DNA of 48,177 nt from Sulfuritalea sp. (lineage in GTDB: Bacteria > Pseudomonadota > Gammaproteobacteria > Burkholderiales > Rhodocyclaceae), in contig JAUYSD010000056.1 in NCBI GenBank assembly GCA_030696505.1, positions 1-48,177 on the forward strand, given 5' to 3'. Both the position numbers and the translations under genes were made by a program. Every line of letters starts with the position of its first letter. The first letter of the stretch is position 1. The notes below the pieces were generated by a model. That model did no database searches, was not told the origin of the DNA, and worked only from the letters and a program-made list of their open reading frames with translations. This document shows, piece after piece, positions 1 to 48,177 of the stretch.

Positions 1-11
1 AGGACGGGAGG

Positions 12-35
12 GGCGGGCCCATTTGCCAGCCCGCC
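12..35. terminator. weak hairpin downstream of the alcohol dehydrogenase
   Basis: GGCGGGC pairs with GCCCGCC over a 10-nt loop, about 60 bp past the stop of the minus-strand alcohol dehydrogenase. There is no T tract on either side, so it is at best a transcript-end structure. Positions 1-96 otherwise show no gene. Confidence 0.25.
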
Positions 36-96
36 GCGTATCGAAAGCGCGATATTCCATGTTGCGAGGTGGCTGATCGAAGGCATGAGCGTTAGG

Positions 97-1203
97 TCAG
101 AACAATATCACGCCGCGTGCATTGCGCCCCTCGGCGAGGTCGGCGAAGGCCTGCGGCGCTTCCTCGATGCCGTAGGTGCGCGTGATCAGTTCATCGAGCT
201 TGAGTTTGCCGCTGCGGTAGAGGCCGATCAGGCGCGGGAAGTCCTGCTGCGGGCGGGCCGAGCCGAAGTAGCTGCCTTTCAGCGTCTTCTCTTCGAAGGT
301 CAAGGTCGCGGTGCGGATCGTGGTCGTGTCCTTGGGGCCGGCGACGCCGACCACCACCGCCGTGCCGCCCTTGCGCAGGCAGCCGTAAGCTTGCGCCGCG
401 ACCTCGCCGAAGCCGACGCATTCGAAGGCGTAGTCGGCGCCGCCCTCGGTCAGCTTCTTCAGGGCCTTGACGATGTTCTCCTCGTTCTTCGGATTCGCCG
501 TGTGCGTCGCGCCGAACTGTTTCGCCATTTCCAGCTTGGCATCGGAGGTATCGACCGCGACGATGATGCGCGCGCCGGCGATGGCGCAGCCCTGGATCGC
601 ATTGAGGCCGACGCCGCCGCAGCCGAAGACCACGGCCGCCGAGCCCGGCTCGACTTTCGCCGTGTTGACCGCGGCGCCGACCCCGGTCATCACGCCGCAG
701 CCGATCAGTGCGGCCTTGTCGAGCGGCATTGCGGCGTCGATTTTCACCACGTTGTCGACGTGCAGCGTGGCGTACTCGGCCATCACGCCGCAGCCGGAGA
801 AAATGTTGAGCGGCTTGCCGGCGGCATCCTTGAAGCGCGTCGTGCCGTCGGGCAGCGTGAAGCCGGCCTTGGCGGCCTGGTCGCAGAGCTGCGGGCGGCC
901 GGTCTGGCAGTAGCGGCATTTGCCGCACATGCTGACGAAGGAGCTGACCACATGATCGCCCAGCGCGAAGCCGCTGACGCCTTCGCCGACCGCGACGATG
1001 CTGCCGGCGCCTTCGTGGCCCAGCACCACCGGCGGCGGCAGCGGCAGCGTGCCGTTGGTGGCGGACAGGTCGCTGTGGCAGACGCCGCAGGCAGCGAGCT
1101 TGATCATCACTTCGCCGCGCTGCGGCGCATCGACGCTGACGGTTTCGACGACGACGGGTTTGCCGACTTCGCGGCAAATGACGGCACGGGCTTGCTGGGT
1201 CAT
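97..1203 (-). CDS. Zn-dependent alcohol dehydrogenase (MDR superfamily)
   Basis: A 368-aa medium-chain dehydrogenase of normal length, expected to oxidise an alcohol to an aldehyde or ketone with NAD(P)+ in the cytoplasm. The catalytic zinc ligands are visible in GVCHSD (about residue 42), the GHE motif (about 63) and GCGVMTG (about 170). The structural zinc site is the four-cysteine cluster CGKCRYCQTGRPQLC at about 93-107. The Rossmann glycine motif is GCGGVGLNAIQG. It is the last gene of the minus-strand acyl-CoA operon, 39 bp after the thioesterase, so its substrate is probably an intermediate of that pathway. The family is clear but the substrate cannot be read from sequence. Confidence 0.9.
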   Translation of the reverse strand: MTQQARAVICREVGKPVVVETVSVDAPQRGEVMIKLAACGVCHSDLSATNGTLPLPPPVVLGHEGAGSIVAVGEGVSGFALGDHVVSSFVSMCGKCRYCQTGRPQLCDQAAKAGFTLPDGTTRFKDAAGKPLNIFSGCGVMAEYATLHVDNVVKIDAAMPLDKAALIGCGVMTGVGAAVNTAKVEPGSAAVVFGCGGVGLNAIQGCAIAGARIIVAVDTSDAKLEMAKQFGATHTANPKNEENIVKALKKLTEGGADYAFECVGFGEVAAQAYGCLRKGGTAVVVGVAGPKDTTTIRTATLTFEEKTLKGSYFGSARPQQDFPRLIGLYRSGKLKLDELITRTYGIEEAPQAFADLAEGRNARGVILF

Positions 1204-1242
1204 GATGGTTTCCTCGCTGAAAAAGTGAACAGGCAGATGGAA

Positions 1243-2037
1243 CTATTCCTTGTACCAGACCAGTTGCTGGGTGGTGGCGAGCAGTGTGCCGTCGCTGCTC
1301 CAGACGTGGCCGTGGTGGTCGAAGTGGCCATCGCTGAAGGCCTGGGCCTGGGCCACGGCGAGCAGCGGCGCAGCGCCCTGGCGGCTCAGTGCTTCTTCAC
1401 CGGCATGGAAGTAGATGTTGATCGAGACCGTACCGATCGGCACGAAATCCGGGCGGCGCAGGAAGATGCGCGGCAGGAAGGAATCGCACAGCGCGGTCAG
1501 TGAGGCGAAGTCGAGCGGGCGCGGCGGATTGTCGGCGACCCAGACCTGGGAGAGGCTGTCTTCATTCACGGCGAAGGGCTTGCCGCGCACGATGCGGAAC
1601 TCATAACGCTGGAGAAAGCCCGTGGCCTTGCGCGGCGGCGCGACTTCGCATTGTTCGGCCGGCGGCACGGCCGGCGCCGTGGCTTCGACCAGGCTCCAGG
1701 TTTCGCGGCGCAGGGCGCAGATGGCGATGGCCTGGGCCAGCACGCGGCCGGCCTGCGAGAGGCGGATCGCCCAGTGCTGGCTGTTGCGGTTGGCGCGCAC
1801 CAGTTCGGTGTCGATGGCGAACTCGCCGGCCGCGATCGGCGCCAGGAAATTCAGCGTGAAGGCCAGCGGCGTGCCGCGCCGTTCGGGATGGTCGAGCATG
1901 GCCTGCATCATGGCGCCGGCCGTGACGCCGCCATAGGGGCTGACCATGTTCCAGTAGTCCTCGCTGGTGCGGCCCAGCCAGCGGTCGGGCGGCTCGTGCG
2001 TCAGCGCGATGGCGGTGTCGAAGGGATGCGGATTCAC
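1243..2037 (-). CDS. acyl-CoA thioesterase, double-hotdog TesB-like
   Basis: Predicted 264-aa thioesterase-superfamily protein that would hydrolyse acyl-CoA to free acid and CoA. The N-terminal hotdog carries YGGVTAGAMMQAML, typical of TesB-like/4HBT_3 proteins, and the second hotdog ends in WSSDGTLLATTQQLVWY. The ORF-track start at 2325 is too early because that extension runs through the repeat mini-ORF and into the ligase. I choose the GTG at 2037 (VNPHPFDTAIALTHEP), whose GTGA overlaps the TGA stop of the mini-ORF and suggests translational coupling. It lies between the ligase and alcohol dehydrogenase genes. A role in releasing CoA or relieving dead-end acyl-CoAs is inferred. Confidence 0.8.
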   Translation of the reverse strand: MNPHPFDTAIALTHEPPDRWLGRTSEDYWNMVSPYGGVTAGAMMQAMLDHPERRGTPLAFTLNFLAPIAAGEFAIDTELVRANRNSQHWAIRLSQAGRVLAQAIAICALRRETWSLVEATAPAVPPAEQCEVAPPRKATGFLQRYEFRIVRGKPFAVNEDSLSQVWVADNPPRPLDFASLTALCDSFLPRIFLRRPDFVPIGTVSINIYFHAGEEALSRQGAAPLLAVAQAQAFSDGHFDHHGHVWSSDGTLLATTQQLVWYKE

Positions 2038-2156
2038 TGGACGGCTCTCCCCCCGGCCCCCTCGCCGAGCGAGGGGGTGACAATGGTTCGCCGCTGCGCG
2101 GCTCCGTGTGATGACTGGCGCCTCTTCGGGCGGCCGTGCGGGGCGCTCATGCTCAT
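2034..2156 (-). CDS. 38-40 codon repeat-borne mini-ORF, copy 1
   Basis: A small open frame filling the gap between ligase and thioesterase. Its ATG at 2156 overlaps the ligase stop as ATGA, with a second in-frame ATG at 2150. Its TGA overlaps the GTG start of the thioesterase. From the second ATG it encodes 38 residues beginning MSAPHGRPK and ending GEGAGGRAVQ, basic and low in hydrophobics. It matches the ORF at 22319-22435 at 108 of 117 nucleotides with no indel. No family is recognised. It may be a real peptide, or only a ribosome bridge through a repeat element. Confidence 0.5.
   Translation of the reverse strand: MSMSAPHGRPKRRQSSHGAAQRRTIVTPSLGEGAGGRAVQ
2041..2150. repeat. dispersed hairpin-rich repeat, copy 1
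   Basis: About 110 bp nearly identical to 22327-22435. It contains three potential hairpins: CCCCTCGCcgaGCGAGGGG, CCGCtgcGCGG, and a GCC/GGC arm around cttcggg. It lies exactly between two operon genes on the minus strand. No transposase is nearby, so it resembles a REP- or MITE-like element that left reading frames open. Confidence 0.8.
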
Positions 2157-3631
2157 ATCTTGCGCGAACGGCCGCTCCAGTAAGCATCGCGGATCTTGCG
2201 CTTCTGCAGCTTGCCGTTGTCGTCGCGCGGCAGCGCCGCAACGATGTCGATGCGGCGCGGCACCTTGTAGCCGGCGATGCGTTCGCTGAGCGCCATGCGG
2301 ATGGTCTCTGCATCCAGCGTGGCACCGGCTTCGGCCACCACCTGCGCTGCCAGCGACTCGCCGAATTCGTCGTCGGGGATGCCGACCACGGCGCAGTCGG
2401 CGACGCCGGGCAGGGTGATCAGCACATGCTCGATCTCGGCCGGGTAGATGTTCACGCCGCCAGAGATCACCATGTCCGCGGCACGATCGCAGACGAAGAG
2501 GAAGCCCTCGGCGTCCACGTAGCCCATGTCGCCGACGCTGATCAGTCCGTCGCGCTCGATGGCGCGGCGCGCGGCCTCGTTGCCGTGGTAGCTGAAGTCG
2601 GAATAGGCCGGCTGGTGCGCATAGATGGTGCCGATTTCGCCGTTGGGCAGGGCATGGCCGTTGTCATCGAAGATGCGGATTTCGGCGCGACCGAGCGCCT
2701 TGCCGGCGCTGCCGGGTTTGCGCGCCGCATCCTGCGGGCGCATCACGGTGATGTAGCCGGTTTCGCTCGACGCATAGGCCTCATGGATCACCGGGCCGAG
2801 CCATTCGATCATGGCGCGCTTGACCTCGGGCGCGCAGGGCGAGCCGGTCGAGGCGACGAACTTGAGCGAGGACAGGTCGTAGCGCGAGCGGACTTCGGCC
2901 GGCAGGCGCAAGAGGCGCACGTACATCGTCGGCACCAGGTAGGCGGTGTCGATGCGGTGGCGCGCGATCAGGGCCAGCGTGGCCTCGGCGTCGAATTTTT
3001 CCTCCAGTACGAACAGCGAACCCTGCAGCAGCGATTGCTGGGCGAAGGAACTCGGTGCGCTGTGATAGAGCGGCGCGGAGACCAGGCTGCGCACGCCGGG
3101 GTAGATGCCCAGTGCATCCTTCACGACCTGTGCGGCCAGGGCCTGCTGCTCCGCCGTCGGCGGCAGGCGGCGCACGCCCTTGGGCCGGCCGGTGGTGCCC
3201 GAGGTGTAGGCCATGTGGCCGCGCGGCGTGCGCGGCGGCCCGGCGTAAGGCGCCTGCGCGGCGAGCCAGGATTCGAAAGCGCCGGCGACGGGGTCCGGGT
3301 CGACGACGATCACCTGCACCCCGGCCGGAATCGCACCGGCGATGGCGGCCAGCAGGTCGGGCCGGATGAACAGCACTGTCGCACCGCAGTCATTGAGGAT
3401 GAAGCCGGCCTCGTCGCGCTTGAAGTGCCAGTTGATCTGGCAGTAATAGGCGCCGGCAATGCGGCAGCCCTGGATGATGTCGACGTAGGCCGGATGGTTC
3501 TTCAGCATCACGGCGACGGTGCCGCCATCCTCGACGCCGAGGCGGGCCAGCGCGCCGGCCAGGCGTGCGGCGCGCGCATCGATTTCGGCGCCGCTGCGTT
3601 CGACCGCGCCGCAGACCAGCGTCGCCGTCAT
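2153..3631 (-). CDS. acyl-CoA synthetase (AMP-dependent ligase)
   Basis: A 492-aa ANL-superfamily ligase that would activate a carboxylic acid to its CoA thioester with ATP, via an acyl-adenylate. The P-loop-like motif AYTSGTTGRPKGV lies near residue 150, the A5-type motif YASSETGYITVM near 290, and the hinge/C-terminal motif DMVISGGVNIYPAEIE near 390. A C-terminal lysine is in NGKLQKRKIRD. The start is set at 3631, where ATG overlaps the TGA of the upstream acyl-CoA dehydrogenase. The longer track ORF only reads antisense-like sequence through that gene. It probably supplies the entry CoA ester. Substrate unknown. Confidence 0.9.
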   Translation of the reverse strand: MTATLVCGAVERSGAEIDARAARLAGALARLGVEDGGTVAVMLKNHPAYVDIIQGCRIAGAYYCQINWHFKRDEAGFILNDCGATVLFIRPDLLAAIAGAIPAGVQVIVVDPDPVAGAFESWLAAQAPYAGPPRTPRGHMAYTSGTTGRPKGVRRLPPTAEQQALAAQVVKDALGIYPGVRSLVSAPLYHSAPSSFAQQSLLQGSLFVLEEKFDAEATLALIARHRIDTAYLVPTMYVRLLRLPAEVRSRYDLSSLKFVASTGSPCAPEVKRAMIEWLGPVIHEAYASSETGYITVMRPQDAARKPGSAGKALGRAEIRIFDDNGHALPNGEIGTIYAHQPAYSDFSYHGNEAARRAIERDGLISVGDMGYVDAEGFLFVCDRAADMVISGGVNIYPAEIEHVLITLPGVADCAVVGIPDDEFGESLAAQVVAEAGATLDAETIRMALSERIAGYKVPRRIDIVAALPRDDNGKLQKRKIRDAYWSGRSRKI

Positions 3632-4734
3632 GCGGCGCGGGACGCCTGTGACAAATGCGCGGCGAAGCGCTGCAGGTGAAAATCGGTGTCGCCGAATGTC
3701 ATTTCGATGGCGGTCAGGCGCTTGAACCAGTGGCTCAGGATCAGCTCGTCGGTCATGCCCATCCCGCCGTGCAGTTGCACCGCGTTTTGTGCGATGAAGC
3801 GGCAGGCCTGGCCTATGGTCACCTTGGCGGCCGAGAGCGTGCGCTGGCGTGCCGCCTGATTCTTCTCGGTGCAATGCATGGCGGCAAGATAGCTCATCGA
3901 GCGCGCCTGTTCCAGATGCAGCAGCATGTCCGCCATGCGGTGCTGCAGCGCCTGGAAGCGGCCGATGGGCTGGCCGAACTGCTGACGCGTCTTGAGGTAG
4001 TCGGTGGTGGCGGCGATGGTCGCGTCCATGATGCCGACCGCCTCGGCGCACAGCGCGGCGAGGCCGATGTCGAGCGCCGCATCGATCGCTTCCAGCGTCG
4101 CATCGTGCGTGCCGGCGTCCAGCCGCATCGCCGGCGCATTGCTCAGCACCAGATCCGCGGCGCGCTGGCCGTCGAGCGTCTGGTAGTCGCGCAGCTGCAC
4201 GCCCTCGGCGCCCGAGATCACGGCGAAAAGCCCCATCTCGCCGCGCGCGGTGCGTGCCGAGACCAGCAGCAGGTCGGCGCAGCCGCCGTGGGCGACCACG
4301 GCCTTGCGCCCCGACAGATTGCCGCCGATTTCCGTGACCAGCTCGCGGCGCGCATCGGCATGGGCGAGCACGACAATGGATTCGCCGGTGGCGATGTTTG
4401 GCAGCCACTCTTCCTGAAAGTTGGCGCTGGCGACACGGCGAATCAGCGCCGGTGCGATCACCGCGCCGGCCAGATAGGGCTCCAGCAGCAGGCCGGCGCC
4501 GAAAGCGCCCATCACCAGCCCGGTTTCCTGCGGTCCATAGCCGAGCCCGCCGTAATCCTCGTCGATGTTGAGCGCCAGCACGCCGAGGTCGGCCAGTCCC
4601 TGCCAGACCTCGCGGCTCCAGCCGGGTTCGGCATCGCGGATGGCGCGGCGCTTCTCGAAGCCGTAGTCCCTGGCGATGAAGCGCTGCACCGTATCGGCCA
4701 GCGCGCGCTGGTCTTCGTTGAAGTCGAAGTTCAT
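3628..4734 (-). CDS. acyl-CoA dehydrogenase, short subunit of a heteromeric pair
   Basis: A 368-aa acyl-CoA dehydrogenase starting MNFDFNEDQRALADTVQRF. The C-terminal flavin-domain motifs TRQQFGQPIGRFQALQHRMADM and QAVQLHGGMGMTDE-like sequence (AVQLHGGMGMTDELILSHWF) are present, while the central domain is divergent. It follows the 388-aa dehydrogenase by only 10 bp. Such adjacent long/short pairs are known from actinobacterial and proteobacterial steroid side-chain degradation (ChsE1/ChsE2-type), where the two proteins form an alpha2beta2 enzyme. The pairing here is inferred from order and sequence type. Its stop overlaps the ligase start by ATGA. Confidence 0.88.
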   Translation of the reverse strand: MNFDFNEDQRALADTVQRFIARDYGFEKRRAIRDAEPGWSREVWQGLADLGVLALNIDEDYGGLGYGPQETGLVMGAFGAGLLLEPYLAGAVIAPALIRRVASANFQEEWLPNIATGESIVVLAHADARRELVTEIGGNLSGRKAVVAHGGCADLLLVSARTARGEMGLFAVISGAEGVQLRDYQTLDGQRAADLVLSNAPAMRLDAGTHDATLEAIDAALDIGLAALCAEAVGIMDATIAATTDYLKTRQQFGQPIGRFQALQHRMADMLLHLEQARSMSYLAAMHCTEKNQAARQRTLSAAKVTIGQACRFIAQNAVQLHGGMGMTDELILSHWFKRLTAIEMTFGDTDFHLQRFAAHLSQASRAA

Positions 4735-4744
4735 GCCTGGTTCC

Positions 4745-5911
4745 TCACAGCCCCAGGATCATCTGCGAGATGATGTTCTTCTGGATTTCGTTGGAGCCGC
4801 CGAAGATCGACAGCTTGCGCAGATTGCAGTAGCCGGCGCCGAGGTTGGCGGCGTAGTCCGGGCCGACGTCCTGCTGGCCGAAGGGCAGGGCGTAGGGACC
4901 GACGGCCTGCATCATGAGTTCGGCGATGGCTTGCTGGATTTCCGTGCCCTTGATCTTGAGGATCGAGGCTTCCGGGCCCGGCGCCTGCTTCGCCCGTTCC
5001 GCAGACAGCACGCGCAGATTGGTGATTTCGAGCGCCATCAGGTCGATCTCGACCTGTGCCACGCGCGCCGCGAACAGCGCATCGGCCAACCTCCCCTCGG
5101 CTTCGGCGATGCGTTTCAAGCGCGCCAGCTCGCGCTTGGCGATGCCGATGCCGGCGATGTTGGTGCGTTCGTGGCCGAGCAGGAATTTGGCGTAGGTCCA
5201 GCCCTTGTTTTCCTCGCCGATCAGGTTCGCCGCCGGTACCCTGACCTCTTCGAGCCAGACTTCGTTTACTTCGTGCGCGCCGTCCAGGGTGATGATCGGA
5301 CGCACCGTGACGCCCGGCGATTTCATGTCGATCAGCAGGAAGGAAATCCCGCTTTGCTTTTTCGCCGCGGGGTCGGTGCGGACCAGGCAGAAAATCCAGT
5401 CGGCGTACTGGCCCAGCGTGGTCCAGGTTTTCTGACCGTTGACGATGTAGTGATCGCCTTCAGTCGAGTTAACCCTTACCGCCCGCGTTTTCACCGAGGC
5501 GAGGTCGGAACCCGCGCCGGGTTCGGAATAACCCTGGCACCACCATTCCTCGCCGGCCATGATTCTGGGCAGGAATCTGGCTTGCTGCGCCGGCGTGCCG
5601 AAGGCCATCAGCACCGGCGCGATCATCTTGAGGCCGAAGGAAATCAGCCGCGGCGCACCGGCGGCGGCGCATTCCTCCTCGAAGATGTACTGCTCGGTCG
5701 GCGTCCAGCCGGGGCCGCCGAACTCCCTGGGCCAGCCGGGGCCGCCCCAGTCGCGCTGGTGCAGGGTGCGCTGCCAGAGTATGTGGTCGTCGCGATTCAG
5801 ATGCACGCCGTTCATCACCTTGTCGCGGATGTGCGCAGGCAGTTTTTCGCTGACGAAGTTGCGGACTTCGGTGCGGAAGGCGCTTTCTTCGGGACTGAAG
5901 TTCAGATCCAT
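4745..5911 (-). CDS. acyl-CoA dehydrogenase, long subunit of a heteromeric pair
   Basis: A 388-aa acyl-CoA dehydrogenase, first gene of the operon. It would introduce an alpha,beta double bond in an acyl-CoA with FAD and pass electrons to ETF. Visible signatures are WWCQGYSEPGAGSDLA in the middle domain, GQKTWTTLGQYADWIFCLVR, the substrate/FAD region GEENKGWTYAKFLLGHERT, and the C-terminal IFGGSNEIQKNIISQMILG. It closely parallels the gene at 26184-27404, which heads the other acyl-CoA operon and is also followed by a short partner. The start ATG is at 5911. A GGAAC-N3-GTTCT palindrome lies about 100 bp upstream. Confidence 0.92.
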   Translation of the reverse strand: MDLNFSPEESAFRTEVRNFVSEKLPAHIRDKVMNGVHLNRDDHILWQRTLHQRDWGGPGWPREFGGPGWTPTEQYIFEEECAAAGAPRLISFGLKMIAPVLMAFGTPAQQARFLPRIMAGEEWWCQGYSEPGAGSDLASVKTRAVRVNSTEGDHYIVNGQKTWTTLGQYADWIFCLVRTDPAAKKQSGISFLLIDMKSPGVTVRPIITLDGAHEVNEVWLEEVRVPAANLIGEENKGWTYAKFLLGHERTNIAGIGIAKRELARLKRIAEAEGRLADALFAARVAQVEIDLMALEITNLRVLSAERAKQAPGPEASILKIKGTEIQQAIAELMMQAVGPYALPFGQQDVGPDYAANLGAGYCNLRKLSIFGGSNEIQKNIISQMILGL

Positions 5912-5920
5912 GGGCTGGCC

Positions 5921-5986
5921 CTATTCCGGCGCGATGCCGAGCGGCACGCTGGTGCGGGCGAATTGCAGGAGTTCGGCGCTCGACAT
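5921..5986 (-). CDS. possible 21-aa leader ORF
   Basis: ATG at 5986 to TAG at 5921 encodes MSSAELLQFARTSVPLGIAP plus a final E, ending 9 bp before the dehydrogenase start. The codon use looks like coding DNA and the peptide looks like a fragment of a folded protein. It may be a leader or the relic of a larger gene. No family recognised. Confidence 0.2.
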   Translation of the reverse strand: MSSAELLQFARTSVPLGIAPE

Positions 5987-6012
5987 GTGGTTTCTTGAAA
6001 GAACTGCATAGC

Positions 6013-6025
6013 GGAACTAAGTTCT
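6013..6025. promoter_or_regulatory. candidate IclR-type operator 1
   Basis: The 13-mer GGAACTAAGTTCT is an inverted repeat GGAAC-N3-GTTCT (minus strand AGAAC-N3-GTTCC). The identical half-sites and spacing occur at 27457-27469, upstream of the other acyl-CoA operon. IclR-family operators commonly have short arms around a 3-nt spacer. Assignment to the IclR encoded at 8626 is inference. Confidence 0.5.
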
Positions 6026-6219
6026 GTTAAATAAGGCATGATGCGGATTCTTCCCGTGAGCGCAAAAAAAGTCAATGATTCCCGTCAATCTGCTTACTTA
6101 TGCCCTATGACAGGGGCTGCGGAGCATGCCGACGGACCCGCCACGGCTTGACGCAGATTTGAATGCTGTGCCACTATCCGGAACAAGATACTGAATATGG
6201 AACCTCTTTCTCAGCATTC

Positions 6220-7653
6220 ATGAGCGCCGAAACCGAAGCCCGGCAGCGAGAAGTTGCGGCGATGTTCGCCCGCCACGGTCCCGGCTACCGCTGGTGGGTG
6301 GTGGTCACGGTGATGCTCGGCACGGTCTCGGCGATCATGGAAGCCACCGTGGTGAATGTCGCTCTGCCGGAAATCATTCGCGCCTTCCATGTCGGCCACG
6401 ACCAGGTGCAGCTCCTGTCCACCGGCTTTCTGGCCGCCACCACGGCCTCGATGCTGGTCGCCACCTGGGCCATGCAGCGTTTCGGCCTGCGCCGCACCTA
6501 TGTCGTCGCACTGCTGCTGCTGGTCATGTTTTCCATCCTTGCCACGCTGACCGATCGCTTCGAACTGCTGGCGCTGTGCCGCATCGGCCAGGGCAGCATC
6601 GCCGGCCTGATCCAGCCGCTGGCCATGGTGGCGATCATCGACGTCTTTCCGGTGCACGAACGCGGCCGGGCGATGGGCGCCTACGGCCTCGGCATCGTCC
6701 TCTCGCCGGCTGTGGGGCCGGTGGCGGGCGGATTGCTGGTCGATCACTTCGGCTGGCGCGCGGTGTTCCTCGTCACGGTGCCGCTGTGCCTGGCGGCGAT
6801 TGCGCTGGCGCCGCGTTTCGTCGTCCCCGGCCGTCCGCTGCCGGGAGCCCACAAGCGCCCCTTCGATGCGATCGGCATGGTGCTGGTGGTGGCCGCGCTG
6901 TGCGCCGTCCTCGGCGGCCTGGCGGCGCTGATCCGGGCGCCGTGGGCAGGCGCCGCAGGGCTTGCGCTGGGCGCGGCGCTGGCCTATGGCTTCGTCGTCT
7001 GGGAACGCAACACCCTGCATCCGCTGCTGGATTTCCGCATCTTTCGCGAACCGGGATTCACCGCGGCGGTGCTGGTGGCCGCGGCCTATGGCGTCGGCAT
7101 TTACGGCTCGACCTATCTGGCGCCGATCTTCGCCCAGATCGGCGCCGGCTTTTCGGCCTACGAAGCGGGTGTCATGCTGCTGCCGGGCGGCGCCGTGCTG
7201 GCCGTGGTGCTGCTGCTCTCGGGACGGCTGGCCGATCGCTTTCCGCCGCACCGGGTGGCGATGGCGGGGCTGGCCTTCTTCGCCGTCGCGGCCATCCTGA
7301 TGGGATTTTCCTCGCGGGCCACGGGCTTCTGGCTGCTGGCCCTGTGGGTTGCGATCGGCCGCGTCGGCCTCGGCCTGATCATCCCGGGGCTCAACGCCGG
7401 CGCCTTGCGCCTGCTGCCCCACGGCACCGAGGCCGCCGGTTCGGCTTCGATCAATTTCTTTCGCCAGCTCGGCGGTGCGCTGGGCGTGACCTTGCTGGCC
7501 TTGTTCCTCGAAGCTCGCGAGCGTCAGCTGGATGCCGTGCACGGCTTGCAGCCGATGCAGGAAGGCTTCTTCCTGATCGCCTTCGTCTATTGCCTCGCCC
7601 TGATTCCCGCCGGCCTGATGACCGGCCGCACCCGGCGCCCCCAATCCGTTTAG
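6220..7653 (+). CDS. MFS transporter, DHA2 (EmrB/QacA) type
   Basis: A 477-aa polytopic inner-membrane protein of drug:proton antiporter type. The first transmembrane segment has the family signature AIMEATVVNVALPEI. The motif-C-like segment GIVLSPAVGPVAGGLLVDHFGWRAVF follows at about 150-175, and 12-14 hydrophobic segments are apparent. I prefer the ATG at 6220 (MSAETEARQRE) over the ORF-track start at 6163, whose extra 19 residues look unlike coding sequence. It is first in a plus-strand unit with the nitronate monooxygenase and iclR genes, so import or export of a pathway compound is plausible. Substrate unknown. Confidence 0.85.
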   Translation: MSAETEARQREVAAMFARHGPGYRWWVVVTVMLGTVSAIMEATVVNVALPEIIRAFHVGHDQVQLLSTGFLAATTASMLVATWAMQRFGLRRTYVVALLLLVMFSILATLTDRFELLALCRIGQGSIAGLIQPLAMVAIIDVFPVHERGRAMGAYGLGIVLSPAVGPVAGGLLVDHFGWRAVFLVTVPLCLAAIALAPRFVVPGRPLPGAHKRPFDAIGMVLVVAALCAVLGGLAALIRAPWAGAAGLALGAALAYGFVVWERNTLHPLLDFRIFREPGFTAAVLVAAAYGVGIYGSTYLAPIFAQIGAGFSAYEAGVMLLPGGAVLAVVLLLSGRLADRFPPHRVAMAGLAFFAVAAILMGFSSRATGFWLLALWVAIGRVGLGLIIPGLNAGALRLLPHGTEAAGSASINFFRQLGGALGVTLLALFLEARERQLDAVHGLQPMQEGFFLIAFVYCLALIPAGLMTGRTRRPQSV

Positions 7654-7661
7654 GAGAACCC

Positions 7662-8624
7662 ATGTCCCTGCCCAAAGTCCTGCAAGACAATCTCGCGCTG
7701 CCGGTGATCGGGGCGCCGATGTTCATCGTCTCCCAGCCGCCGCTGGTGCTGGCGCAATGCCTGGCCGGCATCGTCGGTTCCTTCCCGGCCTTGAACGCGC
7801 GGCCGAAGGAAAGCCTCGACCAATGGCTGACCCTGCTCAGCGCGGAACTCGCCGCCGCGCGGCGCGCCGAACCCGGCCGCAAGATCGCGCCCTTCGCCGT
7901 GAACCAGATCGTGCATCACTCCAACGACCGGCTCGATCACGACATCGCGCTCTGCGTCAAGCATCGCGTGCCGATGATCATCACCAGCCTGCGCGCGCCG
8001 GGCGAGGTGGTCAAGGAAGTCCATGGCTACGGCGGCCTGGTGTTCCACGACGTGATCAACGTGCGCCATGCGCAGAAGGCGCTGGAGGCCGGCGTCGACG
8101 GCCTGATCCTGGTCGCGGCCGGCGCCGGCGGGCATGCCGGCATGCTCAGCCCTTTCGCCCTGGTGTCCGAGGTGCGGCGCTTCTGGGACGGACCGATCGC
8201 CCTGTCCGGCGCTATCGCGCGCGGCGAGCAGATACTCGCCGCGCAGGCCATGGGCGCCGATCTGGCCTACATCGGCACGCGCTTCATCCCGACGCCGGAA
8301 GCCAACGCGGTCGATGGCTACAAGCAGATGATCGTGGACAGCAGCGCGGCGGACGTCGTCTATACTCCCTACTTCACCGGCGTGCATGGCAATTACCTGC
8401 GCCCGAGCATCACGGCGCAGGGGCTCGACCCCGACAACCTGCCGCTGCGCGACAAGACCAGCATGAGCTTCGGCTCCGACCGCACCAAGGCCTGGCGCGA
8501 CATCTGGGGCGTCGGCCAGGGCATTGGTTCGATCGACGAGATTCTTCCCGTAAATGAAGTAGTGGCGCGACTCGGACGCGAATACCGGGCCGCCCGAGAT
8601 GCGCTGTGCGCGCTGAAGGACTGA
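7662..8624 (+). CDS. nitronate monooxygenase-like FMN enzyme
   Basis: A 320-aa TIM-barrel flavoprotein of the nitronate monooxygenase/2-nitropropane dioxygenase family. The N-terminal segment LPVIGAPMFIVSQPPLVLA, the glycine-rich AAGAGGHAGMLSPFALV and the phosphate-binding ALSGAIARGEQILAAQAMGAD-like region are typical. AGGAGA lies 6 nt before the ATG. It begins 8 bp after the MFS gene and ends 1 bp before iclR. Family members next to acyl-CoA dehydrogenases are common in lipid and steroid catabolic clusters. Whether it acts on nitronates or on an enoyl/ketoacyl-CoA is not visible. Confidence 0.87.
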   Translation: MSLPKVLQDNLALPVIGAPMFIVSQPPLVLAQCLAGIVGSFPALNARPKESLDQWLTLLSAELAAARRAEPGRKIAPFAVNQIVHHSNDRLDHDIALCVKHRVPMIITSLRAPGEVVKEVHGYGGLVFHDVINVRHAQKALEAGVDGLILVAAGAGGHAGMLSPFALVSEVRRFWDGPIALSGAIARGEQILAAQAMGADLAYIGTRFIPTPEANAVDGYKQMIVDSSAADVVYTPYFTGVHGNYLRPSITAQGLDPDNLPLRDKTSMSFGSDRTKAWRDIWGVGQGIGSIDEILPVNEVVARLGREYRAARDALCALKD

Positions 8625-8625
8625 C

Positions 8626-9456
8626 ATGAACAAACAGATCAAGGTGGCTGCCGTTCCCGCCGCAGTCGTGGACAAGGCGGCCGGCAAGGAGGATCGCCAT
8701 TTCGTCACCGCGCTGGCGCGCGGGCTGTCGGTGCTTTCCTGCTTCAGTTCGGGCGAGAAGATGTTGGGCAACCTGGACATCGCCAAGCGCTGCAAGCTGC
8801 CCAAATCCACCGTTTCGCGCCTGACCTACACGCTGACCAAGCTCGGCTACCTGGTCTTCGTCGAAGAGACCGGCAAGTACCGGCTGGGCACCTCGACCCT
8901 GGCGCTGGGCAGCGCGATGCTGGCGCGGCTCGACGTGCGCGACCTGTCGCGGCCGCTGATGCAGGAACTCGCCGACTTCTCCAAGGCCATGGTCTCGCTT
9001 GGCAGCCGCGACCGTCTGTCGATGATCTACGTCGGCAATGCGCGCAGCACGGCGGCGCTGACGCTTTCGCTCGACGTCGGTTCGCGCATCCCGATCGCCA
9101 CCACGGCGATGGGCCGCGCCTACCTGGCGATGATTCCCGAGCGCGAACGCGAGGACATCATGGAGCGCGTCAAGGAGCTCGACGAGGTGGCCTGGCCGGC
9201 GATCCGTGCCGGCATCGAACGCGCGCTGCAGGAATACCGCGAGACCGGCTGCGTCAGCTCCTTCGGCGAATGGCAGTCCGATGTCAATGCCATCGCCGTG
9301 CCGCTGCGTCCCGGCGGCGGCCTGCCGCCGATGGCCATCAACTGCGGCGGCCCGGCGTTCACGCTGTCGAAGGAATTCCTGCTCGGCGAAGTGCGCCCGC
9401 GTTTGCTGATCCTGGTCAAGCAACTGGAGGCGTCGTTGGGCTTGCGCGGTTCGTGA
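8626..9456 (+). CDS. IclR-family transcriptional regulator
   Basis: A 276-aa regulator. A 25-residue N-terminal tail precedes a winged helix-turn-helix at about residues 28-90 (LDIAKRCKLPKSTVSRLTYTL as the recognition segment). The effector-binding IclR domain follows, with ATTAMGRAYLAMIPE and the C-terminal SDVNAIAVPL region. It is the last gene of a tightly packed plus-strand unit, divergent from the acyl-CoA operon that begins at 5911. The likely targets are the matching GGAAC-N3-GTTCT palindromes at 6013 and 27457. The family call is firm, the regulon is inferred. Confidence 0.92.
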   Translation: MNKQIKVAAVPAAVVDKAAGKEDRHFVTALARGLSVLSCFSSGEKMLGNLDIAKRCKLPKSTVSRLTYTLTKLGYLVFVEETGKYRLGTSTLALGSAMLARLDVRDLSRPLMQELADFSKAMVSLGSRDRLSMIYVGNARSTAALTLSLDVGSRIPIATTAMGRAYLAMIPEREREDIMERVKELDEVAWPAIRAGIERALQEYRETGCVSSFGEWQSDVNAIAVPLRPGGGLPPMAINCGGPAFTLSKEFLLGEVRPRLLILVKQLEASLGLRGS

Positions 9457-9529
9457 AGGCCGGATGTCGCGGCGGACAGCCCGGCGCCGGCTCGACCGGC
9501 AGGATCGCATTCCATCGGAGAAAGCGCAC

Positions 9530-9955
9530 ATGATCTCACTCGCATCCTCGCTGCTTGCCGCCAGCGCAGCCATCATCCTGCTGCTGGGCCTCGCCCATCT
9601 GTTGTTTACCTTTCGCGGTCCGAAACTGCATCCGCGCGATGCGGCGCTCGAAGCCAGGATGAAGGAAGTTACGCCCGTCCTCACGCGCCAGACGACCATG
9701 TGGAAAGCCTGGATCGGCTTCAATGCCAGTCACAGCTACGGCGCCATCTTCTTCGGCCTGGTCTACGGCTACCTGGCGCTGGCCCACGCTGCCTTGCTGT
9801 TCCAGTCGGCATTCCTGCTGCTGGCGGGGTTGGGTCTTCTGCTCGGCTATGTCTCCCTCGCCCGGGCCTACTGGTTCAGCATCCCGTTGCGCGGCATCGC
9901 GGCGGCCACCCTGCTGTATCTCGCCGCGCTTGCCGCCAACGCGGTCGCGCCCTGA
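9530..9955 (+). CDS. small four-helix membrane protein, LIC_13387-like
   Basis: A 141-aa protein with about four hydrophobic helices (SLLAASAAIILLLGLAHLLF; GAIFFGLVYGYLALAHAALL; AFLLLAGLGLLLGYVSLA; GIAAATLLYLAALAANAV). The conserved-looking segment WKAWIGFNASHSYG sits between helices 1 and 2 and resembles a family annotated only as LIC_13387-like hypothetical. GGAGAAAG precedes the ATG at 9530, which I prefer to the ORF-track start at 9464. Function unknown, inner membrane expected. Confidence 0.75.
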   Translation: MISLASSLLAASAAIILLLGLAHLLFTFRGPKLHPRDAALEARMKEVTPVLTRQTTMWKAWIGFNASHSYGAIFFGLVYGYLALAHAALLFQSAFLLLAGLGLLLGYVSLARAYWFSIPLRGIAAATLLYLAALAANAVAP

Positions 9956-9995
9956 GAATGGGCGGGCGCATTCAAATCCCGATTGGAGCCTAGTC

Positions 9996-10544
9996 ATGAA
10001 CACCGCACTTTTGATCATCGACATCCAGAACGACTATTTTCCCGGCGGCGCCATGGAACTGGTGGGCAGCACGGAAGCCGGCGCCCAAGCCGGCAGGTTG
10101 CTCGCGGCCTTCCGTGGCAAGGGCTTGCCGGTGATCCACGTCCAGCACATTTCCACGCGCCCCGGCGCCAGCTTTTTCGTGCCCGATACCAAGGGCGTTG
10201 AAATTCACGCGTCGGTGGCGCCCCAGGCGGGCGAAACCATCATCCAGAAGAACTTCCCCAACAGCTTCCGCGACACGCCCCTGCTGCAGCACCTGCGTGA
10301 CCGGGACATCACCCGTCTGGTGATTGCCGGCATGATGACCCAGATGTGCATCGACAGCACCGTGCGCGCCGCCGCCGACCTCGGCTTTGCCTGCTCCCTC
10401 GCCCACGACGCCTGCGCCACCCGGGATCTTTCCTTCGGCGGCGTGACCGTCCCCGCCGCCAGCGTGCAAGCCGCCTTCCTCGCCGCCCTCAACGGACTGT
10501 TCGCCCGGGTGCAGACAACCGACGAACTCTGCGCCGGGCTTTAG
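9996..10544 (+). CDS. isochorismatase-family cysteine hydrolase
   Basis: A 182-aa isochorismatase-like hydrolase. The catalytic triad of the family is visible: Asp in ALLIIDIQNDYF, Lys in TIIQKNFPNSF, and Cys in GMMTQMCIDSTVRAA at about residue 115. Its length fits the small single-domain amidase/nicotinamidase-like branch. It would hydrolyse an amide or vinyl ether. The substrate is not predictable. It is 40 bp downstream of the membrane protein gene and is the last gene before the accessory island. Confidence 0.88.
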   Translation: MNTALLIIDIQNDYFPGGAMELVGSTEAGAQAGRLLAAFRGKGLPVIHVQHISTRPGASFFVPDTKGVEIHASVAPQAGETIIQKNFPNSFRDTPLLQHLRDRDITRLVIAGMMTQMCIDSTVRAAADLGFACSLAHDACATRDLSFGGVTVPAASVQAAFLAALNGLFARVQTTDELCAGL

Positions 10545-10550
10545 CGTTCC

Positions 10551-10601
10551 GCAAGAGTTGGCGCTGACGGTACGGCGCTCCGCCCCCGAATCGCCGTACC
10601 G
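10551..10601. repeat. dispersed repeat copy with strong hairpin
   Basis: Just after the isochorismatase stop, GCAAGAGTTGGCGCTGACGG leads into CGGTACGGCG, which pairs perfectly with CGCCGTACCG across 14 nt. Related sequence occurs at 19236-19261 and 27619-27644 on the opposite strand. The hairpin could act at the transcript end, but there is no T tract. The rest of 10602-10830 holds nothing I can name. Confidence 0.5.
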
Positions 10602-10830
10602 CGGGTTTGGTGACGGCCGCGGCAAGCGCCGGTGGACGCCGGTTTGCCGATTGCGTATCCTGAATGGGAATGTCGGCGATCGGCCGAGCGGTGACCGGGA
10701 ATGGAAGTATTCGACACCATGATTCGAGCGCAGCGAACACATCCATGCAAGACCAAGCAGTTGGCGTCGGTCGCCAGCTTATGCGGCAGTCGCATATTCT
10801 GGTTATTTGCCGCTCTTCCGCGGATATCAC

Positions 10831-10837
10831 GTTAGGC
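10831..10837 (+). other. integron R'-type boundary box upstream of cassette 1
   Basis: GTTAGGC fits the R' consensus GTTRRRY and lies 4 bp before the first cassette ORF. It is complementary, allowing one G-T wobble, to the R'' box GTCTAAC at the other end of the cassette. No paired left arm is found upstream, so this is an attI remnant or secondary insertion site rather than a complete attC. Confidence 0.5.
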
Positions 10838-10841
10838 CTCT

Positions 10842-11405
10842 ATGGACGCCCTTCCTATCTTTCTGCGCCAAGTTCGCAGTCGCTCAGAAGAACATCAGCA
10901 TGCTATGCGAGTTCTTGCGAGAGAGAGGCTTGCTGGTCAAATGGTTGCCGTTCTTCGCCAAGAACTCGACTCAATGGTTCGCGTTATCTACTTGCTGACG
11001 CAGAGTGCCGAACGACGGACAGCACTGATTGAAGCTTCAGTTCGTGGGGAGAAGTGGTCTCAACCAAACTCACACGCTTCAGTAACCGACAAAGAGATGG
11101 TCGATCTTGCCCAAAACCTTCAAGGGTGGACTCTCTCGGTTTACAAATTCGGCTGCGCATTCATCCATCTGTCCGGCCTTCACGATTACAACGACCGAGA
11201 CCCATTGGAACAACTCCCCCATCACGAGCGTAAAGACATTCTTGACCACTGCTGCCATTACCATGGAGGGCCGCACGGAAGCGATGCGAAGTTCTCAGAG
11301 CTTGTCCCCTATCTACCGAGCGTCCTCGAAAAGATTGCGGGGAATCTTGAGTGCTATCTCGAAGATCTTGAAAAAGGGCTTCTGCCTAATGCAGCAGAGG
11401 TCTAA
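10842..11405 (+). CDS. cassette-encoded hypothetical protein
   Basis: A 187-aa soluble protein of unknown function, rich in charged residues, with HHERKDILDHCCHYHGGPHG in the middle and no signal peptide or membrane segment. Base composition is lower in GC than the flanking chromosome. It starts 4 bp after an R' box, and its TAA stop lies inside the R'' box of the following attC, the usual layout of an integron gene cassette. It lacks its own obvious promoter. No homologous family recognised. Confidence 0.75.
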   Translation: MDALPIFLRQVRSRSEEHQHAMRVLARERLAGQMVAVLRQELDSMVRVIYLLTQSAERRTALIEASVRGEKWSQPNSHASVTDKEMVDLAQNLQGWTLSVYKFGCAFIHLSGLHDYNDRDPLEQLPHHERKDILDHCCHYHGGPHGSDAKFSELVPYLPSVLEKIAGNLECYLEDLEKGLLPNAAEV

Positions 11406-11465
11406 CACTACGTTCGAGGCGACCTTCGCGAAAAGCCGCGCAGGCGCCTCAACTCCACGTTGCGC
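11400..11465 (+). other. attC recombination site 1
   Basis: A 66-bp imperfect palindrome with integron attC geometry. R'' GTCTAAC, 5-nt spacer, L'' GTTCGAGGCG, central stem, L' CGCCTCAAC, 5-nt spacer, R' GTTGCGC. L'' and L' pair over 9 bp with one unpaired C in L'' (a G on the bottom strand), the characteristic extrahelical base. R'' fits RYYYAAC. R' has one deviation from GTTRRRY. Confidence 0.8.
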
Positions 11466-11509
11466 CGCTTTAGGAAGTCATTAGCACTTATTGAAACAAG
11501 GGGGAAAAC

Positions 11510-12142
11510 ATGATGGATGCAAATATCGCAGCAGTCCTTCTTTCCTGTCTTCTTTATGCTCTATACGTATTGCTACCGATGATCCCGGCGATAGTCATCT
11601 ATCGACTATTCCCAGACACGCGGGTCGCCTTGAGTGGCCCCCTTGCTAATTTAACGCTGAAATCGACGGGAGCGTTTGCAGCTTATGTAGTTACTGTAAT
11701 CCTGGGATTTTTCCTTGTAAGAAATACGCATGCAATCATTGCCGGGATGGTGCATCCGATGTGGACAATCAAAGCCACATTGGAACTCCACGACAAGAAT
11801 GGAAAAAAACTCGATGACCAAGCCCCACTGAAGTTTTTGAGCGTGGCTCTCACACCTGACGTCAGAGTAAAGGAAGGAGAATTTATTAAACTCAGAGTTC
11901 CATCCACAGGAGTGAATACGCCTGAGTATCTCATCACATTCGATATTCCGAATTTTGGCAAACAAACAATAGATACATCTCGACTAACGGGGAAGGAAAT
12001 CAACGTCGATAACTTCGAAAGAGTCCTTTCAATCGAAAAGCCTATAGCAATTAGGCATGCACCAATTGTTGAAAAGCCATATACGAATACTGAATATCAA
12101 AAGCCAAGTGACTCAAGTTTGGGAGGTACTCATGCAAACTAA
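11510..12142 (+). CDS. cassette-encoded membrane protein, unknown function
   Basis: A 210-aa protein with two N-terminal hydrophobic stretches (about residues 5-30 and 48-75) and a hydrophilic C-terminal domain of about 130 residues that begins TIKATLELHDKNGKKL and looks beta-rich. It is probably an inner-membrane protein with an exposed domain. GGGGGAAAA precedes the ATG. The AT-richer composition and codon use differ from the chromosome. The next ORF overlaps its end by 11 bp, so the two were probably acquired and are translated together. No family recognised. Confidence 0.72.
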   Translation: MMDANIAAVLLSCLLYALYVLLPMIPAIVIYRLFPDTRVALSGPLANLTLKSTGAFAAYVVTVILGFFLVRNTHAIIAGMVHPMWTIKATLELHDKNGKKLDDQAPLKFLSVALTPDVRVKEGEFIKLRVPSTGVNTPEYLITFDIPNFGKQTIDTSRLTGKEINVDNFERVLSIEKPIAIRHAPIVEKPYTNTEYQKPSDSSLGGTHAN

Positions 12143-12467
12143 ACTATCCAAGCTTCTCTTGTTGCTTTGCGTCATGATGACTGTGGCATTGCACTCGAAC
12201 GCAACCGAGCTGCGGGGGCGCGTTGATGGAATACATCCATATGCACCATATCCCTTCCCATTGAATGGCGCGAGAATCGATCTCTATATGCCTTCACCGC
12301 AAGGACCACGATGGATGGCGAATGCCTATACGGGTGGTGATGGTATGTACTATTTCTCCAGAATAATGCCCGGCGTCTATACCCTTCAAGTCAACGGCGC
12401 TCTGAACTTTCCGCTAACCGTTTATTCAGTACCACAGCAAGATATCCCGCCGATACTTTTGCGTTAG
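12132..12467 (+). CDS. small secreted protein with carboxypeptidase-regulatory-like fold
   Basis: A 111-aa protein with a clear signal peptide (MQTKLSKLLLLLCVMMTVALHSNA). The mature domain LRGRVDG...NGARIDLYMP...GGDGMYYFSRIMPGVYTLQVNG has the repeat logic of transthyretin/CarboxypepD_reg-like beta sandwiches. GGGAGGT precedes the ATG at 12132, inside the end of the previous gene, so the ORF-track start at 12057 is rejected. Periplasmic or surface location is expected. It is the second gene of cassette 2. The fold call is by eye. Confidence 0.68.
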   Translation: MQTKLSKLLLLLCVMMTVALHSNATELRGRVDGIHPYAPYPFPLNGARIDLYMPSPQGPRWMANAYTGGDGMYYFSRIMPGVYTLQVNGALNFPLTVYSVPQQDIPPILLR

Positions 12468-12483
12468 GGTGTTATGACAAGCG

Positions 12484-12549
12484 GCCCAACCAATCATTCC
12501 ACCGGACGCACCGCCTATCGGCGGCTCGCCGGTGAGTCGGACGTTGAAG
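12484..12549 (+). other. attC recombination site 2
   Basis: Again 66 bp with the same geometry as site 1. R'' GCCCAAC, 5-nt spacer, L'' ATTCCACCGG, central hairpin CCGCCtatcGGCGG, L' CCGGTGAGT, 5-nt spacer, R' GTTGAAG. L'' has one extra unpaired C relative to L', as in site 1. R'' complements the R' box that opens this cassette (GTTGCGC) at six of seven positions. Confidence 0.8.
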
Positions 12550-12674
12550 TTGTAGGAAAACCCCTTCGAGAATTTTGTGAATGCTATGAGAATAACTCGA
12601 CCTCTCAAAACGCTCTCTGCGGGCCGATCTCCGATCGGGGAATGGTCAACGGGGCCCTGGAATCATGCCCAACC

Positions 12675-12693
12675 AACCCCTCAGGGGTTTTTT
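12675..12693 (+). terminator. rho-independent terminator
   Basis: AACCCC-TCA-GGGGTT followed by TTTT gives a compact stem with a U tract. It lies between attC 2 and the HExxH gene and would end transcripts entering from the cassettes. The remainder of 12550-12749 holds no gene I can support. Confidence 0.75.
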
Positions 12694-12749
12694 CTACTTC
12701 CTCGTTAGACCGCACAGTGCCCTGACCACAAACAATGGAGGACGCGAAG

Positions 12750-13199
12750 ATGAAGAAGATGGCGCTTATGAGTCTGCTGTTCGTTACTCCCATTCCGGTG
12801 CTTGCTCAACCGCTGCCGTGCTCGTCATTTACGGGAATTCCGGTGCCCTATATTCCAAATCCAGCACTAAACAATGTCGGGGTTGCCCATACCATGCAAA
12901 ATGGTCAACCGGTGATTGTTATGAATCCAAATGTCGTTGGCCCTTTACCCGAGTTTGTGAGGCAGTTTTGGTATGCCCACGAGTGTGCGCATCATGCTCT
13001 TCATCCAATGCACAACTCTGAAATGAATGCAGACTGCTACGCCATTAAGGCCATCAGAAACATTGGATTGATTTCAAACCCACAGCAAGTGGGTTTCCTG
13101 CTTAATTACATTTCTACGTTGCCCGGCAACATCATGACCGGCCATCTTCCAGGCCCTGCGCGCGCCCAAAATATGTACGCATGCTTCGCCACTCCATAA
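12750..13199 (+). CDS. secreted HExxH-type putative metalloprotease
   Basis: A 149-aa protein with a signal peptide (MKKMALMSLLFVTPIPVLAQ). The zinc-protease-like motif HECAHHALH sits at about residues 73-81, followed by a downstream Glu/Asp-containing segment NSEMNADCYAIKAI that could supply the third ligand, as in gluzincin-like M48/M78-type proteins. It is very short for a peptidase. GGAGG lies 8 nt before the ATG at 12750, so the ORF-track start at 12735 is rejected. GC is lower than the chromosome, consistent with acquisition. Proteolytic activity is not established by the motif alone. Confidence 0.68.
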   Translation: MKKMALMSLLFVTPIPVLAQPLPCSSFTGIPVPYIPNPALNNVGVAHTMQNGQPVIVMNPNVVGPLPEFVRQFWYAHECAHHALHPMHNSEMNADCYAIKAIRNIGLISNPQQVGFLLNYISTLPGNIMTGHLPGPARAQNMYACFATP

Positions 13200-13207
13200 C
13201 AACCAAA

Positions 13208-13276
13208 GGGGTCAGAGCAATTTGAAAAAGTCAGTGCTGACACGACGGGGATAGGAAATGCAAATTGCCAAATCAC
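13208..13276. repeat. 69-bp direct repeat, left copy
   Basis: Starts GGGGTCAGAGCAATTTG and ends CAAATTGCCAAATCAC. Internally palindromic: GCAATTTG pairs with CAAATTGC, and GTCAGTGCTGAC is a hairpin. A copy differing at several positions and one A shorter follows the broken RibD-like gene at 13954-14021. The GGGGTCAGAG end resembles widespread REP-type palindromes of proteobacteria. Confidence 0.85.
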
Positions 13277-13310
13277 TCCGACTCCTTTGGCCACTCCCGA
13301 GAGGAGAATC

Positions 13311-13940
13311 ATGAGCAAAGTATTCGTCAATATTGGACTTAGCCTCGATGGCTACATGGCACCGGAAGGGATGACCATGGGCAATCCTGAGTACAAGAAC
13401 TGAGGCGCCAAGTGGGGTGCAATGATGGCCTGGATCATCAATCAACAGTACTTCCGCGAGAACCTCAAGCTCGGATCAGGGGGAGAGACCGGCCCGGTCA
13501 ACGACCTGCTTCGCAGCACCACGGAGCGCATCGGTGCCAACATTATGGGCAAGCGAATGTTCGACCAAGGCGAGGTGGCATGGCCCGAGGAGGCTCCGTT
13601 TCACACACCGGTATACGTTCTTACCCATGAGATACGCGAACCCTGGGCGCGCCCGGGTGGGACGACCTTTTACTTCATCAATGACGGGCCGGTGCGTGCC
13701 CTGGAGATGGCTCGGGAATCCGCAGGCAGTCGTGATATTCGTATCGCGGGTGGAGCGGATGTGATCCAGCAGTACCTGAACCTGGGTGTCGTCGACGAAC
13801 TGGAAATCGCGTTGGCACCTGTGTTGTTCGGCGGCGGGCGGCGTCTGTTCGAGAACCTATGCGAGCCCGGACCGCAGTTTCGCATTGACAAGGTGCTTGA
13901 TGGTCCAGCTGCCACGCACTTGCGCTATGTGCGTCAGTGA
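13311..13940 (+). pseudogene. RibD C-terminal/dihydrofolate reductase-like protein, interrupted by in-frame TGA
   Basis: From the ATG at 13311 (GAGAGGAGAATC upstream) the frame reads MSKVFVNIGLSLDGYMAPEG and reaches TGA at 13401-13403, then continues in the same frame without a shift to 13940. The remainder carries IMGKRMFDQGEVAWPEE, IRIAGGADVIQQYL and APVLFGGGRRLFENL, typical of the family. The TGA follows YKN and precedes GAKWG, where relatives normally have Trp, so a single TGG-to-TGA change explains it. Restart at 13422 would lack the first strand and helix, including the NADPH-site start. It was presumably an NADPH-dependent reductase of about 209 aa. The gene is bracketed by 69-bp direct repeats. 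Confidence 0.8.
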
Positions 13941-13953
13941 GGACAGAACCGAC

Positions 13954-14021
13954 GGGGCCAGAGTAATTTGAAAAGTCGGTGCTGACACGACGGCGACAGG
14001 AAATGCAAATTGCCAGATCAC
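13954..14021. repeat. 69-bp direct repeat, right copy
   Basis: GGGGCCAGAGTAATTTG to CAAATTGCCAGATCAC, in the same orientation as 13208-13276. It keeps the inner palindromes but, unlike the left copy, lacks the outer arm ending in CTCCGACTCC. Confidence 0.85.
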
Positions 14022-14129
14022 CGCTTTGTCCTTCCTCAACGCCATCTGCCGCATGATTGAGAACAGACCCCAGTCTTCGCCCGGAACCGGCGCCGTCACT
14101 GCCCGCTGCGCTGGCGTATCCTGTCCGCC

Positions 14130-14756
14130 ATGACGCTACCCAAACTGAACAAACCCTTCTCGATGATCCGCGAGTTCCACCTGGCCGACTGGTTCACGCT
14201 CGGCAACGCGGTCTGCGGCATGGGGGCATTGTTTTCGGTCATGACCTATCTGCAGGTGGGCGAGGTCATGCATATCTACTTCGCCTGCGGCATGGTGCTC
14301 GCTGCCGTTGTCTTCGATGTCCTCGATGGGCGGATCGCGCGCTGGCGACAGCAGACGTCCGCCATGGGGCGCGAACTCGACTCGCTGGCTGACGTGATTT
14401 CCTTCGGCGTGGCGCCTGCGGCGATTGCCTACGGTTGCGGCATGCAGGGTCTGTACGACCGGATCGTGCTGGTCTATTTCGTCGCCTGCGGCGTATCGCG
14501 CCTGGCACGCTACAACATCACGGCCGAAGCGCTGTCGGAAGGCGGCAGCAAGGTGAAGTACTTCGAAGGCACGCCGATTCCGACCTCGCTGCTGCTGGTG
14601 CTGTTGATGTTCGTCGCGGCGACGCAGGGCGCCTTGCGCGAATCGCTCTGGTTCGGCGAGTTCAAGCTCGCCGGCTTCAGCCTGCATCCGCTGGTCCTGG
14701 TTTTCGCGGTTTCCGGTTCGCTGATGGTCAGTCGCATCCGCTTCCCGAAGTTCTGA
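14130..14756 (+). CDS. pssA: CDP-diacylglycerol--serine O-phosphatidyltransferase
   Basis: A 208-aa integral membrane enzyme of the CDP-alcohol phosphatidyltransferase family. The whole active-site signature D-x2-DG-x2-AR-x8-G-x3-D-x3-D is present from DVLDGRIARWRQQ to GRELDSLADVISFG (about residues 65-93). It would make phosphatidylserine from CDP-diacylglycerol and serine, the route to phosphatidylethanolamine. About six hydrophobic segments follow the PssA pattern, and the downstream FEGTPIPTS is typical of type-II PssA. It is GC-rich like the chromosome, so it marks the right edge of the accessory island. It stands alone. Confidence 0.9.
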   Translation: MTLPKLNKPFSMIREFHLADWFTLGNAVCGMGALFSVMTYLQVGEVMHIYFACGMVLAAVVFDVLDGRIARWRQQTSAMGRELDSLADVISFGVAPAAIAYGCGMQGLYDRIVLVYFVACGVSRLARYNITAEALSEGGSKVKYFEGTPIPTSLLLVLLMFVAATQGALRESLWFGEFKLAGFSLHPLVLVFAVSGSLMVSRIRFPKF

Positions 14757-14819
14757 GTCGGCACCATGCCCCGGCTGGCGTGATATCTTTCGCGCATTTC
14801 CCCCGGCAGGAGTAACCCT

Positions 14820-15617
14820 ATGCATTGCATGCCCAAGCTGGTGCTGGCTTTCCTGTGTGCGTCGCTGCTGCCGACGACAGGCCTGGCGCAGGTCGAAGTC
14901 AAGGAGATCGCCACGCGTCCCGGCGTCACGCTGCGCTTCGTCTATGCCAGGGCGGAACATCCCGTCGCCAGCGCGGTGTTGTTCCAGGGCGGCGGCGGCA
15001 GTATCGGCATCTTTCCCAACGGCTCCATGCGTGACGAGAACTTCCTTTCAGGCGGTGCGCAGCGCTTTGTCCGCAACGGCATCAGCGTGGTGATCCCGGA
15101 CGTGCCCTCTGATCGACGCAGCCTCGGCGACTTTCGGGATAAGCCTGAGCATGCGCAGGATAATGCGGCGCTGATCGATTTCCTCAGGCAGCAGGCCAAG
15201 GTCCCGGTTTGGGCGATCGGCACCAGCAACGGCTCGCTGTCGGCCGCGGCGGCCTCGACCCACCTCAAGGACAAGGGGCCGGACGGCCTTGTTCTCACCT
15301 CAACCGTTACCAAGGAAGGCCGTTCCCGGGGGATGGCACATCCAGTCATTTTGGCGCCGCTGCATGAAATAAAGCTTCCGGTGCTGCTGGTGCACCACAA
15401 GAACGACGGCTGCTATGTCACACCCTACGATGCGATGCCGGGGCTCATCGCGGCCCTGAAGGCGGCGAAGAAGGTCGATCTTATTCCGGTCGAAGGCGGC
15501 TCGTCGATGGGCAACCCCTGCCACAGCGGCTACCATCAGTTCCTCGGCATCGAGGCGGCGGTGACCGACGACATCGCGGCCTGGATCAAGCGCTACCAGG
15601 CCGAAGCCGGACGCTGA
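14820..15617 (+). CDS. secreted alpha/beta hydrolase
   Basis: A 265-aa protein with a signal peptide (MHCMPKLVLAFLCASLLPTTGLAQ). The alpha/beta-hydrolase nucleophile elbow GTSNGS is at about residue 140, the oxyanion-type segment LFQGGGGSIGIF at about 55, and a late HHKNDGC segment around 195 may provide the acid. The final histidine is probably in CHSGYHQF. CAGGAG precedes the ATG at 14820. Periplasmic hydrolysis of an ester or similar bond is likely. The substrate is unknown and neighbours give no clue. Confidence 0.75.
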   Translation: MHCMPKLVLAFLCASLLPTTGLAQVEVKEIATRPGVTLRFVYARAEHPVASAVLFQGGGGSIGIFPNGSMRDENFLSGGAQRFVRNGISVVIPDVPSDRRSLGDFRDKPEHAQDNAALIDFLRQQAKVPVWAIGTSNGSLSAAAASTHLKDKGPDGLVLTSTVTKEGRSRGMAHPVILAPLHEIKLPVLLVHHKNDGCYVTPYDAMPGLIAALKAAKKVDLIPVEGGSSMGNPCHSGYHQFLGIEAAVTDDIAAWIKRYQAEAGR

Positions 15618-15671
15618 CATGGCGCTTGGCGGCGGCGAGCCGCAGGCAGGATCGTAACCAACGGAGCCCCC

Positions 15672-16142
15672 ATGCCCCACGACCACCACTACGCCACCCG
15701 CACCGAATGGACCGGCAACCTGGGTCAAGGTACTGCCGGCTACCGCGCCTATTCCCGCGAGCACGTGATTTCGGCATCGGGCAAGCCGGACCTGCCCGGT
15801 TCCTCCGACCTAGCCTTCCGCGGCGATGCGTCGCGCTGGAATCCCGAGGATCTGCTGCTCGCCTCGCTGTCGTCCTGCCACATGCTGTGGTACCTGCATC
15901 TGTGCGCCGAGGCGCAGATCGTGGTGCTGACCTACCGCGACGATGCGCAGGGAACGATGGTCGAGGATGCCGGCGGCGGGCGCTTTACCGAGGCGGTGCT
16001 GAGGCCGGTGGCGACGCTGGCGGCGGGTGCCGACGCGGCGCGGGCGAGGGCGCTGCATGAAGAAGCGCACCGCCAGTGCTTCATCGCCAATTCGGTGAAT
16101 TTTCCGGTGCGCGTCGAGCCGACCGTGTTGGTCGCGGACTGA
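15672..16142 (+). CDS. OsmC-family protein
   Basis: A 156-aa OsmC/Ohr-superfamily protein, of normal length. WNPEDLLLASLSSCHMLWYLHLC holds the first conserved cysteine at about residue 70, and HRQCFIANSVNFPV holds the second at about 136. Members reduce organic hydroperoxides through this cysteine pair. The Cys arrangement matches the YhfA/OsmC-like subgroup better than Ohr. Cytoplasmic. It is followed 42 bp later by the DUF2784 gene, with which it may be cotranscribed. Confidence 0.85.
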   Translation: MPHDHHYATRTEWTGNLGQGTAGYRAYSREHVISASGKPDLPGSSDLAFRGDASRWNPEDLLLASLSSCHMLWYLHLCAEAQIVVLTYRDDAQGTMVEDAGGGRFTEAVLRPVATLAAGADAARARALHEEAHRQCFIANSVNFPVRVEPTVLVAD

Positions 16143-16184
16143 GCGGCCGGGGCGGGTCGCCGCGAAGCCGGAGCCTGTCTGCGC

Positions 16185-16580
16185 ATGAGCGAACGCATCG
16201 CGGCAGACCTCATCGTTGTCCTGCATCTGGCCTTCATCCTTTTTGTCGGCCTCGGCGCCCTGCTGTCGCTGCGCTGGAAAGCGGCCGCGTGGCTGCACCT
16301 GCCCGCGCTCGCCTGGGGCGTGACGATCGAGTTCACCCACGGCGTCTGTCCGCTGACGCCGCTCGAGCAGCGGTTGCGGGTTGCGGCGGGAGAGACTGGC
16401 TACTCGGGCAGCTTCATTCAGCACTATTTGCTGCCGCTGATCTATCCCGCCGGGCTGGATGCCTGGTCCCAGTATGCGATCGGCGTCGCGGCGATCGTCG
16501 GCAACCTGGCCGTGTACGCCTGGGTGCTGCTGCGTCGCCCGCGTCGCGGACCCGGCAAGCCGCAGGGCCACCGGCTTTGA
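16185..16580 (+). CDS. DUF2784 family membrane protein
   Basis: A 131-aa membrane protein with about four hydrophobic helices. DLIVVLHLAFILFVGLGAL, the WLHLPALAWGVTIEFTHGVCPLTPLEQ segment and IQHYLLPLIYPAG are the hallmarks of DUF2784. No biochemical function is known for the family. It starts at the ATG at 16185. The GC-rich codon use matches the chromosome. Confidence 0.82.
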   Translation: MSERIAADLIVVLHLAFILFVGLGALLSLRWKAAAWLHLPALAWGVTIEFTHGVCPLTPLEQRLRVAAGETGYSGSFIQHYLLPLIYPAGLDAWSQYAIGVAAIVGNLAVYAWVLLRRPRRGPGKPQGHRL

Positions 16581-16712
16581 CCCGCCGGCGATGGCGTAGT
16601 AGGCTTGCCTGCAGTCGCTCACCTGCGGTGCGGAGGGGCGGAAAACGGGGCCTACAATAAAATCGGCCGGCGGCAGCGGGCAAGATGCCAGCCGGGCAAG
16701 AGGAGATTGAAA

Positions 16713-17351
16713 TTGCATATCATCGAGTGGACCAGCGACTTCGCGCTTGGCATCGACGAGATCGACGAACAGCATCGCGCCCTGGTGGGCATGATCAATG
16801 CGCTCGATTCGAGCACACACGAGAAATACAGTCCGGAAAAAATGCGCAAGTTGCTGGGGGAACTCAGCGACTACGTGCGCGACCATTTCGGTTTCGAGGA
16901 ACGCCTGATGGCCGGCGGCGGCTGCACTCAGGAGTTCGTCACGCGGCATTGCGGCGAGCACGCCTATTTTCGCAGCGTGCTGCGCGATCTGACCGCTGAC
17001 TTCGAGAGCGGCAGGCGCAGCATCACCGTGCCCCTGATCGAATACCTGGTGCATTGGCTGCTGCATCACATCGCGGTGGTCGACCGGGCAATGGCGCACC
17101 AGCTCAATGCCACGGAACCCGAACTCGGCGCTCGCGTGGCGGCGGCGCTGATGCAGGAGGTCACCGACGACCTGACCGAATCGGAGCGGCACCTGCTCGC
17201 CGAACTGCGCCGTGCCAATGACCAGGTCGAACTGCAGGTGCAGGAACGTACGCGGGACCTGAGCGAGAAGAACCGCCAGTTGGAGGCGGAACTGCGCGAG
17301 CTGCAGGCGCAGGTCGCGCGGCTCAGCGCGCAGCAGGTCGCGGGCGGCTAG
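16713..17351 (+). CDS. bacteriohemerythrin with C-terminal coiled coil
   Basis: A 212-aa protein. Residues 1-130 form a hemerythrin domain whose di-iron ligands are recognisable: His in DEQHRAL, His and Glu in DHFGFEERLM, two His in HCGEHAYF, then His and Asp in HWLLHHIAVVD. The last 75 residues are heptad-rich (ERTRDLSEKNRQLEAELREL), predicting a coiled coil. The start is the TTG at 16713 preceded by GAGGAG. The ORF-track start at 16605 adds a non-hemerythrin tail. It would bind O2 or sense it. The coiled coil suggests oligomerisation or coupling to a partner, which is not usual in single-domain bacteriohemerythrins. Its stop shares a CTAG with the convergent gene. Confidence 0.85.
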   Translation: MHIIEWTSDFALGIDEIDEQHRALVGMINALDSSTHEKYSPEKMRKLLGELSDYVRDHFGFEERLMAGGGCTQEFVTRHCGEHAYFRSVLRDLTADFESGRRSITVPLIEYLVHWLLHHIAVVDRAMAHQLNATEPELGARVAAALMQEVTDDLTESERHLLAELRRANDQVELQVQERTRDLSEKNRQLEAELRELQAQVARLSAQQVAGG

Positions 17352-18262
17352 GCTTTTTCGGCAGGGCCGCCTTCCTGAAGGAACTCGCGGATCGCGGCGC
17401 TGACCTGCCGCGGTTGTTCGTGGATCACCCAGTGGCTGCCTTCCGGGATGCGTTTGATGCGCAGGTCGGGCACGACTTCTTCGAGGCCGTCGAGCAGCAC
17501 GGTGCCCAGCGCGGTATCGGCCTCGCCCCAGATCACCAGCGTCGGCACGCGCACCGTTAGCGCCGCGGCATCGAGCTGGAGCGCGGCAGCGCCGGGGTCT
17601 TCCGGCGTCGGCGGATAGAGCGGCGAGGCGCGGTAGAGGTTCAGCGCGCAAGTCAGCGCGCCGGACTGCGACCAGGCTTCGCGATACAGCGGGATTTCCT
17701 CATCCGTCAGCGCGCAACGGCCGTCGGCGGTACGGCTGAACATTTTCAGCAGGCGCTCGTAGTTGTTTTCCATCAGCACGCGCTCGGCCTTGGCGTGGCG
17801 CAGCAGCAGCATGTAATGGCTGGCTTGCTGCTGCACCGGGTCGCTGGCCAGCGCGCGGGCGAAGGGTACGGTGTGCGGCGCGTTGATGATGACCAGTTTT
17901 TTCACGTACTGCGGGAAGGCGGCGGCGAAGGTCCAGGCGATCGCGCCGCCCCAGTCGTGGGCGACCAGGATGCAGGGCTTGTCCTCCTTGCCGGCCTGCA
18001 GGTGCTCGATCAATTGCTTCAGGTCTTCCAGCAGCGGCTTGTGGCGGTAAGCGGCGACGCCCTCGGGCTTGTCGGAAAGATTGTGGCCGCGCAGGTCGAA
18101 GGCCACGGCGCGGTGGTCCTTGCCGAATTCTTCGAGCTGGCTTTTCCACGCATACCAGAACTCAGGAAAGCCATGGACGAAGAGCATCAGCGGTGCGTCG
18201 GCCGCACCCTCGGATACGCAGTGCAGACGGATGCCGTTGACCGGGGCGAAGAAGTGTTCCAT
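17348..18262 (-). CDS. alpha/beta hydrolase, epoxide hydrolase-like
   Basis: A 304-aa hydrolase. HGFPEFWYAW is the oxyanion-hole motif of soluble epoxide hydrolases, and the nucleophile is the Asp of AHDWGGAIAW at about residue 105. The acid is probably in VIWGEADTAL and the base is the His in EGSHWVIHEQP. The Asp nucleophile excludes serine esterases, leaving epoxide hydrolase or haloalkane dehalogenase. The HGFPE motif favours the former. The ATG at 18262 overlaps the TGA of the upstream dienoyl-CoA isomerase, so I use it rather than the TTG at 18265. It is the last gene of the second acyl-CoA operon. Confidence 0.85.
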   Translation of the reverse strand: MEHFFAPVNGIRLHCVSEGAADAPLMLFVHGFPEFWYAWKSQLEEFGKDHRAVAFDLRGHNLSDKPEGVAAYRHKPLLEDLKQLIEHLQAGKEDKPCILVAHDWGGAIAWTFAAAFPQYVKKLVIINAPHTVPFARALASDPVQQQASHYMLLLRHAKAERVLMENNYERLLKMFSRTADGRCALTDEEIPLYREAWSQSGALTCALNLYRASPLYPPTPEDPGAAALQLDAAALTVRVPTLVIWGEADTALGTVLLDGLEEVVPDLRIKRIPEGSHWVIHEQPRQVSAAIREFLQEGGPAEKA

Positions 18263-19074
18263 CAATCTTTGAACACCGGGTCGCGCTTTTGCATGGCAGC
18301 CGCGCCGGCTTCGAACAGGTCCTTCGACAACAGCATCGCGGCATTCCAGGTGGCGATGTAGTTGAGGCCGTCGGCCACGCTATGGTCGCGGCCGTAGGTG
18401 ATCATTTCCTTGCAGCCGCGGATGGCCAGCGGCGACTTGGCGGCGATGGTCCGCGCGATGTCCATGACGCCGGCTTCGAGCGCCTCGGGCGTCTCGTAGC
18501 AGCGGTTGACCAGGTGGATCTTCTGCGCCTCGATGCCGTCGACCTTGCGTCCGGTGTAGGCCAGCTCGCGCGCCATGCCTTCGCCGATCAGGCGCGGCAG
18601 GCGCTGCAGGGTGCCGACGTCGGCGGTCATGCCGACGTCGATTTCCTTGACCGTGAAGTACGCATTGGACGAGCAGTAGCGCATGTCGCAGGCGGTGACC
18701 AGGTCGATGCCGCCGCCGATGCAGGCGCCGTTCACGGCGGCCAGCACCGGCTTGCGGCAACGCTCGATGGACGTCAGGGTGTCCTGCAGGCGCAGGATCA
18801 GGCGGCGCAGCTTTTCGTGGCGGCGGCCGTCGTCTTCGTCCTCGATCTTGGCGCCGAGACCCATCAGGAGCGAGAGGTCGATGCCCGAGGTGAAATACTT
18901 GCCGCGCCCGGTGAGCACGCCGACCCGGGCCTCGGGCGTCTCGTCCAGCCATTGCATGGCCTGTTCGATCTCGTACCACATCGGCTCGCTCATGGCGTTG
19001 GCCTTGTCCGGCCGGTTCAGCGCGATGGTGGCCACATTGGCATCGAGCGAGACTTCGAGAGTGCTGAATTCCAT
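18262..19074 (-). CDS. Delta3,5-Delta2,4-dienoyl-CoA isomerase-like crotonase
   Basis: A 270-aa crotonase-fold enzyme. It has the ECH1-type catalytic acidic residues in the expected order: Asp in CIGGGIDLVTACDMRYC, Glu in VKEIDVGM and Asp in TADVGTLQRLPRLIG. The C-terminal RDHSVADGLNYIATWN segment is also ECH1-like. The known reaction moves conjugated double bonds (3,5- to 2,4-dienoyl-CoA), needed for odd-position unsaturated acyl chains. It follows the ligase by 11 bp and overlaps the epoxide-hydrolase-like gene. The isomerase call over a plain hydratase is well supported by these residues. The natural substrate is not known. Confidence 0.86.
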   Translation of the reverse strand: MEFSTLEVSLDANVATIALNRPDKANAMSEPMWYEIEQAMQWLDETPEARVGVLTGRGKYFTSGIDLSLLMGLGAKIEDEDDGRRHEKLRRLILRLQDTLTSIERCRKPVLAAVNGACIGGGIDLVTACDMRYCSSNAYFTVKEIDVGMTADVGTLQRLPRLIGEGMARELAYTGRKVDGIEAQKIHLVNRCYETPEALEAGVMDIARTIAAKSPLAIRGCKEMITYGRDHSVADGLNYIATWNAAMLLSKDLFEAGAAAMQKRDPVFKD

Positions 19075-19085
19075 GGAGCGTCCTT

Positions 19086-20642
19086 TCAGAGGTCGGCGGG
19101 TGCTACGAAGGCGTCGCGCAACTCGCGCTTGAGTATCTTGCCGATGGCGCTGCGCGGCAGGCTGTCGACGATGACCACGGCGGCCAGGCGCTGGGTCTTG
19201 CCCAGGCGCTGGTTGGCCCAATCCTTGATCGGGATCGCCGTGTCGCCAGCGCCAACTCTTGTGACGACGAAGGCCACCGGCGTTTCGCCCCAGCGCTGCG
19301 AGGGGACGCCAACCACGGCCGCCTCGGCCACCGCTGGATGCCGGATCAGTACCGCTTCGAGGTCGCTCGGATAGACATTGAAACCGCCCGAGATGACCAT
19401 GTCCTTCCTGCGGTCCATCAGCGTCAGGAAGCCGTCGGCGTCGAAGCGGCCGACATCCCCGGTGCGGATGAAGCGCTTGCCGTCGGGCGCATACCACTCG
19501 GCTTCGCGCGTCTTGTCGGGCTGGCGGTGGTAGCCGCTCATCATGGCCGGCGAATGGCCGACCACCTCGCCGATCTCGCCCTGCGCGACCTCGCGGCCCG
19601 CTTCGTCGATCAGCCGGATGTCGTGGCCCTCGGCCGGCGCGCCGACCGTGGCCAGCTTGTCCGGGTGCTCGTGGGCGGCGAGGATGCAGGTGCCGCCGCC
19701 TTCGGTCATGCCGTAGTACTCGACCAGGCCGCCGGGCCAGCGCCTGAGGATGTCGGCCTTCAGCGCCGCGGCGAAGGGCGCGCTGGTGCATAGCTTCATG
19801 CGGAAACTGGAAAGCTCGTGGCGGTCGAAATCCGGGTGGTCCATCAGGCGCTGGTATTGCACCGGCACCAGCATGGTGTGGGTGGCGCGGTGCTGCTCCG
19901 CCAGCGCCAGATATTTTGCTGCATCGAACTTCGCCATCAGCACCACGCTGCCGCCCAGCGTCACGGTGGGAAAAAAGCTGACCAGCGTGGTGTTGGAGTA
20001 GAGCGGGGTGGCGATCACGGTCACCGCCTCGGGGCCGTAGCCCTGCAGCCGTGCGCGCTGGACATGGGACCAGCGCATGCCGTGGGGCTGGACGATGCCT
20101 TTCGGCGTGCCGGTGGTGCCCGATGAATAGATGATGTTGAAGGGCCATTCGGGGCGGATGTTCACCGGCTTCGGCACGCTGCCGGCGGGAGCCAGCCATT
20201 GCGAGAAGGGCTGGCCCGCTGCGCTGTCGTCGAGCGTGACGAAGCGCGCGGCGATGTCGCCGCGCACCGGCGAGAGTTCCTGCGCCGTCGCGGCGTCGAC
20301 GAACATCAGCTTGGCTTCGGCGTTGGCCGCCATGTCGGCCAGGCTTTGCGCGGTCGAGGAGGGCGCCAGCGGCGCCACGGCAACGCCTGCGCGCAGGGCG
20401 CCGAGGAACACCGCGGCATATTCGAGCGAAGTACCGGCGCAGATCGCCACGGCCTCGGTGGGGCGGATGCCCTCGCGCTGCAGCGTGGCGGCGACGCGGT
20501 CCATCATCGCGTCGAGCGTGGCGAAGGAGACCTGGCGCTCGTCCTGGATCAGCGCCGGATGGCCGGGGCGCGCCAGTGCCTGCAGGCGGATCAGTTCGGC
20601 GTAGGTACCGAAGGGCTGTTCGATCAGTGCGGCGGGACTCAT
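19086..20642 (-). CDS. acyl-CoA synthetase (AMP-dependent ligase)
   Basis: A 518-aa ANL-superfamily ligase. P-loop motif IIYSSGTTGTPKGIV near residue 165, EYYGMTEGGG near 295, and the hinge region RRKDMVISGGFNVYPSDLE near 415. The C-terminal lysine motif is PRSAIGKILKRELRD. Start set at the ATG at 20642, which overlaps the MaoC stop as ATGA. The 734-aa track ORF is a read-through of a different frame. The segment around residue 460 (TRVGAGDTAI) corresponds to DNA similar to the dispersed 27-bp repeat at 10551. It would activate an acid from the same pathway. Confidence 0.9.
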   Translation of the reverse strand: MSPAALIEQPFGTYAELIRLQALARPGHPALIQDERQVSFATLDAMMDRVAATLQREGIRPTEAVAICAGTSLEYAAVFLGALRAGVAVAPLAPSSTAQSLADMAANAEAKLMFVDAATAQELSPVRGDIAARFVTLDDSAAGQPFSQWLAPAGSVPKPVNIRPEWPFNIIYSSGTTGTPKGIVQPHGMRWSHVQRARLQGYGPEAVTVIATPLYSNTTLVSFFPTVTLGGSVVLMAKFDAAKYLALAEQHRATHTMLVPVQYQRLMDHPDFDRHELSSFRMKLCTSAPFAAALKADILRRWPGGLVEYYGMTEGGGTCILAAHEHPDKLATVGAPAEGHDIRLIDEAGREVAQGEIGEVVGHSPAMMSGYHRQPDKTREAEWYAPDGKRFIRTGDVGRFDADGFLTLMDRRKDMVISGGFNVYPSDLEAVLIRHPAVAEAAVVGVPSQRWGETPVAFVVTRVGAGDTAIPIKDWANQRLGKTQRLAAVVIVDSLPRSAIGKILKRELRDAFVAPADL

Positions 20643-21124
20643 TCTTCCTTCGGCGCCCCCGGACTGCGCCGGCGGTACATGCCGTAACCTTCCATTTGTG
20701 CGACTTCCTCGTTGCCCTGGTTCAGCACCTCCCAGCGCACCAGGACGAGGCCGACGTGGGGCTTGCTTTCCATCGGCCGCGCTTCGAGCACCACCGAGCG
20801 CACGTGCAGCGTGTCGCCGGGACGCACCGGCTTGAGCCAGCGGATGTTCTCCAGTCCCGGCGAGCCGAGGCTGGCCGTGTCGAGCAGGAATTCGTCGCAC
20901 ATCATGCGCATGGCCAGCGCACAGGTATGCCAGCCGCTGGCGCACAGCCCGCCGAACAAACTGTTCTTGCCGCCTTCCTCGGAGAGATGGAAGGGCTGCG
21001 GGTCGAACTTCCTGGCGAAGTCGATGATCTCCTCGGCGGTGATGGTGATGCCGCCGAATTCGCGAATCTTGCCGACGGGAAAATCTTCCCAGTAGTACTT
21101 GTAGGTTTTCTGTGGGGCGTTCAT
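20639..21124 (-). CDS. MaoC-like enoyl-CoA hydratase
   Basis: A 161-aa single-hotdog MaoC protein. The hydratase-2 catalytic motif is seen as KFDPQPFHLSEE (Asp and His at about residues 40 and 45), followed by FGGLCASGWHT. It would hydrate an enoyl-CoA to the (R)-3-hydroxyacyl-CoA. It lies between the ComB-like gene (18 bp) and the ligase (4-bp overlap). The operon also has crotonases, so two stereochemical routes or a special substrate are possible. Confidence 0.88.
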   Translation of the reverse strand: MNAPQKTYKYYWEDFPVGKIREFGGITITAEEIIDFARKFDPQPFHLSEEGGKNSLFGGLCASGWHTCALAMRMMCDEFLLDTASLGSPGLENIRWLKPVRPGDTLHVRSVVLEARPMESKPHVGLVLVRWEVLNQGNEEVAQMEGYGMYRRRSPGAPKEE

Positions 21125-21142
21125 GTTTGACCTGGCGTGGGT

Positions 21143-21862
21143 TCAGACGGCACGCAGCGCGCCGTTCTGCAGCAGCGGCACCACGTCGAAACAGCTTTCC
21201 TGTGCGGCGAAGGCGACTTCGGCATCGAGCCGGCGCGCCAGCATCATGCGGCCGACGCGGGCGCGGCGCAGCGCGTCGAGGCCGTCGCAATGATCGTGCA
21301 GCAGCTCGGCGGCCAGCGCGGCATCCGAATAGTCGGCGCTGGTGGCATGGCGACGGAACAGCGAAACCAGGTAGCCGGCGCCGTAGAAATCTTCGAGGTT
21401 GAAGTTGTCGGCCGAGCCGGAACAGACGATCAGGATGGTGGAGTCCGGATGCTGTGCGACGATGTGCTCGACCACGGCGCGGCCGTTGAGCAGTGCCGCG
21501 GCATAGACGTGGGCGGCGCCCTGCGACTTGGCCAGCGCCACGGTGCCGTTGGTGGTGCAGTAGATCAGCAGGCGGCCACTGACGCCTTCGGCCAGCAGCG
21601 CCTTCGGCGTCGGGTGCACGAAGCCGGGCAGCGTGTCGGCATTGAGTTCGCCGGAGAGGACGTAGGAACCGGCGGGAAAGTCCTTTGCCACTTCCTGTGC
21701 CGCGCGGCCGTCGAGCGTGGGGATGACTTCCGTCGCGCCATGGGCCAGCGCCGTGACGATGGACGAGGTGGCGAACAGGATGTCGAGCACCACGACGACC
21801 TTGCCTTCGAGGCGCTGGGCGTCGAGTTCTTCCTTTTTCAGGAGTACATGGATTTTCTGCAT
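21143..21862 (-). CDS. ComB-family (2-phosphosulfolactate phosphatase-like) protein
   Basis: A 239-aa protein resembling ComB. VVVVLDILFATSSIVTAL at about residues 21-38 matches the family's N-terminal Mg-binding region. YVLSGELNADTLPGF and LIYCTTNGTVAL are the next conserved blocks, followed by VCSGSADNFNLEDFYGAG. Known ComB acts in coenzyme M biosynthesis. Here no ComA, ComC or ComDE gene is nearby. The gene sits tightly between a thioesterase (7 bp) and MaoC, so its substrate may be a different phosphorylated acid, or the protein is a moonlighting member. Family call good, function open. Confidence 0.75.
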   Translation of the reverse strand: MQKIHVLLKKEELDAQRLEGKVVVVLDILFATSSIVTALAHGATEVIPTLDGRAAQEVAKDFPAGSYVLSGELNADTLPGFVHPTPKALLAEGVSGRLLIYCTTNGTVALAKSQGAAHVYAAALLNGRAVVEHIVAQHPDSTILIVCSGSADNFNLEDFYGAGYLVSLFRRHATSADYSDAALAAELLHDHCDGLDALRRARVGRMMLARRLDAEVAFAAQESCFDVVPLLQNGALRAV

Positions 21863-21869
21863 GTCGTCT

Positions 21870-22322
21870 TCAGCCGTCCGGCTGTTCGCGCGGCGTGGCG
21901 GGCTTCATCAGGGCGAAGACACCGGTGCCGGTCATGATGGTGCGCTCGCCCGTGCGCAATGTGCAACTGGCATAGGCCAGGCGGCCGCCCATGCGGTCGA
22001 TGTTGACGTGGGCCTCGACCCAGTCGCCGGGTTCGGCGGCGGTGATGAAGTTGGTGGTCAGGCTGACCGTGACGATGGGCTGCGGCGGCTCGCGCGAACT
22101 GGAGACGACGATGCCCAGCGCGGTGTCCACCATGGTGACGAGGAAGCCGCCGTGGGCGATGTGGCGGATGTTGGTGTGCCGATCCTCGACGCGGATGGCC
22201 AGCACGATCTGGCCGTTCTCGCCTTTGGTTTCGTCGATGCGGTAGTACCAGGGGCCGAGGCTGGTCAGGTAGCCGCCGCCGCGCTTGAGCGGCTTGAAGC
22301 CGTCGGGGATATCGGTGCTCAT
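21870..22322 (-). CDS. hotdog thioesterase, PaaI-like
   Basis: A 150-aa single-hotdog thioesterase. HIAHGGFLVTMVDTALGIVV (about residues 55-75) is the PaaI-type catalytic region, with the acidic residue in the helix. The family hydrolyses acyl-CoAs, often to rescue CoA from stalled intermediates. The start ATG at 22322 overlaps the TGA of the repeat-borne mini-ORF as ATGA. The longer track ORF is out of context. It precedes the ComB-like gene by 7 bp. Confidence 0.86.
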   Translation of the reverse strand: MSTDIPDGFKPLKRGGGYLTSLGPWYYRIDETKGENGQIVLAIRVEDRHTNIRHIAHGGFLVTMVDTALGIVVSSSREPPQPIVTVSLTTNFITAAEPGDWVEAHVNIDRMGGRLAYASCTLRTGERTIMTGTGVFALMKPATPREQPDG

Positions 22323-22435
22323 TGGACTACCCTCGCCCCAGCCCCCTCGCCAAGCGAGGGGGTGACAATGGTTCGCCGCTGCGCGGCTCCGTGTGATGAC
22401 TGGCGCCCCTTCGGGCGGCCGTGCGAGGCGCTCAT
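22319..22435 (-). CDS. 38-codon repeat-borne mini-ORF, copy 2
   Basis: ATG at 22435 overlaps the TGA of the enoyl-CoA isomerase gene (ATGA), and the mini-ORF's own TGA overlaps the ATG of the thioesterase (ATGA). It encodes 38 residues starting MSASHGRPKGRQSSHGAAQ and ending GEGAGARVVQ. Compared with copy 1, 9 of 117 bases differ, none creates a stop or indel, and codons 11-27 are identical. It could be a peptide, a translational bridge, or a repeat that was tolerated because it is open in this frame. Confidence 0.5.
   Translation of the reverse strand: MSASHGRPKGRQSSHGAAQRRTIVTPSLGEGAGARVVQ
22327..22435. repeat. dispersed hairpin-rich repeat, copy 2
   Basis: Same element as 2041-2150. The terminal palindrome here is CCCCCTCGC-caa-GCGAGGGGG with a 9-bp perfect stem. 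It sits between operon genes and directly upstream of a thioesterase gene, as in copy 1. Confidence 0.8.
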
Positions 22436-23214
22436 GTCTTGTGTCCGTGGATTTTTGTGGGGTCGGGTGGGCGTTTTTCGAGGAAGGCGGCGAAGATTTC
22501 CTTGGCCGCCGGGGCTGCGACGAGGTCGGAGAAAAACACCACCTCCTCGTCCATGGCCTCGCGCGCACTGCGCTCGGGCGGACGCTTCATCAGCGCCTTG
22601 GTCACGGCCAGGGATTGTGCCGGCAGGGCGGCGAGTTTGCGTGCCGCAGCCATCGCGGTGTCCATCAAGGCGGAGGCGGGCACGACGCGATTGACGAAGC
22701 CCGCGGAGCAGGCCATCGTCGCATCGAAAGGCTCGCCCAGCAGCAGCAGTTCGGCCGCGCGCTGGTGGCCGGCGACGCGCGGCAGCAGCAGGCTGGAGCC
22801 GGCTTCGGGACACAGCGCGAGATTGACGAAGGGCAACTGGAACTTCGCGTTGTCGGCGGCATAGACCAGATCGCAATGCAGCAGCAGCGTGGTGCCGATG
22901 CCCACCGCATTGCCGGCGACGGCGGCGACCAGTGGTTTTTCGAAGGCCGACAGCAGGTGCAGGAAGGGGATCGCCGCGCTCGGATCATTGGCCTTGCGCT
23001 GCAGGAAGTCGCCGAGGTCGTTGCCGGCGGTGAACAGATCGTCCTGGCCGCGGATCAGTACCGCCCTGACGTGGCTTTGCTCGCGGGCATGGCCGAGCGC
23101 CGCGCTCATGGCGCGGTACATGTCGCCGGTGATGGCGTTCTTCTTGTCGCGGCGGCTGATCTCGATGCTGACGATGCCGTCGCTGTCGCTAACGAGGATG
23201 TTGGGGTGGGTCAT
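22432..23214 (-). CDS. enoyl-CoA hydratase/isomerase, Delta3,Delta2-isomerase-like
   Basis: A 260-aa crotonase. The CoA oxyanion-hole segments are FTAGNDLGDF (about residue 63) and GNAVGIGTTLLLHCDLVYA (about 100). FQLPFVNLALCPEAGSSLLLP carries a Glu in the position used as catalytic base by ECI2/Pec1p-type Delta3,Delta2-enoyl-CoA isomerases, while the second hydratase Glu is not evident. Isomerase is therefore favoured over hydratase. It follows the long acyl-CoA dehydrogenase by 16 bp and leads into the mini-ORF by a 4-bp overlap. Confidence 0.82.
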   Translation of the reverse strand: MTHPNILVSDSDGIVSIEISRRDKKNAITGDMYRAMSAALGHAREQSHVRAVLIRGQDDLFTAGNDLGDFLQRKANDPSAAIPFLHLLSAFEKPLVAAVAGNAVGIGTTLLLHCDLVYAADNAKFQLPFVNLALCPEAGSSLLLPRVAGHQRAAELLLLGEPFDATMACSAGFVNRVVPASALMDTAMAAARKLAALPAQSLAVTKALMKRPPERSAREAMDEEVVFFSDLVAAPAAKEIFAAFLEKRPPDPTKIHGHKT

Positions 23215-23230
23215 GAATTCGAAAACCGGT

Positions 23231-25060
23231 TCAGAACGATTCGGGTGGCATGGTCAGGGTGGTGTCGTCGAGGCTGCGCAGCAGTTCATGCCACTGGCGG
23301 GTCTTGGGCAGTTCCCAGCGGTAGAACCAGCGGCAGGCCGCCAGTTTGCCACGATAGAAGTCGACATCGGCGGCAATTCCCTGGTCCAGGCCGCGCTGCG
23401 CCGCCAGTGCCTGACGCAGCCAGATCCAGGCGATCACGGTATGGCCGAAGGCTTCGAGGAAGAGCACGGCATTGGCCAGCGCCAGCGTCGGGTTGCTCGC
23501 CAGCACGGGGGCCAGCGCCTGCAGTGTGGCGGCGACATCGCCCTGCGCCGTTTCCAGTTCGCTGGCGTAGGCCGCGAGCGCGTCGTCCGATTTCGCTTCG
23601 GCACAAGTCTTGCGCAGTTCGGCGGCAAACAGCTTCATCGCCGCGCCGCCGTTCATCACCGCCTTGCGCCCGAGCAGGTCCAGCGCCTGGATGCCGTGGG
23701 TGCCTTCGTGGATCGGATTCAGCCGGTTGTCGCGGTAGAACTGCTCGACCGGATATTCGCGCGTGTAGCCGTAGCCGCCGTGGATCTGGATCGCCAGGCT
23801 GTTGGCTTCGAGGCACCACTGCGAGGGCCAGGACTTGGCGATCGGCGTCAGCAGGTCGAGCAGCAACGACGCCTCAGCCGCCGTCTCGGACTCTGTCTGC
23901 CCGGAATTCCGCTTCGCGGGCGGGCAAACGCCAACTCTCTGTTCATCGACCAGCCGCGCGCAATACAGGCACAGCGCGTAGCCGCCCTCGACGTAGGCCT
24001 TCTGCGCCAGCAGCATGCGCCGCACGTCGGCGTGCTCGATGATTTTCACCTGCGGCTCGGTGGCGCTTTTGTTGGTCGGCGCGCGGCCCTGCGGCCGTTC
24101 GCGGGCGTAGTCCAGCGAGGCCAGGTAGCCGCGGTAGCCGAGCATCACGGCGCCCATGCCGACGCCGATGCGCGCCTCGTTCATCATGTGGAACATGTAG
24201 GACAGGCCCTTGTGCTCCTCGCCCACCAGTTCGCCGATGCATTGTCCCTGTTCGCCGAAGGCCAGCATGGTCGAAGTGGTGCCGCGGTAGCCCATCTTGT
24301 GGATCAGGCCGGTCAGCGTCACGTCGTTCTTCTGGCCCAGGCTGCCGTCGTCGTTCACGCGGAACTTGGGCACGATGAACAGCGAGATGCCCTTGACGCC
24401 CGGCGGCCCGCCGGGAATCTTGGCCAGCACCAGATGCACGATGTTTTCCGAGAGTTCGTGGTCGCCGGCGGAAATGAAGATTTTGTTGCCGCGCAAGGAA
24501 TACGTGCCGTCGGCATTCGGCGTGGCGCTGGTGGTGATGTCGGACAGGCTGGAACCGGCCTGCGGCTCGGTCAGCGCCATGGTGCCGAAAAAGCGGCCGG
24601 CCAGCAGCGGGCCGAGATACTTCGCCTTCTGCGCTTCGCTGCCGAAGCGATGAATGACGTTGGCGTTGCCTATGGTGAGGAAGGGATAGGCCGCAGTGCC
24701 GACGTTGGCGCTCTTGAACAGCGAGAATGCCGTCTGGGTCATGACCACCGGCAACTGCATGCCGCCGCGCTCGAAGTCGTGTGCGGCGGCGATGAAGCCG
24801 GCCGTGCTGAAGGCCTGCAGCGCTTCCCTGACCTCGGGGATCATGGTCACGCGCTGGCCGTCGAAAGTCGGTTCGTTGGCGTCGGCCTTGTGGTTGTGCG
24901 GCGCGAATTTCTCGGTCGCCATGGCTTCCGCTGTGTCGAGCACGGCGAGGAAGGTTTCCTTGCTGTGCTCTGCGTAGCGCGGCCGGGCGGTCAGGGCCTC
25001 GGTGTCGAGGACTTCGAAGAGCTGGAAGTCGAGATCCCTGCGGTTGATGATGCCGCTCAT
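23231..25060 (-). CDS. long acyl-CoA dehydrogenase (DmdC/FadE5-like) with repeat-derived insert
   Basis: A 609-aa acyl-CoA dehydrogenase of the long class with an extra N-terminal helix region (DFQLFEVLDTEAL) and a C-terminal helical domain. Family signatures: GTMALTEPQAGSSLSDI in the middle domain, MMNEARIGVGMGAVMLGYRGY, and the flavin/base region IQIHGGYGYTREYPVEQFYRDNRLNPIHEGTHGIQ. The base is expected in NPIHEGT. Around residues 373-392 the sequence VGVCPPAKRNSGQTESE corresponds to a palindromic repeat in DNA, apparently inserted in frame in a linker. It overlaps the upstream gene's stop by ATGA. Confidence 0.9.
   Translation of the reverse strand: MSGIINRRDLDFQLFEVLDTEALTARPRYAEHSKETFLAVLDTAEAMATEKFAPHNHKADANEPTFDGQRVTMIPEVREALQAFSTAGFIAAAHDFERGGMQLPVVMTQTAFSLFKSANVGTAAYPFLTIGNANVIHRFGSEAQKAKYLGPLLAGRFFGTMALTEPQAGSSLSDITTSATPNADGTYSLRGNKIFISAGDHELSENIVHLVLAKIPGGPPGVKGISLFIVPKFRVNDDGSLGQKNDVTLTGLIHKMGYRGTTSTMLAFGEQGQCIGELVGEEHKGLSYMFHMMNEARIGVGMGAVMLGYRGYLASLDYARERPQGRAPTNKSATEPQVKIIEHADVRRMLLAQKAYVEGGYALCLYCARLVDEQRVGVCPPAKRNSGQTESETAAEASLLLDLLTPIAKSWPSQWCLEANSLAIQIHGGYGYTREYPVEQFYRDNRLNPIHEGTHGIQALDLLGRKAVMNGGAAMKLFAAELRKTCAEAKSDDALAAYASELETAQGDVAATLQALAPVLASNPTLALANAVLFLEAFGHTVIAWIWLRQALAAQRGLDQGIAADVDFYRGKLAACRWFYRWELPKTRQWHELLRSLDDTTLTMPPESF
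23899..23936. repeat. palindromic repeat inside the long acyl-CoA dehydrogenase gene
   Basis: TGCCCGGAATTCCGCTTCGC continues into GGGCGGGCA, giving TGCCCG...CGGGCA arms. The core GGxATTCCGCTTCGCGGGC is also at 27977-27996 beyond tRNA-His. The adjoining CGCCAACTCT also resembles the 10551/19236/27619 repeat. All codons stay open. Confidence 0.6.
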
Positions 25061-26181
25061 GCCGCGAGCAGCGTATCGCTGAAGCGGCCCAAGTGGTAGT
25101 CCGCGTCGCCGAAAGTCAGGCCGATCATGGTCAGGCGCTTGAAGTAATGGCCGACGTTGAGTTCGTCCACGACGCCCATGCCGCCGTGCAACTGCACCGC
25201 CTGTTGGCCGACCAGGCGGGCCTGGGTGCCGATGTAGGCGCGCGCGGCGGCGACGGCGCGGCTGCGCTCGGCGGAGTCAGGCGAGTCGACGCGCACCGCG
25301 GCCAGCGTGGCCATGGAACGCGCCTGTTCGGTGGCGATCACCATGTCGGCCATGCGGTGCTGCAGGGCCTGGAACTTGCCGATCGGCACGCCGAACTGCT
25401 TGCGCGTCTTCAGGTATTCGAGCGTGACTTCGTTGAGCGCCGACATGATGCCCACGGCTTCGGCGCAGAGCGCCGCGCTGGCGTAGTCGATGGCGCGCTC
25501 GATGACCGGCAGCGCAGCGCCAGCCGGCCCGATCAGCGCCTCGGCGCCGACCTGGACGCCGGCCAGTTTGACGTCGGCGGCGCGGGCGCCGTCCTGCGTC
25601 GGATAGCTGCGCAAGCTGACGCCGGGCGCCCTGGCGTCGACCAGGAACAGCGACATGCCTTTGCCGTCCATGGCTGAAACGATCAGTTTGTCGGCGGCAG
25701 GTGCGCCGAGCACCACGGCCTTGGCGCCGTCGAGCTGCCAGCCCTCGCCCTGCGCAGTGGCGGTGGTGGCGACCTGATCGAGCGCGTAGCGCGCGCCGGG
25801 TTCGTGATGCGCCAGCGCCAGCATCAGGTCTCCGCCGGCGGTCATGGGCAGCAATGCTTCCTTCTGCGCGGCGCTGCCGGCGTCGCGGATCAGCCCGCCG
25901 CAGAGCACGACGGTGGAGACATAGGGCTCCAGCGCCAGACCGCGGCCGAGCATTTCCATGACCAGCATGCTGTCGACGGCATTGCCATTCAGCCCGCCGA
26001 AATCCTCGGGAAAGGGCAGGGCGAGGATGCCGAAATCGGCGAAGGTCTTCCAGGCCGCGCGATCGAAGCCGTCGGCGGACTTCGCCAGCGCGCGGCGGTG
26101 CTCGAAGGGATAGTCCTTCGCGATGAAGCGGCGCAGGGTGTCCTGCAGGGCGAGTTGTTCTTCGGTGTAGTTGAAGTCCAT
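25057..26181 (-). CDS. acyl-CoA dehydrogenase, short subunit of second heteromeric pair
   Basis: A 374-aa acyl-CoA dehydrogenase beginning MDFNYTEEQLALQDTLRRF. It shares TRKQFGVPIGKFQALQHRMADM and QAVQLHGGMGVVDELNVGHYF with the protein at 3628, to which it is clearly homologous. The gene is only 2 bp after its long partner, and its stop overlaps the start of the long dehydrogenase at 25060. Start chosen at the ATG at 26181. The 737-aa track ORF includes a false upstream frame. An alpha2beta2 complex with the 26184-27404 product is inferred. Confidence 0.9.
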   Translation of the reverse strand: MDFNYTEEQLALQDTLRRFIAKDYPFEHRRALAKSADGFDRAAWKTFADFGILALPFPEDFGGLNGNAVDSMLVMEMLGRGLALEPYVSTVVLCGGLIRDAGSAAQKEALLPMTAGGDLMLALAHHEPGARYALDQVATTATAQGEGWQLDGAKAVVLGAPAADKLIVSAMDGKGMSLFLVDARAPGVSLRSYPTQDGARAADVKLAGVQVGAEALIGPAGAALPVIERAIDYASAALCAEAVGIMSALNEVTLEYLKTRKQFGVPIGKFQALQHRMADMVIATEQARSMATLAAVRVDSPDSAERSRAVAAARAYIGTQARLVGQQAVQLHGGMGVVDELNVGHYFKRLTMIGLTFGDADYHLGRFSDTLLAA

Positions 26182-26183
26182 GG

Positions 26184-27404
26184 TCAGAGTCCCAGGATCA
26201 TCTGCGAGATGATGTTTTTCTGAATTTCGTTGGAGCCGCCGTAGATGGTGGTCTTGCGCACGTTGAAATACTGTCCGGACAGCGGCGGTGCGTGGTCGGC
26301 ATAGGCGGGCATTTGCGGGTCGCCGCTCCAGTCGGCGGCCAAGCCTTCGTCGAGATAGGGCAGGGCATAGTGGCCCAGCGCCTGCATCTTGAGTTCGGTC
26401 AGCATCTGCTGGATTTCGGAGCCCTTGACCTTGAGGATCGACGCCTCCGGTCCCGGTGCGCGCTTCTTCTCGCCTTCGGCAGAGATTACGCGCAGATTGG
26501 TGATCTCCAGCGCCATGAGTTCGAGTTCGACCTGGGCGATGCGGTCGCGGAAGCGCTGGTCCTCGATCAGCGGGCGGCCGCCGGAGGTTTCCTTGCGCGC
26601 GATCTCCTTGAGCTTCTTCAGTTCGCGCTTGGAGCGGCCGACGCCGGCAATCCCGGTGCGCTCGTGGCCGAGCAGGAACTTGGCATAGGTCCAGCCCTTG
26701 TTCTCCTCGCCGATCAGGTTCTCGGCCGGCACCTTGACGTCCTCGAACCAGACTTCGTTGATCTCGTGTTCGCCGTCCAGCATGATGATCGGGCGCACCT
26801 CGATGCCGGGCGTCTTCATGTCGATCAGCAGGAAGGAAATGCCTTCCTGCTGGCGGCCTTCGGTACTGGTGCGGACCAGGCAGAAAATCCAGTCGGCGTA
26901 CTGGCCGAGCGTGGTCCAGGTCTTCTGGCCGTTGACCACGTAATGGTCGCCGTCCGCGCTTTTTACCAACTGGGCGCGCATTTTCAGCGAAGCCAGGTCG
27001 GAACCCGAACCCGGCTCGGAATAGCCCTGGCACCACCAATCCGTGCCGTCGATTATGCGCGGCAGGAAGCGCTGCTGCTGCACTGGATTGCCGAATGCCA
27101 TGATCACCGGCGCCACCATCTTGAGGCCGAAGGGCAGTTGCATCGGTGCTCCGGCATCGGCGCATTCCTCGTCGAAGATGTGCTGCTGCACGGCATTCCA
27201 GCCGGTGCCGGCGAAGGTTGCCGGCCAGCCCGACGCGCCCCAGCCCTGGGCGTGCAGCAACTTCTGCCAACGCACGAAATCATCCTTCGCCAGGCGTTTG
27301 CCGCCGAGCACCTTGCGGCTGATTTCGACGGGCAGTTTGGCGCGCAGGAAACTGCGCACTTCCTCCCTGAAGGACTGCTCCTCGGCAGTGAAATTGAGAT
27401 CCAT
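26184..27404 (-). CDS. acyl-CoA dehydrogenase, long subunit of second heteromeric pair
   Basis: A 406-aa acyl-CoA dehydrogenase, first gene of the second operon. DWWCQGYSEPGSGSDLA, GQKTWTTLGQYADWIFCLVR, GEENKGWTYAKFLLGHERT and TIYGGSNEIQKNIISQMILG match the protein at 4745 almost word for word. It is 18 residues longer, mainly because of an extra segment before the C-terminus (GLAADWSGDPQMPAYADH). The start ATG at 27404 is preceded by AAAGGA. The ORF-track start at 27638 crosses the promoter. A promoter and a GGAAC-N3-GTTCT palindrome lie just upstream. Confidence 0.92.
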   Translation of the reverse strand: MDLNFTAEEQSFREEVRSFLRAKLPVEISRKVLGGKRLAKDDFVRWQKLLHAQGWGASGWPATFAGTGWNAVQQHIFDEECADAGAPMQLPFGLKMVAPVIMAFGNPVQQQRFLPRIIDGTDWWCQGYSEPGSGSDLASLKMRAQLVKSADGDHYVVNGQKTWTTLGQYADWIFCLVRTSTEGRQQEGISFLLIDMKTPGIEVRPIIMLDGEHEINEVWFEDVKVPAENLIGEENKGWTYAKFLLGHERTGIAGVGRSKRELKKLKEIARKETSGGRPLIEDQRFRDRIAQVELELMALEITNLRVISAEGEKKRAPGPEASILKVKGSEIQQMLTELKMQALGHYALPYLDEGLAADWSGDPQMPAYADHAPPLSGQYFNVRKTTIYGGSNEIQKNIISQMILGL

Positions 27405-27456
27405 CGGTATTCGGTCCTTTGCTGTGTGCCTGGTAGGGATTGAAGTACTGCAGGGT

Positions 27457-27469
27457 GGAACATGGTTCT
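27457..27469. promoter_or_regulatory. candidate IclR-type operator 2
   Basis: GGAACATGGTTCT has the same arms and 3-nt spacer as 6013-6025. It lies 6 nt downstream of the proposed -10 box of the operon promoter, a position where binding would block transcription. Confidence 0.55.
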
Positions 27470-27475
27470 GCAAGT

Positions 27476-27504
27476 ATGGTACGCGAGATGAAGCGCGCTG
27501 ACAA
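27476..27504 (-). promoter_or_regulatory. sigma-70-type promoter of the second acyl-CoA operon
   Basis: On the minus strand TTGTCA, 17 nt, TACCAT, about 70 bp before the first ATG. The spacing is ideal and the hexamers are moderate. 27505-27618 holds no gene I can identify. Confidence 0.5.
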
Positions 27505-27618
27505 GCTCGGGATGGCGGATTCAGCCCGCAAAAAACCGCCGTCGTCCTGCGGCAGCCGCCATGCGCGGATCGGCCCGGCCTGGTCCTGCGGGATCGATCG
27601 TGCCGCGTGCCGCAATGT

Positions 27619-27644
27619 CGCCGTACTGTCAGCGCCAACTTTCG
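27619..27644. repeat. dispersed repeat copy (CGCCGTAC...GCGCCAACT)
   Basis: CGCCGTACTGTCAGCGCCAA is the reverse complement of the sequence at 10551-10577 with one or two changes. A partial relative lies at 19236-19261 within the ligase gene. Confidence 0.45.
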
Positions 27645-27657
27645 GTCGCGTCAAGGC

Positions 27658-27686
27658 TTGATTCTTTTCCGCCCTTCTCCCATAAT
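27658..27686 (+). promoter_or_regulatory. tRNA-His promoter
   Basis: TTGATT, 17 nt, CATAAT, ending 49 bp before the tRNA. Spacing is consensus and the hexamers are good. Confidence 0.65.
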
Positions 27687-27735
27687 TCGCCCCCTGCCCA
27701 ACCGGGACCTGGTTCCGCGCGGCATGTTTTTCGGT

Positions 27736-27812
27736 GGTGGCTGTAGCTCAGTTGGTAGAGTCCTGGATTGTGATTCCAGTTGTCGTGGGTTCGAGTCCCA
27801 TCAGCCACCCCA
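27736..27812 (+). tRNA. tRNA-His (anticodon GTG)
   Basis: Complete 77-nt cloverleaf. Acceptor GTGGCTG pairs with CAGCCAC. The extra G at -1 opposite the discriminator C is the histidine identity element. D-loop AGCTCAGTTGGTAGAG, anticodon loop TTGTGAT giving GTG, T-loop GGGTTCGAGTCCC, CCA encoded. It differs from E. coli tRNA-His at only a few positions. Confidence 0.97.
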
Positions 27813-27824
27813 CCCGAATCGAGA

Positions 27825-27849
27825 ACGGAGCCTGCGGGCTCCGTTTTTT
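27825..27849 (+). terminator. rho-independent terminator of tRNA-His
   Basis: ACGGAGCC-tgcg-GGCTCCGT followed by a run of T, 12 bp after the tRNA. Confidence 0.9.
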
Positions 27850-27850
27850 A

Positions 27851-28016
27851 TGTCCGCGGCGCCCTGCCGCGGACGGTATCCCCTGGTGGGATTTGTCTGC
27901 GGCGCCCAGCCGCAGACGGTATCCCCCGGTGGGATATGTCTGCGGCGCACAGCCGCAGACGGTGCTTTGCCCGCCTGGGATTCCGCTTCGCGGGCAGGCG
28001 TCCCCCGGTGGGATTT
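27851..28016. repeat. 43-bp hairpin tandem repeat array
   Basis: Two full 43-bp units (27851 and 27894) and a third hairpin (27937) of the form GTCTGCGGC-loop-GCCGCAGAC followed by GGTATCCCCCGGTGGGAT. A different palindrome (27966-27999) is followed by a fourth copy of the linker CCCCCGGTGGGATTT. Unit 1 has GTCCGCGGC/GCCGCGGAC, a compensated stem change. All six frames are open here, producing false ORFs. 28017-28269 shows no further feature. Confidence 0.85.
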
Positions 28017-28269
28017 GGCCGCGCATCGTTGTCTGCACCATCGGCACGTAGCCGAATCAACCATGGATGGCCCCGCGCACACGGTCTTCACGCCGGGGAC
28101 GCGCAAGTTCTGGCGGCATCTTTGATCGCGTCATACAATTGAAGCCTGATATATCGATTGCTGCGATTCGTCGCCTGGCATTTTCGCAAGCGGTCAGGAT
28201 GGCACCGAAGCAGGGTCTGCCCGCTAGACTGCAACCTCGAACGAGCAACGAAGCAAAGGATCACTGGCC

Positions 28270-30513
28270 ATGTCGATACGCAAACTTGTGGTTGCCAACG
28301 GGATCTGCTTCGTCGAGATACCCGCCGCCGGCATCTATCTGCTGTGCGGCGCGCCGGCCGACAGCGTCAAGCACCTGCTGCGGCGCGGCATCATCCAGAC
28401 CACCGAACGCAACGGCGTGGCCTTCGAAAACGGCCCCAACGCGATCCTGCTGTCGGATTCGATGATCCAGAACGGGCATCTGTGCAACCTGGCCGAGTTT
28501 CCCATCCTGCAGATGCTCTACCGGCAGGGCATGCTGATCCCCAACCATCCCAACAATACCGGCATGAAGCCGAAGCTGATCGGCACGCCCGAGCAGCTGG
28601 CGGCCCAGTTGCGCTACATCCATCGCGGCAACTACGGCCTGATCTCCGCCGAGGAAATGATGAAGGCGGGCGTCGAGGAGGCCGCGGCCGACGAACTGAT
28701 GCGGGTCAAGCTCAAGTTCGCCTTTGGTCAGATCGCGCGTCCCGAGGCCTTCGTCGAATGTCATCCCTTGACCACCGCGAGCATCGATATCGGCAACGGC
28801 GTCAGCATCAAGCGCCTCGCCCATAATGTCTTCGACATACGTTATGGCGACGACTTTGTCGAGGTGGACCTCAACCTCGAACCGCATCAGATCTATCCCT
28901 GCCCCTATCCGCTGAGCCATGTCGCGATCGACCGCCACTATTTCGCCGTGGTGCATGCCGGCGACGGCGACGGCTGGGACTTCAACCGCCCGGCCATGGG
29001 CAGCGTGCTGATCCACCAGGGCCGTGTGTACCTGATCGATGCCGGCCCCAACATCCACTACAGCCTCGACGCGCTGGGCATAGGCAAGAAGGAAGTGGCG
29101 GGAATTTTCCACACGCATTGCCACGACGACCATTTCGCCGGGCTGACGACGCTGCTCCAGTGCGACCGGCCGCTGCAGTATTTCGCCACGCCGCTGGTGC
29201 GGGCGTCGGTGACGCGCAAGTTCTGCGCGCTGCTGTCGATACCGGAAAGCGAGTTCGCCAGGTACTTCGACATCTGCGATCTGGTGGAGGGGGAGTGGAA
29301 CGACATCATGGGCCTGGAAGTGCGGCCGAGCATTTCGCCGCACCCGGTGGAGACCACGATATTCAATTTCCGCGTGCTCTGGGAAGGCGGCTACCGCACC
29401 TATGCCCACCTCGCCGACGTCGCCTCGTTCCGCGTCATCGACGCGATGGTCAGCGCCGACGCGACTGCGCCCGGCCTCAGCCCGGAGCGCGCGCAGGCAG
29501 TCAAGGCGTCCTATCTGGAAACCGTGGACCTGAAGAAGATCGACATCGGCGGCGGCATGATCCACGGCTGCGCCGAGGACTTCGCCACCGACGCCACGCC
29601 CCGGCTGTTGCTCGCGCATACCTCGCGCGACCTGACGCAGGAGGAGCGACGCATCGGTTCGGGCGCGCCTTTCGGCACCTTGGACGTGATGATTCCGGGG
29701 GAGCAGAACTTTCTGCTGCGCGACGCCAGCGAATTTCTCAAGAGCTATTTCCCGACGGTGCCGGTCGAGCGCCTGCACATGCTGCTGAACAACCGCATCG
29801 TCACCTTCAATCCGGAAACCATCATCACCTCGGCGGGGACGGTGCCGCAGGAGATCTACCTGCTGCTGGCCGGCAAAGTCGAGATCCTGACCCAGGACCC
29901 GCACAGCGCCCACTTCCTGTTCAGTGGATCGCTGCTGGCCGAATCGGCCGCGATTCACAATCGGCAGAGCGAAGATACCTATCGCTCGGTGGGTTTCGTC
30001 CAGGCCTTGCGCCTGCCGGCGGACCTCTACCGAAATTTTGTCGAGCGCTTTTTTTCCAGCGCCGAACTGCTCAAGGTGCGCACGGTCGAGGAGCGTTTGC
30101 GGCGCACCTTCCTGTTCAGCGATGCGGTGACCAACACCACGCTGTTTTCACTGGCCAAGAATTGCACCATCACCCGCCTGCACGCCGGCCGGCATTTCAT
30201 CGGCGACCCGCATCAATTGCACCTGATCGGCAAGGGGCGGCTGGCCAAGGGCAACGACGAGAAGGCGCCGGTGCTCGGCAAGGGCGAGTTCTGGGGCGCG
30301 GACAGCCTGTTTGCGGCGGTGACCAAGGGCGCCGGCGAACAGGCGACGGCCGCCGAGCCGGAACCCAGCCTGGTGGCGCTGGACAGTTGCGAGGTCTATT
30401 CGGTGCCGCTGAAACTGGTGTCGCGGATTCCGGTGGTGCGCTGGAAGCTGTTCGAGGCCTTCCGCAACGCCCATCCCTACGCCGCGCCACGCTATCGCGG
30501 CACGGCACGCTAG
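28270..30513 (+). CDS. metallo-beta-lactamase-fold protein with cyclic-nucleotide-binding-like domain
   Basis: A 747-aa three-part protein. Residues 1-200 form an N-terminal region without a recognised fold. Residues about 220-470 are a metallo-beta-lactamase domain with HTHCHDDHFAGL (HxHxDH metal site at about 280) and later HLADVASF and LLLAHTS segments that may supply further ligands. Residues about 510-740 resemble one or two cNMP-binding beta-barrels (VPQEIYLLLAGKVEIL; GKGEFWGADSLF). It may be a hydrolase controlled by a nucleotide or redox signal. Its TAG overlaps the stop of convergent putA in a CTAG. No gene partner upstream. Confidence 0.72.
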   Translation: MSIRKLVVANGICFVEIPAAGIYLLCGAPADSVKHLLRRGIIQTTERNGVAFENGPNAILLSDSMIQNGHLCNLAEFPILQMLYRQGMLIPNHPNNTGMKPKLIGTPEQLAAQLRYIHRGNYGLISAEEMMKAGVEEAAADELMRVKLKFAFGQIARPEAFVECHPLTTASIDIGNGVSIKRLAHNVFDIRYGDDFVEVDLNLEPHQIYPCPYPLSHVAIDRHYFAVVHAGDGDGWDFNRPAMGSVLIHQGRVYLIDAGPNIHYSLDALGIGKKEVAGIFHTHCHDDHFAGLTTLLQCDRPLQYFATPLVRASVTRKFCALLSIPESEFARYFDICDLVEGEWNDIMGLEVRPSISPHPVETTIFNFRVLWEGGYRTYAHLADVASFRVIDAMVSADATAPGLSPERAQAVKASYLETVDLKKIDIGGGMIHGCAEDFATDATPRLLLAHTSRDLTQEERRIGSGAPFGTLDVMIPGEQNFLLRDASEFLKSYFPTVPVERLHMLLNNRIVTFNPETIITSAGTVPQEIYLLLAGKVEILTQDPHSAHFLFSGSLLAESAAIHNRQSEDTYRSVGFVQALRLPADLYRNFVERFFSSAELLKVRTVEERLRRTFLFSDAVTNTTLFSLAKNCTITRLHAGRHFIGDPHQLHLIGKGRLAKGNDEKAPVLGKGEFWGADSLFAAVTKGAGEQATAAEPEPSLVALDSCEVYSVPLKLVSRIPVVRWKLFEAFRNAHPYAAPRYRGTAR

Positions 30514-33500
30514 CCCGCCGGCGCCGCGTCCAGACCCTCGCCGCCCAGGGCCATCAGGCTGGCATTGCCGCCTGCGGCCGCCGTATTGATGCTGACCAGG
30601 CGTTCGACCAGCATGCGGTACAGAGGGTACAGCGCGCTGCTTGCGCCGGGCTGGAACACGGGTATCAAAGGTCCCGGCGTATCGGCCAGGCGCGGCCGCC
30701 GGGCCGCCGCGCCGAGGTCGCGGCTCAGCAGCACGCCCGCCAGGCCAAGACAATCCACCTGCGGCAGGAATTCGATCCGCATCGCCAGTTCCCCGGGCAG
30801 CGCGGCGCGGATGCTCCTGGCCGGCTCACAGTCGACCATCACCGCGCTGCCGTCGACCGCGAGCACCGCAGCAAGCTGGTCGAGCAGCGCTTCTGCGTCG
30901 CACGCCAGGCACAGCAGGCGGCCGCGCGGCTCGAAGCTCAGGGTGTTGCGTTCGCCGGTGGCGCCCGGCAAGTCGAGCCTGACCCCGCGCAGCGACAGTT
31001 CGCCATAACGCGCACAGCATTGCGCCAGGGCCATGCGTGCGTTGGCGGCGGCCCATGCCGCCAGTTGTTGCAGCGCGGACGGCGGCTCGGCGGCAGCGCC
31101 GCCGAGGTCCGCCGGCGCGACCTGCTCGCTGCCCGCCAGCGCATGCAGATACAGCGGCCCGCCGGATTTCGGTCCGGTGCCGGACAGGCCCTCGCCGCCG
31201 AAGGGCTGCACGCCGACCACGGCGCCGATCATGTTGCGATTGACGTAGATGTTGCCGACGCGCGCCGCCTTCACTACTTGCTTGACCGTTTCGTCGATGC
31301 GGCTGTGCACACCCAGGGTCAGGCCGTAGCCGGTGGCGTTGATGGCCGCGACCAGGCCTTCGAGATCGCCGGCGGCGAAGCGCAGCACGTGCAGCACCGG
31401 GCCGAAGACCTCGCCCTGCAGCTCGGCCAGCGCATCGATCTCGATCAGCGTCGGCGCCACGAAGCAGCCGCTGCGGCAGGCCGCCGGCAGGCTGGCCTGC
31501 CACACCGGCCGGCCTTTTTCGCGCATCCGCGCGACATGGTCGAGCAGCGCGTCGCGGGCCTTGCCGTCGATCACCGGGCCGATGTCGGTCGCCAACTGCG
31601 CCGGATTGCCGATCCGCAGTTCCTGCGCGGCGGCCTTCAGCAGCGGCAGCACGCGGTCGGCAATCTCGTGCTGCAGACACAGCACGCGCAAGGCCGAGCA
31701 GCGCTGGCCGGCGCTGTCGAAGGCCGAACTCAGCACGTCCTGCACGACCTGCTCGGGCAGGGCCGAGGAATCGACGATCATTGCGTTCTGGCCGCCGGTT
31801 TCCGCAATCAGGCGCACCTCTTCGCGCCCGGCGATGCGCTGGTTGATCGCCTGCGCCACTTCGGTGGAACCGGTGAATAGCACGCCGCGCACGCGCGGAT
31901 CGGCGACCAGCGCGGCGCCCACGGTTTCACCGCGCCCGGGCAGCAGTTGCAGGACTTGCGGCGGAATGCCGGCCTGGTGCAGCAGTGCCACGGCGAAACA
32001 GGCGATCAGCGGCGTCTGCGCGGCCGGCTTGGCGATCACCGGGCTGCCGGCAGCCAGGGCCGCGCTGACCTGGCCAACGAAGATCGCCAGCGGAAAATTC
32101 CAGGGGCTGATACAGACCACCGGCCCCGTCATCGCCTGCGCCGGCTGATGGCGGCCACCGTCGAGTTGCGCGGCGTAGTAGCGGCAGAAATCCACCGCTT
32201 CGCGGATTTCGGCCAGGCCGTTGCTCCAGGTCTTGCCGGCTTCGCGGATGCACAGGCTCAACAGTTGCATGCGTTGCGCTTCGAACAGGTCGGCGGCGCG
32301 CAGCAGCGCCGCCGCGCGCGTGACCGGCGGCGTGCGTGCCCAGTCCGCGGCGCAGGATGCGGCGGTCGCCAGCGCCAGTTCGACCATCGCGGCATCGGCC
32401 TTGACCACCGCGCCGACTTGGTCTGCAGGGTCGGCCGGATTCAGCACCGGCAGGGGCTGCCCACTGGCGGGGCTGGCGGCGGCCGGCAGCGGCCGCGCCA
32501 GCCACTGCTCGCCGGCAAGCTGCGCCAGGCCGGATTCGAGTTCGGCAAGGTGCGCTTCGTCGGCCAGGTCGACCCCGGCCGAGTTGAGCCGCGCGGCGCC
32601 GAATATCCGCGCCGGCAGGGGGATCGCCGGGTGCGGCGCGCCGCCCTGCTGGCTGACGCGGCTCAGCGGATCGGCGAGCAGTTCATCAATCGACACCGAT
32701 TCATCGACAATGCGATTGACGAAGGAACTGTTGGCGCCGTTTTCCAGCAGGCGGCGCACCAGGTAGGGCAGCAGGGTTTCGTGGCTGCCGACCGGGGCAT
32801 AGATGCGGCAGCGCCTGCCGCCGTTCTCGACCGCGACCAGATGATCGTAGAGCGCCTCGCCCATGCCGTGCAGGCACTGGAATTCGTAGTCCTCGATGCC
32901 TTGCCGGTGCGCCATCTGCATCACGGCGGCGACGGTCTGCGCATTGTGGGTGGCGAACTGCGGATAGATCGCGTCCGGCGCCGCCAGCATGCGGTCGGCG
33001 CAGGCCAGGTAGGACAGATCGGTATGGGCCTTGCGCGTGAATACCGGATAGTCGGCGAGGCCGTCGACCTGGGCGCGCCGGATTTCGCTGTCCCAGTAGG
33101 CGCCCTTGACCAGGCGCAGCATGATGCGCCGCCGATTTCGCCGCGCCAGTTCGATCAGCCAGTCGACGACGTGGATGCCGCGCTTCTGGTAGGCCTGGAC
33201 CACGAAACCGAGACCGTCCCAGCCGGCCAGATCGCGGTCGGCGGCGAGGGATTCGAGCAGGTCGAGCGAGAGTTCGAGGCGCTCGGCTTCTTCGGCATCG
33301 ATGTTGAGCCCGATGCCGTAGCGCTTTGCCAGCAGCATCAGGGATTTCAGCGCCGGCCCGAGTTCCGTCATGACGCGCGCCTTCTGGCTGCGCTGGTAGC
33401 GCGGGTGCAGGGCCGAAAGCTTGACCGAGATGCCGGCCCCGGCTACCACGCCGCGCCCGCCGGCGGCAGTGCCGATGGCATGGATCGCGTTCTCGTAGGC

Positions 33501-34130
33501 GCGCCGGTAACGCTCGGCATCGGCGGCGCAAAGTGCCGCCTCGCCGAGCATGTCGAAGGAATGGGTGTAGCCGCCGGCTTCCCTGGCGGCGGCCTGCGCC
33601 AGCGCCTCGGCTATGGTCTTGCCGGCAACGAATTGCCTTGCCAGCAGAGCCATCGCATAAGCCACGCCGCGGCGCACCAAAGGCTCGCCGCCGCGGTGCA
33701 GCAGCCCGCCCAGCGCCTGGCCGAGGACGCCGTGCGAGGGTGCGGCGACCAGTTTGCCGCCGAGCAGCAAAGCCCAACTGGCGGCATTGACGAACAACGA
33801 GCGCTGGCCGCCGAGGTGCGCTTGCCAGTCGCCGTGGCTCAGCTTGTCGCGGATCAGGCGATCCGCCGTGGCCGTATCGGGAACGCGCAGCAAGGCCTCG
33901 GCCAGGCACATCAGCGCAATGCCTTCGGGTGTCGATAAGGAGAATTCGTGCATTAGGTGGTCTGCGCCGCCCGCGCCGCGTCGCTGGCTGCGCACCGCCT
34001 CGATCAGGGCTCGCGCCTGCGCCCGCACAGCAGGCACGGAGAGATCCAGGCCGTCCAGTTGCGTCGCCAGCGCCGCCACACAAACGGTTTCGGCGCTCCG
34101 ACAGGCTTCCTTGATTGCGTGTCGCGACAT
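30510..34130 (-). CDS. putA: bifunctional proline dehydrogenase / L-glutamate gamma-semialdehyde dehydrogenase
   Basis: A 1206-aa PutA. It oxidises proline to P5C with FAD (residues about 130-480; MLRLVKGAYWDSEIRRAQ, FATHNAQTVAAVM) and then glutamate semialdehyde to glutamate with NAD (about 540-1000; CISPWNFPLAIF, AETGGQNAMIVD, catalytic Cys in SAGQRCSALRVL). About 200 further residues form the C-terminal ALDH-superfamily-like domain of type-B PutAs, ending SINTAAAGGNASLM. The N-terminal ribbon-helix-helix DNA-binding domain of E. coli PutA is absent, so PutA does not regulate itself here. The start ATG at 34130 is used. The 1622-aa track ORF continues into the divergent region. Divergent from the arginase fusion. 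Confidence 0.95.
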   Translation of the reverse strand: MSRHAIKEACRSAETVCVAALATQLDGLDLSVPAVRAQARALIEAVRSQRRGAGGADHLMHEFSLSTPEGIALMCLAEALLRVPDTATADRLIRDKLSHGDWQAHLGGQRSLFVNAASWALLLGGKLVAAPSHGVLGQALGGLLHRGGEPLVRRGVAYAMALLARQFVAGKTIAEALAQAAAREAGGYTHSFDMLGEAALCAADAERYRRAYENAIHAIGTAAGGRGVVAGAGISVKLSALHPRYQRSQKARVMTELGPALKSLMLLAKRYGIGLNIDAEEAERLELSLDLLESLAADRDLAGWDGLGFVVQAYQKRGIHVVDWLIELARRNRRRIMLRLVKGAYWDSEIRRAQVDGLADYPVFTRKAHTDLSYLACADRMLAAPDAIYPQFATHNAQTVAAVMQMAHRQGIEDYEFQCLHGMGEALYDHLVAVENGGRRCRIYAPVGSHETLLPYLVRRLLENGANSSFVNRIVDESVSIDELLADPLSRVSQQGGAPHPAIPLPARIFGAARLNSAGVDLADEAHLAELESGLAQLAGEQWLARPLPAAASPASGQPLPVLNPADPADQVGAVVKADAAMVELALATAASCAADWARTPPVTRAAALLRAADLFEAQRMQLLSLCIREAGKTWSNGLAEIREAVDFCRYYAAQLDGGRHQPAQAMTGPVVCISPWNFPLAIFVGQVSAALAAGSPVIAKPAAQTPLIACFAVALLHQAGIPPQVLQLLPGRGETVGAALVADPRVRGVLFTGSTEVAQAINQRIAGREEVRLIAETGGQNAMIVDSSALPEQVVQDVLSSAFDSAGQRCSALRVLCLQHEIADRVLPLLKAAAQELRIGNPAQLATDIGPVIDGKARDALLDHVARMREKGRPVWQASLPAACRSGCFVAPTLIEIDALAELQGEVFGPVLHVLRFAAGDLEGLVAAINATGYGLTLGVHSRIDETVKQVVKAARVGNIYVNRNMIGAVVGVQPFGGEGLSGTGPKSGGPLYLHALAGSEQVAPADLGGAAAEPPSALQQLAAWAAANARMALAQCCARYGELSLRGVRLDLPGATGERNTLSFEPRGRLLCLACDAEALLDQLAAVLAVDGSAVMVDCEPARSIRAALPGELAMRIEFLPQVDCLGLAGVLLSRDLGAAARRPRLADTPGPLIPVFQPGASSALYPLYRMLVERLVSINTAAAGGNASLMALGGEGLDAAPAG

Positions 34131-34230
34131 GGGCGACTCCCGTAGACCGGCATGGAGATGCGAGGCGTTCGCCCGGGGCGATTTGACTGGCACGACTGCC
34201 CCCGCATCGAACGTCCCGCAGCGATTGCTG

Positions 34231-34248
34231 TCTACATAGTTTAGTAGA
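34231..34248. promoter_or_regulatory. inverted repeat between putA and the arginase-OAT fusion
   Basis: TCTACATAGTTTAGTAGA has TCTAC/GTAGA arms in the middle of the 195-bp divergent region, in an AT-rich patch where both promoters should lie. It is a candidate operator for a proline/arginine regulator (PutR/Lrp-like), which is not encoded in the window. Confidence 0.35.
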
Positions 34249-34325
34249 ACCCGCCGTCCGCACGCAGCGATCGACGCATGCCAGCGCCGGGCGACGATTG
34301 GCCGGCAGCATCCTGGGAGATGGTC

Positions 34326-36434
34326 ATGAACGACAAGGTCATCGCTAAGCAACGCCCGGTGCGTCTGATCGGCGTGGTCAGCGGGTTCGGGGTACCGCCG
34401 CGAACGCGTAACGGCAGCATGCGTGCGGCGGCGGCGCTGGAACTCGCCGACGCCGGCGGCGGGATGCGCAGGAACGGCATCGATTGCGCATGGGACGGGC
34501 TCATCGCGCCGACGACCGAGCGGGATCTGCCGCCGGATGTCGCATTGCGCCGGCTCTGCGATCAGGTCGCCGAGCGCGTCGCGGCCTGCGTCGACAGCGG
34601 CGCCCTGCCGGTCGTGGTCAGCGGCGATCATGCGCTGGCGGTCGGCACCTGGCAGGGGGTGGCGCGGGCGCTCGGCAAGCCACCCGGCATGCTCTGGATC
34701 GATGCCCATCTCGATGCGCATACCGAAATCACCAGTCCCAGCGGCAATCCGCACGGCATGCCGCTGGCGGCGCTGCTGGGGCGCGGCCCCAATCCCTGGC
34801 AAAGCCCGCAGGCGGCGCTGGACGCGGCGCGCTGCTGCGTCTTCGGCGCGCGCAGCTACGAGGATTCCGAAATGCGCCTGCTGCAGGAACTCGGCGTGCA
34901 TGTCGTGGATATGGAGCAGATTCGTCGGCGCGGTCTGCGGTCGGCGCTGGACGTGGCGCTGGCCCATGTCGGCGGCGGCAGTTTCGGCATTTCGATCGAT
35001 CTCGACGCGGTCGATCCGGGCGATGCACCCGGGGTCAATACGCCCAGCGCGGGCGGCCTGGACGGCGCCGCCCTGGCCGATGCCCTGCGCAGCCTGGCCC
35101 GCAAGCCGCAACTCGCCGCGCTCGAGATCGCCGAGTACAACCCGGAACGCGACGTCGCCGGCCGTACCGCGCGCTTGGCGGCGCGCCTGCTCGAAGCGCT
35201 GAGCGCGCCGGACGGCGACGAGTGCCGGCGGATCGAGGCCGGCAGCGGCGCGCACAACTATGCGCCGCTGCCGGTGGTGCTGACGCGCGGCGAGGGCATT
35301 CACGTCTGGGATACGGCGGGCAAGCGCTACATCGACATGATGTCGGCCTATTCGGCGGTGAGCCTGGGGCACGGCCATCCGCTACTGGTGGCCGCGCTGA
35401 CGGAACAGGCGCAACGTCTGGCAGTGACCTCGCGGGCCTTCTACAACGACCGCTTGCCGCTGCTGCTGGCGCGCCTGTGCGCGGTGTTCGGCTACGAGGC
35501 CGCGCTGCCGGTCAATACCGGGCTGGAGGCGGTGGAAACCGCGCTCAAGGCGGCGCGCAAATGGGGTTACCGGCATAAGGGCGTTGCCGCCGACCAGGCC
35601 GAGATCATCGCCTGCGCGGGTAATTTCCATGGACGCTCGATCGCGATCATCGGCATGTCCTCGGAGGCCCAGTACCGCGACGGCTTCGGCCCGTTTGCGC
35701 CGGGCTTCAGGCTGGTCGCCTACGGCGACGCCGAGGCGCTCGAAGCTGCGATAGGCCCCGATACCGTGGCCTTCCTGGTGGAACCGGTGCAGGGCGAGGG
35801 CGGCATCGTCGTGCCGCCCGACGGCTATTTGCGCCGCTGCGCCGAAATCTGCCGGCGTCACGGCGTGCTGCTGATCTGCGACGAGGTGCAGACCGGCCTC
35901 GGCCGTACCGGCAAGCTGCTGGCCTCCTGGCACGAGAATGTGCGGCCCGACGGGGTGATCCTGGGCAAGGCACTGGGCGGCGGCCTGCTGCCGGTGTCGG
36001 CTTTTCTCGCCGACCGCGAGTTGATGGACGTGTTCACGCCCGGCGACCATGGCAGCACCTTCGGCGGCAATGCCTTGGCGGCCGCGGTGGCCCTGGTCGC
36101 CCTCGACCTGATCGTCGAGCTGGACCTTTCGGCGCATTCGGCGCTGCTCGGCGAGCATCTGCTGGCGCGGCTGCGCGCCTTGCGCCATCCGGCGATACGC
36201 GCGGTGCGCGGGCGCGGACTGTTTGCCGGGATCGAACTCGACCCCGCCATACTCGACGCGCACACCGCCTGCCTGCGCCTGCTCGATGCCGGCGTGCTGA
36301 CCAAGGATACCCACGGCACGGTGATCCGGATCGCGCCGCCGCTTATCATCGACATGGCCCAACTCGACGACGCGATCGACCGCATCGCCGCCGTGCTGCA
36401 GCAGATGCCGGCGGACCAGGCGCTTGCGGCCTGA
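34326..36434 (+). CDS. arginase-ornithine aminotransferase fusion protein
   Basis: A 702-aa fusion of two complete enzymes. Residues 1-305 are a ureohydrolase: VVVSGDHAL, WIDAHLDAHTE, SGNPHGMPLA, SIDLDAVDPGDAPGVNTP and EIAEYNPERD hold all the arginase Mn ligands. Residues 315-702 are a class-III aminotransferase of ornithine aminotransferase type: NTGLEAVETALKAARKWGY, ICDEVQTGLGRTGK and the PLP lysine in ILGKALGGGLLP. Together they would convert arginine to ornithine and urea, then ornithine to glutamate semialdehyde. GGGAGA precedes the ATG at 34326. I see no frameshift at the join (RRIEAGSGAHNYAPLPVVL). The next ALDH gene starts 9 bp later. Confidence 0.9.
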   Translation: MNDKVIAKQRPVRLIGVVSGFGVPPRTRNGSMRAAAALELADAGGGMRRNGIDCAWDGLIAPTTERDLPPDVALRRLCDQVAERVAACVDSGALPVVVSGDHALAVGTWQGVARALGKPPGMLWIDAHLDAHTEITSPSGNPHGMPLAALLGRGPNPWQSPQAALDAARCCVFGARSYEDSEMRLLQELGVHVVDMEQIRRRGLRSALDVALAHVGGGSFGISIDLDAVDPGDAPGVNTPSAGGLDGAALADALRSLARKPQLAALEIAEYNPERDVAGRTARLAARLLEALSAPDGDECRRIEAGSGAHNYAPLPVVLTRGEGIHVWDTAGKRYIDMMSAYSAVSLGHGHPLLVAALTEQAQRLAVTSRAFYNDRLPLLLARLCAVFGYEAALPVNTGLEAVETALKAARKWGYRHKGVAADQAEIIACAGNFHGRSIAIIGMSSEAQYRDGFGPFAPGFRLVAYGDAEALEAAIGPDTVAFLVEPVQGEGGIVVPPDGYLRRCAEICRRHGVLLICDEVQTGLGRTGKLLASWHENVRPDGVILGKALGGGLLPVSAFLADRELMDVFTPGDHGSTFGGNALAAAVALVALDLIVELDLSAHSALLGEHLLARLRALRHPAIRAVRGRGLFAGIELDPAILDAHTACLRLLDAGVLTKDTHGTVIRIAPPLIIDMAQLDDAIDRIAAVLQQMPADQALAA

Positions 36435-36443
36435 CCCGATGTC

Positions 36444-37964
36444 ATGACCAGCGTCGACGAAAAGGACATTCTGCAATGCCTGGGCATCGTCGGCAGCCTG
36501 GCCGCGGGCAATGCCGGCTTTGCCTCGGAAAACCCGGCAACCGGCAGGGTGATCGCCCGGGTTCGCCGTGCCGCCAGCGCCAACTATGAGGCGACCGTGA
36601 CGGCGGCCGCGGCTGCTTTCGTGAAATGGCGCGAGGTACCGGCGCCGCAACGCGGCGCGCTGGTGCGCGCCCTGGGCGAGGAACTGCGGCGGCACAAGGA
36701 TCTGCTCGGCAGCCTGATCTCGCTCGAAACCGGGAAGATCAAGGCCGAAGGCGACGGCGAGGTGCAGGAAATGATCGACATTGCCGATTTCGCCGTCGGC
36801 CTTTCGCGCCAGTTGTATGGTCGCAGCATGCATTCGGAGCGCCGGCAGCACCGGATGTTCGAGCAGTGGCTCCCGCTGGGTCCGGTCGGCGTGATCACCG
36901 CGTTCAATTTTCCCGCCGCCGTCTGGGCGTGGAACGCGCTGATCGCCGCGGTCTGCGGCGACACGGTGGTGTGGAAGCCGAGTCCGAAGGCGCCATTGAC
37001 GGCGCTGGCGATTCATCGTCTGGCATGCGAAGTGGCGCGGCAGCATGATGCCGCGGATGTCTTCGGCCTGCTGCTGTCCGACCGGCCGCAGCTCGGTGAG
37101 CGGATGGCGGCCGACCCGCGCCTGCCCTTGCTCTCCTTCACCGGGTCGTCCGCCGTCGGCCGTCGCGTGGCGCAGACCGTGGCGGCGCGTTTCGGCCGCA
37201 GCCTGCTCGAATGCTCGGGCAACAACGCGGTGATCGTCGATGAAAGCGCCGATCTCGATCTGGCGCTGCGTGCCATTCTGTTCGGTGCGGTGGGCACCGC
37301 CGGCCAGCGCTGCACCTCGACGCGCCGCCTGATCGTGCACGAGTCGCGCCATGCCGAAATCGTGCGCCGCCTGCTGGACGCCTACAGCGAGGTCTGCGTC
37401 GGCGATCCGCTGGCTGCCAGCACTCTGATGGGACCGCTGATAGACGAAGCCGCACGAAGCGAATTTGTCGCCGCGGTGGCCGCCGCCGAAGCCTGCGGCG
37501 GCACCGTGCTGTGTGGCGGCTCGGTTCTGGCGCGGCCCGGCTATTTCGTGCGGCCGACGCTGATCGAAGCCGAGAACGAGTGGCCGGTGGTGCAACGCGA
37601 AACCTTCGGCCCCATCCTTTACGTCATGCGCTACCGGGACTTCGAGCAGGCGCTGGCCATGCAGAATGCCGTGCCGCAAGGCTTGTCCTCGGCCTTGTTC
37701 ACGCTCGATCTGCGCCATGCGGAACAATTCCTCGCCGCATCCGGCAGCGATTGCGGCATCGCCAACATCAATCTCGGTACGTCGGGCGCCGAGATCGGCG
37801 GCGCCTTCGGCGGCGAAAAGGAAACCGGTGGCGGCCGCGAGGCAGGCTCGGACGCCTGGAAGGCTTACATGCGTCGACAGACCAATACGATTAATTGGGG
37901 TAGCGATCTGCCGCTTGCTCAGGGAATTGAATTTCTCCCCGGCGGAGTACAACGGAGCCGATAG
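36444..37964 (+). CDS. ALDH7-like (aminoadipate semialdehyde) dehydrogenase
   Basis: A 506-aa aldehyde dehydrogenase. LETGKIKAEGDGEVQEMID, FNFPAAVWAWN, catalytic Glu in LLECSGNNAVIV, catalytic Cys in TAGQRCTSTRRL, and the C-terminal GTSGAEIGGAFGGEKETGGGREAGSDAWK identify the ALDH7/antiquitin group. The group oxidises alpha-aminoadipate semialdehyde, and some members act on related semialdehydes. Encoded 9 bp after the arginase-OAT fusion, so it may oxidise the semialdehyde made by that enzyme, or extend the cluster to lysine catabolism. PutA already supplies P5C dehydrogenase, which favours a distinct substrate. Confidence 0.88.
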   Translation: MTSVDEKDILQCLGIVGSLAAGNAGFASENPATGRVIARVRRAASANYEATVTAAAAAFVKWREVPAPQRGALVRALGEELRRHKDLLGSLISLETGKIKAEGDGEVQEMIDIADFAVGLSRQLYGRSMHSERRQHRMFEQWLPLGPVGVITAFNFPAAVWAWNALIAAVCGDTVVWKPSPKAPLTALAIHRLACEVARQHDAADVFGLLLSDRPQLGERMAADPRLPLLSFTGSSAVGRRVAQTVAARFGRSLLECSGNNAVIVDESADLDLALRAILFGAVGTAGQRCTSTRRLIVHESRHAEIVRRLLDAYSEVCVGDPLAASTLMGPLIDEAARSEFVAAVAAAEACGGTVLCGGSVLARPGYFVRPTLIEAENEWPVVQRETFGPILYVMRYRDFEQALAMQNAVPQGLSSALFTLDLRHAEQFLAASGSDCGIANINLGTSGAEIGGAFGGEKETGGGREAGSDAWKAYMRRQTNTINWGSDLPLAQGIEFLPGGVQRSR

Positions 37965-38076
37965 TAAATTTGGTCGACAAAAAGAGTCAACTTTTGAAAT
38001 CTTTTGGCCGTTGAGCTATCAAAGAAGAGAGATGGAGTCAGCAGGGAACCGCGAATAATCAGAGAGGAGGCGTGTC

Positions 38077-39999
38077 ATGTCGATCTTTGACCGTTATCAG
38101 GGCCGCTACGAATCCGCGCTGGAAGAAGACATGTCGGTCCAGGAGTACCTGGATCTGTGCCGCAACGAACCCGCGGCCTATGTCAGCGTCGCCGAGCGCA
38201 TGCTCGCCGCGATCGGCGAACCCGAACTGGTGGATACGCGGCTCGATCCGCGGCTGTCGCGCATTTTTGCCAACAAGATCATCAAGATCTACCCGGCCTT
38301 CCGCGATTTCTACGGCATGGAAGAGGTGATCGAGAACATCGTCGCCTATATCCGCCATGCGGCCCAGGGCCTAGAAGAGAAGAAGCAGATACTTTATCTG
38401 CTCGGCCCGGTCGGCGGCGGCAAATCCTCGCTCGCCGAGAAGCTGAAATCCCTGATCGAGAAGGAGCCTTTCTATGCCATCAAGGGCTCGCCGGTGCATG
38501 AGTCGCCGCTGGGCCTGTTCAAGCCCGAGGAGGACGGCCCCATTCTCGAAGAGGACTTCGGCATTCCGCGGCGTTACCTGAACACCATCATGTCGCCCTG
38601 GGCGGTCAAGCGCCTGCACGAATTCAACGGCGACATCACCCGGTTCCGCGTGGTCAAGCTGCGGCCTTCGGTACTGCGCCAGATCGCCGTGTCGAAGACC
38701 GAGCCGGGCGATGAGAACAACCAGGACATCTCCTCGCTGGTCGGCAAGATCGACATCCGCAAGCTCGAAGAGTATTCGCAGAACGATCCCGATGCCTACA
38801 GCTACTCGGGCGGGCTGTGCCTGGCCAACCGCGGCCTGCTCGAATTCGTCGAGATGTTCAAGGCGCCGATCAAGGTCCTGCATCCGCTACTGACGGCGAC
38901 CCAGGAAGCCAACTACAAGGGTACCGAGGGCTTCGGCGCGATTCCCTTCGACGGCATGATCCTCGCGCACTCCAACGAGGCGGAGTGGATGGCGTTCAAG
39001 AACAACCGCAACAACGAGGCCTTCCTCGACCGCATCTACATCGTCAAGGTGCCCTACTGCCTGCGCGTCTCCGAAGAGGTCAAGATCTACGAGAAGCTGC
39101 TGGTGAACTCTTCGCTGTCGAAGGCGCCCTGCGCGCCGGACACGCTGCTGATGATGGCGCAGTTCGCCGTGCTGTCGCGCCTCAAGGAGCCGGAAAACTC
39201 GGCGATCTACTCGAAGATGCGCGTCTATGACGGCGAGAACCTCAAGGACACCGACCCCAAGGCCAAGTCCTACCAGGAGTACCGCGACTACGCCGGCGTC
39301 GACGAAGGCATGACCGGCTTGTCCACGCGCTTCGCGTTCAAGATACTGTCCAAGGTGTTCAACTTCGACCATCGCGAGGTGGCCGCCAATCCGGTGCACC
39401 TGATGTACGTGCTGGAGCAGCAGATCGAGCAGGAACAGTTCGCGCCCGAAGTGGAGCAGCGCTACCTCGGCTTCATCAAGGAGTTCCTCGCTCCGCGCTA
39501 TGCGGAATTCATCGGCAAGGAAATCCAGACCGCCTACCTCGAATCGTATTCCGAGTACGGCCAGAACATCTTCGACCGCTACGTCACCTATGCCGACTTC
39601 TGGATTCAGGACCAGGAATTCCGCGATCCGAATACCGGCGAGATCCTTGATCGCAGCGCGCTCAACGACGAACTGGAGAAGATCGAGAAGCCGGCCGGCA
39701 TCAGCAACCCGAAGGACTTCCGCAACGAGGTGGTGAACTTCGTGCTGCGCGCCCGGGCCAAGAACGACGGCATGAATCCGGCCTGGACTTCCTACGAGAA
39801 GCTGCGCGCCGTGATCGAGAAGAAGATGTTCTCCAACACCGAGGAACTGCTGCCGGTGATTTCCTTCAACAACAAGGCCAGCGCCGACGACCAGCGCAAG
39901 CACCAGGATTTCGTCAATCGCATGAAGGCCAAGGGCTACACGGAGAAGCAGGTCCGCCTGCTGGCCGAATGGTATCTGCGCGTGCGCAAGTCGTCCTGA
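38077..39999 (+). CDS. yeaG: PrkA family serine protein kinase (YeaG)
   Basis: A 640-aa PrkA protein of standard length. The N-terminal AAA-type PrkA domain has Walker A GPVGGGKSSLAEKL at about residue 108, and the C-terminal part carries the kinase-like domain. First gene of the prkA-yeaH-spoVR unit, which in E. coli is induced under nitrogen starvation and stationary phase. GAGAGGAGGCG precedes the ATG. The 112 bp upstream is AT-richer than average but I do not see a good sigma-54 or sigma-70 pair. Confidence 0.95.
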   Translation: MSIFDRYQGRYESALEEDMSVQEYLDLCRNEPAAYVSVAERMLAAIGEPELVDTRLDPRLSRIFANKIIKIYPAFRDFYGMEEVIENIVAYIRHAAQGLEEKKQILYLLGPVGGGKSSLAEKLKSLIEKEPFYAIKGSPVHESPLGLFKPEEDGPILEEDFGIPRRYLNTIMSPWAVKRLHEFNGDITRFRVVKLRPSVLRQIAVSKTEPGDENNQDISSLVGKIDIRKLEEYSQNDPDAYSYSGGLCLANRGLLEFVEMFKAPIKVLHPLLTATQEANYKGTEGFGAIPFDGMILAHSNEAEWMAFKNNRNNEAFLDRIYIVKVPYCLRVSEEVKIYEKLLVNSSLSKAPCAPDTLLMMAQFAVLSRLKEPENSAIYSKMRVYDGENLKDTDPKAKSYQEYRDYAGVDEGMTGLSTRFAFKILSKVFNFDHREVAANPVHLMYVLEQQIEQEQFAPEVEQRYLGFIKEFLAPRYAEFIGKEIQTAYLESYSEYGQNIFDRYVTYADFWIQDQEFRDPNTGEILDRSALNDELEKIEKPAGISNPKDFRNEVVNFVLRARAKNDGMNPAWTSYEKLRAVIEKKMFSNTEELLPVISFNNKASADDQRKHQDFVNRMKAKGYTEKQVRLLAEWYLRVRKSS

Positions 40000-40070
40000 A
40001 CTGACGGCAGCGACGTGGCGTCCCGGGACAGCCGGGAGCAGCGGGCAGGCAAACCGAGCGGGAGGGCAGC

Positions 40071-41336
40071 ATGCTTCAGATCATCGATCGGCGCAACGAC
40101 AGCAAGAACAAGAGCGCCGTCAATCGCAACCGCTTCATCCGGCGCTTCAAGGGCCAGATCAGGAAGGCGGTGCAGGACGCGATTGCCCGGCGCAAGATCG
40201 CCGATATCGACAACGGCGAGAGGGTCGGCATCCCGTCCAAGGATATTTCGGAACCGCAATTCCATCATGGCCGGGGCGGGCGCTGGAGCGTGGTGCAGCC
40301 GGGCAACGACCGTTACATCACCGGCGACGAGATCGAGCGGCCGGAGGAAGGTGCGGGCGGGCGCGGCAGCGGCGCCAGCCTGGACGGCGAGGGCCTCGAC
40401 GACTTCGTGTTCACGCTGTCGCGCGAGGAGTTTCTCGATATTTTCTTCGACGACCTGGCCCTGCCGCACCTGATCAAGACCCAGTTGGCGCGCATCGCCG
40501 AATACAAGCGCGTGCGCGCCGGCTATACCTCGACCGGGGTCCCGGCCAACATCAATGTGGTGCGTTCGCTGCGCGGCGCGACGGGGCGCCGTCTGGCCGC
40601 CGGCGGGCCCTACCGCAAGACGCTGCGCGCCCTGCACGCCGAGCTGGCCGAACTGGAAGCGTGCGGCGCGGGCGACGGCGAGCGGGCCGCGGAAATTCGC
40701 GCCGAGATCGCCCGCCTGCTGCGCCGGATCGAGACCCTGCCCTTCATCGACACCTTCGATTTGCGCTACAACAGCCGCATCCGCGTCCCGGCGCCGTCGA
40801 CCCAGGCCGTGATGTTCTGCGTCATGGACGTCTCCGGCTCCATGGACGAACAGAAGAAGCGCATCGCCAAGCGCTTCTTCATGCTGCTCTACCTGTTCCT
40901 GACCCGCACCTACGAGCACATCGAGATCGTCTTCATCCGCCACCACACGCTGGCGCTGGAAGTCGACGAGGACGACTTCTTCCGCTCGCGCGAAACCGGC
41001 GGCACCGTGGTGTCCTCCGCGCTCGAACTGATGCTGCGCATCGTGCGCCAGCGCTATGCCTCGAATGTCTGGAACATCTACTGCGCCCAGGCCTCCGACG
41101 GCGACAACTGGGAGGCCGATTCGCCGAAATGCCGGGAGCTGCTCGAATCCAGCATCGTGCCGCTGATCCAGTACTACGCCTACATCGAGATTTCGGAGGG
41201 AGAACAGCAGAACCTCTGGCGCGAGTACGCCAGGGTCATGGCCAGCCACCCGCAGCGCTTCGCCATGCAGCAGATCGGTGGTCCGGAGGACATCTACCCG
41301 GTGTTCCGCGAACTGTTCCGCAAGAGCCTGGCGTGA
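40071..41336 (+). CDS. yeaH: YeaH/YhbH family protein (DUF444, VWA-like)
   Basis: A 421-aa DUF444 protein. The N-terminal basic segment RNRFIRRFKGQIRKAVQDAI is typical. A glycine-rich linker (GAGGRGSGAS) follows, and a von Willebrand A-like domain carries the MIDAS motif DVSGSMDEQ at about residue 250. GGGAGGG lies before the ATG. It sits 71 bp after yeaG and 7 bp before spoVR. It is thought to act with the PrkA kinase; the mechanism is not known. Confidence 0.93.
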   Translation: MLQIIDRRNDSKNKSAVNRNRFIRRFKGQIRKAVQDAIARRKIADIDNGERVGIPSKDISEPQFHHGRGGRWSVVQPGNDRYITGDEIERPEEGAGGRGSGASLDGEGLDDFVFTLSREEFLDIFFDDLALPHLIKTQLARIAEYKRVRAGYTSTGVPANINVVRSLRGATGRRLAAGGPYRKTLRALHAELAELEACGAGDGERAAEIRAEIARLLRRIETLPFIDTFDLRYNSRIRVPAPSTQAVMFCVMDVSGSMDEQKKRIAKRFFMLLYLFLTRTYEHIEIVFIRHHTLALEVDEDDFFRSRETGGTVVSSALELMLRIVRQRYASNVWNIYCAQASDGDNWEADSPKCRELLESSIVPLIQYYAYIEISEGEQQNLWREYARVMASHPQRFAMQQIGGPEDIYPVFRELFRKSLA

Positions 41337-41343
41337 GTCGCCG

Positions 41344-42870
41344 ATGAGCGAAATGCCGCAGCCGCTGCCGACCGGGTCCGAATGGAGCTTCGAGTCCATC
41401 GAGATCTACGATCGCGAGATCGGATGCGTCGCCCGGGAATACGGGCTCGACGTCTATCGCCACCAGCTCGAAGTCATCACCGCCGAGCAGATGATGGATG
41501 CCTATGCCTCAATAGGCATGCCGGTGTATTATCACCACTGGTCCTTCGGCAAGCATTTCCTGAGTACCGAGAAGGGCTACAAGCGCGGCCAGATGGGGCT
41601 GGCCTACGAGATCGTGATCAACTCCGATCCCTGCATCGTGTATCTGATGGAAGAGAACACGATGCCCATGCAGGCGCTGGTCATCGCTCATGCCGCCTAC
41701 GGCCACAATTCCTTCTTCAAGGGCAACTACCTGTTTCGCACCTGGACTTCAGCCGAGGCGATCGTCGACTACCTGGTGTTCGCGCGCAACGTCATCGCCG
41801 AGTGCGAGGAACGCTACGGCGAAGAAGAGGTCGAGCAGTTGCTCGACGCCTGTCATGCCTTGATGAGCGTCGGCGTGGACCGCTACAAGCGGCCGCCCAA
41901 ACTGTCCCTGAACAAGGAAAAGGAACGGCGCAAGGAACGCGAAAGCTACCTGCAGTCGCAGGTCAATGACCTGTGGCGCACGCTGCCCCAGGGCCTGGAG
42001 CGGGAAGCCACCCAGAGCGAGCGGCGCTTTCCCGCGGAACCGGAAGAGAACCTGCTGTATTTCATCGAGAAGAACGCGCCCCTGCTGGAACCCTGGCAAC
42101 GCGAAATCGTGCGCATCGTGCGCAAGATCGGTCAGTATTTCTACCCGCAGCGGCAAACCCAGCTGATGAACGAAGGCTGGGCCTGTTTCTGGCACTACAC
42201 CATGCTTTACCATCTCTATGACCGGCGCCAGCTCGCCGACGGTTTCATGCTGGAATTCCTCCAGCATCACACCAATGTGGTGTTTCAGCCGCCGTTCAAC
42301 AGCCGCCGCTTCGGCGGCATCAACCCCTATGCGCTGGGTTTTGCCATGTGGCGCGATATCCAGCGCATCTGCCAGGAGCCGACCGCCGAGGACCGCGAGT
42401 GGTTTCCCGATCTGGCGGGCAGCGACTGGCGCGAGTCGATGGACTTCGCCATGCGCAATTTCAAGGATGAAAGCTTCGTCGCCCAGTACCTGTCGCCCCG
42501 GCTGATGCGGGAATTCAGGCTGTTCAACATTCTCGACGACCCGCGCGAACCCACGCTGCGCGTGCGTGCGATCCACGACGAACAGGGCTACCGCACCTTG
42601 CGCCAGTGCCTTGCCGAGCAGTACAACCTCGGCAGCCGCGAGCCCGACATCCAGGTCTGGAACGTCGATCTGCGCGGCGAGCGTTCCCTCACGCTGCGCC
42701 ATTTCAAGTATCAGGGACGGGATCTGGGCGAGTCCCGCGACGCGGTGCTGAAGCACGTCGCGACGCTATGGGGCTTTCCGGTCAGGCTGGAGGAGCAGGA
42801 CGAGGATGGCGAGGTTCGGCACCTGACCGAGGTCAGGATCGACCGGCGCAAGGAGAATCAGCGGCCTTGA
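41344..42870 (+). CDS. ycgB: SpoVR family protein (YcgB)
   Basis: A 508-aa SpoVR-like protein. MPVYYHHWSFGKHF, IVINSDPCIVYLMEENTM, AHAAYGHNSFFKGNYLF and NEGWACFWHYTMLYHLYDR are the conserved family blocks. The start is the ATG at 41344 (MSEMPQPLPTGSEW), 7 bp after the yeaH stop. The track start at 41278 lies inside yeaH. In non-sporulating proteobacteria the gene belongs with yeaG and yeaH. Its function is unresolved. Its stop codon is part of a long hairpin shared with the convergent peptidase gene. Confidence 0.93.
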   Translation: MSEMPQPLPTGSEWSFESIEIYDREIGCVAREYGLDVYRHQLEVITAEQMMDAYASIGMPVYYHHWSFGKHFLSTEKGYKRGQMGLAYEIVINSDPCIVYLMEENTMPMQALVIAHAAYGHNSFFKGNYLFRTWTSAEAIVDYLVFARNVIAECEERYGEEEVEQLLDACHALMSVGVDRYKRPPKLSLNKEKERRKERESYLQSQVNDLWRTLPQGLEREATQSERRFPAEPEENLLYFIEKNAPLLEPWQREIVRIVRKIGQYFYPQRQTQLMNEGWACFWHYTMLYHLYDRRQLADGFMLEFLQHHTNVVFQPPFNSRRFGGINPYALGFAMWRDIQRICQEPTAEDREWFPDLAGSDWRESMDFAMRNFKDESFVAQYLSPRLMREFRLFNILDDPREPTLRVRAIHDEQGYRTLRQCLAEQYNLGSREPDIQVWNVDLRGERSLTLRHFKYQGRDLGESRDAVLKHVATLWGFPVRLEEQDEDGEVRHLTEVRIDRRKENQRP

Positions 42871-42913
42871 TCCCTGCGCCGTTGCGCAGCGGCTGCGCGG
42901 CGGCGCAGGGATC
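42869..42913. terminator. long bidirectional hairpin between convergent genes
   Basis: GATCCCTGCGCC pairs perfectly with GGCGCAGGGATC (12 bp), and the loop itself contains GCGCAGC-g-GCTGCGC. It spans exactly from the spoVR stop to the M90 peptidase stop. No T tract follows, so it may act as a rho-dependent or processing-type end, or as a barrier to antisense transcription. Confidence 0.55.
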
Positions 42914-43676
42914 AGTTCGCCGCCGCGCCAGCCGGGTCCTGGCGATAGAACAGCGTGAACTGTCGATACACCTCCGGGTATTCGTCGGCCAGCAACCGCG
43001 GCGTCTCGAAGAAGGCTTCGCTGGCGACGGCGAAGAACTCGGCGGGCCACTCGGCGCCATAGGGATCGAGCGGCGTTTCCTCGCCGTCATCGACGCGCCG
43101 CCGGAAGTCCTCGAAGGCCCGGCTCATGACCGCGATCCAGCGCTGGCGCGACATCCCGGCGTGCAGCGGCGGCATGCCATCGGCGTCGCCGCTCTTCATG
43201 TCCAGCTTGTGGGCGAATTCGTGGATCACCACATTGATGCCGTCGGCTTCCTCGGCATGATCGAACCAGGAGATCAGCACCGGGCCGCCGTACCAGGCCT
43301 CGCCCATCACGTCGTCGTCGAACTCATGCACCACGCCGTCCTCGTCGATCATCCGCCGCGGAATCAGGAAATCGCCGGGATAGACCACGATACCGACCCA
43401 GCCGGCATACCAGTCGAGGCTGAGGTGCAGGATCGGCAGGCAGGCCTGCAGTGCGATCGTCAGCTGGATGCGCGGCGTCAGCCGCAGCCCCTGCGCGCCG
43501 CTCCATTGCTTTTCGGCGATGAACTGGCGCGCCAGCTGGCGCAGCCGGCCGCGCTCGTCGGGGGTCAGGCGGTGAAGGAAGGGCAGGCTGGCCTCGACCT
43601 CATGCCACAGCGATTCGCGGATGTCGAGCCGATCGGCCCGGCGCTGCCGCCACCATGCCAGCAGCTTGCGTATCAT
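42912..43676 (-). CDS. M90-family zinc peptidase, MtfA-like
   Basis: A 254-aa protein of the MtfA/M90 (DUF980) family. NVVIHEFAHKLDMKSG at about residue 150 gives the HExxH zinc site, and EFFAVASEAFFE at about 215 contains the downstream Glu ligand. E. coli MtfA is a peptidase linked to Mlc and glucose uptake; that link is not expected here. The start ATG at 43676 overlaps the stop of the EamA transporter (ATGA). The long 563-aa track ORF is a false frame through that gene. Confidence 0.87.
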   Translation of the reverse strand: MIRKLLAWWRQRRADRLDIRESLWHEVEASLPFLHRLTPDERGRLRQLARQFIAEKQWSGAQGLRLTPRIQLTIALQACLPILHLSLDWYAGWVGIVVYPGDFLIPRRMIDEDGVVHEFDDDVMGEAWYGGPVLISWFDHAEEADGINVVIHEFAHKLDMKSGDADGMPPLHAGMSRQRWIAVMSRAFEDFRRRVDDGEETPLDPYGAEWPAEFFAVASEAFFETPRLLADEYPEVYRQFTLFYRQDPAGAAAN

Positions 43677-44563
43677 CCGACGCGCCGCGTGTTGAGCCAG
43701 ATCCCGGCGAAGATCAGGCCGATGCCGGCAGCGTGATAAGGCGCCGGCGTCTCGCCGAGAAATATCATCGACAGCACGATGCCGAAGGCCGGCACCAGAT
43801 GCATGAACAGCCCGGCACGCGCGGCGCCGACTTCGGCGACGCCGCGATTCCACAGGATGTAGCCGAGAAAGGCCGGGAACACCCCCGTATAGACGATGCC
43901 GGCAATCGCGCCCGGCGTGGCTATGACTTGGCGGCCCTGGGCCATTTCCCAGAGATAGAAGGGCAACAGGAAAATCAGGCCGGTGACGCTGATCGCGGTG
44001 AGAAAGGACAGCGGGTGCACCGGGGGCCGGCGCGACAGCAGCAGGGTATAGGCCGACCAGGCCAGCACCGAGGCGAGAATCCAGAGGTCGCCGACGTTCA
44101 GCCTGAGTTGCTGCAGGCGCTGCAGTTCGCCGTGAGCGACGATGGCGAGCACGCCGACGAAGGAAACCAGGATGCCGGCCAGCTCGCGGCCGTGCAGGCG
44201 CTTGCCGGTCAGCAACCAGGAGATCAGCACGATCATGATGGGAATGAAGGAATTCAGCAGCGTGCCGTTGATCGCGGTGGTGTATTGCAGGCCGCCGTAG
44301 ACCAGCACGTTGTAGCCGCCGGTGCCGAGTGCGCCGAAGAACAGCAGCCAGGGCCAGGCGGCGCACAGTTGCGGCCAGTCGCGCCGCACCTGGGGCAGGG
44401 ACAGCGGCAGCAGGCACAGCAGGGCCACCGCCCAGCGCCAGAAGGACAGGGCGACCGGCGGCAGCTCGCCGCGAAAGGCGCGGCTGACGATCCAGTTGCC
44501 GGCCCAGAACAGGTTGGCCAGGGTCAGCAGCAGGTAGGGAGAGAGTTGCGGCGGTTTCTTCAT
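43673..44563 (-). CDS. EamA/DMT family transporter
   Basis: A 296-aa inner-membrane protein with about ten hydrophobic helices in two EamA repeats. LLTLANLFWAGNWIVSRAF and FWRWAVALLCLLPL open the first, and GVFPAFLGYILWNRGVAEVGA with PAFGIVLSMIFLGE are in the second. A drug/metabolite exporter of unknown substrate. Divergent from relA, with 38 bp between the start codons. Translationally coupled to the M90 peptidase by a 4-bp overlap. Confidence 0.88.
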   Translation of the reverse strand: MKKPPQLSPYLLLTLANLFWAGNWIVSRAFRGELPPVALSFWRWAVALLCLLPLSLPQVRRDWPQLCAAWPWLLFFGALGTGGYNVLVYGGLQYTTAINGTLLNSFIPIMIVLISWLLTGKRLHGRELAGILVSFVGVLAIVAHGELQRLQQLRLNVGDLWILASVLAWSAYTLLLSRRPPVHPLSFLTAISVTGLIFLLPFYLWEMAQGRQVIATPGAIAGIVYTGVFPAFLGYILWNRGVAEVGAARAGLFMHLVPAFGIVLSMIFLGETPAPYHAAGIGLIFAGIWLNTRRVG

Positions 44564-44601
44564 CGAGGTGGGGATTATGCACGGCGTGGGATAATTGCTT
44601 C

Positions 44602-46818
44602 ATGGTCTCCGTAGTGCATTCACTGCAGCCGTCGAGCGGCGAAGCCGAAACGCTGTCCCGTCTCTGTGTCGGCCTTCCCGCCGCGGCCGCGGTGCGCGCC
44701 GCCGAGGCGCTGGCGCTGGCGCGCGACGCTTATGGCGACAAGGAGCTGGGGACCGGCGAGGCCATCCTGCAGCACGCCTTGGGCATGGCCCTGATCGTGG
44801 CCTCGCTCGATCTCGATGCCGATGCGCGCATCGCCGCCCTGTTGTTCGCCGCCAACGATCATGTGACGGATTGCGACGAGCGCCTGAAAGTTGGCTTTGG
44901 CGACACGGTGGCCGGCCTGGTGGCGGGGCTGCATCGGCTGGGCAGCCTGCGTCCGCTGACGCGTGCAGCGGCCGGCGGCGGCCCGGCAGGCGAGGGCGCG
45001 GCCGAGCCGCGGGTGGACGTCAAGGCCCAGGCCGAGATCCTGCGCAAGATGCTGCTGGCCATGGTCGATGACATTCGCGTGGTCATGCTGCGGCTGGCGA
45101 GCCGGGTGCAGACGCTGCGCTTCCTCAACGCGCGGCCCGGCCCGCTGCGCGACGAAATGGCCAGGGAAAGCCAGCTGATCTACGCGCCGCTGGCCAACCG
45201 GCTCGGCATCTGGCATGTCAAGTGGGAACTCGAAGACCTGGCCTTTCGCTATCTGGAGCCCGAGACCTACAAGCGTATCGCCCGAATGCTCGATGAAAAG
45301 CGCACCGAGCGCGAAGGCTTCATCGACCAGGCCGTGGCGCGCCTGCAGGCGGAGCTGGCGGCTTCCGGCGTGCGCGCCGAGATCTACGGTCGGCCCAAGC
45401 ACATCTACAGCATCTGGAACAAGATGCGCGGCAAGGACATCGACTTCTCCGAAGTCTATGACGTGCGCGCGGTGCGCATCATCGTCGATGAGGTCAAGGA
45501 CTGCTACACCGCGCTGGGCATCGTGCATCATCTGTGGCAGCCGATTCACGGCGAGTTCGACGACTACATTTCGCATCCCAAGGGCAATTTCTATCGCTCG
45601 CTGCACACGGCGGTGGAGGTCGAGGACGGCCGTTCGCTGGAAGTGCAGATCCGCACCCGCGAGATGCACGAGCATGCCGAGCTGGGCGTCGCCGCCCACT
45701 GGCGCTACAAGGAATCCGGCAAGTCGGTGAAGGCCGGCGGCGCCTACGAGGACAAGATTTCCTGGCTGCGGCAGTTGCTGTCCTGGCGCGACGAAATCGC
45801 CGATTCGGCGGAGTGGGTGCAGCAGTTCAAGCGCGCGGCGCTGGACGACACGATCTATGTGCTGACACCCCAGGACAAGGTCATCGACCTGCCGCGCGGC
45901 GCCACGGCGCTGGATTTTGCCTATCGGCTGCATACCGATCTCGGCCATCGCTGCCGCGGCGCGAAGATCGACGGCCACATGGTGCCGCTCAACACCGCGC
46001 TGGCCAACGGCCAGCGCGTGGAAATCGTCACGGTCAAGAGCGGCGGGCCGTCACGCGACTGGCTCAATCCGGCGCAGGCTTACCTGGCCACGTCGCGCGC
46101 GCGGTCCAAGGTCAAGCAGTGGTTTGCGGCGCAGGACGAAGCCGAACTGCTGGCGCAGGGCCGCAGCCTGGTGACGCGGGAACTGCAGCGCGAGGGACAG
46201 ACCCAGTCCAATCTCGACGAACTGGCGGTCAAGCTCGGACTGAAAAGCGCCGAGGCACTGTTCCTTGCCGCGGCGCGCGGCGAGATCGGCATGCGGGCGA
46301 TCGATACGGCCTTGCGCGGCGGCGCCGAGCCCTTGCCGCCCGAGCCGGAAATCCAGACCAAAAAGAGCCGCGCCGGCGACAGCCGGATCCTGGTGGTCGG
46401 CGTGGACAAGCTGCTGACCCAGGTCGGCACCTGCTGCAAGCCGATGCCGCCGGATGCGATCGTCGGCTTCGTTACGCGCGGCAAGGGCATCTCGATCCAC
46501 CGTGTCGAATGCATCAACTTCCGCAACATGGCGGCACGCAATCCGGAGCGCGTCATCGGCGCGGAGTGGGGCGAGCAGTCCGGCGCGGTCTATCCGGTCG
46601 ATCTGGTGGTGGATGCGGGGGACAGGCAAGGACTGCTGCGCGACATTTCCGACGTGCTGTCGCGCGAGAAAATCAATGTGACGGCGGTCAGGACGCAATC
46701 CCGGGGAGGTATTGCCCATATGAGCTTTGTGGTTGAATTATCAGAGAAAGGCATTCTCCAGAGAGTGTTATCCTTGCTGCACGAGGTGCCAGGTGTCATT
46801 CGCGCCGAACGACGCTGA
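44602..46818 (+). CDS. relA: GTP pyrophosphokinase RelA
   Basis: A 738-aa RelA/SpoT-family enzyme making (p)ppGpp. The HD hydrolase region is degenerate (AALLFAANDHVTD replaces the HD pair), so it should be a synthetase only. The synthetase domain has YGRPKHIYSIWNKMRGKD and the EFDD signature of monofunctional RelA in GEFDDYISHPKGNFYRSLHT, then VQIRTREMHEHAELGVAAHW. TGS (YVLTPQDKVIDLPRGATALDFAY), zinc-finger-like CCKPMPPDAIVGFVT and C-terminal ACT domains follow. GATAAT 7 bp before the ATG hints at a short leader, but no -35 is convincing. Confidence 0.95.
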   Translation: MVSVVHSLQPSSGEAETLSRLCVGLPAAAAVRAAEALALARDAYGDKELGTGEAILQHALGMALIVASLDLDADARIAALLFAANDHVTDCDERLKVGFGDTVAGLVAGLHRLGSLRPLTRAAAGGGPAGEGAAEPRVDVKAQAEILRKMLLAMVDDIRVVMLRLASRVQTLRFLNARPGPLRDEMARESQLIYAPLANRLGIWHVKWELEDLAFRYLEPETYKRIARMLDEKRTEREGFIDQAVARLQAELAASGVRAEIYGRPKHIYSIWNKMRGKDIDFSEVYDVRAVRIIVDEVKDCYTALGIVHHLWQPIHGEFDDYISHPKGNFYRSLHTAVEVEDGRSLEVQIRTREMHEHAELGVAAHWRYKESGKSVKAGGAYEDKISWLRQLLSWRDEIADSAEWVQQFKRAALDDTIYVLTPQDKVIDLPRGATALDFAYRLHTDLGHRCRGAKIDGHMVPLNTALANGQRVEIVTVKSGGPSRDWLNPAQAYLATSRARSKVKQWFAAQDEAELLAQGRSLVTRELQREGQTQSNLDELAVKLGLKSAEALFLAAARGEIGMRAIDTALRGGAEPLPPEPEIQTKKSRAGDSRILVVGVDKLLTQVGTCCKPMPPDAIVGFVTRGKGISIHRVECINFRNMAARNPERVIGAEWGEQSGAVYPVDLVVDAGDRQGLLRDISDVLSREKINVTAVRTQSRGGIAHMSFVVELSEKGILQRVLSLLHEVPGVIRAERR

Positions 46819-46913
46819 GAAATCGCCAGCACGCGCCGGGTGTCTGTGATCTTGGAGAGGGTCGGAATCTGAATTCGAGCACGTCCGCCAACGCAAGGCC
46901 GCATCGCTGGGCA

Positions 46914-48020
46914 GTGGCCAGCGGTTACCGGGTACGCATTGCCGCTTTTGTCCTGATCGGCGCGCCGATTGGTCTGCAGCTGTATTCGCAAGGCCATGGC
47001 GCGGTGCTCTGGGCCTTGTTCGTCTTGCAGTTCCTGGCCTATCCGCATGCGCTGCACTGGCTGACGCGCAAGTCCTTGGTTCGCGGCTGGATCGAGTTCA
47101 ACAACATGCTGGTCGACTCCGTGTTGTGCGGCGCATGGGCGGCGGGCCTCGGCTTCCCGCTGTGGATCAGCGTGGTCCTGTTCGTCGCCAACCTGCTGAA
47201 CCACACCATAACGCGCGGGATCTCCGGCGTCCTGACCTGCTCCGCGACCTTTGTCGGCGGCGCGCTGGCGTCCACCACGGTGATTGCATTCCATGTGTCC
47301 ACGGATACCGGCGGCCTGGTGACGCTGGCATCGATCATCGGGCTGGCCGTGTATCTGTCGCTGATCGGCGTCGAGTTCTTCGCCTATGTCGACCAGCTGC
47401 ACAAGGTCCAGGACACGCTGGATAGCCAGAAGCAGACGCTCGAAAATGCCAATGCGATGCTGCATGCGCAGATCGGCAAGATCAACGACTTGCAGGAAAA
47501 ACTCCACGACCAGGCCAATCGCGATTCGCTGACCGGTCTCTTCAATCGCCGCTACCTCGAAGGCACGCTCGAGCGCGAACTGGCGCGCTGCAAGCGGGAA
47601 GCCGTGCCGCTGTCGATGCTGATGATCGACATCGACCATTTCAAGAGTGTGAACGACACCCATGGACATCAGGCCGGCGACGAGGTGTTGCGGGTTTTCA
47701 GCCTGCTGCTGCTGGAGAATGCCCGTACCGAGGACATCGTATGCCGCTACGGCGGCGAGGAGTTCCTGCTGGTGTTGCCGAAGATGCCGCTGGACATCGC
47801 CCGCGACCGCGCGGCGCAGTTGCTGAAGCTGTTTCAGCAGCAGGTGGTGTCGTTCGGCGACTTGCGGCTGCAGACCACCATCTCGATGGGGATTGCCGCA
47901 ACGCCGGAGCATGCGGACACGGCAGACGGCCTGATCCGCTGCGCGGACGACGCGCTCTATCAGGCGAAGCGGGCCGGCCGCAATCGGGTGATGGTGTTCG
48001 ACACCATGCCGGCCGACTAG
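46914..48020 (+). CDS. membrane-anchored diguanylate cyclase (GGDEF)
   Basis: At least 368 aa. The N-terminal half is a MASE2-like membrane region with about five hydrophobic helices (VLWALFVLQFLAYPHALHWL, NNMLVDSVLCGAWAAGLGFPLW), then a short coiled coil (VQDTLDSQKQTLENANAML), then a GGDEF domain. The active site is YGGEEFLL, and RTED five residues upstream fits the RxxD inhibitory I-site. It should synthesise c-di-GMP with product inhibition. The start is uncertain: GTG at 46914 as in the track, or a CTG at 46869 behind GGAGAGG, adding 15 residues. It lies 95 bp after relA. Confidence 0.88.
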   Translation: MASGYRVRIAAFVLIGAPIGLQLYSQGHGAVLWALFVLQFLAYPHALHWLTRKSLVRGWIEFNNMLVDSVLCGAWAAGLGFPLWISVVLFVANLLNHTITRGISGVLTCSATFVGGALASTTVIAFHVSTDTGGLVTLASIIGLAVYLSLIGVEFFAYVDQLHKVQDTLDSQKQTLENANAMLHAQIGKINDLQEKLHDQANRDSLTGLFNRRYLEGTLERELARCKREAVPLSMLMIDIDHFKSVNDTHGHQAGDEVLRVFSLLLLENARTEDIVCRYGGEEFLLVLPKMPLDIARDRAAQLLKLFQQQVVSFGDLRLQTTISMGIAATPEHADTADGLIRCADDALYQAKRAGRNRVMVFDTMPAD

Positions 48021-48063
48021 GTTTGGCTGGCCGCTGCGATACCGGCATGCGGCGCAAGCTATC

Positions 48064-48177
48064 CTAGGCGATCCGGCTTGCAAGCCGGCCCAGATGCAGG
48101 CGCGGCAGGGCTGCGCGCAGGCGTTCCGGATGCGCCGAGGCGTGCAGTTGCAGGCGGCCGCCGCCCTGGGCGAGGCG
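48064..48177 (-). CDS. C-terminal end of an unknown gene (partial)
   Basis: An open minus-strand frame from the window edge to TAG at 48064 encodes 37 residues including GGRLQLHASAHPERLRAALP and ending ASRIA. The GC3-rich codons look coding. It is too short to assign a family. It converges on the diguanylate cyclase gene with 43 bp between them. Confidence 0.5.
   Translation of the reverse strand, partial: RLAQGGGRLQLHASAHPERLRAALPRLHLGRLASRIA

Follow-up and report, generated by a model that had tools for sequence, protein, structure and literature searches.

A MIRU-like interspersed repeat at operon stop/start junctions of Sulfuritalea that probably passes ribosomes across itself

Two near-identical mini-ORFs, each directly preceding a thioesterase gene, lie in a 48,177-nt stretch of a Sulfuritalea sp. 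genome, the whole of which is referred to here as the window. Both are copies of an element present in about 60–85 copies in this Sulfuritalea-type genome. This element is very likely a MIRU-like mobile interspersed repeat, nearly neutral for expression, that hands ribosomes across itself.

Both window copies are on the minus strand (copy 2, 22435 to 22319; copy 1, 2150 to 2034). Measured from the shared ATG to the TGA, each spans 117 nt, and the two differ by nine substitutions with no indels, the near-identity that the first-pass annotation had described. Comparison of filled and empty orthologous sites (L220, L221) defines copy 2 (22319–22435) as a bridging mini-ORF of 38 codons plus a stop, with an ATGA overlap at either end; the insertion proper is 113 nt long (22323–22435), the figure of 117 nt including the duplicated ATGA. 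At the 5′ ATGA (22432–22435), the stop TGA (22434–22432) of an enoyl-CoA hydratase gene (ECH_1 by Pfam; 22432–23214, minus strand) overlaps the mini-ORF ATG. At the 3′ ATGA (22319–22322), which is the target copy, the mini-ORF stop TGA overlaps the ATG (22322) of a 150-aa hotdog thioesterase gene (4HBT, PF03061, by Pfam; 21870–22322, minus strand). Between these ends, and on the same strand, copy 2 contains hairpin 1 (GCGCCTC / GGGGCGC, 22403–22431), hairpin 2 (GCCGC-GCA-GCGGC, 22375–22387) and hairpin 3 (CCCCCTCGC-TTG-GCGAGGGGG, 22342–22362), followed by a Shine-Dalgarno-like GAGG (22331–22334) located 8 nt 5′ of the thioesterase ATG and recognized from the sequence and the family statistics. 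The family consensus at this position is GGAGG, of which copy 2 retains GAGG only.

Copy 1 (2034–2150, minus strand) is the same element in a similar setting. The downstream gene, a 4HBT_3/4HBT_3C acyl-CoA thioesterase by Pfam (1243–2037, minus strand), starts with GTG and forms a GTGA overlap at 2037. The upstream gene encodes an AMP-binding acyl-CoA ligase (Pfam; 2153–4408, minus strand, given as ORF limits, so that the true start may be internal). Because the ligase stop lies 6 nt 5′ of the shared ATG, within ATATGAGCATGAGCGCC, a second in-frame ATGA, the bridging ORF of copy 1 is 123 nt long and extends to 2156. The coupling on both sides that had been proposed, with co-directed flanking genes and NTGA stop/start overlaps at either end, was thus found at both loci, as was the difference in type between the two thioesterases.

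The two placements are independent, as had been supposed. Copy 2 is missing in the two closest sister genomes, both of which have copy 1, and BLAST places copy 2 closer to three copies elsewhere in the genome (95–96% identity) than to copy 1 (92%). Segmental duplication as the origin of both copies was considered and rejected, since the two nearest sisters carry copy 1 and lack copy 2. The window does hold paralogous stretches upstream of both element copies (3664–5694 and 25081–27187, about 21.4 kb apart, 71–91% identical), which are acyl-CoA dehydrogenase-like by context. It also contains a 51-nt direct repeat (13226–13276 and 13971–14021, 92% identical, 745 nt apart) and, just past a tRNA at 27737–27809, a 43-nt tandem repeat (27851–27936) with the motif GGTATCCCC.GGTGGGAT; an element copy at C176 has a similar motif, CCCACCAGGGGATACCGTCCC, nested within it.

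A search beyond the window showed many copies in the genome instead of two: BLAST with the element gave 45 matches, and 85 were obtained at E ≤ 1e-3 with a covariance model trained on 22 copies. The element was found in all 31 genomes of the genus that were searched, with 11 to at least 59 copies each. Outside the genus its distribution is patchy: one other genus of the same family has 58 copies, several genera have a few, and a genus from a different family has at least 12. The model gave no strong match in most other families of the order. Nearly all matches in an exact-pattern scan of named genomes came from Sulfuritalea, Rhodocyclales/Rhodocyclaceae MAGs, Ca. Desulfobacillus and Sulfurisoma. 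Some copies are arranged head to tail in tandem with a spacing of 113 or 116 nt, which keeps the chain of mini-ORFs coupled (G001:C66, G027:C50, G119:C34, G061:C1 and G186:C1).

According to coding-potential calls, 194 of 201 distinct copies (157 sense, 37 reverse) have co-directed coding flanks or lie in a gene interior, and the remaining seven, with mixed flanks, are low-margin calls. A strict bridge, in which an open frame connects two NTGA overlaps, is formed by 81 of 135 confident sense copies and 16 of 34 reverse copies. Other copies include fusions to the upstream gene and in-frame insertions within genes. In-frame gene-interior copies occur at loci L115, L113, L102, L119 and L117; one such copy is in a priA-like gene, and one is in a ROK-like kinase gene just before the CxCGxxGC motif.

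Empty orthologous sites indicate where the element inserts. At the copy 2 junction, two sister genomes with 97% identical thioesterases carry the uninterrupted sequence GACATGAGCACC or GACATGAACACC, relative to which the window has an additional 113 nt; in a further genome (G006), a different variant is present at this junction, apparently an independent insertion. The copy 1 site is filled in five genomes (G000, G027, G001, G024 and G007) and empty in G022 (AATATGAATCC). Over all loci compared, a frame-consistent NTGA overlap was present at 13 of the 15 empty junctions that correspond to sense copies. For reverse copies, an NTGA overlap was seen at none of the four empty sites, three of which are the same pyrB-pyrC junction. 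At C55, where the empty site reads GTGA, the insertion is bounded by GTGA on its 5′ side and ATGA on its 3′ side. The N of the 5′ overlap is therefore genomic, and that of the 3′ overlap is supplied by the element; copy 1 agrees, with ATGA at the empty site and ATGA (5′) and GTGA (3′) at the filled one. The apparent target duplication is TGA. Presence is patchy even between sisters whose flanking proteins share 97–99% identity. Unrelated repeats were seen at the same junctions in sister genomes (L210, L146, L279–L281, L261 and L289), and several of them (e.g., ATGAATAAATCTACTGCGCG... and ATGAGCTTGAAAAGCATTTGG...) likewise start at ATGA, as if several repeat families shared the same stop/start sites.

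Bridging requires that the downstream frame be +1 relative to the upstream frame, i.e., that the insert length equal 2 modulo 3, and the common insert lengths (113, 116 and 119 nt) all fit. In this genome, 24 of 39 sense copies and 14 of 21 reverse copies are in the bridging-compatible frame, against an expectation of one third; across the genus, the counts are 103 of 135 and 22 of 34. Because an insert of fixed length fits the frame trivially, the lengths of segments between conserved anchors were permuted among copies. The observed 65 of 75 sense copies in frame compares with a mean of 32 expected, and none of 20,000 permutations reached 65. When each distinct length combination is counted once, the signal is weaker (12 of 22 versus 7.25 expected, p = 0.03) and is therefore partly attributable to shared descent of subfamilies. 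For instance, where the arm of hairpin 1 is 2 nt longer, the following segment is longer by 1 nt, and where hairpin 2 is 2 nt longer, an extra 1 nt is again present. The frame also survives a nested 72-nt palindromic insert, which gives 189-nt mini-ORFs ending in GTGA or ATGA at C4 and C376. This palindromic module (TTCGCGGAGCACTGCTCCGCG...GCCGGCCGGC...) is located in hairpin 3 of some copies, extending the mini-ORF from 117 to 189 nt, and was seen at L160, L197, L290 and L294 and, in the genome of the window, at C4 (L016/L084), C187 (L018) and C376:12137. Bridging is not absolute, given the fusions, the gene-interior copies and the 10 of 75 measured sense copies (about 13%) that are out of the bridging frame.

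A Shine-Dalgarno sequence faces the downstream gene in either orientation of the element. In 52 of 83 bridged sense copies, the distance from GGAGG to the downstream start is exactly 8 nt; in 10 of 16 bridged reverse copies, it is 4 nt. The tail of the element strand carries GGAGG in 72 of 134 sense copies versus 4 of 29 reverse copies (nominal p = 7e-5), and the head of the opposite strand carries it in 3 of 134 sense versus 15 of 29 reverse copies (nominal p = 8e-11), both values being uncorrected for the relatedness of copies. We consider it possible, at somewhat less than an even chance, that some enzyme targets the NTGA overlap itself and that the subfamilies are adapted to their orientation, with the frame and the Shine-Dalgarno sequence facing the next gene; if so, the repeat would amount to a portable translational coupler of natural origin, specialized for operons.

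We propose that the element inserts at an NTGA where the stop codon of one gene overlaps the start of the next operon gene, the TGA being duplicated. On reaching the end of the upstream gene, ribosomes would reinitiate at the NTG with which its stop codon overlaps, translate the hairpin region as about 38 codons without meaning and terminate at the closing TGA of the element. Translation of the downstream gene would then begin at the NTG that overlaps this TGA, aided by the element's own GGAGG about 8 nt upstream. Translation of the operon would remain nearly intact and polarity, i.e., Rho-dependent termination on untranslated RNA, would be avoided, which would make the insertion tolerable even ahead of housekeeping genes. 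Of this scheme, we infer the translation of the mini-ORF, the reinitiation, the nearly neutral effect on expression and the movement by a transposase. More than 100 natural junctions constitute a library for studying reinitiation, polarity and the use of Shine-Dalgarno sequences, and sister genomes offer empty-site controls.

The first-pass annotation had also called for a covariation analysis of three hairpins, and two of them were borne out. For hairpin 1, pairing in class B copies is 87%, a level that no shuffle out of 5000 attained, versus 60% when arms are shuffled among copies; covariation is weaker in class A, where 5 of 5000 shuffles reached the observed pairing. For hairpin 3, pairing is 86% versus 79% with shuffled arms, and again none of 5000 shuffles attained the observed value. 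Hairpin 2 has too few stem variants, and its covariation is non-significant. Folding energy by itself is not unusual (z = −1.23); the support for hairpins 1 and 3 comes from covariation. A search of Rfam found no matching family. The hairpins may act as RNA or as single-stranded DNA in transposition. A cis-regulatory attenuator, with hairpins and mini-ORF tuning the translation rate or the mRNA stability of the downstream gene after the repeat was recruited for control, would account for the covariation of hairpins 1 and 3, for the Shine-Dalgarno sequence directed towards the downstream gene in both orientations and for the shared retention of some copies across species, such as copy 1, present in five genomes, and the pyrB-pyrC copy, present in five or more. 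However, the downstream genes have no common function, and the presence of the element is patchy in sisters with 97–99% identical flanking proteins; we regard the attenuator as unlikely.

The nature of the downstream genes bears on the functional link to thioesterases that had been suggested from the two window copies. A genome-wide listing by Pfam scan identified a 4HBT domain in 3 of 57 downstream proteins in this genome and in 2 of 79 in relatives, leaving 131 of 136 without one. The third such gene in this genome (4HBT_2, at C81) likewise follows an element copy. Copies thus stand largely before unrelated genes: most downstream families in the two scans occur once, and they include histidinol dehydrogenase, dihydroorotase, RodA/FtsW, LytB, CcmB, Rnf, ABC transporters and glycosyltransferases. 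The total of 5 in 136 exceeds the genome background of 16 4HBT matches in 4.4 Mb, a mild excess at most, which is post hoc and counts both window loci; tight acyl-CoA operons are, besides, where genes for thioesterases tend to be found. Dosage control specific to thioesterases could draw on this excess and on the three loci in this genome, but with 131 of 136 downstream proteins lacking the domain it is highly improbable, and the dosage control of a CoA-wasting enzyme envisaged earlier is not the general role of the element. The diversity of downstream genes, housekeeping genes included, fits tolerance of the insertion rather than a pathway-specific role.

Most copies retain an open frame, as would be expected if the mini-ORFs encoded a functional conserved small protein that spread as a cassette. 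We give this explanation almost no credence: purifying selection on the peptide is absent, with similar entropy at all three codon positions and close to the expected number of synonymous changes (336 versus 298 in 117-nt ORFs, 106 versus 104 in 120-nt ORFs), a Pfam scan of the peptide gave no match, and reverse copies are bridged by an unrelated peptide. For annotation, caution is advisable, as "hypothetical proteins" of 38–40 aa of this type are probably bridges and not genes.

Among known systems, the beta-proteobacterial repeat element BRE (Hot et al. 2011) is about 90 bp long, GC-rich and often tandem, and is located at gene ends, sometimes within ORFs and also between convergent genes (PMC3110155). 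Like it, our element is a short GC-rich repeat of Betaproteobacteria that occurs in tandem, at gene ends and sometimes within genes. A bridging ORF or an NTGA target is not reported for BRE (PMC3110155), with which our element was compared by description only. BRE is possibly a relative of the element.

As a non-autonomous hairpin repeat with tens of copies, the element also resembles REP/RAYT systems and bacterial MITEs, from which it differs in its NTGA target. An ordinary REP-type repeat mobilized by a RAYT (Y1 transposase), with the operon position a side effect of hairpin-based mRNA protection, would agree with the hairpin-rich, GC-rich sequence and with the one to four Y1_Tnp genes in six of seven genus genomes searched, and a TGA at the left flank and the right end would fit single-strand insertion of the IS200/IS605 type. 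We nevertheless judge it very unlikely. None of the Y1_Tnp loci examined in six genomes is near an element copy, no Y1 match was obtained in the 83% complete assembly of G001, which holds 59 copies or more, and REP placement would not predict frame maintenance. Our search for a parent insertion sequence covered Y1 transposases alone. With respect to MITEs, the element shows a TGA duplication, which fits, and on visual inspection its ends (GCGCC.. and ..GTCCA) do not form inverted repeats. Rickettsia palindromic elements have in-frame copies in gene interiors. A minority of copies of our element is likewise in frame inside genes, but its main habitat is the stop/start junction.

We found no earlier description of the family in the open-access literature, to which the search was confined. 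MIRUs, the mycobacterial interspersed repetitive units, are 46–101 bp long and occupy DTGA sites. They are said, in work by Supply et al. from 1997, to lack dyad symmetry. In common with our element, which has many copies at operon junctions (85 matches; 194 of 201 copies co-directed or intragenic), inserts in NTGA overlaps with duplication of TGA (13 of 15 sense sites, none of four reverse sites) and has an internal ORF overlapping the neighbouring genes, MIRUs are short interspersed repeats, apparently mobile, that insert at start codons (PMC12548453). Their internal ORF and the downstream gene are coupled at a spacing of −4 nt, and the insertion probably affects expression little; a minimal effect on the interrupted operon is considered a likely benefit, and the same review explains how Rho polarity acts on untranslated RNA (PMC12548453). 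The element differs in belonging to another phylum, in its length of about 113–119 nt, in its three hairpins, two of them clearly covarying, and in its reverse-orientation subfamily with a facing Shine-Dalgarno sequence of its own. Because of the hairpins and the host phylum, we class it as MIRU-like and not as a MIRU, a distinction drawn from descriptions of MIRUs and not from their sequence. The comparison suggests a separate origin, in Betaproteobacteria, of the MIRU strategy of a repeat through which operon translation continues, here in many copies and with a different, hairpin-rich architecture.

Follow-up and report, generated by a model that had tools for sequence, protein, structure and literature searches.

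A 36-bp hairpin interrupts a genus-wide 23-bp motif, in frame, in a Sulfuritalea acyl-CoA dehydrogenase gene

Introduction

An acyl-CoA dehydrogenase gene of Sulfuritalea encodes part of its protein on a palindrome that recurs between genes of the same contig, which raises the question of what this palindrome is and how it came to lie in frame inside a gene. The gene lies in a stretch of 48,177 nucleotides (the window), which belongs to a draft genome of 4.4 Mb (G000). Our preferred answer, to which we assign a probability of about 0.77, is that two repeats are nested here: a motif found throughout the genus, and a mobile, REP-like hairpin of 36 bp (HP) that inserts at one point of this motif in either orientation.

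Results and discussion

The insert in the dehydrogenase

The features of the locus, with the evidence for each, are:

23231..25060, minus strand: acyl-CoA dehydrogenase gene, FadE-type, with an extra C-terminal helical region, 609 aa (PDB relatives 8r1e, 6ijc and 6kpt; orthologues)
23924..23936, minus strand: left arm of the host motif, AGTTGGCGTTTGC, consensus AGTYGGCGCTGGC (motif copies lined up)
23888..23923, minus strand: HP cassette, 36 bp, orientation A, codons 380-391, PPAKRNSGQTES (12 codons missing in G027; genome-wide family; stem covariation)
23878..23887, minus strand: right part of the host motif, GAGACGGCGG, consensus GNNACGGCGA (motif copies lined up)
27964..27999, plus strand: second HP copy, solo, intergenic and outside the motif (core match; motif test)

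A reading of the sequence alone had paired the insert with the intergenic palindrome, and the core ATTCCGCTTCGCGGGC is indeed exact at both sites (23906-23921 and 27980-27995). In an alignment of some 100 orthologues and related proteins, the insert-free dehydrogenase of most genus members measures 596-602 aa over the matched span. The G027 protein has 597 aa, 12 codons fewer than the 609 aa of the window, and its downstream TAAEASLL is identical; comparison with this orthologue bounds the insert at exactly 36 bp. The sequence-only reading had placed it at 23895-23940 (residues 373-392); an insert is present, but these limits are slightly too wide and shifted relative to 23888-23923 and codons 380-391. 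The alignment was also checked for repeat-free orthologues that match the window protein in residues and length at this position, and none was found. Conservation in that part of the protein is lowest in the linker. In the predicted structure (mean pLDDT 88) the insert forms a loop, with pLDDT below 50 at residues 381-384, flanked by helices 344-376 and 390-426; the solved relatives 8r1e, 6ijc and 6kpt have a short loop at this position. Insertion into a tolerant charged linker, as had been suggested, is thus upheld by the orthologues, but the site is not an arbitrary one: the insert occupies a fixed point within a 23-bp motif that already encodes the linker. This motif, which forms both flanks of the insert, is a copy of a second and much commoner repeat that had gone unnoticed. 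HP is probably of no benefit to the dehydrogenase. A 736-aa open frame (22889-25099, plus strand) runs antisense across the entire gene and is probably a by-product of high GC.

The hairpin family

The core was searched for genome-wide, and G000 holds 31 copies of it, 20 exact and 11 with one mismatch, against 0 for the reversed control. A search of 150 related genomes found the exact core in 26 of the 31 genus members; outside the genus it turned up in a second genus of the family (G114) and in one further instance. At least 10 of the 31 copies in G000 are intragenic, in either orientation, in the dehydrogenase and at least nine other genes; in nine HP-bearing open reading frames, Pfam domains lie around or next to the insert.

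Across 27 distinct copies the stem is 97.8% paired. Double changes are seen at six of its ten pairs, of which five belong to the outer stem (six pairs) and one to the inner; the search pattern constrained the inner stem in part and left the outer stem free. There are 32 double-changed cells compared with 7.8 in shuffles (0 of 500 shuffles as high), and no shuffle (of 500) and no slid version scores as high in covariation. The folding energy of HP is ordinary for its composition (z -0.84), and single-strand folding energy is likewise ordinary for the motif. Most copies read ...CTYTGC[stem]...[stem]AAC/AAG, with CGTC following the stem in a minority only. As read off the sequence, no stop codon occurs in any of the six frames of the consensus.

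HP also occurs solo and in tandem without motif arms, including in the other genus (G114). Two loci (L083 and L197) carry tandem units with a period of about 36 bp, among them a ATTCCCCTTCGGGGGC variant, which is a compensating change in the inner stem. In the window the solo copy adjoins three copies, at 43-bp spacing (27849-27963), of another palindromic repeat (GTCTGCGGCGCCCAGCCGCAGACGGTATCCCCCGGTGGGATA-like). The sole credible match to a known RNA family in the window is a tRNA at 27737-27809.

The host motif

When copies are lined up, the host motif is 23-26 bp long, AGTYGGCGCTGRC-GNN-ACGGCGA, with sharp bounds, conserved arms and a variable centre. The word AGTTGGCGCTG occurs 455 times in G000. 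The pattern AGTYGGCGCTGRCGAYACGGCGA, allowing up to two mismatches, finds 451 copies there and 0 in the control; it is present in 31 of 31 genus genomes at 12-493 copies each, about equally on the two strands, with none in the control. Four genomes without an exact HP core carry it in abundance (G012 197, G014 393, G017 448, G029 323). A crude gene finder placed 43 of 57 copies inside genes, with certain reading frames strongly preferred; this figure of 75% is approximate, as the finder assigned the dehydrogenase to the wrong strand. Copies in the window outside the dehydrogenase are:

4419..4441, plus strand: motif without HP, intragenic; G023 has HP here (+36 bp)
10556..10578, plus strand: motif without HP, intergenic
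19235..19257, minus strand: motif without HP, called intragenic; T dialect in G000, G001 and G027, C in most relatives
21331..21353, plus strand: degenerate copy; motif missing in four relatives with length unchanged
27618..27640, minus strand: motif without HP, intergenic
36563..36585, minus strand: motif without HP, intragenic
44889..44911, plus strand: divergent copy, intragenic, also in several relatives

The motif has dialects. A C-to-T change is common to G000, G001 and G027, where it marks about 90% of copies (T 251, 218 and 260 versus C 35, 25 and 28, respectively), whereas each of the other 28 genus genomes has at most three T-dialect copies. Orthologous motif sites repeat this contrast, with the exception of the dehydrogenase motif, which keeps C in G001 and G027. 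Among 300 genomes of the order, the motif is also found in two sister genera, one of them with a different ending, and is near absent in the remainder. Three sister-genus genomes (G048, G238 and G115) hold 82-181 copies; in G048 and G238 these mostly end in ACGGCAC or similar rather than ACGGCGA, which constitutes another dialect. One genus member that is 99% complete, G016, has just 12 copies, against 61-493 in the others, and possesses ComEC.

In most genus members the motif encodes the dehydrogenase linker (R/K)VGAG(D/E)TA, RVGAGDTA in the window. This linker has the same length in motif-free Burkholderiaceae, and at other motif sites genomes without the motif are often equal in length, so the motif seems, from these comparisons, to arise by overwriting rather than by insertion. 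The arms are more conserved than their flanks at two sites and less conserved at two site sets that contain motif-free genomes. We considered whether the arms form a conserved hairpin of their own, but neither the dialect change nor the ACGGCAC ending of the sister genus is accompanied by a compensating change; a double-strand recognition site is therefore the interpretation we prefer.

One insertion point, occupied and empty

HP sits in the motif at AGTYGGCGCTGRC^GNNACGGCGA, its 36 bp lying between AGTYGGCGCTGGC and GNNACGGCGA. Of the 31 copies in G000, 23 are at this fixed point, 13 in orientation A and 10 in orientation B between identically oriented arms; random positions gave 59 in 200,000 (0.03%). 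The remaining 8 copies, and 28 of 53 sampled from relatives, lie outside the motif, which is hence preferred by HP and not required.

Orthologous sites were fetched from four relatives. Occupied and empty alleles differ by exactly 36 bp at CopA, a UvrD-type helicase, MurD, a glycosyltransferase and window site 4419, the last being empty here and occupied in G023. CopA carries HP in G000, G001 and G002 and is empty in G022 and G027. The helicase has HP in orientation B in G000 and in orientation A in G027, with empty sites in G002 and G022. MurD is occupied in G000 and G001 and empty in G022; G002 is also empty, with a further deletion. For both the glycosyltransferase and DnaX, HP is present in G000 and the HP-free G027 gene is exactly 36 bp shorter. 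HP-free relatives exist as well for a carboxyltransferase and for one more locus, some with small extra changes in length.

The dehydrogenase linker is itself a repeated site of insertion. The HP copy of G000 has orientation A and those of G022, G010 and G008 have orientation B; in G003 HP lies beside the motif, not within it, and the G007 linker (L040) holds an insert that is not HP. In a tree of the surrounding 5 kb, weakly supported at some nodes including that joining G022 and G027, the HP-bearing G022, G010, G008 and G000 are scattered among HP-free genomes. The linker has thus been struck in several separate lineages, either as a recurrent target or through repeated gain and exact loss.

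Origin of the nested arrangement

These observations suggest the following picture. The motif is spread through the genus, reaching at most about 490 copies in a genome and lying mainly inside genes; one of these copies encodes the RVGAGDTA linker. HP would insert between AGTYGGCGCTGGC and GNNACGGCGA in either orientation, adding 12 residues in the case of the dehydrogenase. Such insertions are presumably tolerated because 36 bp is a multiple of three (12 codons), because the consensus has no stops in six frames and because the motif tends to lie in variable linkers, here a flexible loop between two helices. We infer that HP moves as a REP-like miniature hairpin element for which the motif is the preferred target. 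A Y1 transposase (RAYT) flanked by HP was sought as the mobility enzyme. No HP core was found in the fetched flanks of 14 Y1 loci from 10 genomes, although motifs do occur near such genes; one locus examined closely (L179) shows a tandem duplication and other end sequences.

The simplest objection, that the insert is ordinary variation in linker length or a chance 16-bp match, draws on the poor conservation of the linker and on the window itself, where a relaxed core search (up to 3 mismatches) found 2 matches with 1.99 expected, which is chance level. The 20 exact copies in the genome against 0 in the control, the exact 36-bp differences between orthologues and the stem covariation rule it out, and we give it virtually no credence. 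It is also improbable, in our judgement, that motif and HP form one 59-bp element whose 23-bp copies are internal deletions lacking the hairpin, with no separate target. The two do occur together in 23 of 31 cases and the motif arms could form a weak, imperfect stem, but empty motifs are more than ten times commoner than HP copies, and the four genomes with hundreds of motifs lack an exact HP core. Nor would one element account for HP alone or in tandem without arms, in G114 too, for its two orientations between same-oriented arms, or for gene lengths that usually do not change with the presence of the motif.

Two further explanations are unlikely, though less so, and to a similar degree. Replication can remove or invert a hairpin; each site might have received HP in a single early insertion that was inherited, often lost by exact excision and sometimes inverted in place. 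The CopA insert common to G000, G001 and G002 fits such a history, and repeated exact excision yields the same patterns as repeated gain, which counts against the insertion model. The scatter of G022, G010, G008 and G000 among HP-free genomes would, however, demand many exact losses, and G003 and G007 have differing inserts at the same linker. Alternatively, species might exchange HP alleles on longer tracts through transformation or recombination; the motif would then be an uptake-like signal, and its match with HP would partly reflect which DNA is taken up. The high copy number of the motif, its presence on both strands and mostly in genes, and its clade-wide one-base dialect would agree with this, as would ComEC in 30 of the 31 genomes; yet ComEC is widespread in other bacteria, our controls included, and a single exact HP point used in both orientations is left unexplained. 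ComEC was rejected as a discriminating marker of competence, being present in 30 of 31 genomes including the motif-poor G016. Beyond the insertion of HP into a motif, which we favour, a more specific picture is tentative, with the balance somewhat against it: the motif might be a dialect-bearing recognition sequence of Sulfuritalea and its sister genera (an uptake signal or a genome-wide protein-binding site), and HP a miniature mobile hairpin specialised on this very sequence, which it would enter in frame and in either orientation as a safe harbour inside genes.

Comparison with known systems

HP resembles REP and BIME sequences in being a palindrome of 20-40 bp with a compensated stem, in tandem and solo, with intragenic copies that encode extra residues (PMC3733652). 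REPs lying in frame have been described for many genes; in recB, two Xanthomonas species have different REPs at approximately one site (Di Nocera et al. 2013, PMC3733652). A few REP families are nested in other palindromes, and GTAG-23 of T. roseum has hundreds of free targets; CGTC REPs are reported without a transposase (PMC3733652). HP differs in that most copies lack a GTAG or CGTC tag, in that no Y1 transposase adjoins any copy examined, unlike GTAG REPs, and in that its target is a mostly intragenic motif. With the tag mostly missing, HP is a variant of REP-like palindromes outside the GTAG/CGTC super-families. Rickettsia palindromic elements, to which the sequence-only reading had likened the insert, similarly lie in frame at tolerated positions of unrelated genes; the likeness is by insertion behaviour alone, and HP departs from them in its 36-bp length, preferred target motif, two orientations and unrelated host lineage. 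The in-frame behaviour is confirmed by the orthologues, the nine further intragenic copies and the stem covariation; identity with a Rickettsia-type element or a GTAG/CGTC REP is not established, as the tag is absent in most copies and no adjoining transposase was found.

In its distribution the motif recalls the DNA uptake sequences of Neisseriaceae and Pasteurellaceae (Frye et al. 2013, PMC3630211): it has hundreds of copies, lies on either strand and often in genes, shows one-base dialects that mark clades, and is present without a change in length. Those are short contiguous words, whereas the motif spans 23 bp, has a variable centre and is interrupted by a hairpin. Imperfect arms around a variable central part are also reminiscent of integron attC sites, a resemblance only: by eye there are no attC boxes, there are no cassettes, and the sites lie within conserved genes.

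REPs in frame within genes, and REPs nested in further palindromes, are known already; the literature searched contained no case of a hairpin directed at a motif that is high in copy number, lies mostly in genes and bears dialects. No account of either repeat in Sulfuritalea or Rhodocyclales was found in this literature, which covered few subscription journals. The motif, with its clade-wide one-base dialect and no length change on arrival, may be a further, new example of genome-wide signals akin to DNA uptake sequences, in a genus that has a cultured and harmless member. Empty, occupied and inverted 36-bp alleles form a natural series in important genes (MurD, DnaX, the UvrD-type helicase), and the entry of REP-like palindromes into coding sequence thereby becomes directly testable.

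Other additions at motif sites

The G007 insert, AGTTCCC..GGGACGCAG(A/C)GCGCTGGC, lies within the motif both at the dehydrogenase linker and at site 19235, and is possibly a second hairpin family with the same target. Orthologues of site 19235-19257 have an extra 12 bp in several relatives and 33 bp in one, beside or within the motif. Similar 12-bp additions are seen at site 21331 in G005 and G011.
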